Positions 1 to 64,000 of a DNA stretch of 64,000 bases are shown one piece after another. The position numbers were made by a program, and so were the translations under genes. Under the pieces are notes generated by a model. That model was not told the origin of the DNA. It saw nothing but the letters and a program-made list of their open reading frames with translations, and searched no databases. The stretch is from Oceanibaculum nanhaiense (GTDB taxonomy: Bacteria; Pseudomonadota; Alphaproteobacteria; Oceanibaculales; Oceanibaculaceae). The first letter of the stretch is position 1. The number at the start of each line of letters is the position of its first letter. The stretch is taken from the NCBI RefSeq assembly GCF_002148795.1, contig NZ_MPOB01000008.1:1-64000 (forward strand), written 5' to 3'.

Positions 1-200
1 CAGGATACGACAGACAGCTAAACCTACAGGCCGCCGCCCACGCATCCCTTCTCAGAATATTAACTTGTCAATGAGCGACACCATCACCCCCGGCATATTA
101 GGCGCCGGCCGCACCGAAGCGATTTGTGATGGCGTTTCCGCGAACCGGCGTGACGCCGAAGCGGAGAAGAGAACTTAGAGAGAGATGCTCGATTGCGCAA
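1..200 (-). promoter_or_regulatory. Probable rRNA operon promoter and leader; 16S rRNA gene lies beyond the left edge
   Basis: Read on the minus strand, a -35 box TTGCGC (195-200), a 17-nt spacer and a -10 box TAAGTT (172-177) are followed by a GC-rich hairpin (CGGCG-TCA-CGCCG, about 145-157). A boxA-like antitermination element (GCTCATTGACAAG, 64-76) comes next, then the GAGAAGGGATGCGTGGGCGG block (about 35-54) that I recognise from alphaproteobacterial rRNA leaders and spacers. The order promoter, boxB-like hairpin, boxA matches an rrn leader driving transcription out of the window to the left. No 16S sequence is inside the window, so this rests on leader recognition only. A 75-codon frame on the same strand (98-325) overlaps the promoter and is not believed. 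Confidence 0.6.
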
Positions 201-360
201 GCGTTTTTTTCTCTCCCGCCGCGGCGCTGAACCTTCGAGAAGGCCGCCATCGCCGTGGCGGGGCGGAGATATAGAGAGGCCTGTCCGGCTTGTCCAGACT
301 CAATTTTCATTTTCTTTACAGCCACGAAAATTCTCTACAATTTGAGGCATGATGATGGCT

Positions 361-382
361 AACCTACGGTGTATAGTAGGTT
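361..382. repeat. Short perfect inverted repeat upstream of the lipoprotein gene
   Basis: AACCTAC (361-367) and GTAGGTT (376-382) flank an 8-nt loop about 58 nt before the lipoprotein start. It has no T-tract, so it is more likely an operator or mRNA hairpin than a terminator. The rest of 201-439 holds A/T-rich patches compatible with divergent promoters and no gene. Confidence 0.4.
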
Positions 383-439
383 GCATCTTATGAGCGAACA
401 TCATTGTGGCCCGGCCGCAAGAGCAGGAGACCAAAACGC

Positions 440-946
440 ATGCGCCGTCCGACCGCCCGCGCCGCCAGCCGTGCCGCCAGAACCGCTTTCGTTCTGTCCC
501 TTTTCAGCCTCGGCATCGTGCTGTCGGGCTGCACCCTCGCCGATATCGGGGGCAATACGAAGACGGTCCGCACCTCGGCACCCAGTTCCGGCGACGACAA
601 GAACGGCAGCCCGACGCCACCGCCCGCCTTCTCGCAGTTCAGCGACGTGCCGGTGCCGGCCAATGCGCGAATGGATCTGGACAAGACCATCATCCTGGGG
701 GCGGAGGATGGCTGGATCGGGCGCCTGGCGCTGACCACCAGCTATCCGCTGACCGAGATGTATTCCTTCTACGAGCGCGAAATGCCGAATTTCAGCTGGG
801 ACCGCATCACCGTGGTGCGGTCCTCGGTCACCACCATGACCTATTCGCGCGGCGGCCGCATCGCCACCATCACGCTGCAGCCCAGCGGCAGCAGCTCCAG
901 CATCGTCGATTTCACCGTCTCGCCCTACAAGCAGGCGAGCAAATAA
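440..946 (+). CDS. Small lipoprotein of unknown function
   Basis: About 168 residues. An arginine-rich n-region and a hydrophobic stretch end in the lipobox LSGC with the acyl-accepting Cys at residue 31, so it should be exported and lipid-anchored. A low-complexity Ser/Pro linker (about residues 42-62) precedes a compact domain of roughly 100 residues that I cannot assign to a named family. ATG 440 is chosen because AGGAG lies about 10 nt upstream; an in-frame GTG at 404 would add 12 residues before a normal signal peptide. It is followed, 16 nt on, by the convergent DUF1489 gene with no visible terminator between them. Confidence 0.75.
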   Translation: MRRPTARAASRAARTAFVLSLFSLGIVLSGCTLADIGGNTKTVRTSAPSSGDDKNGSPTPPPAFSQFSDVPVPANARMDLDKTIILGAEDGWIGRLALTTSYPLTEMYSFYEREMPNFSWDRITVVRSSVTTMTYSRGGRIATITLQPSGSSSSIVDFTVSPYKQASK

Positions 947-962
947 GCCCGTCCGGATACCC

Positions 963-1397
963 TTATAAAATACCCAGCGCGCGCAGCTCGGCCTCCATCT
1001 CCGCCGGCAGATCGTCGCCACCGCCGCCGGTACGGTCCGGCGGCGCATCCTTCGCCGTCAGGTAGCGCCAGCCCTGGAAGGCACGGCAGGGGCGGGCCTC
1101 GGTTTCCACCAGCGCCTCATCCAGCAGGATGGCGCAGCGCCTTATGCCTTCCTGCGGGTCCAGCACCTCCTCGAATCCGGCGATCGGCTGGCGCACCCGA
1201 ATAATTCCCTTGATCACCCAGTAGAGCGAGCCGCCATCCAGCACCTCGCTGGATCGGCGCGGCCAGCTGCGCGTGACATGGCGCAATTGCGGAGTCTCGC
1301 CGGCGGCGTGCATCAGCGCCAGCCGCTGGGCCTGCCAGTCGCGCAGTTCGGCGAGTTCGTCCACGCCGACGCACAGCTTGATGAGATTCAGCGGCAT
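963..1397 (-). CDS. DUF1489 family protein
   Basis: A 144-residue cytosolic protein of the DUF1489 family, a small family found mainly in alphaproteobacteria with no established function. The start MPLNLIKLCVGVDEL and the internal segment with SRSWPRR-like and GGSLYWVIKG motifs fit the family. AGGAG sits about 9 nt before the ATG. It is the last gene of a minus-strand run in which the SLC13 transporter stop lies 13 nt upstream, so it is probably co-transcribed with the transporter and HMG-CoA lyase. No catalytic motif can be pointed to. Confidence 0.8.
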   Translation of the reverse strand: MPLNLIKLCVGVDELAELRDWQAQRLALMHAAGETPQLRHVTRSWPRRSSEVLDGGSLYWVIKGIIRVRQPIAGFEEVLDPQEGIRRCAILLDEALVETEARPCRAFQGWRYLTAKDAPPDRTGGGGDDLPAEMEAELRALGIL

Positions 1398-1410
1398 GAA
1401 TCCGAAACTC

Positions 1411-2814
1411 CTAGAGCAGGAAAGCAGGCAGGGACAGCTCGCCCAGCGCCACCCACCAGAGATAGTCGAGCGGGATCAGCAGCGCCCAGGTCAGCGCCAC
1501 CAGCGGCAGGGTGACCCTGGCCGCCTGCCGCATCGGCACGCCGCCAACCTGCAGCGCCACCAGCACCGGCGGCACCTGATAGGGCAGCACCAGGGTGGAA
1601 AAGCCCAGCACCTGCAGCATCAGCACCTGCTCCAGACTCATCCCCGTCGCCGTGGCGATATCCCCGGCGATCGGCGACAGGATGGCTGGAATGCCCGGCA
1701 TCGTCGCCACCATGCCCAGCACCATTCCGATGGCCGACAGCGCGAAGAAATTATAGGCGTCCGCCCCGTATTCCAGATGCACCGCGTCGAGCAGCAGGTG
1801 GGACAGAAAATCGCCGACGCCGCTGGTCGCCACCAGCGCGCCCAGCCCGAGAATGCCGGCAACGTAGAACAGCGGCCCCATCTGTACGTCAGTGCGGAAG
1901 CCCTGCGGCGTGACGATGGCGATCATCGGCATCAGGCAGGCGACACCGGCTGCCAGCGAGATCCAGGCCGGCGAAATGCCGTGCAGCGTGTCGGTGACGA
2001 AGAAGGCCAGTGCGAGACCGAGAATGATGGCGAGGTTGCGTTCATCGCCATTCAGCTTCGTGCGCGGTGCGGGCGGCGGCTGGTCGCCGCGCACCCGGTC
2101 CGGGAAGATGCGGCAGATCAGCCAGACCAGCAGCGCCGATTTCAGCGCGCCCAGCACCGGGAAATGCAGCAGCAGATAGTCGAAATAGGTGATGGTGATG
2201 CCGTGATAGGCCTCGGCGGCACCGGCCAGCACATTGTTCGGCACATTGGCCGGCAGGATCGCAGCCGGCCCCAGGAAGCTGGACAGCGCCACCGCCACCA
2301 CCATGCCGGTGCGGCCATTGCTGCCGGGCTCGAAGCCCATCCGGTCGGCCAGCGCCAGGAAGATCGGCACCAGCAGCAGCACGCGCCCCATGGTGGACGG
2401 CATCAGGAAGGCCAGCGCCAGTGACACCAGCACCACGCCGGTGATGAGCCGCGGGTAGGAACCGGCGAGCCGGGCCACCAGCAGCTCCGCGATGCGGCGC
2501 CCAAGCCCGGTGCGCTGCACCCCGGCGGCGATGATGAGGCCGCCGAACACCAGCCACAGCGCGCCGGCGGAAAAGCCGGAGAACACCACACCCGCGGGCG
2601 CCACCTTGAAGATCATCGCCAGCAGGAAGAAGCTGACTGCCGTCAGATATTCCGGCAGCGCGCCAACCGCCCAGAAGCCGATGGCGAAGATTGTCAGCGC
2701 GGCGGCGGCGGAAAATCCGGCGGGGGCGCCCTCCGGCGCCGGCAGGAACAGCACCAGCAGCGCCGCTGCCAGCACCAGCAGCGTCGGCAGGCGTTTCGTC
2801 AGGGCAGCCACCAT
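1411..2814 (-). CDS. SLC13/DASS-family anion permease
   Basis: 467 residues with about 11-12 hydrophobic segments, typical of divalent-anion:Na+ symporters that import dicarboxylates, citrate or sulfate through the inner membrane. The conserved N-terminal half (ALWLVFGGLIIAAGVQRTGLGRRIA, shown here only by its segments) and the MPSTMGRVLLLVPI region fit the two-repeat transporter fold. The substrate cannot be read from sequence. Its ATG lies 2 nt after the HMG-CoA lyase stop, so the two are translationally coupled. This hints, no more, that it imports an organic acid linked to HMG-CoA or acetoacetate metabolism. Confidence 0.8.
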   Translation of the reverse strand: MVAALTKRLPTLLVLAAALLVLFLPAPEGAPAGFSAAAALTIFAIGFWAVGALPEYLTAVSFFLLAMIFKVAPAGVVFSGFSAGALWLVFGGLIIAAGVQRTGLGRRIAELLVARLAGSYPRLITGVVLVSLALAFLMPSTMGRVLLLVPIFLALADRMGFEPGSNGRTGMVVAVALSSFLGPAAILPANVPNNVLAGAAEAYHGITITYFDYLLLHFPVLGALKSALLVWLICRIFPDRVRGDQPPPAPRTKLNGDERNLAIILGLALAFFVTDTLHGISPAWISLAAGVACLMPMIAIVTPQGFRTDVQMGPLFYVAGILGLGALVATSGVGDFLSHLLLDAVHLEYGADAYNFFALSAIGMVLGMVATMPGIPAILSPIAGDIATATGMSLEQVLMLQVLGFSTLVLPYQVPPVLVALQVGGVPMRQAARVTLPLVALTWALLIPLDYLWWVALGELSLPAFLL

Positions 2815-2816
2815 GC

Positions 2817-3725
2817 TCAGGTCGCCCGCTTGCCGGCGATGGCGCAGGCGACCCTTGAGGAAGGCGGCCGGCCCAGCGCCTTTGAGATGAACAGCGCGGC
2901 ATCGACCAGCGCATCCAGATCCACGCCGGTTTCGATGCCCAGCCCGTCCAGCATATAGACCACATCCTCGGTGGCGACATTGCCGCTGGCCCCCTTGGCA
3001 TAGGGGCAGCCGCCCAGCCCGGCGACCGAGCTGTCCACCACAGCGACGCCGAGATCCAGCACGGCATAGATATTGGCCAGCGCCTGGCCATAGGTATCGT
3101 GGAAATGCACCGCCAGCCGGTCCATCGGCACGGCACGGGCCACCCGCTCGACCAGTGCCGCCGCCTTGCCCGGCGTACCGACGCCGATGGTGTCGCCCAG
3201 CGATACCTCGTAACAGCCCATCGCCATCAGCTCGGCGGACAGGCCGGCCACGACATCGGGCGGGACATCGCCCTCATAGGGACAGCCCAGCACGCAGGAG
3301 AGATAGCCGCGCACCCGCAGGCCATTGCCAAGCGCGCTTTCCGCCACCGGGCGGAACCGATCCAGGCTCTCGGCGATCGAGCAGTTGATGTTCTTGTTCG
3401 AGAAGCTCTCGGTGACGGCGCCGAAAATGGCGATTTCATCGACCCCGGCGGCAAGCGCCGCCTCCAGCCCCTTCATGTTCGGCACCAGCACCGGATAGGA
3501 GACGCCCTCCTTGCGGCGGATGCCCGCCATCACCTCGGCGCTGCCGGCCATTTGCGGCACCCATTTCGGCGACACGAAGCTGCCCGATTCGATGACTGGC
3601 AGGCCGGCATCACTCAGCCGGTCGATCAGCGCGATCTTCACGCTGGCCGGCACCGGCTGCGATTCGTTCTGCAGCCCGTCGCGCGGGCCGACCTCGACGA
3701 TCTTCACACGGGACGGAAAGGCCAT
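2817..3725 (-). CDS. mvaB: Hydroxymethylglutaryl-CoA lyase
   Basis: 302 residues, normal for the family. It cleaves HMG-CoA to acetyl-CoA and acetoacetate, the last step of leucine catabolism. The N-terminal [10 protein letters not shown] motif (metal and substrate site) and the C-terminal [11 protein letters not shown] loop with the catalytic Cys are both present, as is the HFHDTYG metal-binding segment. ATG 3725 is preferred because GAGG lies upstream and the protein then begins at the barrel; an open frame continues upstream without family similarity. The companion leucine-pathway enzymes LiuC and LiuD are about 10 kb away at 13318-16115. Confidence 0.92.
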
Positions 3726-3823
3726 GGCTGCAATCCTCACTAACGATTTTTGCCGGCATTCTAGGTCGAGGCAGGCCATTGCTACCACCGGCAATGCGCG
3801 AACGCTGCTATGCCGCCCGCAGG

Positions 3824-4690
3824 TTAGCGGCCTGCGCTCCGCAGGGCTTCGGCCAGCGCGCAGAATTGGACAATCGACAGCTGCTCGGCGCGCAGGGTCG
3901 GGTCGATGCCGGTCGCGGCCAGCAGGGGCAGCGGATCGACGCCCAGGGTTTTCAGGCTCTGCCGCAGCATCTTGCGGCGCTGCCCGAAGGCCGCCGCCGT
4001 CACCCGTTCCAGCAGGTTCTTCTCTGCCGGGGCCAGCGGCTGCGGCCGGGGCACCAGATGCACGACACTCGAGGTAACTTTCGGCGGCGGCGTGAAGGCG
4101 CGCGGCGGAATGTCGAACAGCAGGTCGGCCGCGCACAGCCATTGCACGATGACCGAAAGCCGGCCATAGGCCTCCTCCCCTCGGCCGGCGCGCAGGCGTT
4201 CCGCCACCTCCTTCTGGAACATGAGAGTCATGCTCTCCAGATTCGGCAGAATATCCAGCCAGCCGATCAGCAGCGGCGTCGCCACATTGTAGGGCAGGTT
4301 GGCGACGATGCGGCGCGGTGCCGGCCCCAGTGCCGTGACATCGACGGTCAGCGCGTCGGCCTCAATCAGCGTCAGCCGCCCCGCTGCCGCCTCGACCAGC
4401 GGCTGCAGCGCAGCGATGCAGCGCCGATCGCGCTCGATGGCGACGACATGGCGCGCCCCGGCCAGCAGCAACGCGCGGGTCAGGCCGCCCGGACCCGGCC
4501 CGACTTCGATGACGGTGCCCTGTGTCAGATCGCCCGCCGAGCGCGCGATGCGGCCGGTCAGGTTCAGGTCGAGCAGGAAATTCTGGCCAAGTTGCTTCTT
4601 GGCGCCGAGATCGTTGGCGGCGATGACATCGCGCAGCGGCGGCAGCGCGGTAATCGCCGTCAGCACCTCATCCATTATGTGATCGGGCAT
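3824..4690 (-). CDS. rsmA: 16S rRNA (adenine1518-N6/1519-N6)-dimethyltransferase
   Basis: 288 residues. RsmA (KsgA) dimethylates two adjacent adenines in the 3' hairpin of 16S rRNA late in 30S assembly. The family signature [11 protein letters not shown] is near residue 31, followed by the SAM-binding [10 protein letters not shown] and the catalytic NLPYN motif. The start overlaps the last 23 bp of pdxA; the alternative ATG at 4675 (MDEVLTAI) would still overlap it. It is the last gene of the lptF-lptG-lptD-surA-pdxA-rsmA run, an order conserved in many proteobacteria. Confidence 0.95.
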
Positions 4691-5681
4691 GGCGCGCCGC
4701 CATCTCGCCCGCCATCCGCAAGGCAGCCAGCAGGCTGGATTCGTTGGCCTTCCCGGTGCCGGCCAGGTCCAGCGCCGTGCCGTGATCCGGCGAGGTGCGG
4801 ATGAAGGGCAGGCCCAGCGTCACATTCACCCCGCCATGGAAATCCAGCGTCTTGATCGGGATCAGCGCCTGATCGTGATACATGCACAGCGCCGTGTCAT
4901 AGCCACGTCGCGCATCCTCATGGAACAGCGTGTCGGCGGACAGTGGCCCGAAGACCTCGATCCCGTCCTCCCGCAGTGCTGCGATGGCCGGGGCGACGAT
5001 CTCCACATCCTCGCGCCCGATGGTGCCGCCCTCCCCGGCATGCGGGTTCAGGCCGGCAACCGCGAGGCGCGGGCGCTCCAGCCCGAAATCGCGGCGCAAC
5101 GCCGCCGCGGTGATACGCCCGGCGGAAACGATCAGCTCGGTCGTCAGCAGCGCCGGCACGCTGGCCAGCGGCACATGCACCGTCACCGGCACCACGCGCA
5201 GCTGCGGGCAGGCCAGCATCATCACCACATCGACGCCGCCCGCCAGATACGCCAGATAATCGGTGTGCCCGGCATGGACGAAGCCGGCCTGATAGAGCGT
5301 CTGTTTCTGGATCGGGTTGGTGACCACGGCCCCGGCCCTGCCCGCCCGCACCAGTTCGACCGCGTAGTCGATGGCGCGGATCACAGCCGGCGCATTCGCC
5401 GGATCGGGCCGCCCCGGCACGACCGGCACGGCCAGCGGCACGGGCAGCACCGGCAAGGCGGAGGCGAACAGGCCGATGGCCTCCTCCGGCGCCGCGATGG
5501 CCGCCACAGGAACAGTGACGCCGATCTGCGCCGCCAGCGCCGTCAGCCGCTCGGGATCGTCCAGCAGGAAGAAGGGGACTACTCCCCCCTCGCCGCGCCT
5601 GAGCCAGGCCTTCAGCGCAATCTCGCCCGCAATCCCGGCGGGTTCGCCCATGGTGAGGGCAAGCGGCAAGGCGGCCGGCAT
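4668..5681 (-). CDS. pdxA: 4-hydroxythreonine-4-phosphate dehydrogenase
   Basis: 337 residues. PdxA oxidises 4-phospho-hydroxy-threonine in the DXP-dependent pyridoxal phosphate pathway. The three zinc-ligand regions of the family are visible: HAGHTDYLA, the NPHAGEGG segment and MYHDQALIP near the C-terminus. The gene starts 3 nt downstream of the surA stop and overlaps rsmA, so all three are probably one transcript. Length and motifs are normal. Confidence 0.95.
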
Positions 5682-5684
5682 GGA

Positions 5685-7016
5685 CTAGATCCGGATGTCG
5701 ATGAAGGCCGCCCGCTTCAGGTCGCGCATCAAGCGGCGCGCCAGAACCTCCAGCTTCTCATTCTCGAGGCGCTGACGGATTTCCGGGCGCGAGGGCAGGT
5801 CGCTCATCACCGATTCGCGCTCGCAGACGACAAAAATTGAGATGCCGCCGGGCAGCGGCACCGGCGCGCTGGCGCTGCCGACCGCCACCTGGGCGACGGC
5901 ATCGCGGATGGCCGGCGACAGATCGCCCTGGCGCACCCGGCCGAGATCGATGGGGTCCGGTGCGTCGAGGCTTTTCGCGACATCTGCCAGCGTCTCGCAG
6001 CCTGCCGCCCTGGCGACGGCGGCGCGCATCCGCTCGGAGATTTCCGTCACCCGCTCCGGCGGTGCGTCGAGCGGCACGGGCAGGGCGATCTGGCGCAGCG
6101 TGACCATGGCGTCGCTCGGCGGCGCCTGCTCGCGGATGCGGCGATCCTCTACCTTCAGGATATAGAAACCCAGAACGGTGCGGATCGGCTCCGTCACCCG
6201 GCCGGCCGGAAGACCGTCAATGGCCTGGGCAAGCGGCTCGTCCAGCACATCCGCGCCGATCCAGCCGATATCCCCGCCGACACGGGCCGATGCACTCTGG
6301 CTGAATTGCTGGGCCAGCCCCTCGAACGGTGCCCCCTCGCGAAACTGCGTGACCAGCCGCTCGGCAAAGCTGCGGACCTCCGCCTCGCGTTCGGGCGAAT
6401 CGACCGGCAGCAGAATCTCCTTCACCAGGATTTCCGGCTTGCCGCGCTGTGCCTCGATCTGCGCCAGATGCTCGTTGATTTCCTCGTCGCTGATCTCGGC
6501 GGCGCTGGAAAAACGGCGGGCAACGACACGGCGCCAGGCAAGGGCGGCGGAAAGCTGATCCTCCAGCGTCTTCCTGGGGATGTTCTGCCCTGCCAGCATG
6601 GTCGTCAGGCCGCCTGCCGGCATCCGGTTCTGCGCCTCGATGCGCCGGATTGCGTCCGCGACCTCCTGCTCGGGCACGGTGATGCCGACGCGCTGTGCCT
6701 CCTGCATCTGCAATTTTTCGTCGATCATGCCGCGCAGCACCTGGCCGGCAAGGCGCTGCCTGTTCTCCCGCGTGTTGGGCAGGCTGGCGCCCAGCAGGGT
6801 CAGGGACAGCCGCACCTCCAGGTCGAACAGCGAGATGATCTCGTCATTCACCACGGCGGCGATCCGCAGGCTGCCGCTTTGCGCCGTGGCGGTCTGCAGG
6901 AAACCGAGCATGAGCCAGACGCTCATGCACAGGCAAAGCAGGCCGCCGAGAAGGCGCCGGGCCGGGGCAATTGTGGAAGGCCGCGGGAAGGATGAGCGGT
7001 AAGGTCGATGCATCAT
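5685..7016 (-). CDS. surA: SurA-type periplasmic peptidyl-prolyl isomerase / outer-membrane protein chaperone
   Basis: About 443 residues from ATG 7016. The protein begins with a basic stretch and a hydrophobic signal segment ending near ATAQS, so it is exported. It then has the SurA N-terminal chaperone domain (IAAVVNDEIISLFDLEVRL) and a parvulin/PpiC region (ILVKEILLPV ... GGDIGWIG ... GFYILKVEDRR). The frame stays open upstream into lptD, but the start must lie near 7013-7016, after the lptD stop at 7096. SurA escorts beta-barrel proteins, including LptD encoded just upstream, to the outer membrane. Confidence 0.9.
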   Translation of the reverse strand: MMHRPYRSSFPRPSTIAPARRLLGGLLCLCMSVWLMLGFLQTATAQSGSLRIAAVVNDEIISLFDLEVRLSLTLLGASLPNTRENRQRLAGQVLRGMIDEKLQMQEAQRVGITVPEQEVADAIRRIEAQNRMPAGGLTTMLAGQNIPRKTLEDQLSAALAWRRVVARRFSSAAEISDEEINEHLAQIEAQRGKPEILVKEILLPVDSPEREAEVRSFAERLVTQFREGAPFEGLAQQFSQSASARVGGDIGWIGADVLDEPLAQAIDGLPAGRVTEPIRTVLGFYILKVEDRRIREQAPPSDAMVTLRQIALPVPLDAPPERVTEISERMRAAVARAAGCETLADVAKSLDAPDPIDLGRVRQGDLSPAIRDAVAQVAVGSASAPVPLPGGISIFVVCERESVMSDLPSRPEIRQRLENEKLEVLARRLMRDLKRAAFIDIRI

Positions 7017-7095
7017 GGCTAGCACAGGTATCCCTGCAATCGATTCGGTGCAAGTCGCGACATGCGCACAGTAGGGTGGCGAATGGTCCCAGGCA

Positions 7096-9321
7096 TCAGA
7101 AAAGGGACTGGTTGCTGCCGATGGCGCCGAGATTCTTGAATTCGATGCGGAAGAAGATGCTGTTGTCCGGCTCCAGCCCCACATCGTTGGTGAAGGTTTT
7201 GCGGTAGCTGACGCCGATCAGCAGGCATTCATCGGCATAGGCCAGCGTCGCCTGCACCTCGCGCATGCCAGCGTCGTCGCCCATCTCCCGCACTAGGCGC
7301 GTGCCGAACCGCCAGTTACGGTCGATCTGCGAGACGAAACCGCCGGAGATTTCCTCGCGCTGGCCGAATTCCGGCGTTTCCGGCTGCTCCGGCAGCTTCA
7401 CATAGTTCAGATTGACGCGAAACCGCTGCGGCCCGCCATAGAGCGACAATTCATTGCGGGTGATGTCCAGCGACTCGTGATCGAGCCGGAAGCGATAGAC
7501 CAGATCGAAATAGCGCGAGGGCGATATCTGCAGGCGGCCGACATAGTCGGAGAAATTATCCTCCAGGCCGGTGCCGCGGTCATAGGTGGAATCCTCGCGC
7601 AGCCTGTAGCTTTGCCCCAGGAACAGGCTGCTCTGGCCGCCGCCATCGCCATACAGGCCGAAATTCATGCCGTAATCGACGCGCGTGCCGCTGGAGACCC
7701 GGTCGGTGCCGGAATAGCGGTTGGATCGGAACAGGTTGGTCGCATCGAAAATCAGCGCCTGGCTGTCCTCATTCGCGATATCGTCCGGATTGCTGCCATT
7801 CGGGCTGGCGACGAAATTCACAATCGGTTCGACAAGCTGCCGGACCGAGCCGACATCGCGCACGAAGGGATAGCGCCAGCCAAGGCTGACCTGCGGAAAG
7901 ACGCGGCCCGTCTCGCCGCTGAGATCACGGTTCGGGTTCGATGGATCGACCAGATCGTCCACCGAATAGAGGTCGGTCTGCACGGTGGCGGACAGGCTGT
8001 AAATCTCGCCCGATGGTGCGTAATAGGGCAGGTGCCAGCCGGACAGGAAGGAGATGCGCCGGCTGTCGGCGCCGATCTCCCGGGTCAGCGACAGGGCGGT
8101 CGCATCCAGCGTGAAGTAACTGCCATTCGGGTCCGGCGCGGTGCGCATGCGGTGCTGCGCATAGGGGGCGACGAGCGGCATCTGTTCGTCAACGTCGAAG
8201 GAACGCAGCCCCTGGAAGGAATAGGAGGCAACCGAGGTATAGGCCATCGGCGCGAAACGCTCGGCATAGACCCGGCTGGTCAGCACATCGCGCGAATCCA
8301 GCCTGTAGCGCTTCAGATAGGTGCGGTCGCTGACCCGCTCGACATCGAAGCCGGCGCGCCAGCGGTCCGTCAGGTGAAAGATGCCCTCACTGTCGATATG
8401 GCCCTTGGCAACCTTGTCGCCGGTCTCGCGCCCGACCTCGCGCTCGTCGAGATAACCAATGCTGCCGGCCAGCGTCACCTCGCCGAAATAGAAACGGTGA
8501 CGGTATTCGCCCAGCAGCATTTCCCCCTCCTCCGACATGTAGATCGGCTCCAGGGTCATGTCGTTCTGCGGCGAGAAGGTATAGTAGTAGGGTAGCCCGA
8601 ACACCGCCCCCAGATCGTCGGAGAAGCCCAGGCGCGGCACCAGCACGCCGCTGCGCCGGTCCACCGTCGGGTCTGGATGGCTGAAATAGGGCATGTAGGC
8701 GACGGGAAAACCGGCGATTTCCATCACCGCGTCCTCATAGACAAGGTCTTTCGTTTCCTCGTCATGCACCACCTTGCGCGCCTTCAGCTGCCACAGTGGC
8801 GGGCGGGTCGGATCCTTGGCGCACAGATCGCAGGGCGAATAGACAGCCTGGTTCATCTCCTTGCGGGTGCCGCCGATGCGCCGGGCACTGTTCGCGGCCA
8901 GCCGGGAATTATCGGTCAACAGCACGCGCAGCTGGTCGATGAAGCCGTCGCGCAGATCGCCGGTCAGTTCGACATAATCGGCGAAGACGACCTCCCCGCT
9001 TGGCTCCACCAGCACGATATTGCCGGTCGCCGTCACCTGGTCGGTCTTCTGATTGTAGGTCACCAGATCGGCGCGCAGCACCCGGTCATTCTGCGACAGC
9101 TCGACATTGCCGCGCGCGGTGACTGTCATCAGCTTGTCGTCATAATCCAGCGTGTCGGCTGTAAACAGCACCGGCGGCTCCTGGCTCTCGCCCTGCCCCA
9201 GCCCTTGGCCCTGGCCCGGGCCCTGCTGCTGGGCATGACCGGTCCACGGCGTCAGCAGCAGCGCGCCCAGAAACAGCATGAAGAAAAAGGCGATGCGGCA
9301 CGGCGACACGGGTTCAGCCAT
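7096..9321 (-). CDS. lptD: LPS-assembly protein LptD
   Basis: 741 residues with an N-terminal signal peptide ending around GHAQQQ. A Gln/Gly-rich linker is followed by an OstA/LptA-like domain (VLFTADTLDYDDKLMTVTARG) and a long C-terminal beta-barrel region ending in Phe. With LptE it inserts lipopolysaccharide into the outer leaflet. Cysteines at the CDLCAKD segment fit the disulfide-dependent maturation of LptD. The start overlaps the lptG stop by 8 bp, and lptF and lptG lie directly upstream, so the inner-membrane exporter and outer-membrane translocon are made together. Confidence 0.93.
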   Translation of the reverse strand: MAEPVSPCRIAFFFMLFLGALLLTPWTGHAQQQGPGQGQGLGQGESQEPPVLFTADTLDYDDKLMTVTARGNVELSQNDRVLRADLVTYNQKTDQVTATGNIVLVEPSGEVVFADYVELTGDLRDGFIDQLRVLLTDNSRLAANSARRIGGTRKEMNQAVYSPCDLCAKDPTRPPLWQLKARKVVHDEETKDLVYEDAVMEIAGFPVAYMPYFSHPDPTVDRRSGVLVPRLGFSDDLGAVFGLPYYYTFSPQNDMTLEPIYMSEEGEMLLGEYRHRFYFGEVTLAGSIGYLDEREVGRETGDKVAKGHIDSEGIFHLTDRWRAGFDVERVSDRTYLKRYRLDSRDVLTSRVYAERFAPMAYTSVASYSFQGLRSFDVDEQMPLVAPYAQHRMRTAPDPNGSYFTLDATALSLTREIGADSRRISFLSGWHLPYYAPSGEIYSLSATVQTDLYSVDDLVDPSNPNRDLSGETGRVFPQVSLGWRYPFVRDVGSVRQLVEPIVNFVASPNGSNPDDIANEDSQALIFDATNLFRSNRYSGTDRVSSGTRVDYGMNFGLYGDGGGQSSLFLGQSYRLREDSTYDRGTGLEDNFSDYVGRLQISPSRYFDLVYRFRLDHESLDITRNELSLYGGPQRFRVNLNYVKLPEQPETPEFGQREEISGGFVSQIDRNWRFGTRLVREMGDDAGMREVQATLAYADECLLIGVSYRKTFTNDVGLEPDNSIFFRIEFKNLGAIGSNQSLF

Positions 9322-10423
9322 CCTCCAGATGGAACAGCATGGACACCCCGAACAGCAGGCTGACGGTCGCCGGCGTCCAGGCAGACAGAGTCACGGGAAT
9401 GCGCCCGGACAGGCCGAGCGCATAGATCAGATCGCTAAAGAAATACAGAATGAAGCCAACAAGCAAGCCGCCGGACGCGATGGCCAGCGTGCCGCCATGC
9501 CTTGTCAGCCGCAGCGAGAAGGTGGCCGCCACCAGCACCATCGCGCAGAGCAGCAGCGGGCTGGCCAGCAGCGAATGCAGATAGAGCCTGTGTTTCTGGG
9601 CCGAAAAGCCGGCCTGCTCCAGAATTTCGATGAACCGCGGCAGCTCCCAGAACGACATGGTTTCCGGCGCGGCGAAACTTTCCTGAAGATTCTCCAGCGT
9701 CAGATCGGTGGTCAGCCGGTAGCTCTCCAGCAGGTGCGCGGCACCCCCCTCCTCCCGGATCGACACATCGCTGAATTGCCAGGCGCCAGGCACCAGCCGC
9801 CCCCGCAAGGCATCGATCCGACCCGTGAAATGTTCTTCCTTATTGTAGAGGAAGACAATGATGCCCTGGAATTCCTGGCTGGCCTGATCCACCCCCTGGG
9901 CATGCAGGATGGAACTCCCCTCCTCCGTCGATTGCCGCAGCCACAGCCCGGTATCGGACACCGCCAGCAGATTGGTGCTCCAGTCGAGATGCGTGCGTTC
10001 GAGGAATTCGTAGCGCGCCGTCAGGATCGAGGCGAACGGGTTGAACAGCGTTACCCGGAAGCCGCCGATCAGCAGCGCGCACAGCAGCGCCGGCATCAGG
10101 AACTGCCACACCGACACGCCCGAGGCGCGGGTCACCACCAGCTCCTGCGTGCGGGTCAGCCGGCTGAAGGACAGCAGGGCCGCGAACAGCATGGCAAAGG
10201 GCAGGATGATCTGCGCCATGTTGGGCTGCTTCAGCAGCGCCATGGCCAGCACGGTCTGCAGCCCGACATCCTCATGCGAGGCGGAGCGGCGCAGCAGCTC
10301 CACCATGTCACCGACCAGCACGACAAGCAGGATCGACAGGAACACACCGGCGAACTGCAGCAGGAAGTGCCGCGCGAAATAGAAGGAAAGCGTCAGGGAC
10401 AGGCGGGTTCTCATCGTGGCCAT
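9314..10423 (-). CDS. lptG: LPS export ABC transporter permease LptG
   Basis: 369 residues of the LptF/LptG (YjgP/YjgQ) family. Three N-terminal transmembrane helices, a periplasmic beta-jellyroll domain (about residues 125-265) and three C-terminal helices are visible. LptG with LptF forms the membrane part of the LptB2FG complex that extracts LPS from the inner membrane. MATMRTRLSLTLSFYFARHF is a typical start; the ATG lies 3 nt after the lptF stop. The ATPase lptB is not in this window. Confidence 0.92.
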   Translation of the reverse strand: MATMRTRLSLTLSFYFARHFLLQFAGVFLSILLVVLVGDMVELLRRSASHEDVGLQTVLAMALLKQPNMAQIILPFAMLFAALLSFSRLTRTQELVVTRASGVSVWQFLMPALLCALLIGGFRVTLFNPFASILTARYEFLERTHLDWSTNLLAVSDTGLWLRQSTEEGSSILHAQGVDQASQEFQGIIVFLYNKEEHFTGRIDALRGRLVPGAWQFSDVSIREEGGAAHLLESYRLTTDLTLENLQESFAAPETMSFWELPRFIEILEQAGFSAQKHRLYLHSLLASPLLLCAMVLVAATFSLRLTRHGGTLAIASGGLLVGFILYFFSDLIYALGLSGRIPVTLSAWTPATVSLLFGVSMLFHLEDG

Positions 10424-10426
10424 CGC

Positions 10427-11545
10427 TCAGCGCACGCTCGCCGGATCGGCGAAAGCCGGCGGGCGGCGGCGGCGGCGCACCAGCACATAGAGCCCGGCCA
10501 GCGCCGGCAGCAGCGCCGGCAGATACAAAAGCCAGACCGCCGCCACATTGCGCTGCGCCAGCGACATGGCGGCGAAAAACAGCGCCTGGCAGGCAAGCAC
10601 AATGACCACGGCGGCCAGCACCCGCGCGGTCCGCCCCCGGCGCGAGAATTCGCCGCTGAACAGGGCCGCCAGTCCGACCATCGCGAAACCGATGGTCAAC
10701 AGCGGGCTGGCCAGCCGGTTATGCACCTCGGTGATCAGCCGGTTGCGGAACCGCACATCGTCGGGATCGTCGCTCACCGTCAGCAATTCCATCAGGAAGC
10801 GCTCGCGCGGCTCGCGCCAGCGCCCGGCAAATTCCTGCTGCATGGTGCCGATCTCGACGGTATAGCGGTCGAAATAGAGCGTGTTCAGCCGGCCCTGCGT
10901 GTCGCGGGTCTGCCGGTTACCGTTCACCATCACGACGCGCGGCCCTTCGTCGGTGATGACCAGCGCCCCCTGCTCGGCGATCAGTGTCTCCGGCTTCTCG
11001 GCATCCCGCCCGTCATGGATCAGGATGCCGAAAAGCTGGCCATCGCTGTTCTGCCGGCGGATGAAGACGGTCAGCCGGTCGCCGACGCTGGTGAACACAC
11101 CCTCGCGCAGCAGCACGTTGGAAAAATTGTTGCGGATCTGGAACTGCAGGTCCTTGAAGTCGCGATAGGCCGCCGGCATGAAATACAGCATGATCGCATA
11201 GCCGATGACGGTCACGCCCAGCGCACAGGCCAGCGCCGGCCGCGCCAGCGACAGCGGCCCCACGCCGGAGCCGAACATCACCACCATCTCGCTGTCGCTC
11301 ATCATCCGGTTATAGGTGAACAGGATCGCCGCGAAACAGGCGACCGGCAGCACCAGCGCCAGGAACTGCGGCAGCAGCAGCACGGTGAGATACAGGAAGG
11401 TGGTGATTGGCAGCCCGCGATTGACGATCAGGTCGATGAGGCGCAGCGACTGCGTCAGCCAGATCGCCGCCGTCAGGCAGACCAGCACGAAAAAGATCGC
11501 GACGACCAGCTGCCGGACAATATAGCGATCGATGCGACGAACCAT
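10427..11545 (-). CDS. lptF: LPS export ABC transporter permease LptF
   Basis: 372 residues from ATG 11545 (MVRRIDRYIVRQLV), the usual LptF beginning. Same fold as LptG: three helices, a periplasmic domain with the DGRDAEKPETLIAEQG segment, three helices. The open frame extends upstream to 11791, but that extension is low complexity and crosses a repeat-bearing promoter region. It heads the six-gene operon down to rsmA, so the operon promoter is expected in 11546-11811, shared divergently with pepA. Confidence 0.92.
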   Translation of the reverse strand: MVRRIDRYIVRQLVVAIFFVLVCLTAAIWLTQSLRLIDLIVNRGLPITTFLYLTVLLLPQFLALVLPVACFAAILFTYNRMMSDSEMVVMFGSGVGPLSLARPALACALGVTVIGYAIMLYFMPAAYRDFKDLQFQIRNNFSNVLLREGVFTSVGDRLTVFIRRQNSDGQLFGILIHDGRDAEKPETLIAEQGALVITDEGPRVVMVNGNRQTRDTQGRLNTLYFDRYTVEIGTMQQEFAGRWREPRERFLMELLTVSDDPDDVRFRNRLITEVHNRLASPLLTIGFAMVGLAALFSGEFSRRGRTARVLAAVVIVLACQALFFAAMSLAQRNVAAVWLLYLPALLPALAGLYVLVRRRRRPPAFADPASVR

Positions 11546-11657
11546 GCTGAGCGCTGTTGCCTTGAATTCCGGGCGATTCCTCGTGCCCCGGCGGGGCTTC
11601 GAAGTCGGGGTATCCGAGTTTACCGTGTCCGTAAAGGCTTTTCGCTGGTTTTCTGCG

Positions 11658-11721
11658 GCATTACGTAATGCAGTATGGGGACGTAATGCAGTATGGGGGA
11701 CTGCAGCGGCAGCGGCCGCTG
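11658..11721. repeat. 18-bp tandem duplication and two palindromes in the lptF/pepA divergent promoter region
   Basis: ACGTAATGCAGTATGGGG occurs twice in perfect tandem (11663-11680 and 11681-11698). A 14-bp palindrome GCATTACGTAATGC covers 11658-11671, and a 12-bp palindrome CAGCGGCCGCTG covers 11710-11721. Just after it is GTTATAGACGC, a possible -10 for pepA. The 266-nt gap between lptF and pepA holds no gene. The repeats sit where regulators of either gene would bind, but could also be a simple replication slippage product. Confidence 0.75.
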
Positions 11722-11811
11722 TGTTATAGACGCATGACGCCTGCACCACACGCCCGCACCACCGGGTTCGGGCACCCTGTTTAACGTCCAAGGCCGAGGC
11801 CCAAGGGGAAT

Positions 11812-13299
11812 ATGAAGATGAAGATCGGTTTCGCGAAGCATGACCTGCCCAGGAAGGGTGCCCTCGTCATCGGCATTCTGGAAGACCGCACGATGGGCGC
11901 GGCCGCCGCCGATATCGACCACCGCACCGGCGGCGCGCTGACCCGCGCCATGGCGGCCAGCCGCTTCACCGGCAAGGCGCACCAGACCCTGGCCATCCTC
12001 GCCCCCTCGGGTATCGACGCCTCGCGCATCCTGCTCTATGGCGTCGGCAAGGCCGATGACATCGCCCCGCGCTGGGCCGAGGATGCCGGCGGCGGCATCT
12101 ATGCGGCGCTGGCCGGCAGCGGCGAGACCGAAGCCGCGATCTGGGTCGAGGCCGGCCCGGCCTCGGAGGCGGAGATCGCCGCCCACATGGCCTATGGTGC
12201 GCAGCTGCGCAGCTACCGCTTCGACAAATACCGCACCAAGGAGAAGGCCGAGGACAAGCCGAGCCTGAAGAAGCTGGCCGTGCTGACCGAGCGCGCCTCG
12301 GAAGCGAAGAAGCTGTTCGCCCCGCTGGAAGCCATCGCCGAGGGCGTATTCCTGACCCGCGACGTGGTGTCGGAGCCGGGCAACATCATCTACCCGGAGA
12401 CACTGGCGGACGAGGCCAAGAAGCTGACCGACCTCGGCGTCGAGGTCGAGGTGCTGGGCCAGAAGGAAATGAAGAAGCTGGGCATGGGCGCACTGCTGGG
12501 CGTAGCCCAGGGCAGCGTGCGCGAGCCGAAGCTGGTCATCATGCAGTGGAAGGGCGCGCCGAAATCCAAGGACAAGCCGCTGGCCTTCATCGGCAAGGGT
12601 GTGACCTTCGACACCGGCGGCATCTCGATCAAGCCGGCTGGCGGCATGGAAGAGATGAAGTGGGACATGGGCGGCTCCGGCACCGTCATCGGGCTGATGA
12701 AGGCGCTGGCCGGCCGCAAGGCGAAGGCCAATGTCATCGGCATCGTCGGGCTGGTCGAGAACATGCCGGACGGCAATGCCCAGCGGCCGGGCGACATCGT
12801 CACCTCGATGTCGGGCCAGACCATCGAGGTCATCAACACCGACGCGGAAGGCCGGCTCGTGCTCGCCGACTGCCTGTGGTACTGCCAGGACCGCTTCAAG
12901 CCGCGCTTCATGATCGATCTCGCCACCCTGACCGGCGCCATCATCATCTCGCTGGGCCATGAGCATGCCGGCATGTTCGCCAGCGACGACACGCTGGCCG
13001 AGCAGATTGCCGGCTGTGGCAAGGAAATCGGCGAGACGGTCTGGCACATGCCGATCGGCGATGCCTACGACAAGGAACTGAACACCGATTCGGCTGATAT
13101 GAAGAATGTCGGCGGCCGGCCCGGCGGTTCCATCACCGCCGCCATGTTCCTGAAGCGCTTCACCAACGACGTGCCCTGGGTGCATCTGGACATTGCCGGC
13201 GTCGCCTGGGCCTACAAGGACAAGCCGACCGTGCCGAAGGGCGCGTCCGGCTTCGGCGTGCGGCTGCTGGACCGGCTGGTCGCCACGCATTTCGAGTAA
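11812..13299 (+). CDS. pepA: Leucyl aminopeptidase (M17 family)
   Basis: 495 residues, the usual PepA size. An N-terminal regulatory domain is followed by the dinuclear-metal catalytic domain with GKGVTFDTGGISIKP and the family signature NTDAEGRLVLAD. It removes N-terminal amino acids from peptides in the cytosol; some PepA proteins also bind DNA. AAGGGG lies 5 nt before ATG 11812; a second ATG at 11818 is possible. In many alphaproteobacteria pepA precedes holC, but here the next gene, 18 nt on, is an enoyl-CoA hydratase. Confidence 0.95.
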   Translation: MKMKIGFAKHDLPRKGALVIGILEDRTMGAAAADIDHRTGGALTRAMAASRFTGKAHQTLAILAPSGIDASRILLYGVGKADDIAPRWAEDAGGGIYAALAGSGETEAAIWVEAGPASEAEIAAHMAYGAQLRSYRFDKYRTKEKAEDKPSLKKLAVLTERASEAKKLFAPLEAIAEGVFLTRDVVSEPGNIIYPETLADEAKKLTDLGVEVEVLGQKEMKKLGMGALLGVAQGSVREPKLVIMQWKGAPKSKDKPLAFIGKGVTFDTGGISIKPAGGMEEMKWDMGGSGTVIGLMKALAGRKAKANVIGIVGLVENMPDGNAQRPGDIVTSMSGQTIEVINTDAEGRLVLADCLWYCQDRFKPRFMIDLATLTGAIIISLGHEHAGMFASDDTLAEQIAGCGKEIGETVWHMPIGDAYDKELNTDSADMKNVGGRPGGSITAAMFLKRFTNDVPWVHLDIAGVAWAYKDKPTVPKGASGFGVRLLDRLVATHFE

Positions 13300-13317
13300 A
13301 CAGAAAGCAACACCGCC

Positions 13318-14105
13318 ATGACCGATCAGCCCCTCATTTACGAGAAGCGGCCGGACGGCGTGGCGGTGCTGCGCCTGAACCGGCCGGACATTCACAACGC
13401 CTTCGACGACAAGCTGATCGGCGAATTGTCGTCGGTCTTGAAGACGGTCGCGCAGGACGATTCCGTCCGCGTGCTACTGCTGGCCTCGGAGGGCAAGAGC
13501 TTCTCCGCCGGCGCCGATCTCGACTGGATGCGGCGCATGGCGGCATCCGGCGAGCATGAGAATTTCACCGACGCGATGGCGCTGACCGACATGATGGAGG
13601 CGCTGGACCGGATGCCGATGCCGGTGGTCGCCCGGGTGCAGGGCGCGGCGATGGGCGGCGGCGTCGGCCTGGTGGCCTGCTGCGACATCGCGATTGCCGC
13701 CGACAGTGCGAGCTTCGCCTTCTCAGAGGTGCGGCTCGGCATCATCCCCTCGGCGATCAGCCCTTATGCGGTGCGCGCCATCGGCACCCGCCATGCCCGT
13801 CGCTATTTCCTGACCGGGGAGCGGTTCGACGCCGCGACCGCTCATCGTATCGGCCTGGTCCATGAGGTGGTGCCCGCCGACAGGCTGGATGCGACGGTGG
13901 ACGGCATCCTCGACGCCATCCTGAAATCCGGCCCGCAGGCCACCCGCGCCGCCAAGGATTTGGTGCATCTGGTGGATGGGGTGGAATTCGACGGCAACCT
14001 CCGGCGCGAGACGGCGCTGCGCATCGGCCGTATCCGCGCCAGCAAGGAAGGCCGCGAGGGGCTTTCCGCCTTCCTGGAAAAGCGCAAGCCGGACTGGATA
14101 TCCGA

Positions 14106-14109
<4 letters not shown>
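13318..14109 (+). CDS. liuC: Enoyl-CoA hydratase, probably 3-methylglutaconyl-CoA hydratase
   Basis: 263 residues of the crotonase fold. The oxyanion-hole segments SFSAGADLDWM and GAAMGGGVGLVACCDIAIA and the catalytic-glutamate helix region (FSEVRLGIIP) are present. Its 3' end overlaps the methylcrotonyl-CoA carboxylase gene by ATGA. That pairing points to 3-methylglutaconyl-CoA hydratase of leucine breakdown rather than general beta-oxidation. The product would feed the HMG-CoA lyase encoded at 2817-3725. Assignment to LiuC rests on context; the crotonase fold is certain. Confidence 0.82.
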
Positions 14110-16115
<2,006 letters not shown>

Positions 16116-16133
16116 GCAGCCCCTTCTCCTATC

Positions 16134-16223
16134 GTCACCCTCGGGCTTGACCCCCAATACACTCCATGGGGTCCAGAGAAGCGGCGCCGTTCGCTGGATG
16201 GTCGGGTCAAGCCCGACCATGAC
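16134..16223. repeat. 90-bp inverted-repeat element between liuD and the acyl-CoA ligase gene
   Basis: The ends of this stretch are imperfect inverted copies: 16134-16153 and 16204-16223 match at 17 of 20 positions, both carrying CGGGCTTGACC or its complement. The right end contains a perfect hairpin ATGGTCGGG-TCAAG-CCCGACCAT (16198-16220). It has no T-tract. It looks like a dispersed REP or MITE-type element, a kind I associate with many GC-rich alphaproteobacterial genomes, and may double as a bidirectional terminator for the convergent genes on either side. Confidence 0.65.
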
Positions 16224-16238
16224 GAGAGAAATTGGACC

Positions 16239-17864
16239 TCACAGCTCCCGCGCCTTGTCGCGCAGGGCGAATTTCTGCACTTTGCCGGTGCTGGTCTTTG
16301 GCAGTTCGCCGAACAGCACGGTCCTGGGCACCTTGAAACCGGCCAGATGCTGACGGCAGAAGGCGATAATCTCCTCTTCGCTGGCGCTCTGGCCCGCCCG
16401 CAGGGTCACGAAGGCGCACGGGCTCTCGCCCCATTTCTCGTCCGGCCTTGCCACCACGGCGGCCTCCAGCACGGCGGGATGACGGTAGAGCACGCCCTCC
16501 ACCTCGATGGTCGAGATGTTCTCGCCGCCGGAGATGATGATGTCCTTGGACCGGTCCTTCAGCTCGACATAGCCGTCCGGGTGCAGCACGCCCAGATCGC
16601 CGGTATGGAACCAGCCGCCCTTGAACGCCTTGCCGGTGGCGGCCGGATTCTTCAGATAGCCTTTCATCACCACATTGCCGCGCATGAACACCTCGCCCAT
16701 GGTCGCCGCGTCGGCCGGCACCGGAGCAAGCGTTTCCGGATCGGCCACCATCAGCCCTTCCAGCACCGGGTAGTTCACGCCCTGGCGCGCCTTGATGCGG
16801 GCCTGCTCCTCGACCGGCAACTCGTTCCATTCCGGCTGCCAGGCGCAGACCACCACCGGGCCATAGACCTCGGTTAGCCCATAGACATGGGTGACCTTGA
16901 TGCCCAGCGCCTCCATGCCCTGGATGATAGTGGCGGGCGGCGGGGCGGCGGCGGTCATCATCTCCACATTCTGCGGGAAGTCGCGGCGGTCTTCCGGCTT
17001 CGCGTTCACCAGCAGCCCCATGACGATCGGCGCGCCGCACAGATGGGTGACGCCATGATCGGCAAAGGCATCGTAGATCGCCTTCGCCTCCACCCGGCGC
17101 AGGCAGACATGGGTGCCGGCCTGGGCCGTGACCGTCCAGGGGAAGCACCAGCCATTGCAGTGGAACATCGGCAGGGTCCACAGATAGGCGGCATGGCGCG
17201 GCATGTTCCAGGCCAGCACATTGCCCAGCGCGTTCAGATAGGCGCCGCGATGGTGATAGACCACACCCTTCGGATCGCCGGTCGTGCCCGATGTGTAGCT
17301 CAGCGAGATCGCGTCCCACTCGTCTTCCGGCAGGCTCCAGGCGAAATCCGGGTCGCCGCCGGCGATGAACGCCTCGTAATCCATGCTGCCCAGACGCTCG
17401 CCCGGCCCGTCATAGAGCGGATCATCGATATCGATGACCAGCGGCCGCACCCTGACCTGCCGCAAGGCGGCGGCCACCGTGCCGGCGAATTCCCGGTCGG
17501 TGATCAGCACCTTGGCCTCGCCATGCTCAAGCGTGAAGGCGATGGTCGCCGCGTCCAGCCGCGTGTTCAACGCATTCAGCACCGCACCGGCCATCGGTAT
17601 GCCGAAATGGCACTCGACCATTTCCGGCACGTTGGGCGCCATCACCGCCACCGTGTCGCCCTTGCCGATACCGTGTCGCGCCAATGCCGAGGCCAGCCGG
17701 CGGCTGCGCTGATAGACCTCCCGCCAGGTGCGTTTCAGCCCCCCATGCACCACGCCGATGCGCTCGGGATAGACCGTCGCCGTGCGCGCCAGGAAGGATA
17801 GCGGCGACAGCGGCGTGTAATTCGCCGCGTTCTTCTCCAGATCCCGTGCGTAAGGGTTCGTCAT
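16239..17864 (-). CDS. AMP-dependent acyl-CoA synthetase, DmdB/medium-chain type
   Basis: 541 residues of the ANL superfamily: it activates a carboxylic acid to acyl-CoA via an acyl-adenylate. The P-loop-like YTSGTTGDPKGV, the FHCNGWCFPW segment, the YGLTEVYGP motif and the C-terminal STGKVQKFALR with the catalytic Lys are all present. The FHCNGW region resembles short/medium-chain ligases such as the methylmercaptopropionate-CoA ligase DmdB, but the substrate is not certain. ATG 17864 has AGGAAG upstream. It lies convergent to liuD, across the 90-bp repeat. Confidence 0.85.
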   Translation of the reverse strand: MTNPYARDLEKNAANYTPLSPLSFLARTATVYPERIGVVHGGLKRTWREVYQRSRRLASALARHGIGKGDTVAVMAPNVPEMVECHFGIPMAGAVLNALNTRLDAATIAFTLEHGEAKVLITDREFAGTVAAALRQVRVRPLVIDIDDPLYDGPGERLGSMDYEAFIAGGDPDFAWSLPEDEWDAISLSYTSGTTGDPKGVVYHHRGAYLNALGNVLAWNMPRHAAYLWTLPMFHCNGWCFPWTVTAQAGTHVCLRRVEAKAIYDAFADHGVTHLCGAPIVMGLLVNAKPEDRRDFPQNVEMMTAAAPPPATIIQGMEALGIKVTHVYGLTEVYGPVVVCAWQPEWNELPVEEQARIKARQGVNYPVLEGLMVADPETLAPVPADAATMGEVFMRGNVVMKGYLKNPAATGKAFKGGWFHTGDLGVLHPDGYVELKDRSKDIIISGGENISTIEVEGVLYRHPAVLEAAVVARPDEKWGESPCAFVTLRAGQSASEEEIIAFCRQHLAGFKVPRTVLFGELPKTSTGKVQKFALRDKAREL

Positions 17865-17943
17865 GCTCGCTTCCTGCCCTGTGTTGATTCTTCTTGGCCG
17901 CAAGGCTAGCGGGCGGCGGCGATACTGGCAATGCGGGGCGCGC

Positions 17944-19242
17944 CTACCGCTTTCCCGGAAAGCCCCTGCCCTTCAGTATGGCGGCATCGCCCAGCTTCTT
18001 GCGCACCGCATCCATCGCCCCTTCGATCTTCTTCTGCCGCTCGCGGTCGGGATCGACCAGATCGGGCGGGTCGGCGTCGGCGGGATCGGCCAGCGCGCTG
18101 GCGCCAATGCCGATCAGCCGGAAGGCTGTGCCGGTCGCCTCCTTCTCCAGCAGCGGCAGGGCGGAGCGATAGAGCCGTTCGGCCAGCAGGGTCGGGCCGT
18201 CCAGCCGCCGGCTGCGGGTCAGCAGGCGGAAATCCGCCGTCTTCAGCTTCAGCGTGATGCCGGCGGCGGCGAAGCCCTCGGCTTTCAGCCGTTTCACAAG
18301 CTTCTCCGACAGAAGCCACAGGATCGCGCGCAGCGCCTCTAGGTCGGCGATATCGTCGTCGAAGGTGGTCTCGGCGGAAATGCTCTTGGTCTCGCGCTCC
18401 GGCTCCACCTTGCGCGCATCGATGCCGCGCGCGAACTGGAACAGCCTTTGCCCCATCGCGCCATAGCGGGCGATCAGCGTGCGCTCGTCCAGCTCCTGCA
18501 ATTGCGCGATATGGGTGATGCCATCCTTCACCAGCCGCGCCTGCAGGCTCTGCCCGACTCCCCAGATCAGCCCGACCGGCTGGCGGGCCAGGAAATCCCG
18601 CGCCTCCGCCCGGCCGACGATGGCGAAGCCGCGCGGCTTGTCGAGATCGGAGGCGATCTTCGCCAGGAACTTGTTGTAGCTGAGGCCGATGGAGACGGTG
18701 ATGCCGATCTCCTGCTCGATACGCCGCACCAGCAGCGCCAGCGTGTGCGCCGGACTGCCCTTGTGCAGCCTCTCGGTGCCGGACAGATCGAGGAAGGCCT
18801 CGTCGATGGACAGCGGTTGCACCAGCGGCGTGGTGTCCAGCATCAGCGCGCGAACCTGCCGCCCGACCGCGCTGTACTTCTCCATATTCGGCTTGATGAC
18901 CACGGCGTTGGGGCACAGTTTCAGCGCCTTGAACATCGGCATGGCCGAGCGGCAGCCATAGATGCGGGCGATATAGCAGGCCGCCGACACCACGCCGCGC
19001 TTGCCGCCGCCGATCAGCACCGGCTTGTCGCGCAAGCTGGGGTCGTCGCGCTTTTCCACGCTGGCATAGAAGGCATCGCAGTCGAGATGGGCGATGGTCA
19101 ACGTGTCCAGCTCGGCATGGCGGATCAGGCGCGGCGAGCCGCAGGCGGGACAGCGCGGATCAGAAAAGCCCTCTGGCAACACATGGCCGCATTCCCGGCA
19201 GAGCCCCGGCAGCCCCCCCTTCGGAAGAGCGGGGGCCGTCAT
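17944..19242 (-). CDS. dinB: DNA polymerase IV with N-terminal zinc-ribbon-like extension
   Basis: About 432 residues. The Y-family polymerase core begins near residue 50 with [12 protein letters not shown] (metal-binding Asp) and contains [12 protein letters not shown]; the helix-hairpin-helix and little-finger regions follow. It is an error-prone translesion polymerase. Before the core are about 45 extra residues with CRECG (C15, C18) and CPACG (C31, C34), a pattern of a four-Cys zinc site seen in a subset of alphaproteobacterial DinB proteins. ATG 19242 overlaps the ROK kinase stop by 4 bp. No LexA box was recognised upstream. Confidence 0.92.
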
Positions 19243-20204
19243 CCCCCGCCCTCCCGCTCGCCCTCCTGCTCCGGCGGCCACAGCCAGGCCGCGCCGCGCA
19301 CGCCGCTGGAATCGCCATGCACCGGCGGCACCAGGCGGGTCGCCACATGATCGGAGAAGATGTGCCGCCCCCACAGGCGCGGCACCGAGTCATACAGGCG
19401 CTGCAGGCCGGACAGGCCGCCACCCAGCACGATGGCGTCGGGGTCGAGCATGTTCACCAGATGCGCCAGCGCGCGCGCCAGCCGCTCCTCATAGCGCCGG
19501 AGTGTCGCCTCCGCCGCCGCATCGTCTGCTGCCGCCGCTGCAACGACATCCTCAGCACTCATCGCGATGCCGGTTATCCGCTGGTGATCGGCGGCGAGAC
19601 CCGGCCCGGACAGGAAGGTCTCGATACAGCCATGGCGGCCGCAATAGCAGGCCGGTCCCGGCCTCTCTGAATCTTCGGGCCAGGGCAGCGGATTATGCCC
19701 CCATTCGCCGGAGATCGCGTTCGCCCCGGTCAGCACGCGTTCATTCACCACGATGCCGCCGCCGACCCCGGTGCCGAGGATGACGCCGAACACAATGGAC
19801 GCACCGACGGCAGCGCCATCCACCGCCTCCGACAGGGCGAAGCAATTGGCGTCGTTGGCCAGCCGCACCGGGCGGCCCAATGCCACCTCCAGATCGCGGT
19901 CGAAGGACCGGCCGATCAGCCAGGTCGAATTGGCGTTCTTCACCAGCCCGGTGGCCGGGGAAATCGCGCCCGGAATGCCGATGCCAACCGTGCCGCGCCG
20001 GCCCAGCCTGGCTTCCACGCCGGCCACCAGATCGCGGATGGCGGTGACCGTCGCGTCATAATCGCCGCGCGGTGTCGGGATACGCTCGCGCGCCAGCACC
20101 GCCCCGGCCGCGCGGTCTCCCGTGCGCCCCCCCACCTGGTCCCCCACCTGCTCCAGGGCGACGATCTCGATTTTCGTACCGCCAAGATCGATCCCGATCC
20201 GCAT
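19239..20204 (-). CDS. ROK-family sugar kinase
   Basis: 321 residues. The ATP-binding DLGGTK motif is at the very N-terminus. The ROK signature with a zinc site ([15 protein letters not shown]) and the [14 protein letters not shown] segment follow. ROK kinases of this form phosphorylate fructose, glucose or N-acetyl-hexosamines; the substrate is not decidable here. It overlaps dinB, an unusual pairing. An unrelated glucokinase (Glk family) is encoded at 27671. Confidence 0.88.
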
Positions 20205-20387
20205 CGCCGTTATTCCCCGCCCGCCGTTCCTGCGCCTATCGTCAGAAAAGCTTGATGGTGTTGCGTAAAATGTACTGTAAGCTGTCCTGCGAGTTCATAA
20301 ATGTCCGTTCTGTTCGAAAGGGACGGGGACGTCAGGTCGCGCATGGCCGGGGGCGCAAGACCGGGGGCGCGCATGACTGGGGGAACA

Positions 20388-20753
20388 ATGGCGAAGACTG
20401 TTCTGATCGTCGAGGACAACGAGCTGAACATGAAACTGTTTCATGATCTGCTCGAAGCGCACGGCTATAATATCCTGCAAACCCGGGACGGCATGGAAGC
20501 GCTGAAGATCGCCCGTGACAAGCGTCCCGACCTGATCCTGATGGATATCCAGCTGCCGGAGGTTTCCGGGCTGGAGGTCACAAAATGGATCAAGGAAGAT
20601 GACCGGCTGAAGGCGATCCCGGTGATTGCGGTCACCGCCTTCGCCATGAAGGGCGATGAGGAGAAAATTCGCGAGGGCGGCTGCGAGGCCTATATCGCCA
20701 AACCCATTTCGGTGCAGAACTTTCTTGAGACCGTCCAGAAATTCTTGAACTGA
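20388..20753 (+). CDS. divK: Single-domain response regulator DivK
   Basis: 121 residues, a single receiver domain with phospho-acceptor Asp53 (LILMDIQLP), acidic pocket at E9/D10, and the conserved Thr and Lys (AVTAF, AKPIS). In alphaproteobacteria DivK relays polarity kinase signals (PleC/DivJ) to the CtrA cell-cycle pathway. ATG 20388 is preferred; the frame continues to 20301 through a G-rich repeat. pleD follows after 6 nt, the standard arrangement. The leader 20340-20387 has three copies of a GGGGGCGC-like motif. Confidence 0.93.
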
Positions 20754-20759
20754 CGTGCT

Positions 20760-22190
20760 ATGCCAGGCCGTGTCCTAGTTGTCGATGATGTCGCACCGAA
20801 TATCCGCCTGCTGGAAGCCAAGCTGTCGGCGGAATATTTCGACGTCATCAGCGCGGCTAACGGCAGCGACGCCCTGCGCCTCGCCGCGAACGACTCCCCC
20901 GACCTGATCCTGCTCGATGTGATGATGCCGGGCATGGACGGGTTCGAGACCTGCCGCCGGCTGAAGGCCGATGCCACCACCCATCACATCCCGGTCGTCA
21001 TGGTCACCGCCCTGTCGGATGCCAGCGACCGCGTGCGCGGCCTGGAGGCTGGCGCCGACGATTTCCTGACCAAGCCGGTGAACGATATCGCGCTGTTCGC
21101 GCGGGTCCGCTCGCTGATCCGGCTGAAGACGATGACCGATGAGCTGCGCCTGCGCGAGGAAACCTCGCACCAGCTCGGCCTGATGCTCGGCGTCGGGTCC
21201 GAGGCGGTCGATGTGCGGCGCGCCTCGGTGTTGATCGTCGAGGATAATTCCATCGACATCGCCAACATCAGGGAAGTGCTGCAGATCGATTCCGACGATA
21301 TCGAGACGGCACCCACCGCCGCCGCCGGGCTGGAGGCGGTGCGCAGCGGTGCGCACGACATCGTCATCACCAGCCTCAGCCTGAATGGCGGCGACGCCTT
21401 GCGGTTCTGCTCGCAGCTGCGCGCGCAGGAAAAAAGCCGCCAGCTGCCGATCCTGCTGGTTGCCGAAGAAGATGAAATCCAGCGCGTCGCCAAGGCGATG
21501 GATATCGGCGTGAACGACTATCTGCTGAAACCGATCGACCGCAACGAGTTGCTGGCCCGCGTGCGCACCCAGATCCGCCGGCGGCGCTATCAGGACCGGC
21601 TGCGCGAGAATTATCAGCAGAGCCTGTCGCTGGCGCTGACCGACAGCCTGACCGGCCTGTACAACCGCCGCTACCTCTACAGCCACCTGAAAGGGCTGAC
21701 CGCGCGCAGCGGCGACAGCCACAAGGACATGTCGATCCTGCTGATGGACATCGACTATTTCAAGCAGGTGAACGACCGGCACGGCCACAGCGCGGGCGAT
21801 GCCGTGCTGCGCGAGCTGGCCGAGCGGATCATGAAGAATGTCCGCAATTTCGACCTTGTCGCCCGGCTGGGCGGCGAGGAATTCGTCATCGTCATGCCGG
21901 ATGCCGACCGCACCATCGCCGAGCGCGTGGCCGAACGGCTGCGCACCCGCATATCCGGCGAGGTCTTCCATGCACCGGAGGAGGATGTGGACATCCCGAT
22001 CTCCGTCAGCATCGGTATCGCCACCAAGCAGGATGACGAGGAATGGGCGCAGGTCGATCCGACCGAGCTGCTGCGCCGGGCCGATATCGCGCTCTATGCG
22101 GCGAAGAATGCCGGGCGCAACACGGTAAGGCTCTACGAACCCTCGATGACCATGCCGCGCGGCCAGGAAAAACCGCTGAACGCGGAGTAA
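20760..22190 (+). CDS. pleD: Diguanylate cyclase response regulator PleD
   Basis: 476 residues: REC1 with Asp53 (LILLDVMMP), REC2 (about 155-270) and a C-terminal GGDEF domain carrying GGEEF. The allosteric I-site RNFD lies exactly five residues before GGEEF, so product inhibition by c-di-GMP is expected. In REC2 the phospho-acceptor position reads as Ser (IVITSLSL), so it is a degenerate adaptor domain, as described for PleD. It makes c-di-GMP at the pole during the swarmer-to-stalked transition. Confidence 0.95.
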   Translation: MPGRVLVVDDVAPNIRLLEAKLSAEYFDVISAANGSDALRLAANDSPDLILLDVMMPGMDGFETCRRLKADATTHHIPVVMVTALSDASDRVRGLEAGADDFLTKPVNDIALFARVRSLIRLKTMTDELRLREETSHQLGLMLGVGSEAVDVRRASVLIVEDNSIDIANIREVLQIDSDDIETAPTAAAGLEAVRSGAHDIVITSLSLNGGDALRFCSQLRAQEKSRQLPILLVAEEDEIQRVAKAMDIGVNDYLLKPIDRNELLARVRTQIRRRRYQDRLRENYQQSLSLALTDSLTGLYNRRYLYSHLKGLTARSGDSHKDMSILLMDIDYFKQVNDRHGHSAGDAVLRELAERIMKNVRNFDLVARLGGEEFVIVMPDADRTIAERVAERLRTRISGEVFHAPEEDVDIPISVSIGIATKQDDEEWAQVDPTELLRRADIALYAAKNAGRNTVRLYEPSMTMPRGQEKPLNAE

Positions 22191-22203
22191 CCCGCGCCAG
22201 CGC

Positions 22204-24105
22204 TCATTCCTTCTGCGGATAACCGGCATCGTTCAGCCGGCCGCCGATCTCCGTCAGGATTGCCGGATCGTCGATGGTCGCCGGCGTCCGGTAGCTCTCG
22301 CCATCGGCAATCTTCTGCATGGTGCCGCGCAGAATCTTGCCGGACCGGGTCTTCGGCAGGCGCTCCACCACCAGCGCGGTCTTGAAGGCCGCGACCGGGC
22401 CGATCGCCTCGCGCACCATCTGCACCGCCTCGCGCGCGATCTCTTCATGCGGGCGGGTGACACCGGCCTTCAGCACCATCATGCCCAGCGGCAGCTGGCC
22501 CTTCAGCGCGTCGGCGACGCCGATCACCGCGCATTCCGCCACGTCGGGATGGCGCGCCAGCACCTCCTCCATCGCGCCGGTGGACAGCCGGTGGCCGGCG
22601 ACATTGATGATGTCGTCGGTGCGGCTCATCACGAAGACATAGCCATCCTCGTCGATATAGCCGGCATCGCCGGTCTTGTAGAAGCCGGGGAAGTCCGACA
22701 TGTAGGAATTCTGGAACCCCTCGTCATTCTGCCACAGCGTCTGCAGGCTGCCCGGCGGCAGCGGCAGCTTCATCACCAGCGCGCCGATCTCGCCGCGCTT
22801 CACCGGCTGCGCCGCCGGGTCAACCACCTGCACGTCCCAGCCCGGTACCGGCTTGGTGGCGGAGCCCGGCTTGACCGGGAAACGCTCGATGCCCGTGCAG
22901 TTGGCGCAGATCGGCCAGCCGGTCTCGGTCTGCCACCAATGATCGATCACCGGAACGCCCAGCTTCTCCTCCGCCCATTCCAGCGTGTTGGGGTCGCAGC
23001 GCTCCCCGGCCAGGAACAGGGCGCGGAATTCCGACAGATCGTGCTGGCCGATCAACCTGCCGTCCGGGTCCTCCTTGCGGATCGCGCGGAAGGCGGTGGG
23101 GGCGGTGAACAGCGCCACCGCGCCATGCTTGGCGATGACCCGCCAGAAGGCAGCCGCGTCCGGCGTGCCGACCGGCTTGCCCTCATAGAGAATGGTAGTC
23201 AGCCCATAGAGCAGCGGCGCATAGACGATGTAGGAATGGCCGACCACCCAGCCGACATCGGAGGCGGTCCACCACACCTCGCCCGGCTTCATGCCGTAGA
23301 TGTTCTCCATCGACCAGCGCAGCGCCACCATATGGCCGCCAGTGTCGCGCACCACCCCCTTGGGGATGCCGGTGGTGCCGGAGGTATAGAGGATGTAGGA
23401 CGGATCGGTCGCCTTCACCGGCACGCAGTCGGCGGGTTTGGCGGCGGCGACAGCCTCCTCCCAGTCGGTGTCCCGTCCGGGCTTCAGTTCCGCCTTCTCC
23501 ATCGGCCGCTGGTGGATGATGCAGGCTTCGGGCTTGTGGCTGGCCTTGTCGATGGCGGCGTCCAGCAGCGGCTTGTAGGGAATGATTCGCTGCCCCTCGA
23601 TACCGCAGGAGGAGGAGACGATCAGTTTCGGCCTGGCATCGTCGATGCGGGTTGCCAGCTCGGTCGCCGCGAAGCCGCCAAACACCACGGAATGGATCGC
23701 GCCCAGCCGTACGCAGGCCAGCATGGCGACCACCGCCTCCGGCACCATCGGCATGTAGATGACCACCCGGTCGCCCTTGGCCACCCCCTTGGCGGCCAGC
23801 GCGCCGGCGAACAGCGCCACCCGGTCGCGCAGCTGCCGGTAGGTCAGCCGCAATTCCATGTTGGTGACGGGGCTTTCGTAGAGCAGCGCCGCCTGATCGC
23901 CCCGCCCCGCCGCGACATGGCGGTCCAGCGCGTTATAGGCGATGTTGGTCTCGGCGCCGACGAACCAGCGCGAAAAAGGCGGCTTGTCATTGTCCAGCAC
24001 GCGGTCCCAGCGCCTGAACCAGTGGATATGCTCCGCTGCCTCTCCCCAGAAACCGTCCGGGTCCGCGAGGGACCGGCGATACGCCTCATCATAGCGTCCC
24101 GTCAT
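22204..24105 (-). CDS. prpE: Propionyl-CoA synthetase
   Basis: 633 residues of the acetyl/propionyl-CoA synthetase branch. It has the ACAS N-terminal domain (RYDEAYRRSLADPDGFW), adenylation motif YTSGTTGIPKG, WWQTETGWPI, and a C-terminal SGKILRGTM with the regulatory and catalytic Lys. The MTGRYDEAYR start and SCGIEGQRIIPYKPLLD segment fit PrpE better than Acs. It activates propionate from odd-chain and branched amino acid breakdown. It is convergent with pleD, with only 13 nt between. Confidence 0.9.
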   Translation of the reverse strand: MTGRYDEAYRRSLADPDGFWGEAAEHIHWFRRWDRVLDNDKPPFSRWFVGAETNIAYNALDRHVAAGRGDQAALLYESPVTNMELRLTYRQLRDRVALFAGALAAKGVAKGDRVVIYMPMVPEAVVAMLACVRLGAIHSVVFGGFAATELATRIDDARPKLIVSSSCGIEGQRIIPYKPLLDAAIDKASHKPEACIIHQRPMEKAELKPGRDTDWEEAVAAAKPADCVPVKATDPSYILYTSGTTGIPKGVVRDTGGHMVALRWSMENIYGMKPGEVWWTASDVGWVVGHSYIVYAPLLYGLTTILYEGKPVGTPDAAAFWRVIAKHGAVALFTAPTAFRAIRKEDPDGRLIGQHDLSEFRALFLAGERCDPNTLEWAEEKLGVPVIDHWWQTETGWPICANCTGIERFPVKPGSATKPVPGWDVQVVDPAAQPVKRGEIGALVMKLPLPPGSLQTLWQNDEGFQNSYMSDFPGFYKTGDAGYIDEDGYVFVMSRTDDIINVAGHRLSTGAMEEVLARHPDVAECAVIGVADALKGQLPLGMMVLKAGVTRPHEEIAREAVQMVREAIGPVAAFKTALVVERLPKTRSGKILRGTMQKIADGESYRTPATIDDPAILTEIGGRLNDAGYPQKE

Positions 24106-24296
24106 GACCTGCCGCCTTTTGTTTTGCTGGCGTTTCCTCCCGCCCGCATAAGCGAGCCCGGATATAGTGCGCAAAGCCGCGCAGACAGGCAAGGCGGCTG
24201 CTTGCCGCACTTTTGCTCCTTAGGCCGCACACCCTTGTCTGGAGGCTGCGACCGCACATTTAAACATGGCCTCCAATTTCCTATTCCGGACATTCC

Positions 24297-25310
24297 ATGG
24301 ACAGCGTCACCCAGTTCGCCCTCGGCGCCACCATCGGCGCGGTTGCTCTTGCCCCCAGGATCGGCGCCCGGCGCGCGATCCTCGCCGGCGGCCTGATTGG
24401 CACCCTGCCCGACCTCGATGTGTTCCTGCCCTCGGCCGATCCGATCGACGCCTTTGTGACCCATCGCGGCTTCAGCCATTCGCTGTTCGTGCTGACGGCG
24501 CTGTCGCCGCTGCTGGCGGAAGGGCTGCGCCGCCTCGATTCCCGGCTCCGGGACTCGCGGCTGGCCTGTTATCTGGGGGTCTGGCTGATCCTGGTGACGC
24601 ATGCGCTGCTGGATGCCTTCACCACCTATGGCACGCGCATCTTCTGGCCGGTCTCCGACGTGCCGGTCAGCATTTCCTCCATCTTCATCATCGACCCGCT
24701 CTACACACTGCCGCTGCTGGTGGCGATGCTGGCCGGGCTGATCGCCGGCGGCTGGGGGACAAGGCTGCGCCGAACTGCAATCGCCGGGCTGGCGCTCAGC
24801 ACCGCCTATCTGGGCTGGGGCCTCGCCGCGCAGGGCATCGCCGAGGCCAAGGTGAAGCAGGCGCTGACCGCGGCCGGCCAGGGCTATGAGCGTCTGACGA
24901 TGATCCCGATGCCCTTCAACAGCCTGCTGTGGCGCGGGCTGGCCATCGATGGCGACCGCTATGTGAACGTCTATCGCTCGGTGTTCGATGAGGAGGTTGC
25001 CGCGCCGCTGCATGTCCATCCGCGCGGCATGGCGCTGGAAGCGGAGCTGCCGGACCGCACGCCGGTCGAAAAGGTGGCGTCCTTCAGTCGCGGCTATTAC
25101 GCGCTCAGCGCCAGGGGCCATGATGTGCTGCTGACCGACCTGCGCATGGGGGTGGAGCCGAACTACGTCTTCACCTTCAAGATCGCAGAGCGCAACAGCC
25201 CGGTCACCGGCATGGTGCCGGCGAAGCAGCTGGAGCGGGTGAACGATGCCGCGCAGCTTTCCTGGCTGTGGCGGCGCATCTTCGACGAAAGCGCGGTCCG
25301 GACTGAGTAG
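24297..25310 (+). CDS. Membrane-bound metal-dependent hydrolase, YdjM/DUF457 family
   Basis: 337 residues. The family hallmark, a His/Asp-rich N-terminus (GTLPDLDVF ... HRGFSHSLF) between hydrophobic segments, is clear. About four membrane spans are followed by a soluble C-terminal domain. The physiological substrate of this family is not established. It is transcribed divergently from prpE. Its stop TAG directly abuts the stop of the convergent sugar dehydrogenase gene, with no spacer. Confidence 0.8.
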   Translation: MDSVTQFALGATIGAVALAPRIGARRAILAGGLIGTLPDLDVFLPSADPIDAFVTHRGFSHSLFVLTALSPLLAEGLRRLDSRLRDSRLACYLGVWLILVTHALLDAFTTYGTRIFWPVSDVPVSISSIFIIDPLYTLPLLVAMLAGLIAGGWGTRLRRTAIAGLALSTAYLGWGLAAQGIAEAKVKQALTAAGQGYERLTMIPMPFNSLLWRGLAIDGDRYVNVYRSVFDEEVAAPLHVHPRGMALEAELPDRTPVEKVASFSRGYYALSARGHDVLLTDLRMGVEPNYVFTFKIAERNSPVTGMVPAKQLERVNDAAQLSWLWRRIFDESAVRTE

Positions 25311-26453
25311 TCAGCGCGCCGGCCTGATCCTGAGCAGCCGGCCCTCATCAGAATCGGTCAGCGCATAGAGGTGGCCGTCGGGTCCCATGCGGACATCGCG
25401 GAAACGCGCGCCTAGGTCGCCCAGCAGCTTCTCCTCGCCGGTCACCCGCTCGCCCTCGATCTCCAGCCGAGCAAGATGCTGCCCGGCCAGCGCGCCGACG
25501 AACAGATTGCCCTCCCAGGCCGAAATCGCGCCCCGATTGTAGAAGGCCATGCCGCTGGGCGCGATGGACGGGTCCCAGTAATGGATCGGCTGCTCCATGC
25601 CCGGCCTGGCCGTGCCCTCGCCGATCCGCGCGCCGGAATAGTGCACGCCATAGCTGATGATGGGCCAGCCGTAGTTCTTGCCGGCTTCCGGCAGGTTGAT
25701 CTCGTCACCGCCGCGCGCCCCATGCTCGTGCAGCCACAGCCGGCCTGTCACAGGATGCACGGTCATGCCCTGCGGGTTGCGGTGGCCGTAGGAGAAGATT
25801 TCCGGCAGGGCACCCGCCTGCTCGACGAAGGGATTGTCGGCGGGCACGGTGCCATCCGGATTGATGCGGATGACCTTGCCCAGATGATTGTCGAGGCCCT
25901 GCGCCATGTCGCGATTGCCGAAGCGCTCGCCCGTCGTCGCGTAGAGCGTGCCATCCCTTCCGAAGGCGAGGCGGGAGCCGAAATGCAGCCGGCTGGCGAT
26001 CTTCGGCTTCTGGCTGAAGATGACCTCCAGCCCCTCGATACGCCGCCCGTCGGCCGACAGCCGGCCGCGCGCCACGGCGGTGCCGTTGGCCCCGCCTACG
26101 CCCGGCTCGGCGAAGCTCAGATAGATCAGGCGGCTGTCGGCGAAATCAGGCCCCAGGATCACGTCGAGCAGCCCGCCCTGCCCGCCGGCGGCGACCTCCG
26201 GCACGCCCTCCAGCGGCGCGGAGACGGCACCGCCGCGCCCGACGAGGCGCAGCCGGCCCGGCCGTTCCGTCACCAGCATGCGGCCATCCGGCAGGAAGGC
26301 CAGCGACCACGGATTTTCCAGCCCGCGCGCCACCGTCTCGACGGTGATCTCGGCCTTTTCCGTCGAGAAACGCTGCGTCTGCTGGGCGGCGACGGGGAAA
26401 GCCAGCAACAGGACGGCGCAGAAAACGGCGTAATGGGGCAGGCGCATAAGCAT
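25311..26453 (-). CDS. Secreted PQQ-dependent aldose sugar dehydrogenase, YliI type
   Basis: 380 residues with a signal peptide ending around VAAQQ. The six-bladed beta-propeller of the glucose/sorbosone dehydrogenase family is marked by ENPWSLAFLPDGRMLVTERPGRL, YGHRNPQGM and WLHEHGARGGDEIN. It oxidises aldoses in the periplasm with pyrroloquinoline quinone. ATG 26453 has a purine-rich GGAGAAGAGAG upstream; an in-frame start at 26495 precedes no signal sequence. No pqq biosynthesis genes are in the window. Confidence 0.88.
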   Translation of the reverse strand: MLMRLPHYAVFCAVLLLAFPVAAQQTQRFSTEKAEITVETVARGLENPWSLAFLPDGRMLVTERPGRLRLVGRGGAVSAPLEGVPEVAAGGQGGLLDVILGPDFADSRLIYLSFAEPGVGGANGTAVARGRLSADGRRIEGLEVIFSQKPKIASRLHFGSRLAFGRDGTLYATTGERFGNRDMAQGLDNHLGKVIRINPDGTVPADNPFVEQAGALPEIFSYGHRNPQGMTVHPVTGRLWLHEHGARGGDEINLPEAGKNYGWPIISYGVHYSGARIGEGTARPGMEQPIHYWDPSIAPSGMAFYNRGAISAWEGNLFVGALAGQHLARLEIEGERVTGEEKLLGDLGARFRDVRMGPDGHLYALTDSDEGRLLRIRPAR

Positions 26454-26601
26454 CGTCTCTCTTCTCCGGGCTGTCTGTCTGAGGTGGGAGCACATTCCCG
26501 CCGGTCAACCCGCGCGCCGTCGCTGTGCTACGCGTTGACCCCTGGCAAGGGCCGGGGAATACTGCGCGAAAATCAGAACACGTCACCAAGGACGCCATCC
26601 C

Positions 26602-27657
26602 ATGACCGCCGCCCTGCCATCTGAGATAACAGGCCCGTCCGCCTGGTACGGCCCCGACATGCTGGCCCGGGAGGATGAATGGATCCTGCCGCTGTCCCCC
26701 GCCCATGTCGCGGAGGTGGAGCAGGCAGCGAAGGCCGCGCTCGCCAGCGGCATCGACATCGCGCAGATCGGCAAGGCGGATTTCCCGCTGCCGACGCTGG
26801 GCCCGGTGCTGGCCGACGCGCTGGAGGTTTTGCTGGCCGGGCGCGGCTTCATCCTGTTCCGCGGCCTGCCGGTCGGGGACTGGCCCATCGAGCTATCCGC
26901 CGCCGCCTTCGTCGGCATCGGCCGGCATCTGGGCAATCCCAAGTCGCAGAACGGCAAGGGCCATATCCTTGGCCATGTGCGCGACCTCGGCCTCGCCTCC
27001 GACGACCCGAATGTGCGCATCTACCAGACCCGCGAACGACAGACCTTCCACACCGATTCCTGCGATGTGGTCGGGCTGCTCTGCCTGAAGGCGGCAAAAT
27101 CCGGCGGCCATTCGGCGCTGGTCAGCTCGATGACGATCTATAACGAGATGCACCGCCGCCGGCCTGACCTGCTGGCGCATCTGCTGCGGCCGGTCGCCAC
27201 CGACCGCCGCGGCGAGGTGTCGCCCGGCCAGAAGCCCTATTTCGAGATTCCGGTGTTCAGCGCCTATGACGGGCTGATTTCCGTCATCTATCAGCGCCAG
27301 TACATCAATTCGGCGCAGCGCTTCGACGATGCGCCCCGCCTGTCGCCGGAGACGGTGGCGGCATTGGACCTGTTCGACACGCTGGCCAACGATCCGGCGC
27401 TCAACTTCACCATGGTGCTGAAGCCCGGCGACCTGCAATTCGTGCACAATCACACCATCCTGCATGACCGCACCGGTTTCGAGGATTGGGAGGACGACAC
27501 GAAAAAGCGCCATCTGCTGCGGCTGTGGCTGGCGCCGGAGACCGCCCGCCCGCTGCCGCCGGCCTATGCCCAGCGCTACGGCAGTGTGACGCCGGGCGAG
27601 CGCGGCGGCATCATCCTGCCCGAAACCCGGCTGCACGCGCCGCTCACGCCGATCTGA
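26602..27657 (+). CDS. TauD/TfdA-type Fe(II)/2-oxoglutarate dioxygenase
   Basis: 351 residues. The facial triad is visible as HTDS (iron-binding His and Asp) and the distal His in FVHNHTILHDRTGFED, with a C-terminal KRHLLRLWL arginine region for 2-oxoglutarate. The protein is longer than classic TauD and resembles uncharacterised TauD-like proteins; its substrate is unknown. The glucokinase gene starts 14 nt after its stop, which may be coincidental packing. Confidence 0.85.
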   Translation: MTAALPSEITGPSAWYGPDMLAREDEWILPLSPAHVAEVEQAAKAALASGIDIAQIGKADFPLPTLGPVLADALEVLLAGRGFILFRGLPVGDWPIELSAAAFVGIGRHLGNPKSQNGKGHILGHVRDLGLASDDPNVRIYQTRERQTFHTDSCDVVGLLCLKAAKSGGHSALVSSMTIYNEMHRRRPDLLAHLLRPVATDRRGEVSPGQKPYFEIPVFSAYDGLISVIYQRQYINSAQRFDDAPRLSPETVAALDLFDTLANDPALNFTMVLKPGDLQFVHNHTILHDRTGFEDWEDDTKKRHLLRLWLAPETARPLPPAYAQRYGSVTPGERGGIILPETRLHAPLTPI

Positions 27658-27670
27658 TGGCCCCGGTCTG

Positions 27671-28639
27671 ATGCGGAACGGAACAGCGCTGCTGGCCGAT
27701 ATCGGCGGCACCAACACGCGATTCGCCCTGCTGGATAAGGAAGGCCGGATCGGTGCGCCAGACGTATTCCCCACGGCGGCCCACGAAACCCTGGAAGCCG
27801 CGATCCAGCACTGGATGGACGAGACCGGCCACCGCCCAGATGCGGCGGCGCTGGCTGTCGCCGGCCCGGTCACCGGCGATGTGGTGGCGCTGACCAATCA
27901 TCCCTGGCGGATTTCCGCCTCCGGCCTCGCCGCGCGCTTCGGCTTCGCGCCTGTGTGCGTGATGAATGACGTGGCGGCCATCGCCCGCGCCCTGCCCGAC
28001 CTGCCGGACAGCGCCTTCCGGCCGCTGAAGCCGGGCACCGCCAACCCGGAAGCCGCCCGGCTGGTGGTGGCGCCGGGCACCGGGCTGGGTGTCGCGGCGC
28101 TGCTACCCGCCAAGACAGGCTTCCATGTCGCGTCCAGCGAGGGCGGGCATGTGACGCTGGCGGCGCGCGACGCGGCAGAGGCGGCGCTGCTGGAACGGTT
28201 ACGCGAGGATAGCGCGCATCTGTCGGCGGAAGATGTGCTGGCGGCCCCCGGCCTGGCGCGCCTCCATCATGCGTTCTCCGGCAAAAGCATCGAACCGGAA
28301 GAGGTCACGGCGGCGGCCCTGGCCGGCGAAGCAAACGCCCGCGCCGCGACGGCCGCCTATTGCGCGATGCTGGGCGGCGTCGCCGGCGACCTGGCGATGG
28401 CGTTCGACGCGCGCGGCGGCGTGGTCATCGCCGGCGATCTGCCGGGCCGGATGGGCAATACATTCGATATGAACAGCTTTATCCGGCGCTTTACTGACAA
28501 GGGGCCGTTCGCCGCCTATCTGGCGGCGATCCCGGTCAGCCTGCTGGACGCCCCCTACCCGGCCTTCGCCGGGCTGGCCGCCCTGCTGCGCGATCAGCCC
28601 CTAGACGATCAGCCCCCGGGGCGATCAGCCCCAGAGTGA
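27671..28639 (+). CDS. glk: Glucokinase
   Basis: 322 residues of the bacterial Glk family. The N-terminal ADIGGTNTRFAL phosphate loop, the AVAGPV segment, CVMNDVAAIARAL and VAPGTGLGVAAL all fit. It phosphorylates glucose with ATP. The last 14 or so residues (QPLDDQPPGRSAPE) are encoded by three imperfect copies of CGATCAGCCCC (28591-28632) and look like a recent low-complexity tail. The TGA stop shares the hexamer TGATCA with the stop of convergent pstB. Confidence 0.92.
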   Translation: MRNGTALLADIGGTNTRFALLDKEGRIGAPDVFPTAAHETLEAAIQHWMDETGHRPDAAALAVAGPVTGDVVALTNHPWRISASGLAARFGFAPVCVMNDVAAIARALPDLPDSAFRPLKPGTANPEAARLVVAPGTGLGVAALLPAKTGFHVASSEGGHVTLAARDAAEAALLERLREDSAHLSAEDVLAAPGLARLHHAFSGKSIEPEEVTAAALAGEANARAATAAYCAMLGGVAGDLAMAFDARGGVVIAGDLPGRMGNTFDMNSFIRRFTDKGPFAAYLAAIPVSLLDAPYPAFAGLAALLRDQPLDDQPPGRSAPE

Positions 28640-28642
28640 TCA
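28591..28642. repeat. Short tandem repeat at the glk/pstB junction
   Basis: CGATCAGCCCC recurs at 28591, 28606 and 28622 (period 15-16 nt), followed by a partial GATCA at 28638. The repeats code for the C-terminal tail of Glk and end exactly at the convergent stop codons. Confidence 0.75.
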
Positions 28643-29476
28643 ACCAAAGCGGCCGGTCACGTAGTCGCGGGTCTGCGGCACTTTCGGCGCGGTGAACATG
28701 GTCTCGGTCTTGCCGTACTCGATCAGCCGGCCGAGATACATGAAGGCGGTGTTGTCGGAGACGCGACCGGCCTGCTGCATGTTATGCGTCACGATGATGA
28801 TCGTGTAGTGGCCGCGCAGCTCGTCGATCAGCTCCTCGATCTTCGCCGTGGCGATGGGGTCGAGCGCCGAGCAGGGCTCGTCCATCAGCAGAACTTCCGG
28901 GTCGGAGGCAATGGCGCGCGCGATGCACAGACGCTGCTGCTGGCCGCCCGACATGCCGAGAGCCGATTCCTTCAGCCGATCCTTCACCTCGTCCCACAGC
29001 GCCGAGCCACGCAGGGCGCGCTCGCAGGTCTCGTCCAGAATGCGCCGGTCGGTGATGCCATCGACACGCAGCGGATAGACCACATTGTCGTAGATCGACA
29101 TGGCGAAGGGGTTTGGCTTCTGGAACACCATGCCCATGCGCTTGCGCAGTGCGATGACATCGACGCCCGGACCGTAGATGTCCTGGTTATTGATGGTGAT
29201 CTGGCCCTGGATCGTCAGATTGTCGATCAGGTCGTTCATCCGGTTCAGCGAGCGCAGCAGGGTGGACTTGCCACAGCCCGACGGGCCGATCAGCGCCGTC
29301 ACCAGCCCGCGCTGGAAGGTCAGGTTGATATCGTACAGGGCCTGCGAAGAGCCGTACCACAGGTTGAAATCGGACACATCGATCACCGAGCCTTCCGGCG
29401 AGGTGACGAAATGATAGGTCGTCTCCTGCGGCGGGGCCGGGCGGGCGGCGGGTTCGAGCGTGGCGCTGTCGGTCAT
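28640..29476 (-). CDS. pstB: Phosphate ABC transporter ATPase PstB
   Basis: 278 residues. Walker [10 protein letters not shown], the ABC signature MSGGQQQRL and Walker B EVLLMDEP are intact. It powers high-affinity phosphate import with PstA and PstC. The first about 30 residues are a Pro/Ala-rich extension before the ATPase domain begins at [12 protein letters not shown]. It is the last gene of pstS-pstC-pstA-pstB. The usual followers phoU and phoB are absent, because the next gene is convergent glk. Confidence 0.95.
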
Positions 29477-29507
29477 GGGATCGAAACTCCAAAACGGCTG
29501 TAAGCGA

Positions 29508-31244
29508 TCAGAACTGGCTGCCGGCGAACTTCTTTTTCAGCCGGTTGCGGATGATGATCGCCGAGGAATTCATCAGGACGATCAGGGCCAGCAGCAGCAG
29601 CGTGGTGACGAACACCATCGGCTTGCCGGCCTCGGAATTGCGCGACTGGAAGCCCACATCGAAGATGTGGAAGCCCAGATGCATGAAGCTGCGTTCCAGA
29701 TGGACATAGGGGAAGAAGCCGTCAACCGGCAATTCCGGCGCCAGCTTCACCACACCCACCAGCATCAGCGGCGCCACCTCGCCGGCACCGCGCGCCATCG
29801 CCAGGATCAGGCCTGTCATGACGCCCGGCATCGCACGCGGCAGCACGATCCATTTAATGGTCTGCCATTTCGAGGCACCACAGGCCAGCGAGCCTTCGCG
29901 CATCGACCGCGGCACCGAGGCCAGCGCTTCTTCCGAGGCGACGATGACCACTGGCACGGTCAGAAGCGCCAGCGTCAGCGCCGACCACAAGATGCCGCCG
30001 GTGCCGAAGGTCGGGCTGGGCAGGCGCTCTGGGAAGAACAGCGCGTCAATGCCGCCGCCCACCATGTAGGCGAAGAAGCCAACGCCGAACACGCCATAGA
30101 CGATGGAAGGCACGCCGGCCAGGTTGTTCACCGAGATGCGCACGATGGCGACCAGCCGGCCCTGCTTGGCGTATTCGCGCAGATACAGCGCGGTGATGAC
30201 GCCGAACGGGGCGACCACGACAACCATCATCAGCGTCATGATGACCGTACCGAAGATCGCCGGCAGGATGCCGCCCTCGGTATTGGCCTCACGCGGCTCC
30301 TCGGTCAGGAACTCGCCCCAGCGGGACAGATAGACGCCCCATTTCTCGAAATAGGACAGGTCGTTGGCGGCGTAGAAGCGCACGATCTGGGAGAGCTGCA
30401 TCTCCTTGGTCTGGCCATCGACCGCGGCCAGCGTGATCCTGTACTGCGCATCCTCGGCCTTAATCGCCGCCGCCCGGTTAGCCAGCACCTTATAGTCGGC
30501 CTGCAATTCGGCGATGCGGGCCTCGGCTTCCGCCTTCTCCTCGCGCACTTCCGCGCTGTCCGCACCATAGCGCAGCTCCGCGCGGCGGATATCGAGGCGG
30601 ATTTCGTTCAGGTAATGATTGATGGCGCCAATCTCGTCGCGCTCAATCTCACGGATGCGCTCGAAGCGGTCGCGCGCTTCCTCTTGCTGGTCATGCAGCA
30701 GGGAGAGGTCCACCCCCGGCCCTTCCAGCTTGCGCCCCGCCAGATCCACCGAGGCGATGGTACCGACGAAAGCGCCCCATTCCTGACGCTCGAAGAAGAA
30801 GAAGCTGTCGGGATGCGCGATATCCGCCACCTGGGTGTCCGCCACCCAGCGGAAATCCTCGCCGAACAGGTCATAATTGCCGATCCGGTACATGGTGCGG
30901 CCAAGGAATCCGTCATTAGCCGCGATCTCGGCACGCTGCACATCGGTGAATTCCGCAAGCGTCGCCGCATCGGGGCGGTATTGCTCGCTGCGGAAAGGCT
31001 CGCCCGCGACCCTGGTGCCATCATTCAGCGTCACCATGGCCACCGGCTTCGGCCAGAAGGTGGTCACACCGTTCCAGAAGATCAGGGTCAGGAACCCGGC
31101 GATCAGGATGATGCCCAGCGCCAGGGCGCCGCCCAGCCCCCACAGGAACGGCTCGCCCACGGCCGAGATATCGGCCGAGTATTTGCGCACCGCACGCGGC
31201 TTCGCCGCTGCCTTGCTGGTGTCTTTTTCGGCGGTCGCGGTCAT
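29508..31244 (-). CDS. pstA: Phosphate ABC transporter permease PstA, long form
   Basis: 578 residues, about twice the E. coli length. The C-terminal half holds the standard permease (EAA loop region near [27 protein letters not shown], given by its segments). The N-terminal half carries one membrane span, a DUF3333-type periplasmic region and a long Glu/Arg-rich coiled coil (about residues 150-230). This long form is known in several proteobacteria. The gene lies between pstC and pstB with short gaps, in one transcript. Confidence 0.92.
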
Positions 31245-31269
31245 TCCCGTTTCCCCTGCAATATCCGGC

Positions 31270-33903
31270 TTAAAGCTGGAAAGCGCGCTTGCGGAAGCGC
31301 TGGCGGATGATTTCCGCCACAGTGTTGATGACGAAGGTCATGGCGAACAGCGTCAGCGCCGCCAGGAACAGCATGCGGTAGAGCGTGCTGAACTGGACGG
31401 CCTCGGGCAGTTCGACCGCGATGTTGGCGGACAGCGTGCGCAGGCCGTTGAAGATGTTCCAGTCCAGGATCGGCGTGTTGCCTGCCGCCATGACCACGAT
31501 CATGGTCTCGCCCACCGCACGTCCCATGCCGATCATCACCGCGGCGAACACGCCGGACATAGCGGTCGGCAGCACCACCCACATCGCCGTCTGCCAGGGC
31601 GTGGCGCCGGCAGCCAGGCTGGCCGCACGCAGCGATGAAGGCACCGCGTTCAGCGCATCCTCGGCCAGGGTGTAGATGTTCGGGATAACGGCGAAGCCCA
31701 TCACGAAGCCGACCACCAGCGCGTTGCGCTGCACATAGGTATCGACCACCCCGCCGCGCGGGTCATAGCCGATGGCGGTCAGCGCCGCCGCCAGGATGTA
31801 GCTGACCAGACAAGACGCCAGCAGCATGGCGACCCAGCGCGCCAGATCGACCAGCGGCGCCTGGCTCTGCGACATCTCGCGCAGGGCCAGCCGGTAGCTG
31901 GTGCCAATCGTGCGAGCAAAGACATAGCTGACGCCGAGGAAGGAGAGCGGCAGCAGCACCAGGAACAGGAAGGGCAGACCGCTGCCGATATCGCCATTGG
32001 TCCAGGCCTTCAGATCGCCATAGAAGAACACGTTCTCGAACAGCGGCCCCGCCGCGTAGGCGATGTAGCAGCCGAACGCGACCGTCACGAACATCAGGCA
32101 GAATTTCGGGATCCCGTCGAGCCGCAGCTTCCACTGGTAGGGCAGCGCCTGCCAGAGATAGGCCGCCAGCATCAGCGACAGCGGCAGCGCGCCGAACGCC
32201 AGCAGCACGGCGGCGATCCAGGTCTCGACGATGGGGGCCAGCAGCAGCGCGGCGATGAAGCCCAGCACCACGGTCGGCAGCGATTCCATCATCTCCATGA
32301 CCGGCTTCACCGTCGAACGGATGCGGCTGTGCAGGAATTCCGACGTGTAGATCGCCCCCAACAGCGCGATCGGAATGGCGAAGATCAGCGAGTAGACCGT
32401 CGCCTTCAGCGTGCCGAAGATCAGCGGTGTCAGCGAGAATTTCGGCTCGAACACGTCAGTGCCGGAGGAGGACTGCCAGGTGTAGGTCGGCTCAAGATAG
32501 CCCTCGTACCAGACCTTGCCGAAGATGGTCTGGGCGGTCACCTCGGGATGCGGCACATAGAAGGACCAGAAATTCACCTGACCGCCGGCATCCGCCACCA
32601 GAACCGCATCGTTGCGCGGCGCCAGCAGCATTTGCGTGCCTTCGTCCGACAGCGGCTCGCGCTTCAGCTTCAGCAATGTCTGGTTGCTGGTGTTATGGCG
32701 CAACCAGACATTGCCGTTCAGATCCATCGTCACCAGCGACTTGTTGCGCTGGCTGGAGGCGAAGTTGACCACAGGCGCGTCATGCGCTTCCAGCTCACGG
32801 ATCAGGATCAGCTTGTAGCCATCCTCCGTGCCGGCATTTTCCGGTTGCAGCCGGTAGAACACGCGCACGGCCCCTTCAGAGCCGCCTGCGATCAGCCCCT
32901 GCTCGCCATTCAGGAAGCCCATCACCGTCAGACGCTGCTCGCCCGGGAAGGCATCGAACTTCTCGGCCAGGCGCGGTGCCGCGAAATCGCGGGTGTCATA
33001 GCGGTAGATATCGCCGGTCTCGTTAGCGACATAGACCTGATCGGCCTGCCCGGTCAGAAGAACGTTGGTCACCTGCATACCGGCCGGCAATTCCGGCAAG
33101 GTCGAGGACAGGACGCGCGTCGTGGCCTTGCGAGTCAGCAGGTTGATCTGGGTCTCGGTACGGCTGATCCGCGCGACGCCCGACGCATCGATGGTGACGA
33201 AGGAGCGGGTCGGTCGCTCGACCGTGCCGCCGGTCCGGTAATCGATCGCAATGATCGCTTCGCCAGCCTCGGAAATCGTCTGTGGCTCGTCCACCCTGGC
33301 GCCCAGCGAAATCCGGCGCAGCTGATTGCCGGGAATACGGGAATAGACGGCGGTGCCATCGGTCAGGTCGCGGTCGTTCAGCTCCCTGGCGCCAACCGGC
33401 AGCGAGTCGCCGGTCAGGATTTCGACCTTGGGCTCAATGACGGCAAAGCGGACAGTGCCATCGTCGAAGCCGAAAGCAATATTATTTCGCTTATCCGTGG
33501 CCCCGACGGCGGTGGCGACAGCACCGCCGAAATCGAGCGTCACACTGTCAAGCGCGGTCCCGGTATCCAGATGGAAGGTTGAGACCTGCCCATCGGCCGT
33601 GATCCGGATGCCGATCGTCTGGTACTCATCGACGCTGGTCCAGGCCAGCGGCTTTGGGGGCGTCACGCTATAGCTGCGTGTCGTCTCCAGATCGCCGCCC
33701 TGGAACAGCGGCACCACCACCTGGGCCAGGAAGATCATGATGCCGAACACGGCGACGATCACCATCAGCCCGCCGATGGTGATGCCCCAGTCCGCGATCT
33801 TGTCGGTAACCAGAACGCTGGCGCTGGTGGCCTTGCGGCGGCGGACCGTGCCGATAGCGGTCTTGCCGGTTCCGTTGGAAGCGTCGTTGGCATCGCTGGC
33901 CAT
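31270..33903 (-). CDS. pstC: Phosphate ABC transporter permease PstC, long form
   Basis: 877 residues, nearly three times the E. coli protein. After an N-terminal membrane span (about residues 35-65) there are about 400 residues of predominantly beta-type sequence with repeated blade-like motifs, probably a periplasmic propeller-like domain. The permease domain begins near residue 500 (LIFGTLKATVYSLIFAIPIA, by segment). The EAA loop is near AEDALNAVPSSLRAASLAAGA. The large extension fits known long PstC variants and pairs with the long PstA. Confidence 0.92.
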   Translation of the reverse strand: MASDANDASNGTGKTAIGTVRRRKATSASVLVTDKIADWGITIGGLMVIVAVFGIMIFLAQVVVPLFQGGDLETTRSYSVTPPKPLAWTSVDEYQTIGIRITADGQVSTFHLDTGTALDSVTLDFGGAVATAVGATDKRNNIAFGFDDGTVRFAVIEPKVEILTGDSLPVGARELNDRDLTDGTAVYSRIPGNQLRRISLGARVDEPQTISEAGEAIIAIDYRTGGTVERPTRSFVTIDASGVARISRTETQINLLTRKATTRVLSSTLPELPAGMQVTNVLLTGQADQVYVANETGDIYRYDTRDFAAPRLAEKFDAFPGEQRLTVMGFLNGEQGLIAGGSEGAVRVFYRLQPENAGTEDGYKLILIRELEAHDAPVVNFASSQRNKSLVTMDLNGNVWLRHNTSNQTLLKLKREPLSDEGTQMLLAPRNDAVLVADAGGQVNFWSFYVPHPEVTAQTIFGKVWYEGYLEPTYTWQSSSGTDVFEPKFSLTPLIFGTLKATVYSLIFAIPIALLGAIYTSEFLHSRIRSTVKPVMEMMESLPTVVLGFIAALLLAPIVETWIAAVLLAFGALPLSLMLAAYLWQALPYQWKLRLDGIPKFCLMFVTVAFGCYIAYAAGPLFENVFFYGDLKAWTNGDIGSGLPFLFLVLLPLSFLGVSYVFARTIGTSYRLALREMSQSQAPLVDLARWVAMLLASCLVSYILAAALTAIGYDPRGGVVDTYVQRNALVVGFVMGFAVIPNIYTLAEDALNAVPSSLRAASLAAGATPWQTAMWVVLPTAMSGVFAAVMIGMGRAVGETMIVVMAAGNTPILDWNIFNGLRTLSANIAVELPEAVQFSTLYRMLFLAALTLFAMTFVINTVAEIIRQRFRKRAFQL

Positions 33904-33999
33904 GATAACCCTCAGCCCGATTTCAGAACGACGCCCGCCGGAAAGGCGGAACGCCGGAGTTCAGAAAGAAAGGGATAAAAGAATTTACCGGATCAAGAA

Positions 34000-34031
34000 A
34001 GAAATGCGGGCGGCGTTCACCGCCGCCCGCA
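34000..34031 (-). terminator. Terminator-like hairpin between pstS and pstC
   Basis: On the minus strand, just after the pstS stop, TGCGGGCGGCG pairs perfectly with CGCCGCCCGCA across a 5-nt loop (34005-34031) and is followed by TTTCTTTC. This is a strong hairpin with an imperfect U-tract. It would let most transcripts stop after pstS and a minority read into pstCAB. That fits the need for much more binding protein than transporter, or it protects the pstS mRNA 3' end. Confidence 0.75.
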
Positions 34032-34041
34032 CCTCAGTCGA

Positions 34042-35010
34042 TTACATCAGGCCGAAGGCCTTCAGATCCTCAGAGGCGAGGCCCTGATTGACCGGGAAGA
34101 AGCCGTCCTTCACGACCGCTTCCTGACCCTGCTTCGAGTAGATGTAGCGGATGAACTCGCCGCGAACCGGATCGAGCGCCTGGTTCGGGTTCTTGTTCAC
34201 GTAGATGTACAGGAAACGCGCGATCGGGTAGTTGCCCGAATAGGCGTTCTGGGCGTTCGGGCCGTAGCACTTGCCGTCAGAGCCCTTGATCTCGATGAAC
34301 TTCACGTCGGCGGTCTTGTAGCCGACGCCGGAATAACCGAGGCCACCCTTGTCGGAGGCAACGCCCTGAACCACGGTGGAGGAACCCGGCTGCTCCTTAA
34401 CGCTGTCCTTGTAGTCACCGTCGAACAGCGCGACTTCCTTGAAGTAGCCATAGGTGCCCGAGGCAGAGTTACGGCCATAGAGCGAGATCGGCACATTGGC
34501 CCACTCGCCGGTGGCGCCAACCTGGCCCCAGGTGGTGATGTCGGACGAATTGCCGCCCTTGCGGGTCTTCGAGTAGATCGCGTCGATCTGCTGCATCGAC
34601 AGGCAGTTGACCGGATTGTCCTTGTGCGCGTACACGGCCAGCGCGTCCACGGCAGAGCGGACCGGGGTCGGCTTGTAGCCATACTTCTTCTCGAATTCGT
34701 CGATTTCCTTCGACTTCATCGGACGCGACATCGGGCCGAACTGCGAGGTGCCGGCGATCAGCGCGGGCGGCGCGGTGGAGGAACCCTTGCCCTCGATCTC
34801 GATCTTCACGTTCGGGTACTGCGCGAGGAAGCCCTCGGCCCACAGCGTCATCAGATTGTTCAGCGTGTCGGAACCGATCGACTTCAGGCTGCCCGAAACG
34901 CCGCTGGTCGGCTTGTAGGACGGCAGGTTCGGGTCGACACCCTGCGCGAAAGCGCTGGTCGAGATCATCAGGCCGGCGGCAACAGCCAGCGCGGCAGAAA
35001 ACTTCTTCAT
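34042..35010 (-). CDS. pstS: Periplasmic phosphate-binding protein PstS
   Basis: 322 residues with a clean signal peptide (MKKFSAALAVAAGL ... AFAQ). The phosphate-binding loops are seen at KSIGSDT and the SRPMKSKE and SASGTYGYF segments. It captures periplasmic phosphate and delivers it to PstCA. ATG 35010 is chosen: GGAG lies 9 nt upstream and the signal peptide follows directly. Upstream ATGs at 35025 and 35040 would only add a hydrophilic leader. A Pho box lies about 140 nt upstream. Confidence 0.95.
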   Translation of the reverse strand: MKKFSAALAVAAGLMISTSAFAQGVDPNLPSYKPTSGVSGSLKSIGSDTLNNLMTLWAEGFLAQYPNVKIEIEGKGSSTAPPALIAGTSQFGPMSRPMKSKEIDEFEKKYGYKPTPVRSAVDALAVYAHKDNPVNCLSMQQIDAIYSKTRKGGNSSDITTWGQVGATGEWANVPISLYGRNSASGTYGYFKEVALFDGDYKDSVKEQPGSSTVVQGVASDKGGLGYSGVGYKTADVKFIEIKGSDGKCYGPNAQNAYSGNYPIARFLYIYVNKNPNQALDPVRGEFIRYIYSKQGQEAVVKDGFFPVNQGLASEDLKAFGLM

Positions 35011-35147
35011 GTTATAATGCTCCATCTTCCTGAGTAACATCGCGGTTGCAGTCTGTACGAAGGGCGCCGCATCGACTCCCTGCGCGCCAAAACATCAGGC
35101 TGAAACCGTCCTGGTCGCCCCCGTTTCTTAGCCTATTTGCGTTGCGG

Positions 35148-35169
35148 TTTTGTGACACGACGATGACAT
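35148..35169 (-). promoter_or_regulatory. Pho box (PhoB binding site) upstream of pstS
   Basis: Read on the minus strand, TGTCAT (35163-35168) and TGTCAC (35152-35157) form a direct repeat with an 11-bp period, each followed by an A/T or C/G-rich filler, as in PhoB sites. It lies between divergent queE and pstS and is oriented for pstS. This predicts induction of pstSCAB under phosphate starvation; phoB itself is not in the window. Confidence 0.75.
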
Positions 35170-35247
35170 TGCGCGGACTCTCTCCAACCATTCGGCGGAA
35201 TCATCCACCCTTGCCGGAATCGCCGGCAACCGGCAGAAAGTGGCCCC

Positions 35248-35880
35248 ATGACCTATTCGGTGAAGGAACTGTTCAAGACCCTGCAGGGTGAGGGCGCGCA
35301 GGCCGGCCGGGCCGCCGTGTTCTGCCGCTTCGCCGGCTGCAATTTGTGGTCCGGGCGCGAGGAAGACCGCGCCGCCGCGATCTGCCAGTTCTGTGACACC
35401 GATTTCGTCGGCACCGATGGCGCGGGCGGCGGCAAGTTCCGCGATGCCGATGCCCTGGCCGATGCCATCGCCGCCTGCTGGGGCGCGGATGAGCCGCGAC
35501 GCTATGTCGTGTTCACCGGCGGCGAACCGCTGTTGCAGCTTGACAGCGCGCTCGTGGATGCGGTTCATGCGCGCGGCTTCGAGATCGCCATCGAGACCAA
35601 TGGCACGCTGGAGCCGCCGCCCGGCATCGACTGGATCTGCGTCAGCCCGAAGGCAGGGGCCGACTGGGTACTGAAGAGCGGCGACGAGCTGAAGCTGGTC
35701 TATCCGCAGCCGGGGCTGGCGCCGGACGGGATGGCCAGCCTGCCCTTCGGCCATTTCTGGCTGCAGCCGATGGACGGCCCGGCGCGGGCGGAGAATACAG
35801 CGGCGGCGGTGGCCTATTGCCTCGACCATCCGGAATGGCGGCTGAGCGTGCAGACCCACAAGATGATCGGTATCCCGTGA
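35248..35880 (+). CDS. queE: 7-carboxy-7-deazaguanine synthase
   Basis: 210 residues, a radical-SAM enzyme making the 7-deazaguanine ring of queuosine from carboxy-tetrahydropterin. The iron-sulfur cluster motif is CX14CX2C (C31, C46, C49) rather than the usual radical-SAM CX3CX2C, a variant known for one branch of QueE. The TLQGEGAQAGRAAVFCR start and FTGGEPLLQ motif fit. It overlaps queD by one base (TGATG) and heads the queE-queD-queC operon. Confidence 0.93.
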   Translation: MTYSVKELFKTLQGEGAQAGRAAVFCRFAGCNLWSGREEDRAAAICQFCDTDFVGTDGAGGGKFRDADALADAIAACWGADEPRRYVVFTGGEPLLQLDSALVDAVHARGFEIAIETNGTLEPPPGIDWICVSPKAGADWVLKSGDELKLVYPQPGLAPDGMASLPFGHFWLQPMDGPARAENTAAAVAYCLDHPEWRLSVQTHKMIGIP

Positions 35881-36248
35881 TGTTCGAGTTGAGCAAGGAA
35901 TTCAGGTTCGATGCGGCGCACACGCTGAATCGCGCCATAGAGACCGACTCCAGCCGGCGCATCCATGGTCATTCCTACCGCGCGCAGGTGACGGTACGCG
36001 GCACCCCCGACCCGGAAACCGGCATGATCGTCGATCTGGGCCTGCTGTCGCGGCTGATGGAGGATGCCAGGCAGGCGCTCGACCATCATTTCCTCGATGA
36101 GGTCGAAGGGCTGGGCCCGGCCACCATGGAGAATCTGAGCGCCTGGATCTGGCGGCGGCTGGATGGCCAGGTAACGGGCCTCGCCTGCGTTGCCGTCTAT
36201 CGTGACAGCAGCGGCGAGACCTGCCGCTATTTCGGCCCCGCCATATGA
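35880..36248 (+). CDS. queD: 6-carboxy-5,6,7,8-tetrahydropterin synthase-like protein
   Basis: 122 residues of the PTPS/QueD fold. Zinc ligands are in FDAAH (His14) and HGH (His29, His31), and the C-terminal Glu/His region is recognisable. The canonical catalytic Cys four residues before HGH (CxxxHGH in E. coli QueD) is a Ser here (S25 in SRRIHGH). Despite this the gene sits between queE and queC with overlapping ends, so it almost certainly acts in queuosine precursor synthesis. Whether another residue replaces the Cys cannot be seen from sequence. Confidence 0.88.
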
Positions 36249-36943
36249 CCGGCGGCTCGGCCCTCGTGCTGTTCTCCGGCGGGCAGGATTCGACCGCCTG
36301 CCTGGCCTGGGCGCTGGACCGGTTCGAGCGGGTGGAGACCGTGGGCTTCGATTATGGCCAGCGCCACCGGGTGGAGCTGGAGTGCCGCCACACGGTGCGC
36401 GACGCCATCGCCGCCGCTTTCCCGGCCTGGGCCGGCAGGCTGGGCGAGGATCACCTGCTGCCGCTGGACGTGCTGAAGAGCATCAGCGACACCGCGCTGA
36501 CCGGTGAAGCCGAGATCGCCTTCCAGGAAAACGGCCTGCCCAACACCTTCGTGCCGGGCCGCAACTTGCTGTTCTTCACCTTCGCCGCCGCCATCGCCTA
36601 CCGGCGCGGCATGAAGCATCTGGTCGGCGGCATGTGCGAAACCGACTATTCCGGCTATCCTGATTGCCGCGACGACACGCTGAAGGCGCTGCAGGTCGCC
36701 CTGACGCTGGGCATGGACAAGCGCCTGGTCATCCATACGCCGCTGATGTGGATCGACAAGGCGGAGACCTGGCGAATGACCGAAAGGCTGGGCGGACCGG
36801 CGCTGGTCGAGATCGTGCGCGCGCTTACCCACAGCTGCTATCTCGGCGACCGCACGCAGACCCACGATTGGGGCCATGGCTGCGGCAGCTGCCCGGCCTG
36901 CGATCTGCGCGCCGAGGGCTGGCGGCGCTACCGCGCCGGGTGA
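36245..36943 (+). CDS. queC: 7-cyano-7-deazaguanine synthase
   Basis: 232 residues. The ATP-pyrophosphatase P-loop LFSGGQDST is at the N-terminus. The C-terminal zinc site is formed by Cys residues in SCYLGDRT and CGSCPAC. It converts carboxy-deazaguanine to preQ0 using ATP and ammonia. It overlaps queD by ATGA. QueF or Tgt are not in the window. Confidence 0.95.
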
Positions 36944-37016
36944 ATGCGGCGGGAATATCTGCTATTCTGCCTCAGCATTGCGTTATTAGCCTGAACAGTA
37001 CGGAACGGAACCGCGC

Positions 37017-37643
37017 ATGCGCGATCGGATCAAGAGCGTCGCCACCGAACTGCTGATCAATTACGGCTATCGCGGGCTGCGCTTCAAGGATATCGCCGAA
37101 CAGCTGGGCACCACGCGGGCCAACATCCACTACCATTTCGGCACCAAGAAGAACCTGATCGAGGAAGTGATCGAGGACTATGTCGAAGGGACACTGGTGG
37201 CGGTGAAGGCGATCTGGACCGCCGAGAACCTGCCCTATGTCGAACGCGTGCGGCGCATGATGGCGTTCAACCGCGAGCGCTACAACCGCTTCAACCCGCC
37301 GGGCAAGGATGGCCGGCCCTGGAGCATCATCTCGCGCATGCGGCTCGAATCCGATGTGCTGAGCAAAAAATCGAAGGAGACGCTGCACAGTTTCTCCAGG
37401 ACGGCGGAAGCCTATATAAAGACAGCACTCGACGAGGCCATCGCCCGGGGAGAGATATCCGGGGACGCGCCGGCCCGCGACATTCTGGTGCAGATCGTCG
37501 CCATCATGGACAGCGCCGGCTCCATCACCTCGGACGCCGGTTCCTTCGACCGGCTGGAACATCTCTACACCGCCTATATCCATGTGCTGACCCACGCCTA
37601 TGGCGGGGAGAAGGCACCGCATCTGGTCGCCGTCGCGGAGTAG
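37017..37643 (+). CDS. TetR-family transcriptional regulator
   Basis: 208 residues. The N-terminal helix-turn-helix (YRGLRFKDIAEQLGTTRANIHYHFGTKKNL, by segment, about residues 18-47) is typical of TetR repressors; the C-terminal ligand domain gives no clue to the effector. It is followed after 69 nt by a LysE-type exporter on the same strand, a plausible regulated target. No clear operator palindrome was found in 36944-37016. Confidence 0.85.
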   Translation: MRDRIKSVATELLINYGYRGLRFKDIAEQLGTTRANIHYHFGTKKNLIEEVIEDYVEGTLVAVKAIWTAENLPYVERVRRMMAFNRERYNRFNPPGKDGRPWSIISRMRLESDVLSKKSKETLHSFSRTAEAYIKTALDEAIARGEISGDAPARDILVQIVAIMDSAGSITSDAGSFDRLEHLYTAYIHVLTHAYGGEKAPHLVAVAE

Positions 37644-37712
37644 CGATTTCCGCTGTTGCACGGTCGTTTGGCCTGTGGATTAGTGATCCTCCCCGCAACA
37701 GAGGATTCGGCC

Positions 37713-38354
37713 ATGGACCTCGCGCTCTTCTCCGTCGAACACTGGCTCGCCTTCGTTGCCGCCGCCGCCGTGCTGCTGGCGATCCCCGGCCCGACCATTC
37801 TGCTGGTCATCTCCTACGCGCTGGGCCATGGCAGGCAGGCGACCGGGGCGACAGTCGCGGGTGTCACGCTGGGCGACTTCACCGCGATGACCGCCTCGAT
37901 GCTGGGCCTCGGCGTGCTGCTCGCCACCTCGGCAGCGCTGTTCACCGTGCTGAAATGGGTGGGGGCGGCCTATCTCGTCTATCTCGGCGTGAAGCTGTGG
38001 CGCGCCCCCGTCTCCGCCGGCGGGCCGGTCGAGATCGGGGCCGGCGTAAAGCCCTGGCGCATCTTCGCGCATACCTATGCGGTGACCGCGCTGAACCCGA
38101 AGGGCATCGTGTTCTTCGTCGCCTTCCTGCCGCAGTTCCTGGTCGCCAGCCTGCCGGTGGTGCCGCAGATGCTGGTGTTCGGGGCAACCTTCCTGGTGCT
38201 GGCGACACTGAACGCGCTGACCTATGCGCTGCTGGCGCAGGCCGCCCGCCGCACCATCCGCAAGCCAGCCGTGCAGCGCGGCGTGAACCGGGTCGGCGGC
38301 TCGCTGCTGATCGGAGCCGGAATCATGACAGCCGCCTGGCGCAAGGCGGGGTAA
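37713..38354 (+). CDS. LysE/RhtB-family exporter
   Basis: 213 residues with about six hydrophobic helices and the family signature AIPGPTILLVISYALGHGRQ near the N-terminus. These proteins export amino acids or related metabolites. ATG 37713 is used because the signature begins about 25 residues later; the longer frame from 37656 adds a Gly/Ala-poor leader without support. It ends in a strong bidirectional terminator (38372-38401). Confidence 0.87.
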   Translation: MDLALFSVEHWLAFVAAAAVLLAIPGPTILLVISYALGHGRQATGATVAGVTLGDFTAMTASMLGLGVLLATSAALFTVLKWVGAAYLVYLGVKLWRAPVSAGGPVEIGAGVKPWRIFAHTYAVTALNPKGIVFFVAFLPQFLVASLPVVPQMLVFGATFLVLATLNALTYALLAQAARRTIRKPAVQRGVNRVGGSLLIGAGIMTAAWRKAG

Positions 38355-38371
38355 GAACCTCACGCACGCAA

Positions 38372-38401
38372 AAAGGCCCGCGCCATAGGACACGGGCCTT
38401 T
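38372..38401. terminator. Bidirectional intrinsic terminator between the LysE exporter and ohr
   Basis: AAAGGCCCG (38372-38380) pairs perfectly with CGGGCCTTT (38393-38401) over a 12-nt loop. A-runs precede it on one side and T's follow on the other, so it can stop transcription from both convergent genes. Confidence 0.85.
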
Positions 38402-38422
38402 CGTCATTGCAACGGACAGTGC

Positions 38423-38845
38423 TTACGCCACCGTCAGCGAGACCTCGATATTGCCCTTGGTCGCATGCGAGTACGGGCACACGACATGCGCCTTTTGCAC
38501 CAGATCCTCGGCGGTCTTCCGGTCGAGGCCCGGAATGGCGATGGTGAGGTCGGCCTTGATGCCGAAGCCCTGCCCGTCATCGCGCGGGCCGATGCCGATC
38601 GCCGCTGTGACGCTGGTATCCTCCGGCACCTTCACCTTCTCCTTGCCGGCGACGAATTTCAGCGCGCCCAGGAAGCAGGCCGAATAACCGGCAGCGAACA
38701 GCTGCTCCGGGTTGGTGCCGTCACCGCCGCCGCCGCCCATCTCCTTCGGGGTGTTCAGCTTGACCGAGAGGGTACCGTCCTTGGTGGCCGACTTGCCGTC
38801 ACGGCCGCCGGTCGAGGTTGCTTCCGTGGTGTAGAGGATTTTCAT
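38423..38845 (-). CDS. ohr: Organic hydroperoxide resistance protein
   Basis: 140 residues of the Ohr branch of the OsmC family. Both redox cysteines are present: C57 in SACFLGAL and C123 in VVCPYSHA. It reduces organic hydroperoxides in the cytosol. ATG 38845 gives the canonical start [14 protein letters not shown], with AGGAGAG upstream. It is divergent from a two-Cys OhrR-type regulator across an AT-rich operator. Confidence 0.95.
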
Positions 38846-38923
38846 GATGTCTCTCCTTTCGCCTGAATTATCGGGAATGCCTGTTCGATACCCGTCTGAT
38901 GACAGGAACATAGGGCGTCATTT

Positions 38924-38952
38924 ATATTGTGTCCAATATAATTTTGCACAAT
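38924..38952. promoter_or_regulatory. Candidate OhrR operator
   Basis: The ohr/ohrR intergenic region contains an island of AT-rich sequence with nested inverted repeats: ATATTG-TGTC-CAATAT (38924-38939) and ATTGTG ... CACAAT (38926-38952). OhrR proteins bind AT-rich palindromes of this kind between the divergent genes. Confidence 0.65.
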
Positions 38953-39026
38953 TTATTTGCCAGCAACCCTTGCCATCCTCAGCCGGCTTCCCTAATGAAG
39001 GAGGGTTGAGGACAGAGGCAGAAAGC

Positions 39027-39506
39027 ATGAACGCGAAACGGGACGAAAAGACGGCAGCGCCAGAAGCGGACATGCTGCGGCTGGATCAGCAGCTTTGTTT
39101 TGCCGCCTATTCCACAGCGCACGCCTTCAACCGGCTGTACCGGCCGCTGCTGGAAAAGCTGGACCTGACCTACCCGCAATATCTGGTGATGCTGGTGCTG
39201 TGGGAGCGCGACGGGCTGACCGTCACGCAGATCGGCGAGCGGCTGTTTCTCGATTCCGGCACACTGACGCCGCTGCTGAAGCGGCTGGAGAACGCCGGCC
39301 GCATCGCCCGTACCCGCGACCCCGCCGACGAGCGCCGGGTGCTGATCACCCTGACCGGGGACGGCCAGGCGCTGCGCACCGAGGCCCGCTGCATCCCGCC
39401 CCGGATCGGCGCGGCCCTCGATATGACGCCGACGGAGCTGACAGCGCTGAAATCCGGCCTCGACAAGCTGCGCACGGCGCTGAACGGAGAGGGAGGCTCC
39501 GAATGA
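39027..39506 (+). CDS. ohrR: MarR-family organic peroxide sensor, OhrR type
   Basis: 159 residues. The winged-helix MarR fold is clear ([25 protein letters not shown], by segment; [13 protein letters not shown] wing). The peroxide-sensing Cys is C24 ([11 protein letters not shown]) and a second Cys is C122, matching the two-Cys OhrR type. It is expected to repress ohr and itself until oxidised. ATG 39027 is used; the frame is open to 38844 but crosses the operator. It overlaps the following DUF488 gene by ATGA. Confidence 0.92.
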
Positions 39507-39889
39507 CCATCCGCATCGTCCGGCTGGGATCACCCCGGCTGCCGGATGAGGGCACACGCATCGGTGCGGTGCGCCGGCTGCCGCGCGGCGTGCGTAAGGA
39601 ACGCTATGCCGCCGATGACTGGTTCGATGTCTGGTATCCCGAACTCTCGCCCAGCGCCGATCTGGTGGCCAAGGCACGCGGGGCGGAGACGGACAAGGAA
39701 TGGGCCGATTTCGTGCAGGCCTTCCGCAAGGAGATGGAGGAATCCGCCGCCCGTCGCACGCTCGACCTGCTGGCCGCCCTGTCGAAAGGCGCCAGCTTCT
39801 CGCTCGGCTGCTATTGCGAGGAGGAGGCGCACTGCCATCGCTCCGTCCTGCGTGCCCTGCTGGAAGAACGCGGCGCGGATATCGGCTAG
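39503..39889 (+). CDS. DUF488 family protein
   Basis: 128 residues. The family features [27 protein letters not shown] and the C-terminal [21 protein letters not shown] with its Cys/CHR motif are present. DUF488 proteins have no settled function. The gene is translationally coupled to ohrR (ATGA) and overlaps the convergent GntR gene by the stop tetramer CTAG. It is a useful comparison for the divergent DUF488-like protein at 45014. Confidence 0.82.
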
Positions 39890-40557
39890 CGGTCCGAGGC
39901 TTCCAGCCGGTGGCGCAGCGCCGCCCCGGCCTCCAGTATGTGCCGGCGCATCAGCTCCTCCGCCTCATCCGCCCGGCCCGCGCGCAGCGCCGCCAGAATG
40001 GCATGATGCTCGGCTTCCGAGCGCGGCTGCCAGCTCAGATCGCGCCAGGTGGCGAACAGGAACCGCGCCGCCGTGCGCTGCAGATCGTCGATGGCGGACA
40101 GCAGGCGCGGCATGCCGCAGGGTGCCGCCAGCAGGCGGTGGAACCGGCGGTTCGCCTCCTCCCACAGTTCGATCCGGTCGCTGCTCTCGATCTCCGCAAG
40201 CGCGCGTTCCGCCAGCTCCAGATCCGCTGCCGACAGGTTCGGCGCGGCATGGCGCAGCGCCAGCGCCTCCAGTGCCGCGCGCATCTCCGTCACCTCGCGC
40301 ACCATTGCCGGGTCCAGAGGCGCCACCCGCACGCCGCGCCGCGGCAGGCTGACCAGCAGCCCCTGCGCCTCCAGCCGGCGGAACGCTTCGCGCACCGGGA
40401 CATGGCTGGCGGCGAATTCGACCGCCACATGGTCCTGCCGGACCGGCGCGCCCGGCGGCAAGTCGCCCGACACGATGCGGGCCGCCAGCGCCTGCGCGAT
40501 ACGGCCGGCAACGGAATTGCCGTCCGCGATATCCATTTGATGCAATGCGTTCTTCAT
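39886..40557 (-). CDS. GntR-family regulator, FCD (FadR) subfamily
   Basis: 223 residues. The winged helix (GDLPPGAPVRQDHVAVEFAASHVPVREAFRRLEAQGLL, by segment) is followed by an all-helical FCD ligand domain with metal-site residues (RFHRLLAA, EAEHHAIL, RRHILEA). The gene is divergent from an aminotransferase across 36 nt with a perfect 13-bp palindrome. It probably controls that gene; the effector is unknown. Confidence 0.87.
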   Translation of the reverse strand: MKNALHQMDIADGNSVAGRIAQALAARIVSGDLPPGAPVRQDHVAVEFAASHVPVREAFRRLEAQGLLVSLPRRGVRVAPLDPAMVREVTEMRAALEALALRHAAPNLSAADLELAERALAEIESSDRIELWEEANRRFHRLLAAPCGMPRLLSAIDDLQRTAARFLFATWRDLSWQPRSEAEHHAILAALRAGRADEAEELMRRHILEAGAALRHRLEASDR

Positions 40558-40563
40558 GATTTT

Positions 40564-40576
40564 ATAGATTATCTAT
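40564..40576. promoter_or_regulatory. Candidate GntR operator
   Basis: ATAGAT-T-ATCTAT is a perfect palindrome centred in the 36-nt divergent gap. Its AT content contrasts with the flanks, and its size fits FCD-type GntR sites. Confidence 0.65.
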
Positions 40577-40593
40577 TATTTGGAGAAATAGCC

Positions 40594-41760
40594 ATGACCC
40601 GCAAGCGCCCTTCCCGTCTGCAGCATATCGCCGGCATCGGCGTGGACCGTATGGGAGCAATCGCCGACATGTCAGGCAAGGATTTCCTGCGCTTGGAAAA
40701 TCTGGACGTCGATATCCCGCCCGACCCGGAGGCGGTGGAGCGTACCCGCAAGGCCGCCGCCCATGATGACGACAATTCCTATCTGCCCTTCATCGGCCAG
40801 GCCCATTTGCGCGACGTCGCGGCGCGCCATGTCTCCGACCTGTCGGGCGTGCCCTATAGCGGCGCGCGCAATTGCGTGATTTCCGCCGGCGGCCTGTCCG
40901 GCATCCTGAATGCGCTGCTGGCCACCATCGAAGTCAGCGACGAGGTGATCGTCACCGACCCAACCTATGCCGGCCTGATCAACCGCGTGCGGCTGGCCGG
41001 CAGCGTGCCGAAATTCGTGCCTTTCACCTTCACCCCGGGCGGTGAATGGAGGCTGGACCGGGATGCGCTGCGCGCCGCCATCGGCCCGAAGGTGACGGCG
41101 ATGCTGCTGATGTCGCCCTCGATGCCGTCGGGCGGCTGCCTCGATGCCGGCGACTGGGATCTGGTCGCCAGCCTGTGCGTCGCCAGCGATCTGCTGCTGA
41201 TCCTCGACACGGCGATGGAGCGGCTGGTCTATGACAACCGCCCGGTGATCCATCCCGCCGGCCTGCCCGGCATGGCGGCGCGCACCATCACCGTCGGTTC
41301 CTCCGCCAAGGAGCTGCGCATGATCGGCTGGCGGGTGGGCTGGACCGTGGCGCCGGAAGCCTTCATGCCCGACCTGATCGCCGTCTCGCTGGCCAATGTC
41401 GTGGTGCCGGTCGGCATCGCCCAGGACGCCGCCGCCATCGCGCTGGACCGCTCCCGCACCACCCTTGCCCCCTATGTCGCGGAGCTTCAGGCCCGGCGCG
41501 ACACCGTGCTGGAGGAACTGAAGGGTCTGCCGGCCGGCGTGCCGGGCGGCGGCTGGTCGCTGCTGCTGCGTGTCAGCGACTTCGACATCGATGGCGAGAC
41601 CATGTCGCAGCGGCTGCTGGAGGAAGGCGTGTGCGCCACCGCCATGGCCGGCTGGGGCGAACGGCACGGGGCGCACTATATCCGCTTCGTCTATGCCAAC
41701 GAGCCGGTGCCGCGGCTGAAGCTGCTGGGCGAGCGGGTGCGCCGCGCCCTGCGGCTGTAA
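40594..41760 (+). CDS. PLP-dependent class I/II aminotransferase
   Basis: 388 residues from ATG 40594. The fold-type I core is visible: GGLSGILNALLAT cofactor region, DPTYAGLINRV, the SPSMPSGG substrate segment and SSAKELRMIGWRVGW with the PLP Lys. The substrate is not evident. GGAG lies about 9 nt before the ATG; the frame is open far upstream through the GntR gene but has no coding support there. Divergent GntR control is likely. Confidence 0.85.
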   Translation: MTRKRPSRLQHIAGIGVDRMGAIADMSGKDFLRLENLDVDIPPDPEAVERTRKAAAHDDDNSYLPFIGQAHLRDVAARHVSDLSGVPYSGARNCVISAGGLSGILNALLATIEVSDEVIVTDPTYAGLINRVRLAGSVPKFVPFTFTPGGEWRLDRDALRAAIGPKVTAMLLMSPSMPSGGCLDAGDWDLVASLCVASDLLLILDTAMERLVYDNRPVIHPAGLPGMAARTITVGSSAKELRMIGWRVGWTVAPEAFMPDLIAVSLANVVVPVGIAQDAAAIALDRSRTTLAPYVAELQARRDTVLEELKGLPAGVPGGGWSLLLRVSDFDIDGETMSQRLLEEGVCATAMAGWGERHGAHYIRFVYANEPVPRLKLLGERVRRALRL

Positions 41761-41862
41761 CCGCCAGACAAGCGCTATTCCCTCGGCGCGCTTAATATCG
41801 TATTTGGCTACCCATGCATTGGCGGCAACAAGTGCCGCCTCCCCAAATCCATAGGAGCCACC

Positions 41863-42450
41863 ATGTCGAACCGCAAAGCGCCCGTCGATCATCCGATCCT
41901 GCCGTTGATGCAGGAGCGCTGGAGCCCGCGCGCCCTGACCAACACCGCGATCCCGGCGAACACCGTGCTGACCCTGCTGGAGGCCGCGCGCTGGACGCCC
42001 TCGGCCAGCAACATCCAGCCCTGGGGCTTCATCATCGACGAGGCCGGCAGCGCCAGCTTCGCGCAGACGCTGACCTATCTGAAGCCGGGCAATTTGCCCT
42101 GGGCGCGCAACGCCGCCTTGCTGGGCGTCGCCCTGGTGAACGAGAACCGGCCGGACGGCACGCGCAACCCGCATGCCGAATATGATGTCGGCCAGGCGGT
42201 CGCCTACCTGACCCTGCAGGCAGCATCCGAGGGGTTGTATGTGCACCAGATGGCGGGTTTCCTGCCGGAGAAGGTACAGGAGCATGCCGGGCTGCCGGAA
42301 GGCTGGCGCGCGCTGACCATGTTCGCCATCGGCGGGCTGGGCGACGCGGCGAGCCTGCCGGAGGAGATCGCCCAGCGCGAGACCGCGCCGCGCGTGCGCA
42401 AGCCGATGGCCGAGTTCTGCTTCCGCGGGACATGGGGCAAGGCGCTCTGA
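41863..42450 (+). CDS. Nitroreductase family protein
   Basis: 195 residues of the FMN-dependent nitroreductase fold: RWSPRAL near the N-terminus, TPSASNIQPWGFI and the C-terminal PRVRKPMAEF. It reduces nitro-compounds, quinones or related electrophiles with NAD(P)H; the physiological substrate is unknown. A good AGGAG lies upstream. It ends at an intrinsic terminator (42474-42505). Confidence 0.87.
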   Translation: MSNRKAPVDHPILPLMQERWSPRALTNTAIPANTVLTLLEAARWTPSASNIQPWGFIIDEAGSASFAQTLTYLKPGNLPWARNAALLGVALVNENRPDGTRNPHAEYDVGQAVAYLTLQAASEGLYVHQMAGFLPEKVQEHAGLPEGWRALTMFAIGGLGDAASLPEEIAQRETAPRVRKPMAEFCFRGTWGKAL

Positions 42451-42473
42451 CCGGCAACTGAGTCCATAAGGGG

Positions 42474-42505
42474 CGGGAGCCGGCCCTGCCGGTTCCCGTC
42501 TTTTT
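42474..42505 (+). terminator. Intrinsic terminator after the nitroreductase gene
   Basis: CGGGAGCCGG pairs with CCGGTTCCCG (one G-U) over a 5-nt loop and is followed by TCTTTTT. This is a textbook rho-independent terminator. Confidence 0.9.
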
Positions 42506-42585
42506 ACGCCCCCTTTTGCGCCCCTGCACATCGCCGCCGCACACCCCATATCAAGGACATCGACCACCAGCGGCGGAAGGATGAG

Positions 42586-43029
42586 ATGAGCTACGCCAAG
42601 ACCAAGGAAGCCATCGCCCGGCTGACGCCCGAACAGTACCGGGTGACGCAGGAGAACGGCACCGAACGCCCCTTCACCGGCGAGTACAACGACAACAAGG
42701 CACCCGGCCTCTATGTCGATATCGTGTCCGGGGAACCGCTGTTCGCCTCCTCCGATAAGTTCGAATCGGGCTGCGGCTGGCCCAGCTTCACCAAACCCAT
42801 CGTACCGGCGCATGTGGCGGAGCTGCGCGACACCAGCCACGGCATGGTCCGCGTCGAGGTGCGCTCCGCCCATGGCGACAGCCATCTCGGCCATGTCTTC
42901 GAGGATGGGCCGCGCGACCGCGGCGGCCTGCGCTACTGCATCAATTCCGCATCGCTGCGCTTCATCCCGCGCGACCGCATGGCGGAAGAGGGCTATGAAG
43001 AGTATCTCGACCAGGTAAAGGAGAGCTGA
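42586..43029 (+). CDS. msrB: Peptide-methionine (R)-S-oxide reductase
   Basis: 147 residues. The catalytic Cys is in [12 protein letters not shown] and the resolving Cys is likely in SGCGWPSF. The two CXXC pairs that bind structural zinc in most MsrB proteins are missing ([11 protein letters not shown] and [12 protein letters not shown] instead). It therefore belongs to the zinc-less subgroup. It repairs R-methionine sulfoxide. msrA starts 1 nt after its stop, so they form an operon. Confidence 0.93.
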
Positions 43030-43030
43030 C

Positions 43031-43537
43031 ATGACCGAAACCGCAATTCTGGCCGGCGGCTGCTTCTGGGGCATGCAGGATCTGATCCGCCGGCAGCCCG
43101 GCATCCTCTCGACCCGCGTCGGCTATACCGGCGGCGACGTGCCGAACGCAACCTACCGCAACCATGGCAGCCATGCCGAGGGCATCGAGATCGTCTTCGA
43201 CCCGGCCATCACCAGCTACCGCCGCATCCTGGAATATTTCTTCCAGATCCACGATCCGACGACGCCGAACCGCCAGGGCAATGATGTCGGCCCCTCCTAC
43301 CGTTCGGCGATCTATTATCTGAGCGAGGAGCAGAAGCGCGTGGCGCTGGACACCATCGCCGATGTGAACGCCTCCGGCCTGTGGCCCGGCAGGGTGGTGA
43401 CGGAGGTGGAGCCGGCCGGCGATTTCTGGCAGGCCGAGCCGGAGCATCAGGATTATCTGGAGCGCATCCCCAACGGCTATACCTGCCACTTCCCGCGCGC
43501 CAACTGGGTGCTGCCGAAGCGTAGCGCCGCCGAATAA
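43031..43537 (+). CDS. msrA: Peptide-methionine (S)-S-oxide reductase
   Basis: 168 residues. The catalytic GCFWG motif is at residues 10-14 and the supporting [12 protein letters not shown] and RSAIYY segments are intact. It reduces S-methionine sulfoxide. It is encoded directly after msrB. No terminator T-tract follows; instead GGGGCGGA/TCCGCCCC can pair across an A9 run at the start of the next promoter. Confidence 0.95.
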
Positions 43538-43570
43538 AGGGGCGGAGTAAAAAAAAAGTTCGGGCGCGCG

Positions 43571-43597
43571 TGTCACATTCCGCCCCTCTGTCTCGTC
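43571..43597 (+). promoter_or_regulatory. ECF41-type promoter
   Basis: TGTCACA (43571-43577), a 16-nt spacer and CGTC (43594-43597) match the ECF41 consensus TGTCACA-N16-CGTC. The match is 44 nt upstream of the decarboxylase gene whose operon encodes the ECF41 sigma factor itself, so the operon is probably autoregulated. Confidence 0.82.
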
Positions 43598-43641
43598 AAG
43601 CAGGCATCGACCCTGTTTACCTGACGAGAAGGAAGCGAAAG

Positions 43642-44100
43642 ATGACACCGCGTCTGAACAATCCGCACGGCCTCGGCACCGGCCCGATCAAGGCCATGGT
43701 GGCGCTGGAGGGGGCCCTGTCGAAATGCAGCCTCGACCATGGGCTGCTGGAGCTGGTGAAGCTGCGGGCCTCGCAGATCAATGGCTGCGCCTTCTGCATC
43801 CACATGCATTCGACCTGGCTGCGGTCCTCCGGCGAGAGTGAGATGCGCCTCTACATGCTGAACGCCTGGCGCGAATCCTCGCTCTACACAACGCGCGAGC
43901 GCGCCGCCCTGGCCTGGACCGACGCGCTGACCCTGCTTGCCGAAACCGGCGCACCGGACGAGGATTACGCTCTGGTAAAGGCCGAGTTCAGCGAGGAGGA
44001 ACAGGTGGACCTGACCATCGCCATCGGCGCCATCAATGTGTGGAACCGGCTGCAGGTCGGCTTCCGCGCCGCGCATCCGGTGGATAAGGCGGCCGCTTGA
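43642..44100 (+). CDS. Carboxymuconolactone decarboxylase family protein (AhpD-like)
   Basis: 152 residues. The AhpD-type redox motif is present as CAFCIHMH (CXXC plus His). This is the C member of the COE group (carboxymuconolactone decarboxylase, oxidoreductase, epimerase) that accompanies ECF41 sigma factors. It probably works as a thiol-dependent peroxidase or peroxiredoxin partner rather than a true decarboxylase; that is inference. AAGGAAG lies 8 nt before ATG 43642. It overlaps the sigma gene by TTGA. Confidence 0.88.
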   Translation: MTPRLNNPHGLGTGPIKAMVALEGALSKCSLDHGLLELVKLRASQINGCAFCIHMHSTWLRSSGESEMRLYMLNAWRESSLYTTRERAALAWTDALTLLAETGAPDEDYALVKAEFSEEEQVDLTIAIGAINVWNRLQVGFRAAHPVDKAAA

Positions 44101-44975
44101 GCCATCAGGCCGCCCTCACCGGCCCGTTCGAGGCGCAGCGGCCGCGGCTGCTGCGTCTCGCCTACCGCATGCTGGGCTCCCGCGCGGAATCCGAGGATAT
44201 CGTGCAGGAGGCCTGGCTGCGCTGGCAGGCCGCCGACCGCAGCAGCGTCGCAGAGCCGGCGGCCTATCTCAGCCGCATCGTGACCCGGCTGTGCCTGGAT
44301 GCGCTGAAATCCGCCCGCGCACGGCGCGAGACCTATATCGGCCCCTGGCTGCCGGAGCCGGTCGCCGAACCGCCGGAAGAGGAACCCCGCGCCGACGAGC
44401 TGACCCTGACCCTGATGCTGGCGCTGGAGCGGCTGTCGCCGCTGGAGCGCGCCGCCTTCCCGCTGCATGACGTGTTTGCGGTGCCGCTGGGCGAGATCGC
44501 CGCGACGCTGGAACGCGAGCCGGCCGCCGTGCGCCAGCTGGCCGCGCGCGCCCGCCGGCATGTGCGCGAAGCCCGGCCGCGCTACGCGGTCGGGCGGGAG
44601 GAAGGCGAGCGGCTGGCCCGCGCCTTCTTCGATGCCTCCTCGAAGGGCGATGTGCAGGCATTGAGCGCCCTGCTGGCCGAGGAGGCGGTGCTGCACGCCG
44701 ATGGCGGCGGCAAGGTGATCGCCTTCCACAACCCGATCATCGGGCTGGCGCGCATCCTGCGCCTCTATGCCGGCCTGCGGCGTAAATACAGCCCCGAGCA
44801 GATCGTGCTGCTGCGCCCGCTGCGCATCGACGGGCTGCCCGGCTATCTCAGCCGCGAACGCGACGGCATCCTGCAGACCACCGCCTTCGACATACGCGAC
44901 GGCCGCATCGCCGCCATCTACATCACCCGCAACCCGGATAAACTCGCCCGGCTGGTGGATGAGGTGGGGGTGTGA
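44097..44975 (+). CDS. ECF41-family RNA polymerase sigma factor with SnoaL-like C-terminal domain
   Basis: 292 residues. Sigma region 2 (RLAYRMLGSRAESEDIVQEAWLRW, by segment) and region 4 (LSPLERAAFPLHDVF) are followed by a SnoaL-like extension. All three ECF41 signatures are present: WLPEP (84-88), DGGGK (202-206) and NPDKL (279-283). No anti-sigma gene is nearby; in ECF41 factors the C-terminal domain controls activity. The start is TTG 44097 within the stop of the decarboxylase gene, so it is translationally coupled. Confidence 0.93.
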   Translation: MSHQAALTGPFEAQRPRLLRLAYRMLGSRAESEDIVQEAWLRWQAADRSSVAEPAAYLSRIVTRLCLDALKSARARRETYIGPWLPEPVAEPPEEEPRADELTLTLMLALERLSPLERAAFPLHDVFAVPLGEIAATLEREPAAVRQLAARARRHVREARPRYAVGREEGERLARAFFDASSKGDVQALSALLAEEAVLHADGGGKVIAFHNPIIGLARILRLYAGLRRKYSPEQIVLLRPLRIDGLPGYLSRERDGILQTTAFDIRDGRIAAIYITRNPDKLARLVDEVGV

Positions 44976-45013
44976 AATGCAAAACTCAATTTCTGAGTAT
45001 TATCTAACTGTGT

Positions 45014-45544
45014 TTAGGTGAGTGAGCGGGGATGAATCTCAACCAACCTTCCCCTGCGGTCAGCAACGCTATTGCGAAAAGCGGCAACGACACCTCTCTC
45101 AACCGCAGAGGAGTCCACAATGCAAGCCGTCATGCCGGAAATTCTCTCATCAGAAAACCACTGCTCGAACTGGTCGAGGCCACCAACTCGCCCTAGCGGT
45201 TTAGGCTCGAAAGAATTTAATCGTAACATAACAGCTTCAATATAGTTCATCGACCGATGATGAAAATAACTCATGATAAACTTATGATCAAAATGTGGCT
45301 TAGGGAAAACCGGCCTACCACGTAAATCGATTATCGTCTTAATGGAATTTTTAGCAAGAACGCCCAAAAGAACATTCTGATCTATATTATCCAAAGTTAC
45401 GAATACAATAGATGCGATCTTCTCATAAGCTCCAGTGAAAAGATCGAGCTGCTGAGGATGAAGTCCATCTACTATCACACGTTCCGAAAGCTCATTCTTC
45501 GAGGCCGATGTGATAGGGAAGCTCAGTATGTTATTCTCCCGCAT
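45014..45544 (-). CDS. Small unknown protein with a degenerate DUF488-like pattern, partner of the deaminase
   Basis: About 176 residues, not a recognised named protein. Residues 62-103 (LAKNSIKTIIDLRGRP ... PHFDHK ... MNYIE) resemble the DUF488 first half: a helix, a strand, then D-R-R-P (IDLRGRP at 72-78). The C-terminal part (ACIVDSSAVERGVV, around residue 141) resembles the DUF488 CxxxxCHR segment with the CHR reduced to VER. ATG 45544 is chosen for AAGG 9 nt upstream; ATG 45550 and TTG 45565 are also possible. It overlaps the deaminase stop by 14 bp, so the two are translationally coupled. Function unknown. Confidence 0.7.
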   Translation of the reverse strand: MRENNILSFPITSASKNELSERVIVDGLHPQQLDLFTGAYEKIASIVFVTLDNIDQNVLLGVLAKNSIKTIIDLRGRPVFPKPHFDHKFIMSYFHHRSMNYIEAVMLRLNSFEPKPLGRVGGLDQFEQWFSDERISGMTACIVDSSAVERGVVAAFRNSVADRRGRLVEIHPRSLT

Positions 45545-47216
45545 CGACATGAGCCTTAGTCTCAAATTCTGGAATCAGTTTGACTGCCTCACGCTCTACA
45601 GCATCTAGCTCGCGCAGCCTAACCGCATAGAAGGGCACTCCTCCCCTCTTAGGTGCATATCGACCATTCGATTCTTTGATCTCACCCCGCTTGACGAAAA
45701 AATCTTCATACATCCGTGGGCCAACACCAGTGTATGGAACGACCGCCATCTTGGTCTGAGCCCGAGCTTGCTCCGATCCAGAACCGAAGGCTGGCAATTC
45801 GCTTACTATAGCATCGGAATGGAGTTCGCAGGCGAGGCTTTTAGTATAAGGTTCGATAAAGTAAACGCGTGACACGCCGGCCGCCACGAGATGCCGAGCG
45901 CAATTATGGCACGGATAAGTTGTTACGTAGAGTGATGAATTGACGGTCTTTGCACCCGAACGGGCTGCCGCCAATAGCGCCGTCATCTCAGCGTGTATTG
46001 CACGCGAATATTCGATTGCATCCTTAACGCCAGGCATATCACGGAGCCTAGATGACACAGAAGTCAACACGTCACTAACTTTAGCCGAAACCGTTTCTCT
46101 CGATTCCGCAGCCAGATCTTTTCCCATCACTTCATCTAGCGGCACGAGCTGTTTGGCGATGTCATCAGAAAGATTCTCGGCCATCCACATGGCAATCTTC
46201 TCGTAGAGCTCGTGCTTTTTTCGATCATTATGGCAGCCGATAAACGTTCCTTTCTCGGAATCAAACTCCCAAGCGAAACAACGATTGTCTGGATTGGAAT
46301 CGCCATCGTATATCCCCCCACCGAACTTAGGGGGGTCGTTAACCCCCGTGGCAATAAGTGTCCCATCAGGCGACATAAGAGCGGCACCAACCTGACGCGA
46401 AAGACATGCAGACTGAAGAGAGGCCGCATAAGCGTGATAAATCGCGCGTTCACCGCTCGTTGGACGAACCAATTGCTCATCAAGCAATAAATGAATGAAC
46501 CGATCAATGTCGACATTCATCGCCGCTCCACTGGGCGAGTCGCTCGTATTGTCGAGAAAGAAATCCGCGAGATGGAAGGCGTCGCGAACGCGTTGCCCAT
46601 ACTTGTGTTCGTCGTCCTTCGCGTCGCGCCGCATAAAGTTGACAACTTTTTCCCGAGGAACTCCCCCATACTTCACGCCTTGGACCTTCGTTCCAATCAA
46701 GCGCTTTTCGCGCTTGGACTCGTCACAATGAACCGCGACCAGCCGGAACGAGAGGTCATACACCTGCCGCAAGAGATGCACCTCCTCAGGATGCTTGAGC
46801 GAGTCAAGTACAAAGGCAAGTTTGCTCTCACCCGGCGTAGCTTCTCCCCGAGCAGCCTTGATTTTAGTGATGACGGCGACAGCCAAGGCATGCCCACCAT
46901 AATCTTTGCGTAATTTATCGCCGAGATTTTGTAGCTCAGAAGCTCTCTGAAAGCGCGTCAAACCCTCGTTCGCACCCTCTACGATTTCTGGAAGCTTAGG
47001 ATCCAAAATTTGTATAATTAGATTGCTTAGCTTAACCGGTACAACTGTGTAACCAGCTTCCTCCAGCATAACGCAAATACGCTTACCCGCTGTGGATGTT
47101 CCTGCACCAGCGTGGCCTACAACACCGATCACTAACTCTTTAGACGTCGGCGAAATATTAGCGATGTCGGGCAAAGACGCGTCATTAGCGGCGGTCATCT
47201 TCGGTTTAGTCGCCAT
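45531..47216 (-). CDS. P-loop/deoxycytidylate deaminase fusion, anti-phage AvcD/DcdV type
   Basis: 561 residues. The N-terminal P-loop domain has GHAGAGTSTAGK (34-45) with Thr where the classic Walker A Lys would be, and the FVLDSLKHPEEV segment (135-146) typical of this family. The C-terminal dCMP-deaminase domain has zinc ligands HAE (H408, catalytic E410) and PCHNC (C436, C439). Members of this architecture deplete deoxycytidine nucleotides during phage infection. The gene is AT-rich compared with its surroundings. It is followed, overlapping, by the 176-residue unknown gene. A housekeeping dCMP deaminase is unlikely given the length and fused P-loop. Confidence 0.87.
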   Translation of the reverse strand: MATKPKMTAANDASLPDIANISPTSKELVIGVVGHAGAGTSTAGKRICVMLEEAGYTVVPVKLSNLIIQILDPKLPEIVEGANEGLTRFQRASELQNLGDKLRKDYGGHALAVAVITKIKAARGEATPGESKLAFVLDSLKHPEEVHLLRQVYDLSFRLVAVHCDESKREKRLIGTKVQGVKYGGVPREKVVNFMRRDAKDDEHKYGQRVRDAFHLADFFLDNTSDSPSGAAMNVDIDRFIHLLLDEQLVRPTSGERAIYHAYAASLQSACLSRQVGAALMSPDGTLIATGVNDPPKFGGGIYDGDSNPDNRCFAWEFDSEKGTFIGCHNDRKKHELYEKIAMWMAENLSDDIAKQLVPLDEVMGKDLAAESRETVSAKVSDVLTSVSSRLRDMPGVKDAIEYSRAIHAEMTALLAAARSGAKTVNSSLYVTTYPCHNCARHLVAAGVSRVYFIEPYTKSLACELHSDAIVSELPAFGSGSEQARAQTKMAVVPYTGVGPRMYEDFFVKRGEIKESNGRYAPKRGGVPFYAVRLRELDAVEREAVKLIPEFETKAHVDAGE

Positions 47217-47382
47217 ATGCCCCCCCGAACATCGCTCTCAAGATAGTTTCGCCTCAAATTCCACCACAAGGGGGAAGACCATCTTGCTCATTAACCCTTT
47301 GTACGTTCCCACCTCATAAGTCGATCTTGTCTTACTGACAAGTCGCCCATCTTTTCGATTAACGCCGCCGCTTTCGCTCCCC
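47217..47382 (-). promoter_or_regulatory. Upstream region of the deaminase operon with candidate promoter
   Basis: On the minus strand TTGTCA (47336-47341), a 17-nt spacer and TATGAG (47313-47318) form a plausible promoter, giving a 5' leader of about 90 nt. A perfect inverted repeat TTGTC-TTACT-GACAA (47327-47341) overlaps the -35. In described AvcD systems a non-coding RNA next to the gene inhibits the deaminase, so this leader is where such an RNA could lie. None can be recognised by sequence. Confidence 0.4.
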
Positions 47383-48930
47383 TCACTCCCACTCGATTGT
47401 TCCCGGGGGCTTGGAGGTGATGTCGTAGGTCACGCGGTTCACGCCTTTCACCTCGTTGATGATGCGGGTGGCGACGCGCGACAGGAATTCCATGTCGAAA
47501 TGGTAGAAATCGGCGGTCATGCCATCGACCGAGGTGACGGCGCGCAGCGCGCAGACGAACTCGTAGGTCCGCCCATCCCCCATCACGCCCACGGTCTGCA
47601 CCGGCAGCAGCACGGCGAAGGCCTGCCAGATCGTATCATACAGCCCCGCATTGCGGATCTCGTCGAGATAGACGGCATCGGCCTGGCGCAAGATATCCAG
47701 CTTCTCCCGCGTGATGCCGCCGGGGCAGCGGATGGCGAGGCCCGGCCCCGGGAAGGGGTGGCGGCCGACGAAGCGGTCGGGCAGGCCCAGCTCGCGGCCC
47801 AGCGCGCGCACCTCATCCTTGAACAGCTCGCGTAAGGGTTCCACCAGCTTCATGTTCATGCGCGCGGGCAGGCCGCCGACATTATGGTGCGACTTGATGG
47901 TCACGCTCGGCCCCCCGGTGAAGGACACACTCTCGATCACATCCGGGTAGAGCGTGCCCTGGGCCAGGAAATCGGCGCCGCCGATCTTCTTCGCCTCGGC
48001 CTCGAACACGTCGATGAACAGCTTGCCGATGGTCTTACGCTTCAGCTCCGGGTCGCTCTGGCCTTCCAGCGCGCCGATGAAGGTGTCGCTGGCGTCCACA
48101 TGCACCAGCGGGATGTTGTAGTGGTCGCGGAACATGGTCACGACCTCTTCCGCCTCGTTCAGGCGCATGAGCCCGTGATCGACGAACACGCAGGTCAGCT
48201 GGTCACCGATCGCCTCGTGGATCAGCAGGGCCGCCACCGAGGAATCGACGCCGCCCGACAACCCGCAGATCACGCGGCCGGAGCCGACCTGTTTGCGGAT
48301 CGCCTCCACCGCCTGCTGGCGGAACGCGGCCATCGTCCAGTCGCCTTTGCAGCCCGCCACCTTCAGCACGAAATTATGGATCAGCTTCGCGCCGTCCGGG
48401 GTGTGCACCACCTCCGGGTGGAACATCAGCCCGTAATAGTGCCGCGCCTCGTCCTCGATCAGCGCATAGGGCGCGTTCTGCGACAGCCCCTTGACCTGGA
48501 AGCCGGGCGGCAGCTTGGTGATGCGGTCGCCATGGCTCATCCACACCGTGTGCTTCTCGCCCACCCCCCAGAAGCCCTCGAACAGGCCGGAGGGCGCCTG
48601 CACGTCGAGCAGCGCGCGGCCGAATTCGCGGTGATGGCCGCTCTCCACCGTGCCGCCAAGCTGTGCCGCCATGGTCATCTGGCCATAGCAGATGCCGAGC
48701 AGCGGCACGCCCATGTCGAACACCAGCTGCGGCGCGCGCGGGCTGCCTTCCTCCGCCGGGCTGGCCGGCCCGCCGGACAGGATGATCGCCTTGGGATCGA
48801 AGTCGCGGATGCGCGCGGGATCGACGTTGAACGGGAAGATTTCGCAATAGACGCCGGCCTCGCGGACCCGCCTTGCGATGAGCTGCGTGACCTGGCTGCC
48901 GAAATCGAGAATCAGGATGCGGTCTGTCAT
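47383..48930 (-). CDS. guaA: GMP synthase (glutamine-hydrolysing)
   Basis: 515 residues. The class I glutamine amidotransferase domain with GICYGQM (catalytic Cys) comes first, then the ATP-pyrophosphatase loop GLSGGVDSS and the C-terminal dimerisation domain ending in PPGTIEWE. It converts XMP to GMP. guaB is encoded 780 nt upstream in the same direction, separated by a GNAT gene. Its 3' end borders the AT-rich insert and appears intact. Confidence 0.96.
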
Positions 48931-48943
48931 GGCGGGCTCGTTC

Positions 48944-49675
48944 TCAACTTTCTTGCGTGGGGCTGCCGGCAGGTCCGCCTTGCGGCTTTTCCTGTGGCTT
49001 TTCTGGCGGCTTTTCTGGCGATCTGTGGTGGGGCCTGTCGAGCGGGCTGTCGAGGCGCGGAATCACGCGGCGCACATCGATCCAGTCATAGGCGGTTTCC
49101 GGTATTTCCTCCTCGCCGAACGGCGTCCCCATCTGCGAGGGGATGCGCTGGCCGGGGGCGGCGCCGAAGCGCAGATAGAAGCTCTCCGCCGGCTCATTGT
49201 CCGACGGCGCCCAGGCCCGCACGGACAGCTGGCCGACCGCTGCCATCGCCTTGAAGGCCGACGCCAGCAGGCGGCGGCCCACGCCCTGGCGGCGGCGGCC
49301 CGGATCGGTATGGATGGCGTAGATTTCCGCGTCCAGCGCCACATCCTCCTCGGAGCGAGGCGGGCCGAAGGCGATGAAGCCGACGATGGTCTCGTCCGCC
49401 GGTTTGTCGTCTTTCGCGGGTTGCTGCGGCGGCGTGCCGGGTGCAGGTGCGGGCGCTGGCGGGGGCACCAGCGCGGCAATCAGCACCATATTGTTGGTGC
49501 TCTCGATCACCTCGCCCCAGAAGGCGGCGGCGCGGACATCGGCGAAATCCTCGAACAGCTCGTCCGGGACAGGCCGACCGATCAGGCTGCGCAGCTGGAC
49601 GCGCGCGACTCCGGTCGCATCGTCCAGCTCGGCGACGCGGACAGTCAGGATATGGTGCTGGCCGCTGTCGGTCAC
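48944..49675 (-). CDS. GNAT-family N-acetyltransferase with proline-rich inserts
   Basis: 243 residues. The acetyl-CoA loop is seen in [17 protein letters not shown], and the [10 protein letters not shown] segment completes the fold. Two low-complexity pieces are unusual: a Pro/Ala-rich loop of about 30 residues (around 70-95) inside the fold and a C-terminal tail with repeated [12 protein letters not shown]. It lies between guaB and guaA, 13 nt before guaA, probably in one transcript. Substrate unknown. Confidence 0.85.
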
Positions 49676-49709
49676 GTTGTCCTGCCGATGCTCCCTTCCC
49701 CCACCGTGC

Positions 49710-51707
<1,998 letters not shown>

Positions 51708-51917
51708 TCAGCGGAACAGCGATTTCGGCAATCCACTCTGGCGGATCATTGAGCCTAGTGTACCCTGCTTGACCTCGTCGCCCTCGCGGGTGCAGGCGAC
51801 CACGACAATTTTGGTTTCCCCATTCACCATGCCGCGATAAGTCCGGTGACTGCCCCGCTGGCGGGCCAGTTCGAAGCCGTTCGCTTCAAGAATACGCAGG
51901 AAGTCCCGGAAGTTCAT
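51708..51917 (-). CDS. hicA: HicA-like mRNA interferase toxin
   Basis: 69 residues, the normal HicA size. The double-stranded-RNA-binding-like fold has the catalytic His24 in RGSHRTYRG and a C-terminal GTLGSMIRQSGLPKSLF. HicA cleaves mRNA when free of HicB. It is convergent with hicB instead of preceding it in an operon, so the two must have separate promoters, the toxin's in 51918-52041. That 124-nt gap is relatively AT-rich and shows no other gene. Confidence 0.87.
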   Translation of the reverse strand: MNFRDFLRILEANGFELARQRGSHRTYRGMVNGETKIVVVACTREGDEVKQGTLGSMIRQSGLPKSLFR

Positions 51918-52041
51918 GCAGCTATCGTGAACTGGCGGGTAGGTTCCTTCAATCAGAACGTTTGCGCAATATCTAGGGCTCGTATCCTCAGTACATACTA
52001 CATTTAGCGATTCCGTCTGAAGTGCTCCCTACCCCCGCCGA

Positions 52042-55000
52042 CTAGGCCTTCTTCTTGCCGTAGCCGCCGCCGCCCGGCGTTTCGATGATGAATACGTCGC
52101 CCGGCTTCATCTCGATCTGGTCGGTGTGCTTCAGCTCGACCACGGTGCCGTCGGTGCGCTCGACGGCGTTGCGGCCAGTCTTCGCTTCCTCGCCCCCGGC
52201 CATGCCGTAAGGCGGGATGCGGCGATGGCCGGACAGCATGGCCGCCGTCATCGCCTCGCGGAAACGGATGCGGCGAACCACACCATCGCCACCCTTGTGC
52301 AGCCCGGCGCCGCCAGAGCCCTCGCGGATGCGGAAATCCTCGACCAGCACCGGGAAGCGCCATTCCAGCACCTCCGGGTCGGTCAGGCGGCTGTTGGTCA
52401 TATGCGTGTGGACGGCGCTGCAGCCGTCGAAATCCGGCCCGGCGCCGGAGCCGCCGCAGATCGTCTCGTAATACTGGTAGGTCTCGTTGCCGAAGGTGAA
52501 ATTGTTCATCGTGCCCTGCGCCGCCGCCATCACGCCGAGCGCGCCATACAGCGCATCGGTGATGCATTGCGAGGTCTCGACATTGCCGGCGACCACGGCG
52601 GCCGGGTAGTTCGGATTCAGCATCGAGCCCTTGGGGATGATGACTTCCAGCGGCTTCAGGCAGCCCTCATTCATCGGGATATCGTCATCGACCAGCGTGC
52701 GGAACACATACAGCACGGCGGCCTTGCACACGGCGGAGGGCGCGTTGAAGTTGGTCTTCTGCTGCGGGCTGGTGCCGGTGAAGTCGATCTTCGCCGAACG
52801 CTTCTCGCGGTCGATGGAAACCGTCACCTTGATGACGCTGCCATCATCCATCTCATAGGCGAAGCTGCCATCCTTCAGCACGCCGATGACGCGGCGCACC
52901 TGCTCCTCGGCATTGTCCTGGACGTGCTGCATATAGGCCATGACCACGTCGAGGCCGAAATGCCCGACCATCTTGCGCAGCTCGGCCACGCCCTTCTCGT
53001 TGGCGGCGATCTGCGCCTGAAGATCGGCGACATTCTGCGTCACGTTGCGCACCGGATATTTCCCGCCGGTCAGCAGGGCGACCAGCTCCTTCTCGCGGAA
53101 GGCGCCCTTATCGACCAGCTGGAAATTGTCGATCATCACGCCTTCCTGATCGACGGTCACCGAATCCGGCGGCATCGAGCCCGGCGTGGTGCCGCCGATA
53201 TCGGCGTGATGGCCGCGCGAGGCGACATAGAACAGGATTTTCCGGCCGGCCTCGTCGAACACCGGGGTGATGACGGTGACGTCCGGCAGATGCGTGCCGC
53301 CATTATAGGGCGCGTTCAGCGCATAGACATCGCCGGGCCGGATATCCGGGTTCTCGCGCACCACGGTGCGCACGCTCTCGCCCATCGATCCCAGATGCAC
53401 CGGCATGTGCGGCGCGTTGGCGATCAGATTGCCTTCTTCGTCGAAGATCGCGCAGGAGAAATCCAGCCGTTCCTTGATGTTCACCGAATAGGCGGTGTTC
53501 TGCAGCGTCACGCCCATCTGCTCGGCGATCGACATGAACAGATTGTTGAACACTTCCAGCATCACCGGATCGACCTGGGTGCCGATGGCGACGCGGGTCG
53601 GCAGCGCCTTCACCCGGCGCAGCACCATATGATCGCGGGTCGTGACCTCGGCCTGCCAGCCCGGCTCCACCACCGTGGTGGCATTAGCGTCGGTGACGAT
53701 GGCCGGGCCATCGACAATGCAGCCCGGCAAGAGGTCGAGGCGGTCATAGACCGGGGTGTCGTGGCGCTCCGCGCCGCAATACATCGGCAGATTGCCCTTG
53801 GCCGCCGGCAACACACCGCTGCCGGATTCCAGCACCGGGTCCTCGGCGGAATCGGTGACGCCGATCACCTCGACCGACAGCGCCTCCACCACCATGCCCT
53901 TGCCTTCCATGGAGAAGCCATAGAGCTGTTTGTGCGCCTCGACGAAGCGCTCGGCGATCTCCTGCCGGCTGCCGAACTCCACCACCTGCGCGGTATCGGA
54001 GCCGTCATAGCGCACATGGACCTTGCGCAGCACCTTGATGTGGTCGTCCTCTACGCCCTGGCCCTGCATCTCGGCGACGCCTTCCTCGGCCAGTACGTCG
54101 AGCTGGCTGGCGAGGCCGGCGATAAGATCGTCGGCCAGCTTCGCCTCGACCGCCTTTTCCTTCAACACGCGCAAATCGGCCAGCCCCATGCCATAGGCTG
54201 ACAGCACGCCGGCAAAGGGGTGGATCAGGATGGTCTTCATGCCCAGCGCATCTGCCACGGAACAGGCATGCTGCCCGCCGGCCCCGCCGAAGCAGTTCAG
54301 CGCATAGCGCGTGACGTCATAGCCGCGCTGCACGGATATCTGCTTGATCGCGTTCGCCATGTTCTCGACCGCGATCTTCAGGAAGCCCTCGGCGACCTCC
54401 TCCGGTGTGCGCGTCACGCCCATCGACTTCTCGATCTCGGCGGCCATTTCGGTGAATTTCCGGCGCACCACATCGGCGTCCAGCTTCTCGTCGCGCTTCG
54501 GCCCGAACACCGGCGGGAAGAAATCCGGATGCAGCTTGCCGACCATCACATTGGCGTCGGTCACGGTCAGCGGCCCGCCGCGGCGATAGCAGGCCGGCCC
54601 CGGATTGGCGCCCGCCGATTCCGGGCCGACGCGGAAGCGTGATCCGTCGAAGAACAGGATCGAGCCGCCACCCGCCGCCACGGTGTGGATGCGCATCATC
54701 GGCGCGCGCATCCGCACACCGGCGACCATGGTCTCGAAGGCGCGCTCATACTCGCCGTTGAAATGCGACACATCGGTCGAGGTGCCGCCCATGTCGAAGC
54801 CGATCACCTGATCGAAGCCGGCCATCTGCGCGGTCTTCACGCAGCCGACCACGCCGCCGGCCGGGCCGGACAGGATGGCGTCCTTGCCCTGGAACAGGAA
54901 GGCGTCGGTCAGGCCGCCATTGGACTGCATGAACATCAGGCGGGTGTCGCCCAGTTCTCCCGCCACGCGATCCACATAGCGGCGCAGGATCGGCGAGAGA

Positions 55001-55659
55001 TAGGCGTCCACTACCGTGGTGTCGCCGCGCCCGACCAGCTTCATCAGCGGGCTGACCTGATGGCTGACGGAAATCTGCGTGAAGCCGATCTCCTTCGCAA
55101 CCTTCTCCAGCGCCGCCTCATGGTCGGTGTAGCGGTAGCCGTGCAGCAGCACGATGGCGAGCGATCGGATGCCGCTGTCGAACATCGCCTGCAGATCCGT
55201 GCGCGCCGCTTCGAGGTCAAGCTTGGTCAGCACCTCGCCCTGGGCGGTCAGCCGTTCGTCGATCTCGACGACGCGCTCATACAGAAGTTCCGGCAGGGTG
55301 ATCTTGCGGGTGAACAGATGCGGGCGGTTCTGGTAGGCGATGCGCAGCGCGTCGCGGAAGCCCCTGGTGATCGCCAGCGCCGTGCGCTCGCCCTTGCGTT
55401 CCAGCAGCGCGTTGGTGGCCACGGTGGTGCCCATCTTCACGGCCTCCACCTGCTCCGCCGGGATATCCTCCTCGGATGTGCGGCCCAGCAGCTCGCGGAT
55501 GCCCTGTAGCGCGGCATCGGCATAGGATTCGGGATTTTCCGAAAGCAGCTTGTGGGTGACCAGCGACCCATCCGGCTTGCGCGCCACGATATCGGTGAAG
55601 GTGCCGCCCCGGTCGATCCAGAACTGCCACTCGCCCGCGCCGATCATCTGTGCCGCCAT
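52042..55659 (-). CDS. ATP-hydrolysing 5-oxoprolinase / hydantoinase A-B fusion
   Basis: 1205 residues. The N-terminal hydantoinase A (HyuA) half (about 1-690) has [12 protein letters not shown] and [13 protein letters not shown] phosphate loops. The C-terminal hydantoinase B half (about 700-1190) begins near [14 protein letters not shown] and ends [13 protein letters not shown]. Such full-length fusions are typical of eukaryotic-type 5-oxoprolinase, which opens 5-oxoproline to glutamate with ATP; hydantoin or related lactams are alternatives. ATG 55659 is used; the second Met at residue 5 is possible. Confidence 0.9.
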
Positions 55660-55779
55660 GTTCCGTCACCCTGCTACGATCCTGCGATCTTGTCGCACTG
55701 CGGTAACGTACCTAGCAACTTCCCATGGTCCTGTCACGGCCCCCCGTCACGCCCCCCGTCACGCCGGTCACACGCGGGG

Positions 55780-56292
55780 CTATGGCGCCGTGTCCTGCAC
55801 GGCCAGGCTAACCAGCCCGGCGATTGCCGCCTCGGGGGTTAGCCGGGCGGTGTCGATCACCACATCGGCTTCCGGCCAGGGGCGGTAGTCGCGCGCCTGC
55901 ACGGCGGCCCAGTCGGGTTGCCGGTGCCCCGCTATGTCGGCAGCACGGCCCTCCACCCGGCGGCGGTGCTCCGCCGTATCGGAGCAGATGATTTCGACCT
56001 GGAGCAGACCGGCGCCGGCGGTGCGGGCGACAGCGGCCCAGCCGTCGCGGCTTTCGGGGACCGGGTTCACGCAGTCGGCGATGACAGTATGGCCGATCTC
56101 CAGATTGCTGCGGGCCAGCGCCATCGCCGCCAGATAGCCGGCGGCCTGCACCTCGCCCGACAATTCGCCGGACTCGCGGAGCGCCTGCTCAGCCTCGTCG
56201 ATGCGCAGATAGACTGCCCGCAGCCGGTCCGCCAGCGCGCGCGACAGCGTGGTTTTACCGGTTCCCGGCAGCCCGCCGAACACGATCAGCAT
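55780..56292 (-). CDS. Small P-loop kinase (AAA_33 type)
   Basis: 170 residues. The P-loop GLPGTGKTT is at residues 7-15, with a lid Arg region (EHRRRVEGR) and a DW-type C-terminus. This pattern is seen in a broad group of predicted nucleotide, sugar or antibiotic kinases; the substrate is unknown. It is separated from the oxoprolinase gene by 120 nt containing several short GTCACGCC repeats (about 55734-55775). Confidence 0.78.
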   Translation of the reverse strand: MLIVFGGLPGTGKTTLSRALADRLRAVYLRIDEAEQALRESGELSGEVQAAGYLAAMALARSNLEIGHTVIADCVNPVPESRDGWAAVARTAGAGLLQVEIICSDTAEHRRRVEGRAADIAGHRQPDWAAVQARDYRPWPEADVVIDTARLTPEAAIAGLVSLAVQDTAP

Positions 56293-56358
56293 GATCCCTC
56301 CTCGGATAAGGCCGGCATCCTATCCTGCCGGCCCCTGCCGGGAAACTATGCTGGGAAC

Positions 56359-56907
56359 CTAGGCCGCTTTCGCGCCGAGCTGCTCGAAGAAGCTGCCGAC
56401 CGTGGTTTCCATCAGCCCGAAGGCTTCCTGGGCATAGCTGATCTGGTCGGGCAGGCCGAGATCGACAGTCAGCTCCGCTTCGCCATGATCGAACCGCATT
56501 TTCGGGTCGAACTTGCGCGACAGCGCCATCAGCCGGCGATTGTCGGACAGGCAGAACAAAGTCACCCGGCGCACCCCGCGATTGCGGGCCAGCGTGACGA
56601 CGCGGCGCATCAGCTGCGTGCCGATGCCGCGCCCCTCGAATTCCGACTCGACGGTGATCGCCAGCTCGGCCTCGTCCATCCAGCCATTATGGGCGCGGAT
56701 GACGAAGACGGCGCCGCGCAGCACGCCATCGACAAAACAGCCGAAACTGATGCAGCGAAGCCAGTCGATGCTCTTGGTTTTGTTGGAGAGATAGCCGTCA
56801 TCGACAAAGCCGCCGAAGCGGTAATAGCGCTGTTCGCGCGTCAGCCGCGCCAGATGATCGGCGTAAGCGGTGGAATCGGTCGGCCAGAGACGTCTGTAAA
56901 CAATCAT
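56359..56907 (-). CDS. GNAT-family N-acetyltransferase
   Basis: 182 residues. The acetyl-CoA loop is in EFEGRGIGTQLMRRV and the domain starts at MIVYRRLWPTDSTAYADHL. Substrate unknown. ATG 56907 is chosen because the fold begins immediately; upstream residues in the frame are not conserved-looking. It is divergent from djlA across a 264-nt region with inverted repeats. Confidence 0.83.
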   Translation of the reverse strand: MIVYRRLWPTDSTAYADHLARLTREQRYYRFGGFVDDGYLSNKTKSIDWLRCISFGCFVDGVLRGAVFVIRAHNGWMDEAELAITVESEFEGRGIGTQLMRRVVTLARNRGVRRVTLFCLSDNRRLMALSRKFDPKMRFDHGEAELTVDLGLPDQISYAQEAFGLMETTVGSFFEQLGAKAA

Positions 56908-56994
56908 TGGGGCACCTAACCTGCTGCGGGTACCCTCCCTGGGCCTTGCGGCCGCGACCATCCTTCAGGCCAAAGCCCGGCGGACGGCTTGTAT

Positions 56995-57017
56995 CGTATC
57001 GTCGCTTCTGCGATACG
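56995..57017. repeat. Inverted repeats in the GNAT/djlA divergent region
   Basis: CGTATCG (56995-57001) and CGATACG (57011-57017) form a perfect inverted repeat, with a further CGATAC at 57053. A second pair, CACAA (57044-57048) and TTGTG (57065-57069), brackets it downstream. The 264-nt region holds no gene; these may be operator sites. Confidence 0.5.
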
Positions 57018-57171
57018 TTGCTGTGCGGAGCAATGTTGCACTGCACAATAGACGATACATAAATGTTGTGTCCGCGCGCCCATGTCAACGAGTATCTCGT
57101 GGCAACCGGTACTGGTGCCCTGCGGCATTTCTGGGTAGGGTCGGGGCAAAGCGGAAGACTGAGCGAAATAT

Positions 57172-57918
57172 ATGAGCATTTGGGGCAAGATCATTGGCGG
57201 CGCGGCAGGATTCGCGCTGGGCGGACCGTTGGGCGCGCTGCTGGGCGCGCTGGCCGGCCATGCCGTGGACAAGATCCGCGCCATCGACACCGTCGAGCCG
57301 TCGCCGCAGCGCGACGAAGATGGCACACGCAAGATCGCCTTCACCATCGGCGTGATCGTGCTGGGCGCCAAGATGGCGAAGGTGGACGGCATCGTCAGCG
57401 AGCGCGAGATCCGCGCCTTCAAGGAAGTGTTCCGCGTCCCGCCCGACGAGATCAAGAATGTCGCCCGGGTTTTCAACCTGGCCAAGCGCGACGCGCGCGG
57501 CTTCGAACCCTATGCACGGCAGATCGCGGGTCTGTTCGAGCCCGGCTCGCCGGTGCTGGAGGAACTGCTGGCCAGCCTGTTCCACATCGCCAAGGCGGAC
57601 GGACGGCTGCACGATGCCGAGATCAGCTATCTGAAGGAGGTGGCGCGCATCTTCGGCTTCGACGAATTCGCCTTCGAGCGGATCCGCGCCCAGCATACCG
57701 GCGAGGCGTCCGGCGATCCCTACACGGTGCTGGGCATCGCCGCCGACGTCGATGACGAGACGGTGAAGAAGACCTATCGCGACCTGATGCGCGAGAACCA
57801 TCCCGACCGGCTGATGGCACAGGGCCTGCCGCAGGAATTCATCGAGATCGCCAACGAGAAGGTCTCGGCGATCAATGCCGCCTATGACCGCATCCGCAAA
57901 CATCGCGGGATGAAATGA
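57172..57918 (+). CDS. djlA: DjlA-type co-chaperone with TerB and J domains
   Basis: 248 residues. A Gly-rich hydrophobic N-terminal segment (GAAGFALGGPLGALLGALAG) probably inserts in the inner membrane. A TerB-like helical domain (about 60-175) is followed by a C-terminal J domain with the DnaK-activating HPD in RENHPDRLM. It recruits DnaK. The order and size match DjlA. It precedes uup by 43 nt. Confidence 0.88.
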   Translation: MSIWGKIIGGAAGFALGGPLGALLGALAGHAVDKIRAIDTVEPSPQRDEDGTRKIAFTIGVIVLGAKMAKVDGIVSEREIRAFKEVFRVPPDEIKNVARVFNLAKRDARGFEPYARQIAGLFEPGSPVLEELLASLFHIAKADGRLHDAEISYLKEVARIFGFDEFAFERIRAQHTGEASGDPYTVLGIAADVDDETVKKTYRDLMRENHPDRLMAQGLPQEFIEIANEKVSAINAAYDRIRKHRGMK

Positions 57919-57961
57919 GCCTTCGCAAACGGACGGCCCTTCCCGGCCGGCAGTCATAAAT

Positions 57962-59800
57962 ATGGCGAGCAATCCCCCCATCGTGGCACTGCGCGGCGCC
58001 AGTTTGAGCTTCGGTGGCAATCCGGTGTTCGAGAATGCCGACCTGCCCGTGGCCATCGGCGACCGGCTGTGCCTGGTCGGCCGCAATGGCAGCGGCAAAT
58101 CGACCCTGATGAAGGCGCTGGCCGGCCTCATCGACATCGATTCCGGCGAACGCTTCCGGCAGCCCGGCGCGCGCATCGCCTATCTGCAGCAGGAGCCGAA
58201 CTTCACCAAAGGCAGCACCGTCGGCCAGTATGTCGCCGAGGGGCTGCCGCCGGTGCAGGACAATGCGCCACGCGATCATCTGATCGAATCCGTCGTGCGC
58301 AAGCTGGGCCTTGCCCCGGAAACGCCGACCGAGCGCCTGTCGGGCGGCGAGAGCCGGCGCGCGGCGCTGGCCCGCACGCTGGTCTCCGACCCCGATGTGC
58401 TGCTGCTGGACGAGCCGACCAACCATCTGGACCTGCCGACCATCGAATGGCTGGAGCAGGAACTGGCCGGCTTTCGCGGTGGCATCCTGCTGGTCAGCCA
58501 TGACCGCGCCTTCCTGACGCGGCTGGGGCAGAAGACCTACTGGCTGGAGCGCGGCGATCTGCGGCGCACCAACCAGAGCTTCGCGCATTTCGAGGACTGG
58601 GCCGACAAGCTGCTGGCCGATGAGGAGATGCAGGCGCAGAAGCTGAACCGCCGCATCGCCGAGGAAACCCGATGGCTGCGCGAGGGGCTGACCGCCCGGC
58701 GCAAGCGCAATATGGGCCGGGTGAAGGCGCTGATGGTCAATCGGCGGGAGCGTGCCGAGCGCATCCGCCCGTCCGGCCGCATGACCGTCTCGGTGGAGAC
58801 CGCCGATGGTGCCGGCACGGCGATCATCGAGGCCAACCACATCAGCAAATCTTTCCCGCAGCCGGACGGCACCGAGAAGCTGCTGGTGAAGGATTTCTCG
58901 ACCCGCATCCTGCGCCGCGACCGCATCGGCCTGATCGGCCCGAACGGTGCCGGCAAGACCACGCTGCTGAAGATGCTGATCGGCGCGACGAAGCCGGACA
59001 GCGGCCGGGTGAAGATCGGCTTCGGCGTGGAGATCGCCTATTTCGACCAGAAACGCGAGCAGCTCAATCCCGCCACCAGCCTGTGGGAGACGCTGGCGCC
59101 CGGCGGCGACACTGTCTTCATCAACGGCAAGCCCAAGCATGTGGCGACCTATCTGAAGGAATTCCTGTTCCAGGACCGCCAGTTCCGCAGCCCGGTCGGC
59201 AGCCTGTCGGGCGGCGAGCGCAACCGCCTGCTGCTGGCCAAGCTGTTCAGCCAGCCGCATAATTTCCTGGTGATGGACGAACCGACCAACGATCTCGACA
59301 TGGAGACGCTGGACCTGCTGCAGGAAGTCATCGCCGATTACGAGGGCACGGTGCTGCTGGTCAGCCATGACCGCGACTTCCTGGACCGCACCGTCACCGC
59401 CATGCTGGCGGTCGAGGGCGAGGGCAAGGTGACGGAATATGCCGGCGGCTACCGCGATTACCTGGCCCAGCGCCCGGCCCCCGCTGACGAAGCGCCGAAA
59501 GCCGCGAAATCCGCAACCACGCCGAAGCAGGAGCGCCCGAAGGCGGCGGCGGTCAAGCTCGGCTATAAGGACCAGCGCGAACTGGACCAGCTTCCCGGCA
59601 TGATCGACAAGCTGGGCACGGAGATCGCCAAGCTGGAGGAGAAGCTGGCCGATCCCGACCTGTTCCGCCGCGACCCGGACGGCTTCCAGAAGACCAGCGC
59701 CCTGCTGGAACGCGCGCAGGCGGCACTCGCCCGGTCGGAGGATCGCTGGCTGGAGCTGGAAGCCGCGCGCGAGGCGCTGGAGCAGACGAAGACCGCATGA
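57962..59800 (+). CDS. uup: ABC-F family ATPase Uup
   Basis: 612 residues. Two ATPase domains have GRNGSGKST and GPNGAGKTT Walker A motifs, LSGGE signatures and VLLLDEPTNHLD / FLVMDEPTNDLD. An inter-domain linker rich in Arg/Lys and a C-terminal coiled coil (about 535-612) are characteristic of Uup, which acts on ribosomes and DNA-branch processing. No membrane part, so it is not a transporter. It overlaps the EamA transporter gene by ATGA. Confidence 0.93.
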   Translation: MASNPPIVALRGASLSFGGNPVFENADLPVAIGDRLCLVGRNGSGKSTLMKALAGLIDIDSGERFRQPGARIAYLQQEPNFTKGSTVGQYVAEGLPPVQDNAPRDHLIESVVRKLGLAPETPTERLSGGESRRAALARTLVSDPDVLLLDEPTNHLDLPTIEWLEQELAGFRGGILLVSHDRAFLTRLGQKTYWLERGDLRRTNQSFAHFEDWADKLLADEEMQAQKLNRRIAEETRWLREGLTARRKRNMGRVKALMVNRRERAERIRPSGRMTVSVETADGAGTAIIEANHISKSFPQPDGTEKLLVKDFSTRILRRDRIGLIGPNGAGKTTLLKMLIGATKPDSGRVKIGFGVEIAYFDQKREQLNPATSLWETLAPGGDTVFINGKPKHVATYLKEFLFQDRQFRSPVGSLSGGERNRLLLAKLFSQPHNFLVMDEPTNDLDMETLDLLQEVIADYEGTVLLVSHDRDFLDRTVTAMLAVEGEGKVTEYAGGYRDYLAQRPAPADEAPKAAKSATTPKQERPKAAAVKLGYKDQRELDQLPGMIDKLGTEIAKLEEKLADPDLFRRDPDGFQKTSALLERAQAALARSEDRWLELEAAREALEQTKTA

Positions 59801-60678
59801 CGATGACCCTGCGCGATGTCGCCCTCATCATCATCGTCATGGCTGTCTGGGGTGCCAATTTCGGCGTCAGCAAGCTGGGCCTGCAGGAATTGCCGCCGCT
59901 GCTGCTAGTCGGGCTGCGCTTCGCGCTGACGGCGCTGTTCCTGGTGCCCTTCACAAGGCTGCCGCGCGACAAGATGCTGCCGGTGCTGATGCTCAGCGCG
60001 TCGCTGGGCTTCCTGCATTTCGCGCTGATGTTCACCGGGCTGCGCCAGGTGGACGCCAGCACCGCGGCCATCGCCGCGCAGATCCAGGTGCCGTTTTCCG
60101 CCCTGCTGGCCGCCATCTTCTTCAAGGACCGGCTGGGCTGGCGCCGGGCGCTGGGCATGGCGCTGGCGATCGCCGGCGTGGTGCTGCTGGCCGGCGAACC
60201 GCAGACCAGCAGCAACATCCTGTATCTCGGCATGATCCTCACCAGCTCGATGATCTGGGCGGTGGCGGCGATCCAGATGAAGCAGCTCGCCGATGTCGAT
60301 GCGCTGACGCTGAACGGCTGGATGGCCTTGTTCGCGGCGCCGCAGCTGCTGATCGGCTCCTGGCTGCTGGAGGACGGGCAGCTGGAGGCCATTGCCGGCG
60401 CCGGCTGGAAAGGCTGGGGGGCGGTTGCCTATATGGCGGTCGTCGTCACCATTTTCGGGTATGGTATCTGGATGAAGATGCTCAGCCGCTATCAGGTGAA
60501 CCAGGTCATGCCCTTCACGCTGCTGGCCCCGATGTTCGGCGTGGTGGCCGGAATCGTCATGCTGGGCGAAGGCCTGACCCTGCTGAAGCTGCTGGGCGGT
60601 GCCATCACCATCTGCGGTGTCGCCATCATCACCATCCGCCGGCCACAGCAGGCGCAGCCCGCGGGACCACGATCATGA
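59797..60678 (+). CDS. EamA/DMT-family transporter
   Basis: 293 residues with ten hydrophobic helices arranged as two EamA repeats (WGANFGVSKLGLQELPP in the first, WGAVAYMAVVVTIFGYG in the second). Such proteins export amino acids or other metabolites; the substrate is unknown. Translation is coupled to uup by the ATGA overlap. Confidence 0.88.
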   Translation: MTMTLRDVALIIIVMAVWGANFGVSKLGLQELPPLLLVGLRFALTALFLVPFTRLPRDKMLPVLMLSASLGFLHFALMFTGLRQVDASTAAIAAQIQVPFSALLAAIFFKDRLGWRRALGMALAIAGVVLLAGEPQTSSNILYLGMILTSSMIWAVAAIQMKQLADVDALTLNGWMALFAAPQLLIGSWLLEDGQLEAIAGAGWKGWGAVAYMAVVVTIFGYGIWMKMLSRYQVNQVMPFTLLAPMFGVVAGIVMLGEGLTLLKLLGGAITICGVAIITIRRPQQAQPAGPRS

Positions 60679-60691
60679 CGGCGCCCCGGTC

Positions 60692-61396
60692 GTGACCATC
60701 ATCGACAGCCCTTCGCCGAATTTCGGGCCGCGCCGCGACGGCAGGCGGCCCGACCTGCTGGTGCTGCATTATACCGGCATGAAGAGCGCCGCCGAGGCGC
60801 TGGAGCGGATGCGCGACCCGGCCTCGGAGGTCAGCGCGCATTACATGATCGACGAGGACGGCACCTGCCACCGCCTGGTGGACGAGGCAATGCGCGCCTG
60901 GCATGCCGGCGCCGCCTGCTGGGCCGGGGAGCGCGACGTGAATTCCGCCGCCATCGGCATCGAGCTGGTCAATCCGGGGCACGAGCATGGCTATCGCGGC
61001 TTCCCCGATGCGCAGATCGCCGCCTTGCTGTCGATCTGTACCGAAATCCGCGTCCGGCATGGGATCCTTCCCCACCGCATCGTCGGCCATTCCGACGTGG
61101 CCCCGGCACGCAAGCAGGACCCGGGCGAGCTGTTTCCCTGGAAATACATGGCCCAGCAGGGCTTCGGCCTATGGCCGAAGCCGAACCAGAAAGCAGCACC
61201 CGTCACGGTGATGGAGGCCGCCTTCCTGCTGGCCGAGATCGGCTATGACATCACCGACCTGCCCGCAGCCCTGGCCGCCTTCCAGCGCCGCTACCGGCCG
61301 TCGCTGATCGACGGCCAGCTGGACCGCGAAACCGCCGGCCTGATCAACGGGCTTGCCGGCATGCTGCCGCGCCAGGATGCGCTGGAGGCGAAGTAG
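60692..61396 (+). CDS. N-acetylmuramoyl-L-alanine amidase (Amidase_2), AmiD-like
   Basis: About 234 residues. The zinc amidase fold shows LHYTG (first His), AWHAG and GHSDVAPARKQDPGE (second ligand and catalytic region). A C-terminal peptidoglycan-binding-like helical domain (about 170-225) follows. It cleaves the amide between muramic acid and stem peptide. No signal peptide is visible from the GTG start at 60692, so it may act in the cytosol in wall recycling, or the start may be elsewhere. It begins 14 nt after the EamA stop. Confidence 0.87.
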   Translation: MTIIDSPSPNFGPRRDGRRPDLLVLHYTGMKSAAEALERMRDPASEVSAHYMIDEDGTCHRLVDEAMRAWHAGAACWAGERDVNSAAIGIELVNPGHEHGYRGFPDAQIAALLSICTEIRVRHGILPHRIVGHSDVAPARKQDPGELFPWKYMAQQGFGLWPKPNQKAAPVTVMEAAFLLAEIGYDITDLPAALAAFQRRYRPSLIDGQLDRETAGLINGLAGMLPRQDALEAK

Positions 61397-61420
61397 CGGC
61401 AGCGCACTCCGCCATCTTGC

Positions 61421-61449
61421 TTGACCCGCCCGCCCGGACCCCCTACCTA
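61421..61449 (+). promoter_or_regulatory. rnpB promoter
   Basis: TTGACC (61421-61426), a 17-nt spacer and TACCTA (61444-61449) place the transcription start at about 61457, exactly where the RNase P RNA P1 helix begins. Confidence 0.78.
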
Positions 61450-61456
61450 TCCGCGC

Positions 61457-61875
<419 letters not shown>

Positions 61876-61967
61876 CTCTTATCTCCCTTTAGCACCTGAT
61901 ATCGCTTGGGTTTTCTCTCGCGCCAAAATGAGAACATTATGGCAACACAATAGAATCCCGCGAATAT

Positions 61968-61976
61968 TTATCCACA
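61968..61976 (+). promoter_or_regulatory. Perfect DnaA box in the mraZ upstream region
   Basis: TTATCCACA matches the consensus exactly. It stands alone, 240 nt before mraZ, so it is not an origin; DnaA control of the cell-division cluster is possible but unproven. The rest of 61876-62070 shows no gene. Confidence 0.5.
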
Positions 61977-62070
61977 GCCCGCGCTGTACTGGCGATGACT
62001 GTCAGCGGGTGTCCTGTCGTGCCGAAAAACCGGAATAAATCAAGAACTAACCCAGGAAACCACCAGTCAA

Positions 62071-62127
62071 TCCCATTGACCACCATATATTCCCATGATA
62101 TCCCATTTTATCCCATACGAGACCCAT
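62071..62127 (+). promoter_or_regulatory. MraZ-box array over the dcw promoter
   Basis: TCCCAT (TGGGA on the other strand) occurs at 62071, 62091, 62101 and 62111, exactly 20, 10 and 10 bp apart. A degenerate copy lies at 62081 and CCCAT at 62123. MraZ binds such TGGG direct repeats to repress its own operon. A promoter TTGACC (62076)-17-TATCCC (62099) lies inside the array, so bound MraZ would cover it. Confidence 0.85.
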
Positions 62128-62208
62128 GGGATGCCATCGCCACCCAAAGGCGCTGCCGGATCGCGACCGGCGCACCGCCCGGGTGGGGATTTTCGAGGGG
62201 AGCTTTCG

Positions 62209-62682
62209 GTGGCGACGTTCATTGGCCAGCACGAGAACAAGATCGACAGGAAGGGGCGTGTCTCCGTTCCGTCGAAGTTCCGTGCCCAGCTCGCCAAGGA
62301 AGATTTCCAGGGCGTGGTCGTGTACCCCTCCCCCAAGTTTCAGGCGCTGGAAGGCTGCAGTTTCCGCCGTATCGAGCAGATCGCCGCCAGCCTGGACGAT
62401 CTCGACATGCTCTCCGACAAGGCCGACGATCTGGCCGCCACGATCCTTGCCGAAGCCCGCGAACTCCCCTTCGACGGCGAAGGAAGGATCATGCTGCCGC
62501 GCGACCTGCTGGACGAGATGGGCATCGACGAGACCGCGCTCTTCGTCGGCCAGGGCTCGACCTTCCAGATCTGGTCGCCCGAGACCTACAGCCGGCGCAA
62601 GGAAGAGGCACGCCAGCGAATCAAGGATGGCGAGGTCACGCTGAAGCTGCGCCGCGACGACGATAAGGGGGGCGGCGGATGA
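62209..62682 (+). CDS. mraZ: Transcriptional regulator MraZ
   Basis: 157 residues, two AbrB-like MraZ repeats: [22 protein letters not shown] first and [21 protein letters not shown] second (by segment), each with the DxKGR/DGEGR DNA-binding loop. It represses the division and wall (dcw) cluster that it heads. Start GTG 62209 has GAGGGGAG about 7 nt upstream; in-frame ATGs at 62095 and 62107 fall inside the MraZ-box array and promoter. It overlaps rsmH by ATGA. Confidence 0.94.
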
Positions 62683-63644
62683 CCAACGCATCCCGGCCCC
62701 TGCACATTCCCGTATTGCGCGACCAGGTGGTCGCCGCCCTGGCGCCGCGTGACGGCGCCGTCTTCGTTGATGGCACCTTCGGTCTCGGCGGCTATGCCGG
62801 CGCGCTGCTGGAGGCCGCCGACTGCCGCGTCTATGGCATCGACCGCGACCCCGACGCGATCCGCCGCGCCGAGGCGATGGTGACCCGCTATGCCGGCCGG
62901 CTGATCCTGATCGAGGGCCGCTTCGGCGAGATGGACCGGCTGCTGGCCGACCGCGGCGTCGATGGCGTCGATGGCGTGGCGCTGGATCTTGGCGTCTCCT
63001 CGCCGCAGCTCGACGAGGCCGGTCGCGGCTTTTCATTCCGCGCCGACGGACCGCTCGACATGCGCATGGAGCAGGCCGGCCCCAGCGCCGCCGATCTGGT
63101 GAATGAGGCCGGCGAGGCGGAGCTGGCCGACATCGTCTTCCATCTGGGCGAGGAGCGGATGGCCCGCCGTGTGGCGCGCGCCATCGTCGCCGCCCGTGCC
63201 GAGGCGCCGATCGAGCGCACCGGACGCCTGGCCTCCATCGTGCGCAGCGTCGTACCGAAATCGAAGGACGGCATCGACCCTGCCACCCGCACCTTCCAGG
63301 CGCTGCGCCTGCATGTGAATGACGAGCTGGGCGAGCTGGACCGCGGCCTCGCCGCCGCCGAACGCGCGCTGAACCCGGCCGGACGGCTGGCCGTCGTCAC
63401 CTTCCATTCGCTGGAGGACCGCCAGGTCAAGCGCTTCCTGAAGGCGCGTTGCGGCGAAGCCTCGCAGCCCTCGCGCCACATGCCGGTGGCCGCGACCGCC
63501 CCACGCGCCCCCAGCTTCCGGCTGATCGGCCGCAAGCCTGTCGTGGCCGACTACGCCGAGACCGCCGCCAACCCGCGCGCCCGTTCCGCCAAGCTGCGTG
63601 TCGCCGAACGCACCGACGCGCCGGCATGGGAGGAGGCCGCATGA
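62679..63644 (+). CDS. rsmH: 16S rRNA (cytosine1402-N4)-methyltransferase
   Basis: 321 residues. The SAM-binding [15 protein letters not shown] region (by segment), the [13 protein letters not shown] motif and the C-terminal [11 protein letters not shown] signature are intact. RsmH methylates C1402 in the ribosomal P site. It lies between mraZ and ftsL with ATGA overlaps on both sides, the standard dcw arrangement. Confidence 0.96.
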
Positions 63645-64000
63645 TCCGCCAGGGCTTCCTCTTCTGGGTCTTGCTGGTCGGCGGCGCCGGCGTCGCGCTG
63701 TTCCTGCTGAAATATGAAGTGCAGGCACGCGAGGAACGGCTGGCCCGGATCAATGCCGAGATCATCCGCACGCAGGAGGCGATCCAGGTCCTGCGCGCCG
63801 AATGGAGCTATCTGAACCGCCCGGACCGGCTGGCCGATCTGGCGACGCGCCATCTCGACCTGGTGCCGGCTTCCGGCCGCCAGATTGCCGTGTCGCTGAC
63901 TGCCGTGCCGGAGGCCCGCCCGGTGATCACGCCCGATGGCCTGCCGCTGGCAACCAAGCCGCGCGCCGGCGATCCGCTGGTCTATGCCCCGCTCGATAAG
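63641..64000 (+). CDS. ftsL: Cell division protein FtsL, cut by the right edge
   Basis: 120 codons are inside the window with no stop. The protein starts [20 protein letters not shown]: a short cytoplasmic part and one membrane span (about residues 6-23). A coiled-coil segment ([21 protein letters not shown], by segment) and [17 protein letters not shown] follow, the FtsL pattern. It is a single-pass divisome protein that pairs with FtsB and FtsQ. It begins inside the rsmH stop (ATGA); ftsI would be expected next. Confidence 0.9.

Follow-up and report, generated by a model that had tools for sequence, protein, structure and literature searches.

A predicted autoregulated CMD–ECF41 sigma factor operon of Oceanibaculum nanhaiense

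Organization of the locus

The window that we analysed is a 64,000-nucleotide stretch of DNA from Oceanibaculum nanhaiense, in a genome of 3.84 Mb. On its forward strand, positions 43571–43597 (TGTCACATTCCGCCCCTCTGTCTCGTC) match the ECF41-type promoter motif TGTCACA-N16-CGTC exactly, with TGTCACA as the −35 box, a 16-nt spacer and CGTC as the −10 box; the motif search in the window allowed spacers of 14–18 nt. After a further 44 nt follows an AhpD-like gene of the carboxymuconolactone decarboxylase (CMD) family (43642–44100, forward strand, 152 residues), assigned by PF02627 and TIGR00778, and then a gene for an ECF41/SigJ-type sigma factor (44097–44975, forward strand, 292 residues), assigned by NF007214 and Pfam. 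The two genes overlap in the tetranucleotide TTGA (44097–44100), in which the TTG start codon of the sigma factor gene meets the stop codon of the CMD gene. The ATG start of the CMD gene at 43642 is kept in seven relatives. A mechanical ORF call places this start at the GTG at 43570; it is not credible because the reading frame from there runs through the promoter, and it was rejected in favour of the conserved ATG.

Upstream, on the same strand as the operon, lie msrB, for methionine-R-sulfoxide reductase (42586–43029; TIGR00357, 202.9 bits), and msrA, for methionine-S-sulfoxide reductase (43031–43537; TIGR00401, 159.9 bits), which ends 33 nt before the promoter. Since both genes are upstream of the ECF41 promoter, they are not transcribed from it and are neighbours outside the predicted transcription unit. 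A divergent ohr–ohrR pair, encoding organic hydroperoxide resistance and a MarR-type regulator, is located at 38423–39506, about 4 kb upstream of the promoter.

Immediately 3′ of the sigma factor gene, the reverse strand encodes a deaminase-domain protein (PF00383; 45531–47216), which scores 485 bits against the PADLOC dCTPase anti-phage model. An ORF of 183 residues on the same strand (45014–45565), with no Pfam or PADLOC match, overlaps the deaminase gene by 35 nt and may encode its partner. This spot (45014–47216) is adjoined by guaA (47383–48930). The corresponding downstream place in O. pacificum (L102, 2954–3964) holds an ABC-three-component CTD12 protein of a defence-type family, and the spot may be an exchange site for defence genes.

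The sigma factor and the CMD protein

The sigma factor is clearly of the ECF41/SigJ type, as judged by its score against the NCBIfam SigJ model NF007214 (377 bits, cut-off 271) and by its fold match; its score against the SigX4 model TIGR02957 (309) is below the cut-off of 323. Pfam detects Sigma70_r2, Sigma70_r4_2 and SnoaL_2, the last at 27.6 bits, just above the cut-off of 27. The first two are the only sigma domains found, which fits an ECF41 factor without sigma3. Members of this group further carry an extension of about 100 residues at the C terminus, with a SnoaL-like domain and conserved motifs. The best named relative, from O. pacificum, is 95% identical. Three motifs are located in the protein: WLPEP (residues 84–88) in the sigma2–sigma4 linker, DGGGK (202–206) and NPDKL (279–283). 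In an alignment of 35 sequences (the window and 34 of 80 named relatives), the W, the L and both prolines of WLPEP are invariant and the glutamate is nearly so; DGGG and NPDKL are also invariant, and Lys206 nearly. WLPEP is spelled out as an ECF41 motif in PMC3426412, the text of which does not contain NPDKL; the names DGGGK and NPDKL are those of the earlier note.

The AlphaFold2 model of the sigma factor has a mean pLDDT of 82.5 and a pTM of 0.76. Its best PDB match is SigJ of Mycobacterium tuberculosis (5xe7; E 2e-17, TM 0.73–0.77), which is also the best match by sequence (4.9e-49) and likewise consists of sigma2, sigma4 and a SnoaL domain; SigJ differs in having DSNGK in place of DGGGK and shares only about 34% identity. 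Further matches of the model are SigG1 (7qh5), then ketosteroid-isomerase and other NTF2-like folds, which fit the C-terminal extension. Genome-wide, one strong ECF41 match was obtained (6e-187), and the other four matches are at 4e-11 or weaker. One of these weaker, ECF-like matches, at C3:269597 (E 7e-7), spans query residues 14–253 and contains an internal stop.

The CMD protein matches PF02627 at 4.6e-15 (Pfam) and TIGR00778 ahpD_dom at 48.3 bits, and its solved relative is 2gmy (3.4e-45). It carries the residues E37-X11-C49-X2-C52-X3-H56, which we take to be the AhpD motif, with CAFC at positions 49–52 as the CxxC expected of an ECF41-linked CMD protein. It probably acts as a peroxidase that depends on thiols or as a disulfide enzyme.

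An earlier note on this DNA had described an ECF41 sigma factor with the three motifs and a SnoaL-like domain, a co-encoded AhpD-like gene and the lack of an anti-sigma factor. The domains and motifs given above, and the stop codon of the AhpD-like gene overlapping the sigma start, bear out the first two points. As for the third, Pfam recognized no anti-sigma domain in the eight proteins scanned, namely the two of the operon and six neighbours, among which the product of 45014–45565 is without a Pfam match.

The msr and ohr neighbours

The locus is very probably an ordinary ECF41 operon, in which the CMD and sigma factor genes would be expressed from their own promoter, with positive feedback and SnoaL control. 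Another reading would tie ECF41 to msr and organic-hydroperoxide repair, its signal being the same oxidative damage that is dealt with by msrBA and ohr, and we consider it unlikely. It draws on the clustering of ohr, ohrR, msrB and msrA with the operon within 6.6 kb of the window, on the msr genes beside ECF41 in two further lineages, on the AhpD-type cysteine pair of the CMD protein and on O. pacificum (G318), where ohrR and ohr lie directly upstream of the ECF41 operon. It also agrees with the slightly higher H2O2 sensitivity of an M. tuberculosis sigJ mutant (Hu 2004, cited in PMC3426412) and with a review according to which some ECF41 members protect in oxidative stress (PMC8103513). Against it, H2O2, cumene and t-butyl hydroperoxide and paraquat gave no significant difference for the R. 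sphaeroides and B. licheniformis mutants reported by Wecke 2012 (PMC3426412). A literature text search returned no paper combining ECF41 with 'methionine sulfoxide reductase'.

The conservation of these neighbours was compared in four genus genomes, in 80 named loci, which were picked by similarity, and in 57 class loci taken from 385 evenly sampled genomes of the class (52 non-genus matches above the family cut-off and five of nine weaker ones, at E 5e-58 or better). The named loci L002 and L003 are apparently the genus genomes G318 and G236. First, msrBA adjoin ECF41 in two of the four genus genomes, that of the window and G135. The other two, G318 and G236 (91% and 93% complete), gave no msrB match and only a 45–46% identical msrA elsewhere; the upstream place in G236 is taken by a metallo-hydrolase. 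Within flanks of 4–6 kb per locus, where contigs allow, two named loci outside the genus (L008 and L054) and none of the class loci yielded an msr gene, so that 78 of the 80 (L002 and L003 included) and all 57 speak against the tie. Second, the placement of ohr–ohrR relative to the ECF41 operon varies across the four genus genomes; ohr is 50 kb away in G135, and neither ohr nor ohrR occurs near ECF41 at any non-genus locus of the two samples.

The two further lineages with msr beside ECF41 show other arrangements. In Stella vacuolata (L008), msrA lies within about 0.1 kb downstream of the ECF41 gene on the same strand, where it could be a third operon gene or stand behind a terminator; the stretch between the two genes (4858–4961) holds a G+C-rich palindrome. 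In Geminicoccus (L054), msrBA are divergent from ECF41, and the ECF41 site faces the sigma factor gene, away from msrB. An exact ECF41 site pointing at an msr gene was found neither in the window nor in L054, which also counts against the tie.

The recurrence in Oceanibaculum, Stella and Geminicoccus might be taken to point to oxidised methionine or a hypochlorite-type stress as the missing ECF41 signal, a reading that is improbable. Across 58 class genomes there are 50 PF01641 rows and 60 PF01625 rows, the latter from 59 genes because one gene is split, or about one gene of each family per genome. With 3.2 kb considered at each locus and a genome size of about 4 Mb, hand arithmetic gives roughly 0.1–0.2 chance msr neighbours in about 140 loci, against the three lineages seen. 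This excess carries little weight: the estimate was made after the cases had been seen, one of the three lineages prompted it, and similarity had guided the choice of the named loci. When 3,928 ORFs of 139 loci were compared with one another by blastp, with L002 and L003 omitted as duplicates of L102 and L101, the recurring genes were CMD, other genes preceding the sigma factor gene and many antisense ORFs. In Burkholderia cenocepacia, the CMD gene BCAL3214 is up 35-fold under NaOCl (PMC2830190). The msr recurrence in three lineages is the only lead beyond published work that we found, and a weak one.

The oxidative-repair neighbours come and go, and they do not identify the ECF41 signal. The earlier note had considered the locus informative because it stands next to peroxide-repair genes. 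These genes are msrB and msrA, which adjoin the operon; they are outside its transcription unit, however, and the adjacency is not conserved (two of four genus genomes, two of 80 named and none of 57 class loci), so the case for the locus as a clue to the signal is weak. The locus brings the signal little closer, since its suggestive neighbours lack conservation.

The promoter and its conservation

In shuffled sequences, the exact motif is expected 0.07 times in the window. The whole genome contains one exact N16 match and the reversed control also one, a number that chance could give. Where the site lies and how well relatives keep it do go beyond chance and indicate a real promoter. In eight aligned sequences, those of the window and seven relatives with differing surroundings, the −35 and −10 boxes are invariant. 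All four genus genomes have an exact site, and in three of them the 27 nt are identical. Exact sites within 2.6 kb upstream of the sigma factor gene on the same strand are present at 72 of the 80 named and 36 of the 57 class loci, and with one mismatch allowed at 78 and 53, respectively. Even then no site is obtained for L021, L049 and L127, whose upstream sequence amounts to 132, 348 and 0 bases, or for L149, L150 and L158; L158 has an exact site on the other strand. In total, the 137 loci (1.31 Mb; either strand, with the N16±1 spacing of ECF41 promoters, 15–17 nt) hold 129 exact sites versus four for the reversed motif.

Some loci of Aureimonas, Methylobacterium, Rhizobium, Ancylobacter and others (L020, L023, L024, L028, L029 and similar) have two sense-strand ECF41 sites, roughly 2.0 and 1.4 kb upstream of the sigma factor gene. 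One precedes a distant CMD gene and the other about 1.4 kb of other coding sequence adjoining the sigma factor gene.

A chance match, with the operon expressed from another promoter, e.g. through read-through from msrBA, is very improbable. In its favour are the roughly one exact match that each genome should hold by chance, the nearby end of msrA and a search of 42400–45100 that gave no terminator-like site on the forward strand. Against it, the search of this region gave no sigma-70-like promoter either, and the invariant boxes amid differing surroundings, the sites shared by the genus genomes and the 129 sites against four all argue for a promoter.

The predicted regulon

With one mismatch allowed, the genome of the window contains 14 sites, compared with 22 for the reversed control. 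A wider regulon was rejected for want of any excess over this control. Among the 13 sites other than the promoter, 12 are inside ORFs of at least 100 residues on both strands and one (L093) on one strand, a crude test that high G+C makes permissive. By eye, the genus search revealed no second site clearly shared by the genome of the window and the genus genomes. G135 has a second exact site at C2:242464.

The regulon is thus predicted from these searches to be the CMD–sigma operon alone, with positive feedback. COE genes, which encode a CMD protein, an oxidoreductase or an epimerase, are the only ECF41 targets known to PMC3426412, where two other ECF41 factors are described with a single-operon regulon. 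Such a small regulon does not hold for all members, because the Azospirillum ECF41 factor RpoE10 is reported to control lateral flagella (PMC12826043). The exact motif that the earlier note had placed upstream of the AhpD-like gene is at 43571–43597 and conserved in relatives, and the genome search that it proposed for defining the regulon recovered only the CMD–sigma operon. Its description of an autoregulated example is probably right, via a shared transcript from the cognate promoter.

Comparison with published ECF41 systems and proposed mechanism

We compared the locus with RSP_0606–RSP_0607 of R. sphaeroides and ydfG–ecf41 of B. licheniformis (PMC3426412). All three have neighbouring CMD and sigma factor genes, a TGTCACA-n16-CGTC site, the WLPEP linker, a C-terminal extension, no anti-sigma factor and a single target, which in the present case is predicted. 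The 5′UTR is 31–32 nt in the two published systems (PMC3426412, Table 5) versus about 35–39 nt predicted here. Unlike in those systems, msrBA are located upstream and the TTG start of the sigma factor gene overlaps the CMD stop codon. In Sinorhizobium meliloti, the CMD gene SMb20029 is similarly upstream of the ECF41 gene rpoE9 and probably co-transcribed with it; the CMD gene is the sole RpoE9 target found, and its mapped start bears the ECF41 motif (PMC6180224). The 107 published loci share this layout, with the promoter before the COE gene in 97 (PMC3426412, Table 4).

In the proposed mechanism, RNA polymerase with this sigma factor would start at TGTCACA-N16-CGTC and transcribe the CMD gene and then, through the overlapping TTGA junction, the sigma factor gene. 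We infer co-transcription of the two genes, and the single transcript would make autoregulation by positive feedback probable. The CMD gene would be the output of the operon. The fused SnoaL domain would restrain the sigma factor and presumably change conformation on a small-molecule or redox signal; a separate anti-sigma factor would not be needed because this domain holds the sigma factor in check. SnoaL control is proposed by homology and is supported by the work of others in relatives. Experiments in R. sphaeroides and B. licheniformis addressed both the single target and the role of the C-terminal extension: truncating part of the extension increased activity about 120-fold and 20-fold, respectively, and deleting all of it abolished activity (PMC3426412). 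According to a 2022 review, the extension inhibits by contacting the linker until a conformational change, probably upon ligand binding, releases it (PMC8999054).

In summary, the earlier observation is correct and concerns a known kind of system: among published ECF41 loci with a COE gene, this layout is the commonest. The operon is a clean copy of a unit already described, lends itself to testing and is useful as an extra example for promoter logos or the choice of orthologues.

Follow-up and report, generated by a model that had tools for sequence, protein, structure and literature searches.

The window analyzed here, a stretch of 64,000 nucleotides of Oceanibaculum nanhaiense (source genome of 3.84 Mb in 40 contigs), contains an AT-rich insert of ~2.4 kb at positions 44976-47378, in which the GC content is 48-52%, compared with 64-70% in the surroundings. 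The insert carries two minus-strand genes, avcD and a gene for a 176-aa partner protein, and is flanked by a sigma-factor-like gene (44097-44975, plus strand) and guaA (47383-48930, minus strand). A previous sequence-only reading had described two overlapping genes in an AT-rich insert, and both open reading frames, their 14-nt overlap and the drop in GC were confirmed. Both flanks (window positions 43000-44975 and approximately 47379-48954) are kept in three congeners, with 86-94% identity to the window for the main pieces, whereas the DNA in between differs, and the avcD/partner pair is therefore an insert in a variable slot. In one congener, the slot holds an HNH-type protein and a VapC-like PIN gene, as read from the sequence, the former with a weak PtuB-like match in PADLOC (0.0011) and the latter with no PADLOC match. 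A second congener carries a gene pair including a PDC-M68B-like ATPase (1.6e-52), and the third has type II genes for restriction and for methylation (1.5e-96 and 2.3e-91). The window pair occupies a variable slot with mostly defense-like cargo, and the interval between the sigma-factor gene and guaA (window 44976-47378; loci L209, L210 and L211) is a cargo hotspot in the genus.

The first gene of the pair, avcD (45531-47216 including the stop codon, minus strand), encodes a 561-aa member of the AvcD/DcdV anti-phage family of deoxycytidine-nucleotide deaminases. The protein matches NF041025 ("anti-phage dCTP deaminase") at 1.9e-134 with 448.8 bits, above the curated cut-off of 400 bits, residues 27-514 covering model positions 1-437 of 437, and it is also matched by PADLOC dCTPase (1.1e-145) and PF00383 (1.6e-14). 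A P-loop-like motif, GVVGHAGAGTST, is found in the N-terminal kinase-like domain (residues 31-42; 47091-47126, minus strand). The deaminase has the zinc motifs HAE (residues 408-410; 45987-45995, minus strand) and PCHNC (residues 435-439; 45900-45914, minus strand), and the HAE...PCxxC pattern is kept in 110 of 110 AvcD rows. DSLKHPEEV is present as well. The assignment to the AvcD/DcdV type made at first reading holds. Members of this family deaminate dC nucleotides, and those of the studied systems are held by AvcI RNA until phage halts transcription (PMC10511110). From its sequence, we infer that the window AvcD deaminates dC nucleotides and acts against phage. An Rfam search of positions 44900-47600 for an AvcI-like RNA gave no match.

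The partner gene (45014-45544 including the stop codon, minus strand) begins within avcD and shares 14 nt with its end. As a single query, the window partner found no true relative in Pfam, PADLOC, NCBIfam, PHROGs, the PDB, plasmids, phages, genome contigs or 289 genomes, and its relatives were detectable solely via neighborhood comparison and profiles. Inspection of AvcD loci revealed a similar gene overlapping avcD in three other genomes of the same class. An AvcD alignment was run against 84,980 species genomes, and we took the 80 nearest loci, which are nearest relatives rather than a random sample; the partner lies directly downstream of avcD in 56 of these 80, usually with an overlap of 4 or 8 nt between its start and the avcD stop and elsewhere with its start within ~12 nt of that stop. 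Among viral-contig AvcD loci, 3 of 31 have the partner. A Sphingomonas homologue shares 49% identity over 162 codons with the window protein, and the nucleotide differences between the two genes number 72, 50 and 99 at codon positions 1, 2 and 3, respectively. The idea that the small open reading frame is spurious was ruled out by these codon-position differences, together with the homologues found at the same place in the nearest loci.

A tree of 110 AvcD rows, with SH-aLRT as the measure of support, has one clade (SH-aLRT 98) that is marked by the partner, which accompanies 60 of its 64 rows, four being without it, and none of the 46 rows outside; these counts are inflated by relatedness among the loci. 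The partner label requires 2 changes on this tree versus 36-37 when shuffled. Partners occur in at least five phyla (Pseudomonadota, Myxococcota, Acidobacteriota, Nitrospirota and Bdellovibrionota). When partner profiles were run against two sets of whole genomes (385 and 398), each strong match adjoined AvcD. In a sample of 398 Pseudomonadota genomes, an AvcD above the NF041025 cut-off is present in 11 and the partner in 3 of those 11, the window's genome being counted in both figures. The E. coli AvcDs examined (L193 and L198) have no downstream gene, indicating that AvcD defense in general does not depend on the partner, and a Vibrio plasmid AvcD (L197) is also without the partner. The small gene had been proposed to be a dedicated partner of the deaminase, and rather than being missing beside nearly all close homologues it was found beside most of the nearest ones; its conservation shows a partnership in which it is dedicated to AvcD and co-inherited with it. 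In the open-access papers searched, we found no description of this gene pair, nor any that connects AvcD to a DUF488-like protein, to TIR-APAZ or to a clamp motif. On two plasmids (L194, 6477-8770, and L195, 1-1354), genes for multiubiquitin and a ThiF adenylyltransferase adjoin AvcD-partner pairs, possibly as a neighboring defense cassette.

The partner had also been called DUF488-like, and this description stands at the level of the family, although the window protein alone gives no match to PF04343 (DUF488) in Pfam. Six of 57 partner family members match PF04343 (best 5.6e-9), and hhalign of the partner profile against independent DUF488 proteins gave P 2.8e-8 and a probability of 95% over the DxR half of the domain. 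The DxR motif common to both lies within IDLRGRP (residues 72-78; 45311-45331, minus strand), with hhalign aligning D141/R143 of DUF488 to the DxR of the partner; across the 57 members, R75 and Y101 are invariant and D73 is kept in at least 90%. A second element, C141...V148-E149-R150 (45095-45124, minus strand), is by family comparison a degenerate remnant of the DUF488 CxE...CHR site, the window partner having C-x(6)-VER at this place. Thus, the IDLRGRP and the worn CxxxxCHR segment noticed at first reading are both present. In DUF488 controls, conservation of the CxE...CHR site is at least 90%, and the partner family has lost it throughout. On these comparisons, the partner is best called DUF488-derived and is probably non-catalytic. 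The loss of this site also argues against the idea that the partner is an active DUF488-type enzyme acting on what AvcD produces, whether nucleotide or DNA. The retained DxR and Tyr and a distant fold resemblance to cysteine phosphatases could be cited for this idea, but we consider it highly improbable.

Predicted structures of two partner members agree in showing an unstructured tail of ~43-47 residues followed by an alpha/beta domain with a high-confidence core. The nearest solved folds to the two models include cysteine phosphatases, with best Z scores of 7.4 and 8.2 that lie near the method background; Foldseek with the same models gave no E below 0.001, and a profile search found no DUF488 structure in the PDB. 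DUF488 has been placed in a rhodanese/phosphatase-like fold, and the middling cysteine-phosphatase matches of the models are only consistent with this placement. A standalone DUF488 protein (L174, 1204-1698, minus strand) ends in RQASLF, a clamp-motif-like C-terminus, and DUF488 proteins may contact the replisome more widely.

The N-terminal tail of the window partner contains QLDLF (residues 32-36; 45437-45451, minus strand), a predicted beta-sliding-clamp-binding motif. Residues 1-43 have no predicted secondary structure, with pLDDT of about 52-63 over most of the stretch, and the second modeled member is similar. The Gln of the motif is kept in 54 of 57 partners within a tail that is otherwise unalignable, and the forms that start there are QLxLF, QxSLF, QLSLPF or QLSFxF. 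Sliding-clamp motifs come in penta- and hexapeptide forms, the canonical one being Q-aliphatic-x-[LM]-[FL] or a six-residue form; the strongest clamp peptide named is QLDLF, and a phage-display winner is LQLELDF (PMC11139829). The window motif is identical to the former, and five- and six-residue forms alternate at one partner site, a behavior shared with established clamp ligands. We settled on the motif patterns once the first partner sequences had been seen. Under the strict definition (QLxLF/QLxLxF), 16 of 57 partners match, versus a mean of 0.45 and a maximum of 3 in 1000 shuffles, and under the canonical definition of PMC11139829, 27 of 57 match versus a shuffle mean of 4.6. Only 2 of 669 other genes from the same loci and the window have the strict motif within their first 60 residues (Fisher p = 3e-17 for partners against this background, a value that overstates independence because the members are related). 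Some partners have a weak motif or none, such as NVEFR (L082), EGNLF (L163) and ERSLF (L047), and those fused to TIR have the weaker forms QSNLF and QASLL. Taken together, the motif suggests that the partner binds the beta sliding clamp (DnaN). AvcD itself was considered as a bearer of the clamp motif and rejected, with 0 of 110 strict matches. A further short hydrophobic motif (resembling HLRLV, NILSF or VVAFS) recurs near the clamp motif in both the partners and the short proteins described below, in reversed order; in the window it is NILSF (residues 5-9), and it may bind AvcD.

Where AvcD loci lack the DUF488-like partner, a downstream gene of 54-94 aa is often present, and in 18 of 64 such loci, versus 2.0 expected from shuffles, this short gene encodes a clamp-like motif near its N-terminus. 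The motifs of these mini-partners include QLELDF (L131), QLELEF (L138), QLELNF (L140), QMQLELDF (L141) and QLSLDF (L134), and the proteins of one lineage, together with a small number from elsewhere, can be aligned over the motif, a linker and a C-terminal helix-like stretch. When the mini label was set by hand on the AvcD tree (19 rows, including three missed by the regular scan), it required 4 changes versus 17.9 when shuffled. From these motifs and the tree label, at least two AvcD lineages have an adjoining protein with a predicted clamp motif. In the Vibrio/Acinetobacter AvcD clade (L004, L008, L009, L010, L104, L111, L124 and L197), a different short open reading frame (~53-90 aa) abuts or overlaps avcD downstream; it has a SWPxWK-like motif and no clamp motif and is possibly another unrecognized second gene. 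Directly upstream of avcD on E. coli plasmids, where the AvcI RNA would be expected, there is a 61-aa open reading frame (L193, 2618-2803; L198, 2730-2915), which in L193 reads MSNQLTVIDGY...GNVVDFF...FDKILKKEIILD and recalls mini-partners in its shape.

The clamp motif is read from sequence alone and some members deviate from it, so the resemblance could be coincidental and the tail could instead hold an AvcD-binding or other linear motif. We judge this to be quite unlikely, considering that the exact strongest clamp peptides recur, with QLDLF in the window and QLELDF in mini-partners, that penta- and hexapeptides alternate in at least two separate AvcD lineages, and that the motif is enriched over the 669 background genes.

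In 5 of the 80 nearest loci and on a Rhizobium gallicum plasmid (L038, L047, L055, L057, L076 and L196), the partner domain runs into TIR-APAZ, followed by a short pAgo. The TIR-APAZ part matches PADLOC Aga_TIR-PNTD1-PNTD2 at 8e-109 to 4e-136, and the short pAgo matches pAgo_I at no worse than 2.5e-173. A single 1136-aa protein combines partner, TIR-APAZ and pAgo in Neorhizobium (L076; pAgo_I 6.6e-173). These hybrid operons join an AvcD deaminase to SPARTA, a system that hydrolyzes NAD(P)+ once guide RNA and target ssDNA have activated it (PMC11156904). The R. gallicum plasmid deaminase (L196, 4920-6537), which stands ahead of the partner-TIR-APAZ and pAgo genes, is annotated as two overlapping frames, a hypothetical protein and a deaminase, and this split reflects decay, a frameshift or a sequencing error.

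The fusions argue for a partner domain that does more than inhibit AvcD and serves to carry or gate effectors, and they bear upon the main rival explanation, in which the partner is a protein antitoxin or inhibitor of AvcD that replaces the AvcI RNA of Vibrio and E. coli, with the clamp motif coupling its release or turnover to replication. Such a role would fit the control of characterized AvcD by an antitoxin RNA (PMC10511110), the small overlapping gene, which resembles a toxin-antitoxin layout, and the lack of an Rfam RNA in the window locus, although a missing Rfam match does not show that an RNA antitoxin is absent. However, a domain that did nothing but inhibit a deaminase would hardly be expected to occur in nature fused to TIR-APAZ and Argonaute, and the effector gene stands first; we therefore regard an antitoxin role as unlikely. 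The partner could also be an effector in its own right that plugs the clamp and blocks replication together with dC depletion. Caulobacter SocB is reported to plug the clamp and block replication in this way, the partner motif is of the high-affinity type, and two replication-directed attacks would be synergistic, but a large conserved DUF488-like domain is unnecessary for plugging and the TIR-APAZ fusion suggests an effector-carrying module, making this very unlikely in our estimation.

The first reading had offered inhibitor, sensor or second effector as roles for the second protein; the clamp motif, the mini-partners and the TIR-APAZ/Argonaute fusions go beyond that reading and favor an adaptor or sensor role. 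We propose, with a moderate degree of confidence, that the window pair is a two-gene anti-phage module in which the AvcD effector is tied to replication forks by a clamp-binding, DUF488-derived adaptor/sensor. What the analysis shows is a co-inherited gene pair set in a variable slot, whose second protein descends from DUF488, has lost the catalytic residues, bears a conserved motif and in relatives is fused to SPARTA; clamp binding, binding of the partner to AvcD and a gating role are what we infer. AvcD would be the effector, deaminating dC nucleotides, and the second gene product would be its dedicated adaptor/sensor, a folded DUF488-derived domain behind a flexible tail whose QLDLF would bind DnaN. 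Through the partner, the deaminase would be kept at active replication forks or gated by them, as the TIR-APAZ/short-Argonaute effector would be in relatives. Docking at the fork might either place dC destruction there or sense disturbance of the replisome, such that dC nucleotides would be destroyed at the place and time at which phage DNA replicates or phage disturbs the replisome. More tentatively, and with somewhat more doubt than belief, we suggest that a large part of the AvcD family consists of clamp-coupled immune modules, and that the same docking domain elsewhere joins the deaminase to SPARTA in a two-effector system watching replicating DNA.

Characterized AvcD has been treated as one enzyme plus an RNA, and a conserved second protein in at least five phyla points to a major branch with another regulator or sensor. 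If the partner binds the sliding clamp, it would provide a direct, testable link between a nucleotide-destroying defense and the replisome, and would help to explain action on phage replication with the host spared. The TIR-APAZ/Argonaute fusions reveal a component common to two separately studied immune systems, and fusion of the partner to an RNA-guided suicide system suggests a new way to couple such defenses to replicating DNA.

Among known systems, DUF488 proteins (PF04343; DUF488-N3a/N3i in Pfam) share with the partner the core around DxR, and some partner members match Pfam DUF488, whereas the window protein has no such match, the CxE...CHR site is lost and an N-terminal tail with the clamp motif is added. 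The ligands of the beta clamp (Pol III, Pol IV, Hda, MutS and others) have in common with the partner a QLxLF/QLxLxF motif in a flexible segment (PMC11139829), but the partner differs from them in being an adaptor of a defense locus for which binding is predicted. SPARTA, composed of a short Argonaute and TIR-APAZ, is related through partner relatives that are fused N-terminally to TIR-APAZ with a pAgo gene or domain next to it; unlike SPARTA, the window locus is without TIR, APAZ and pAgo, and the SPARTA genes of the hybrids come after an AvcD gene. The AvcID/DcdV/"dCTP deaminase" systems of V. cholerae, E. coli and P. mirabilis share the deaminase family and active site with the window AvcD, which by homology would be a nucleotide-depletion effector. 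While the characterized systems of this kind comprise one protein and an RNA antitoxin (PMC10511110), the window locus has a conserved, overlapping second protein and belongs to a separate AvcD clade.
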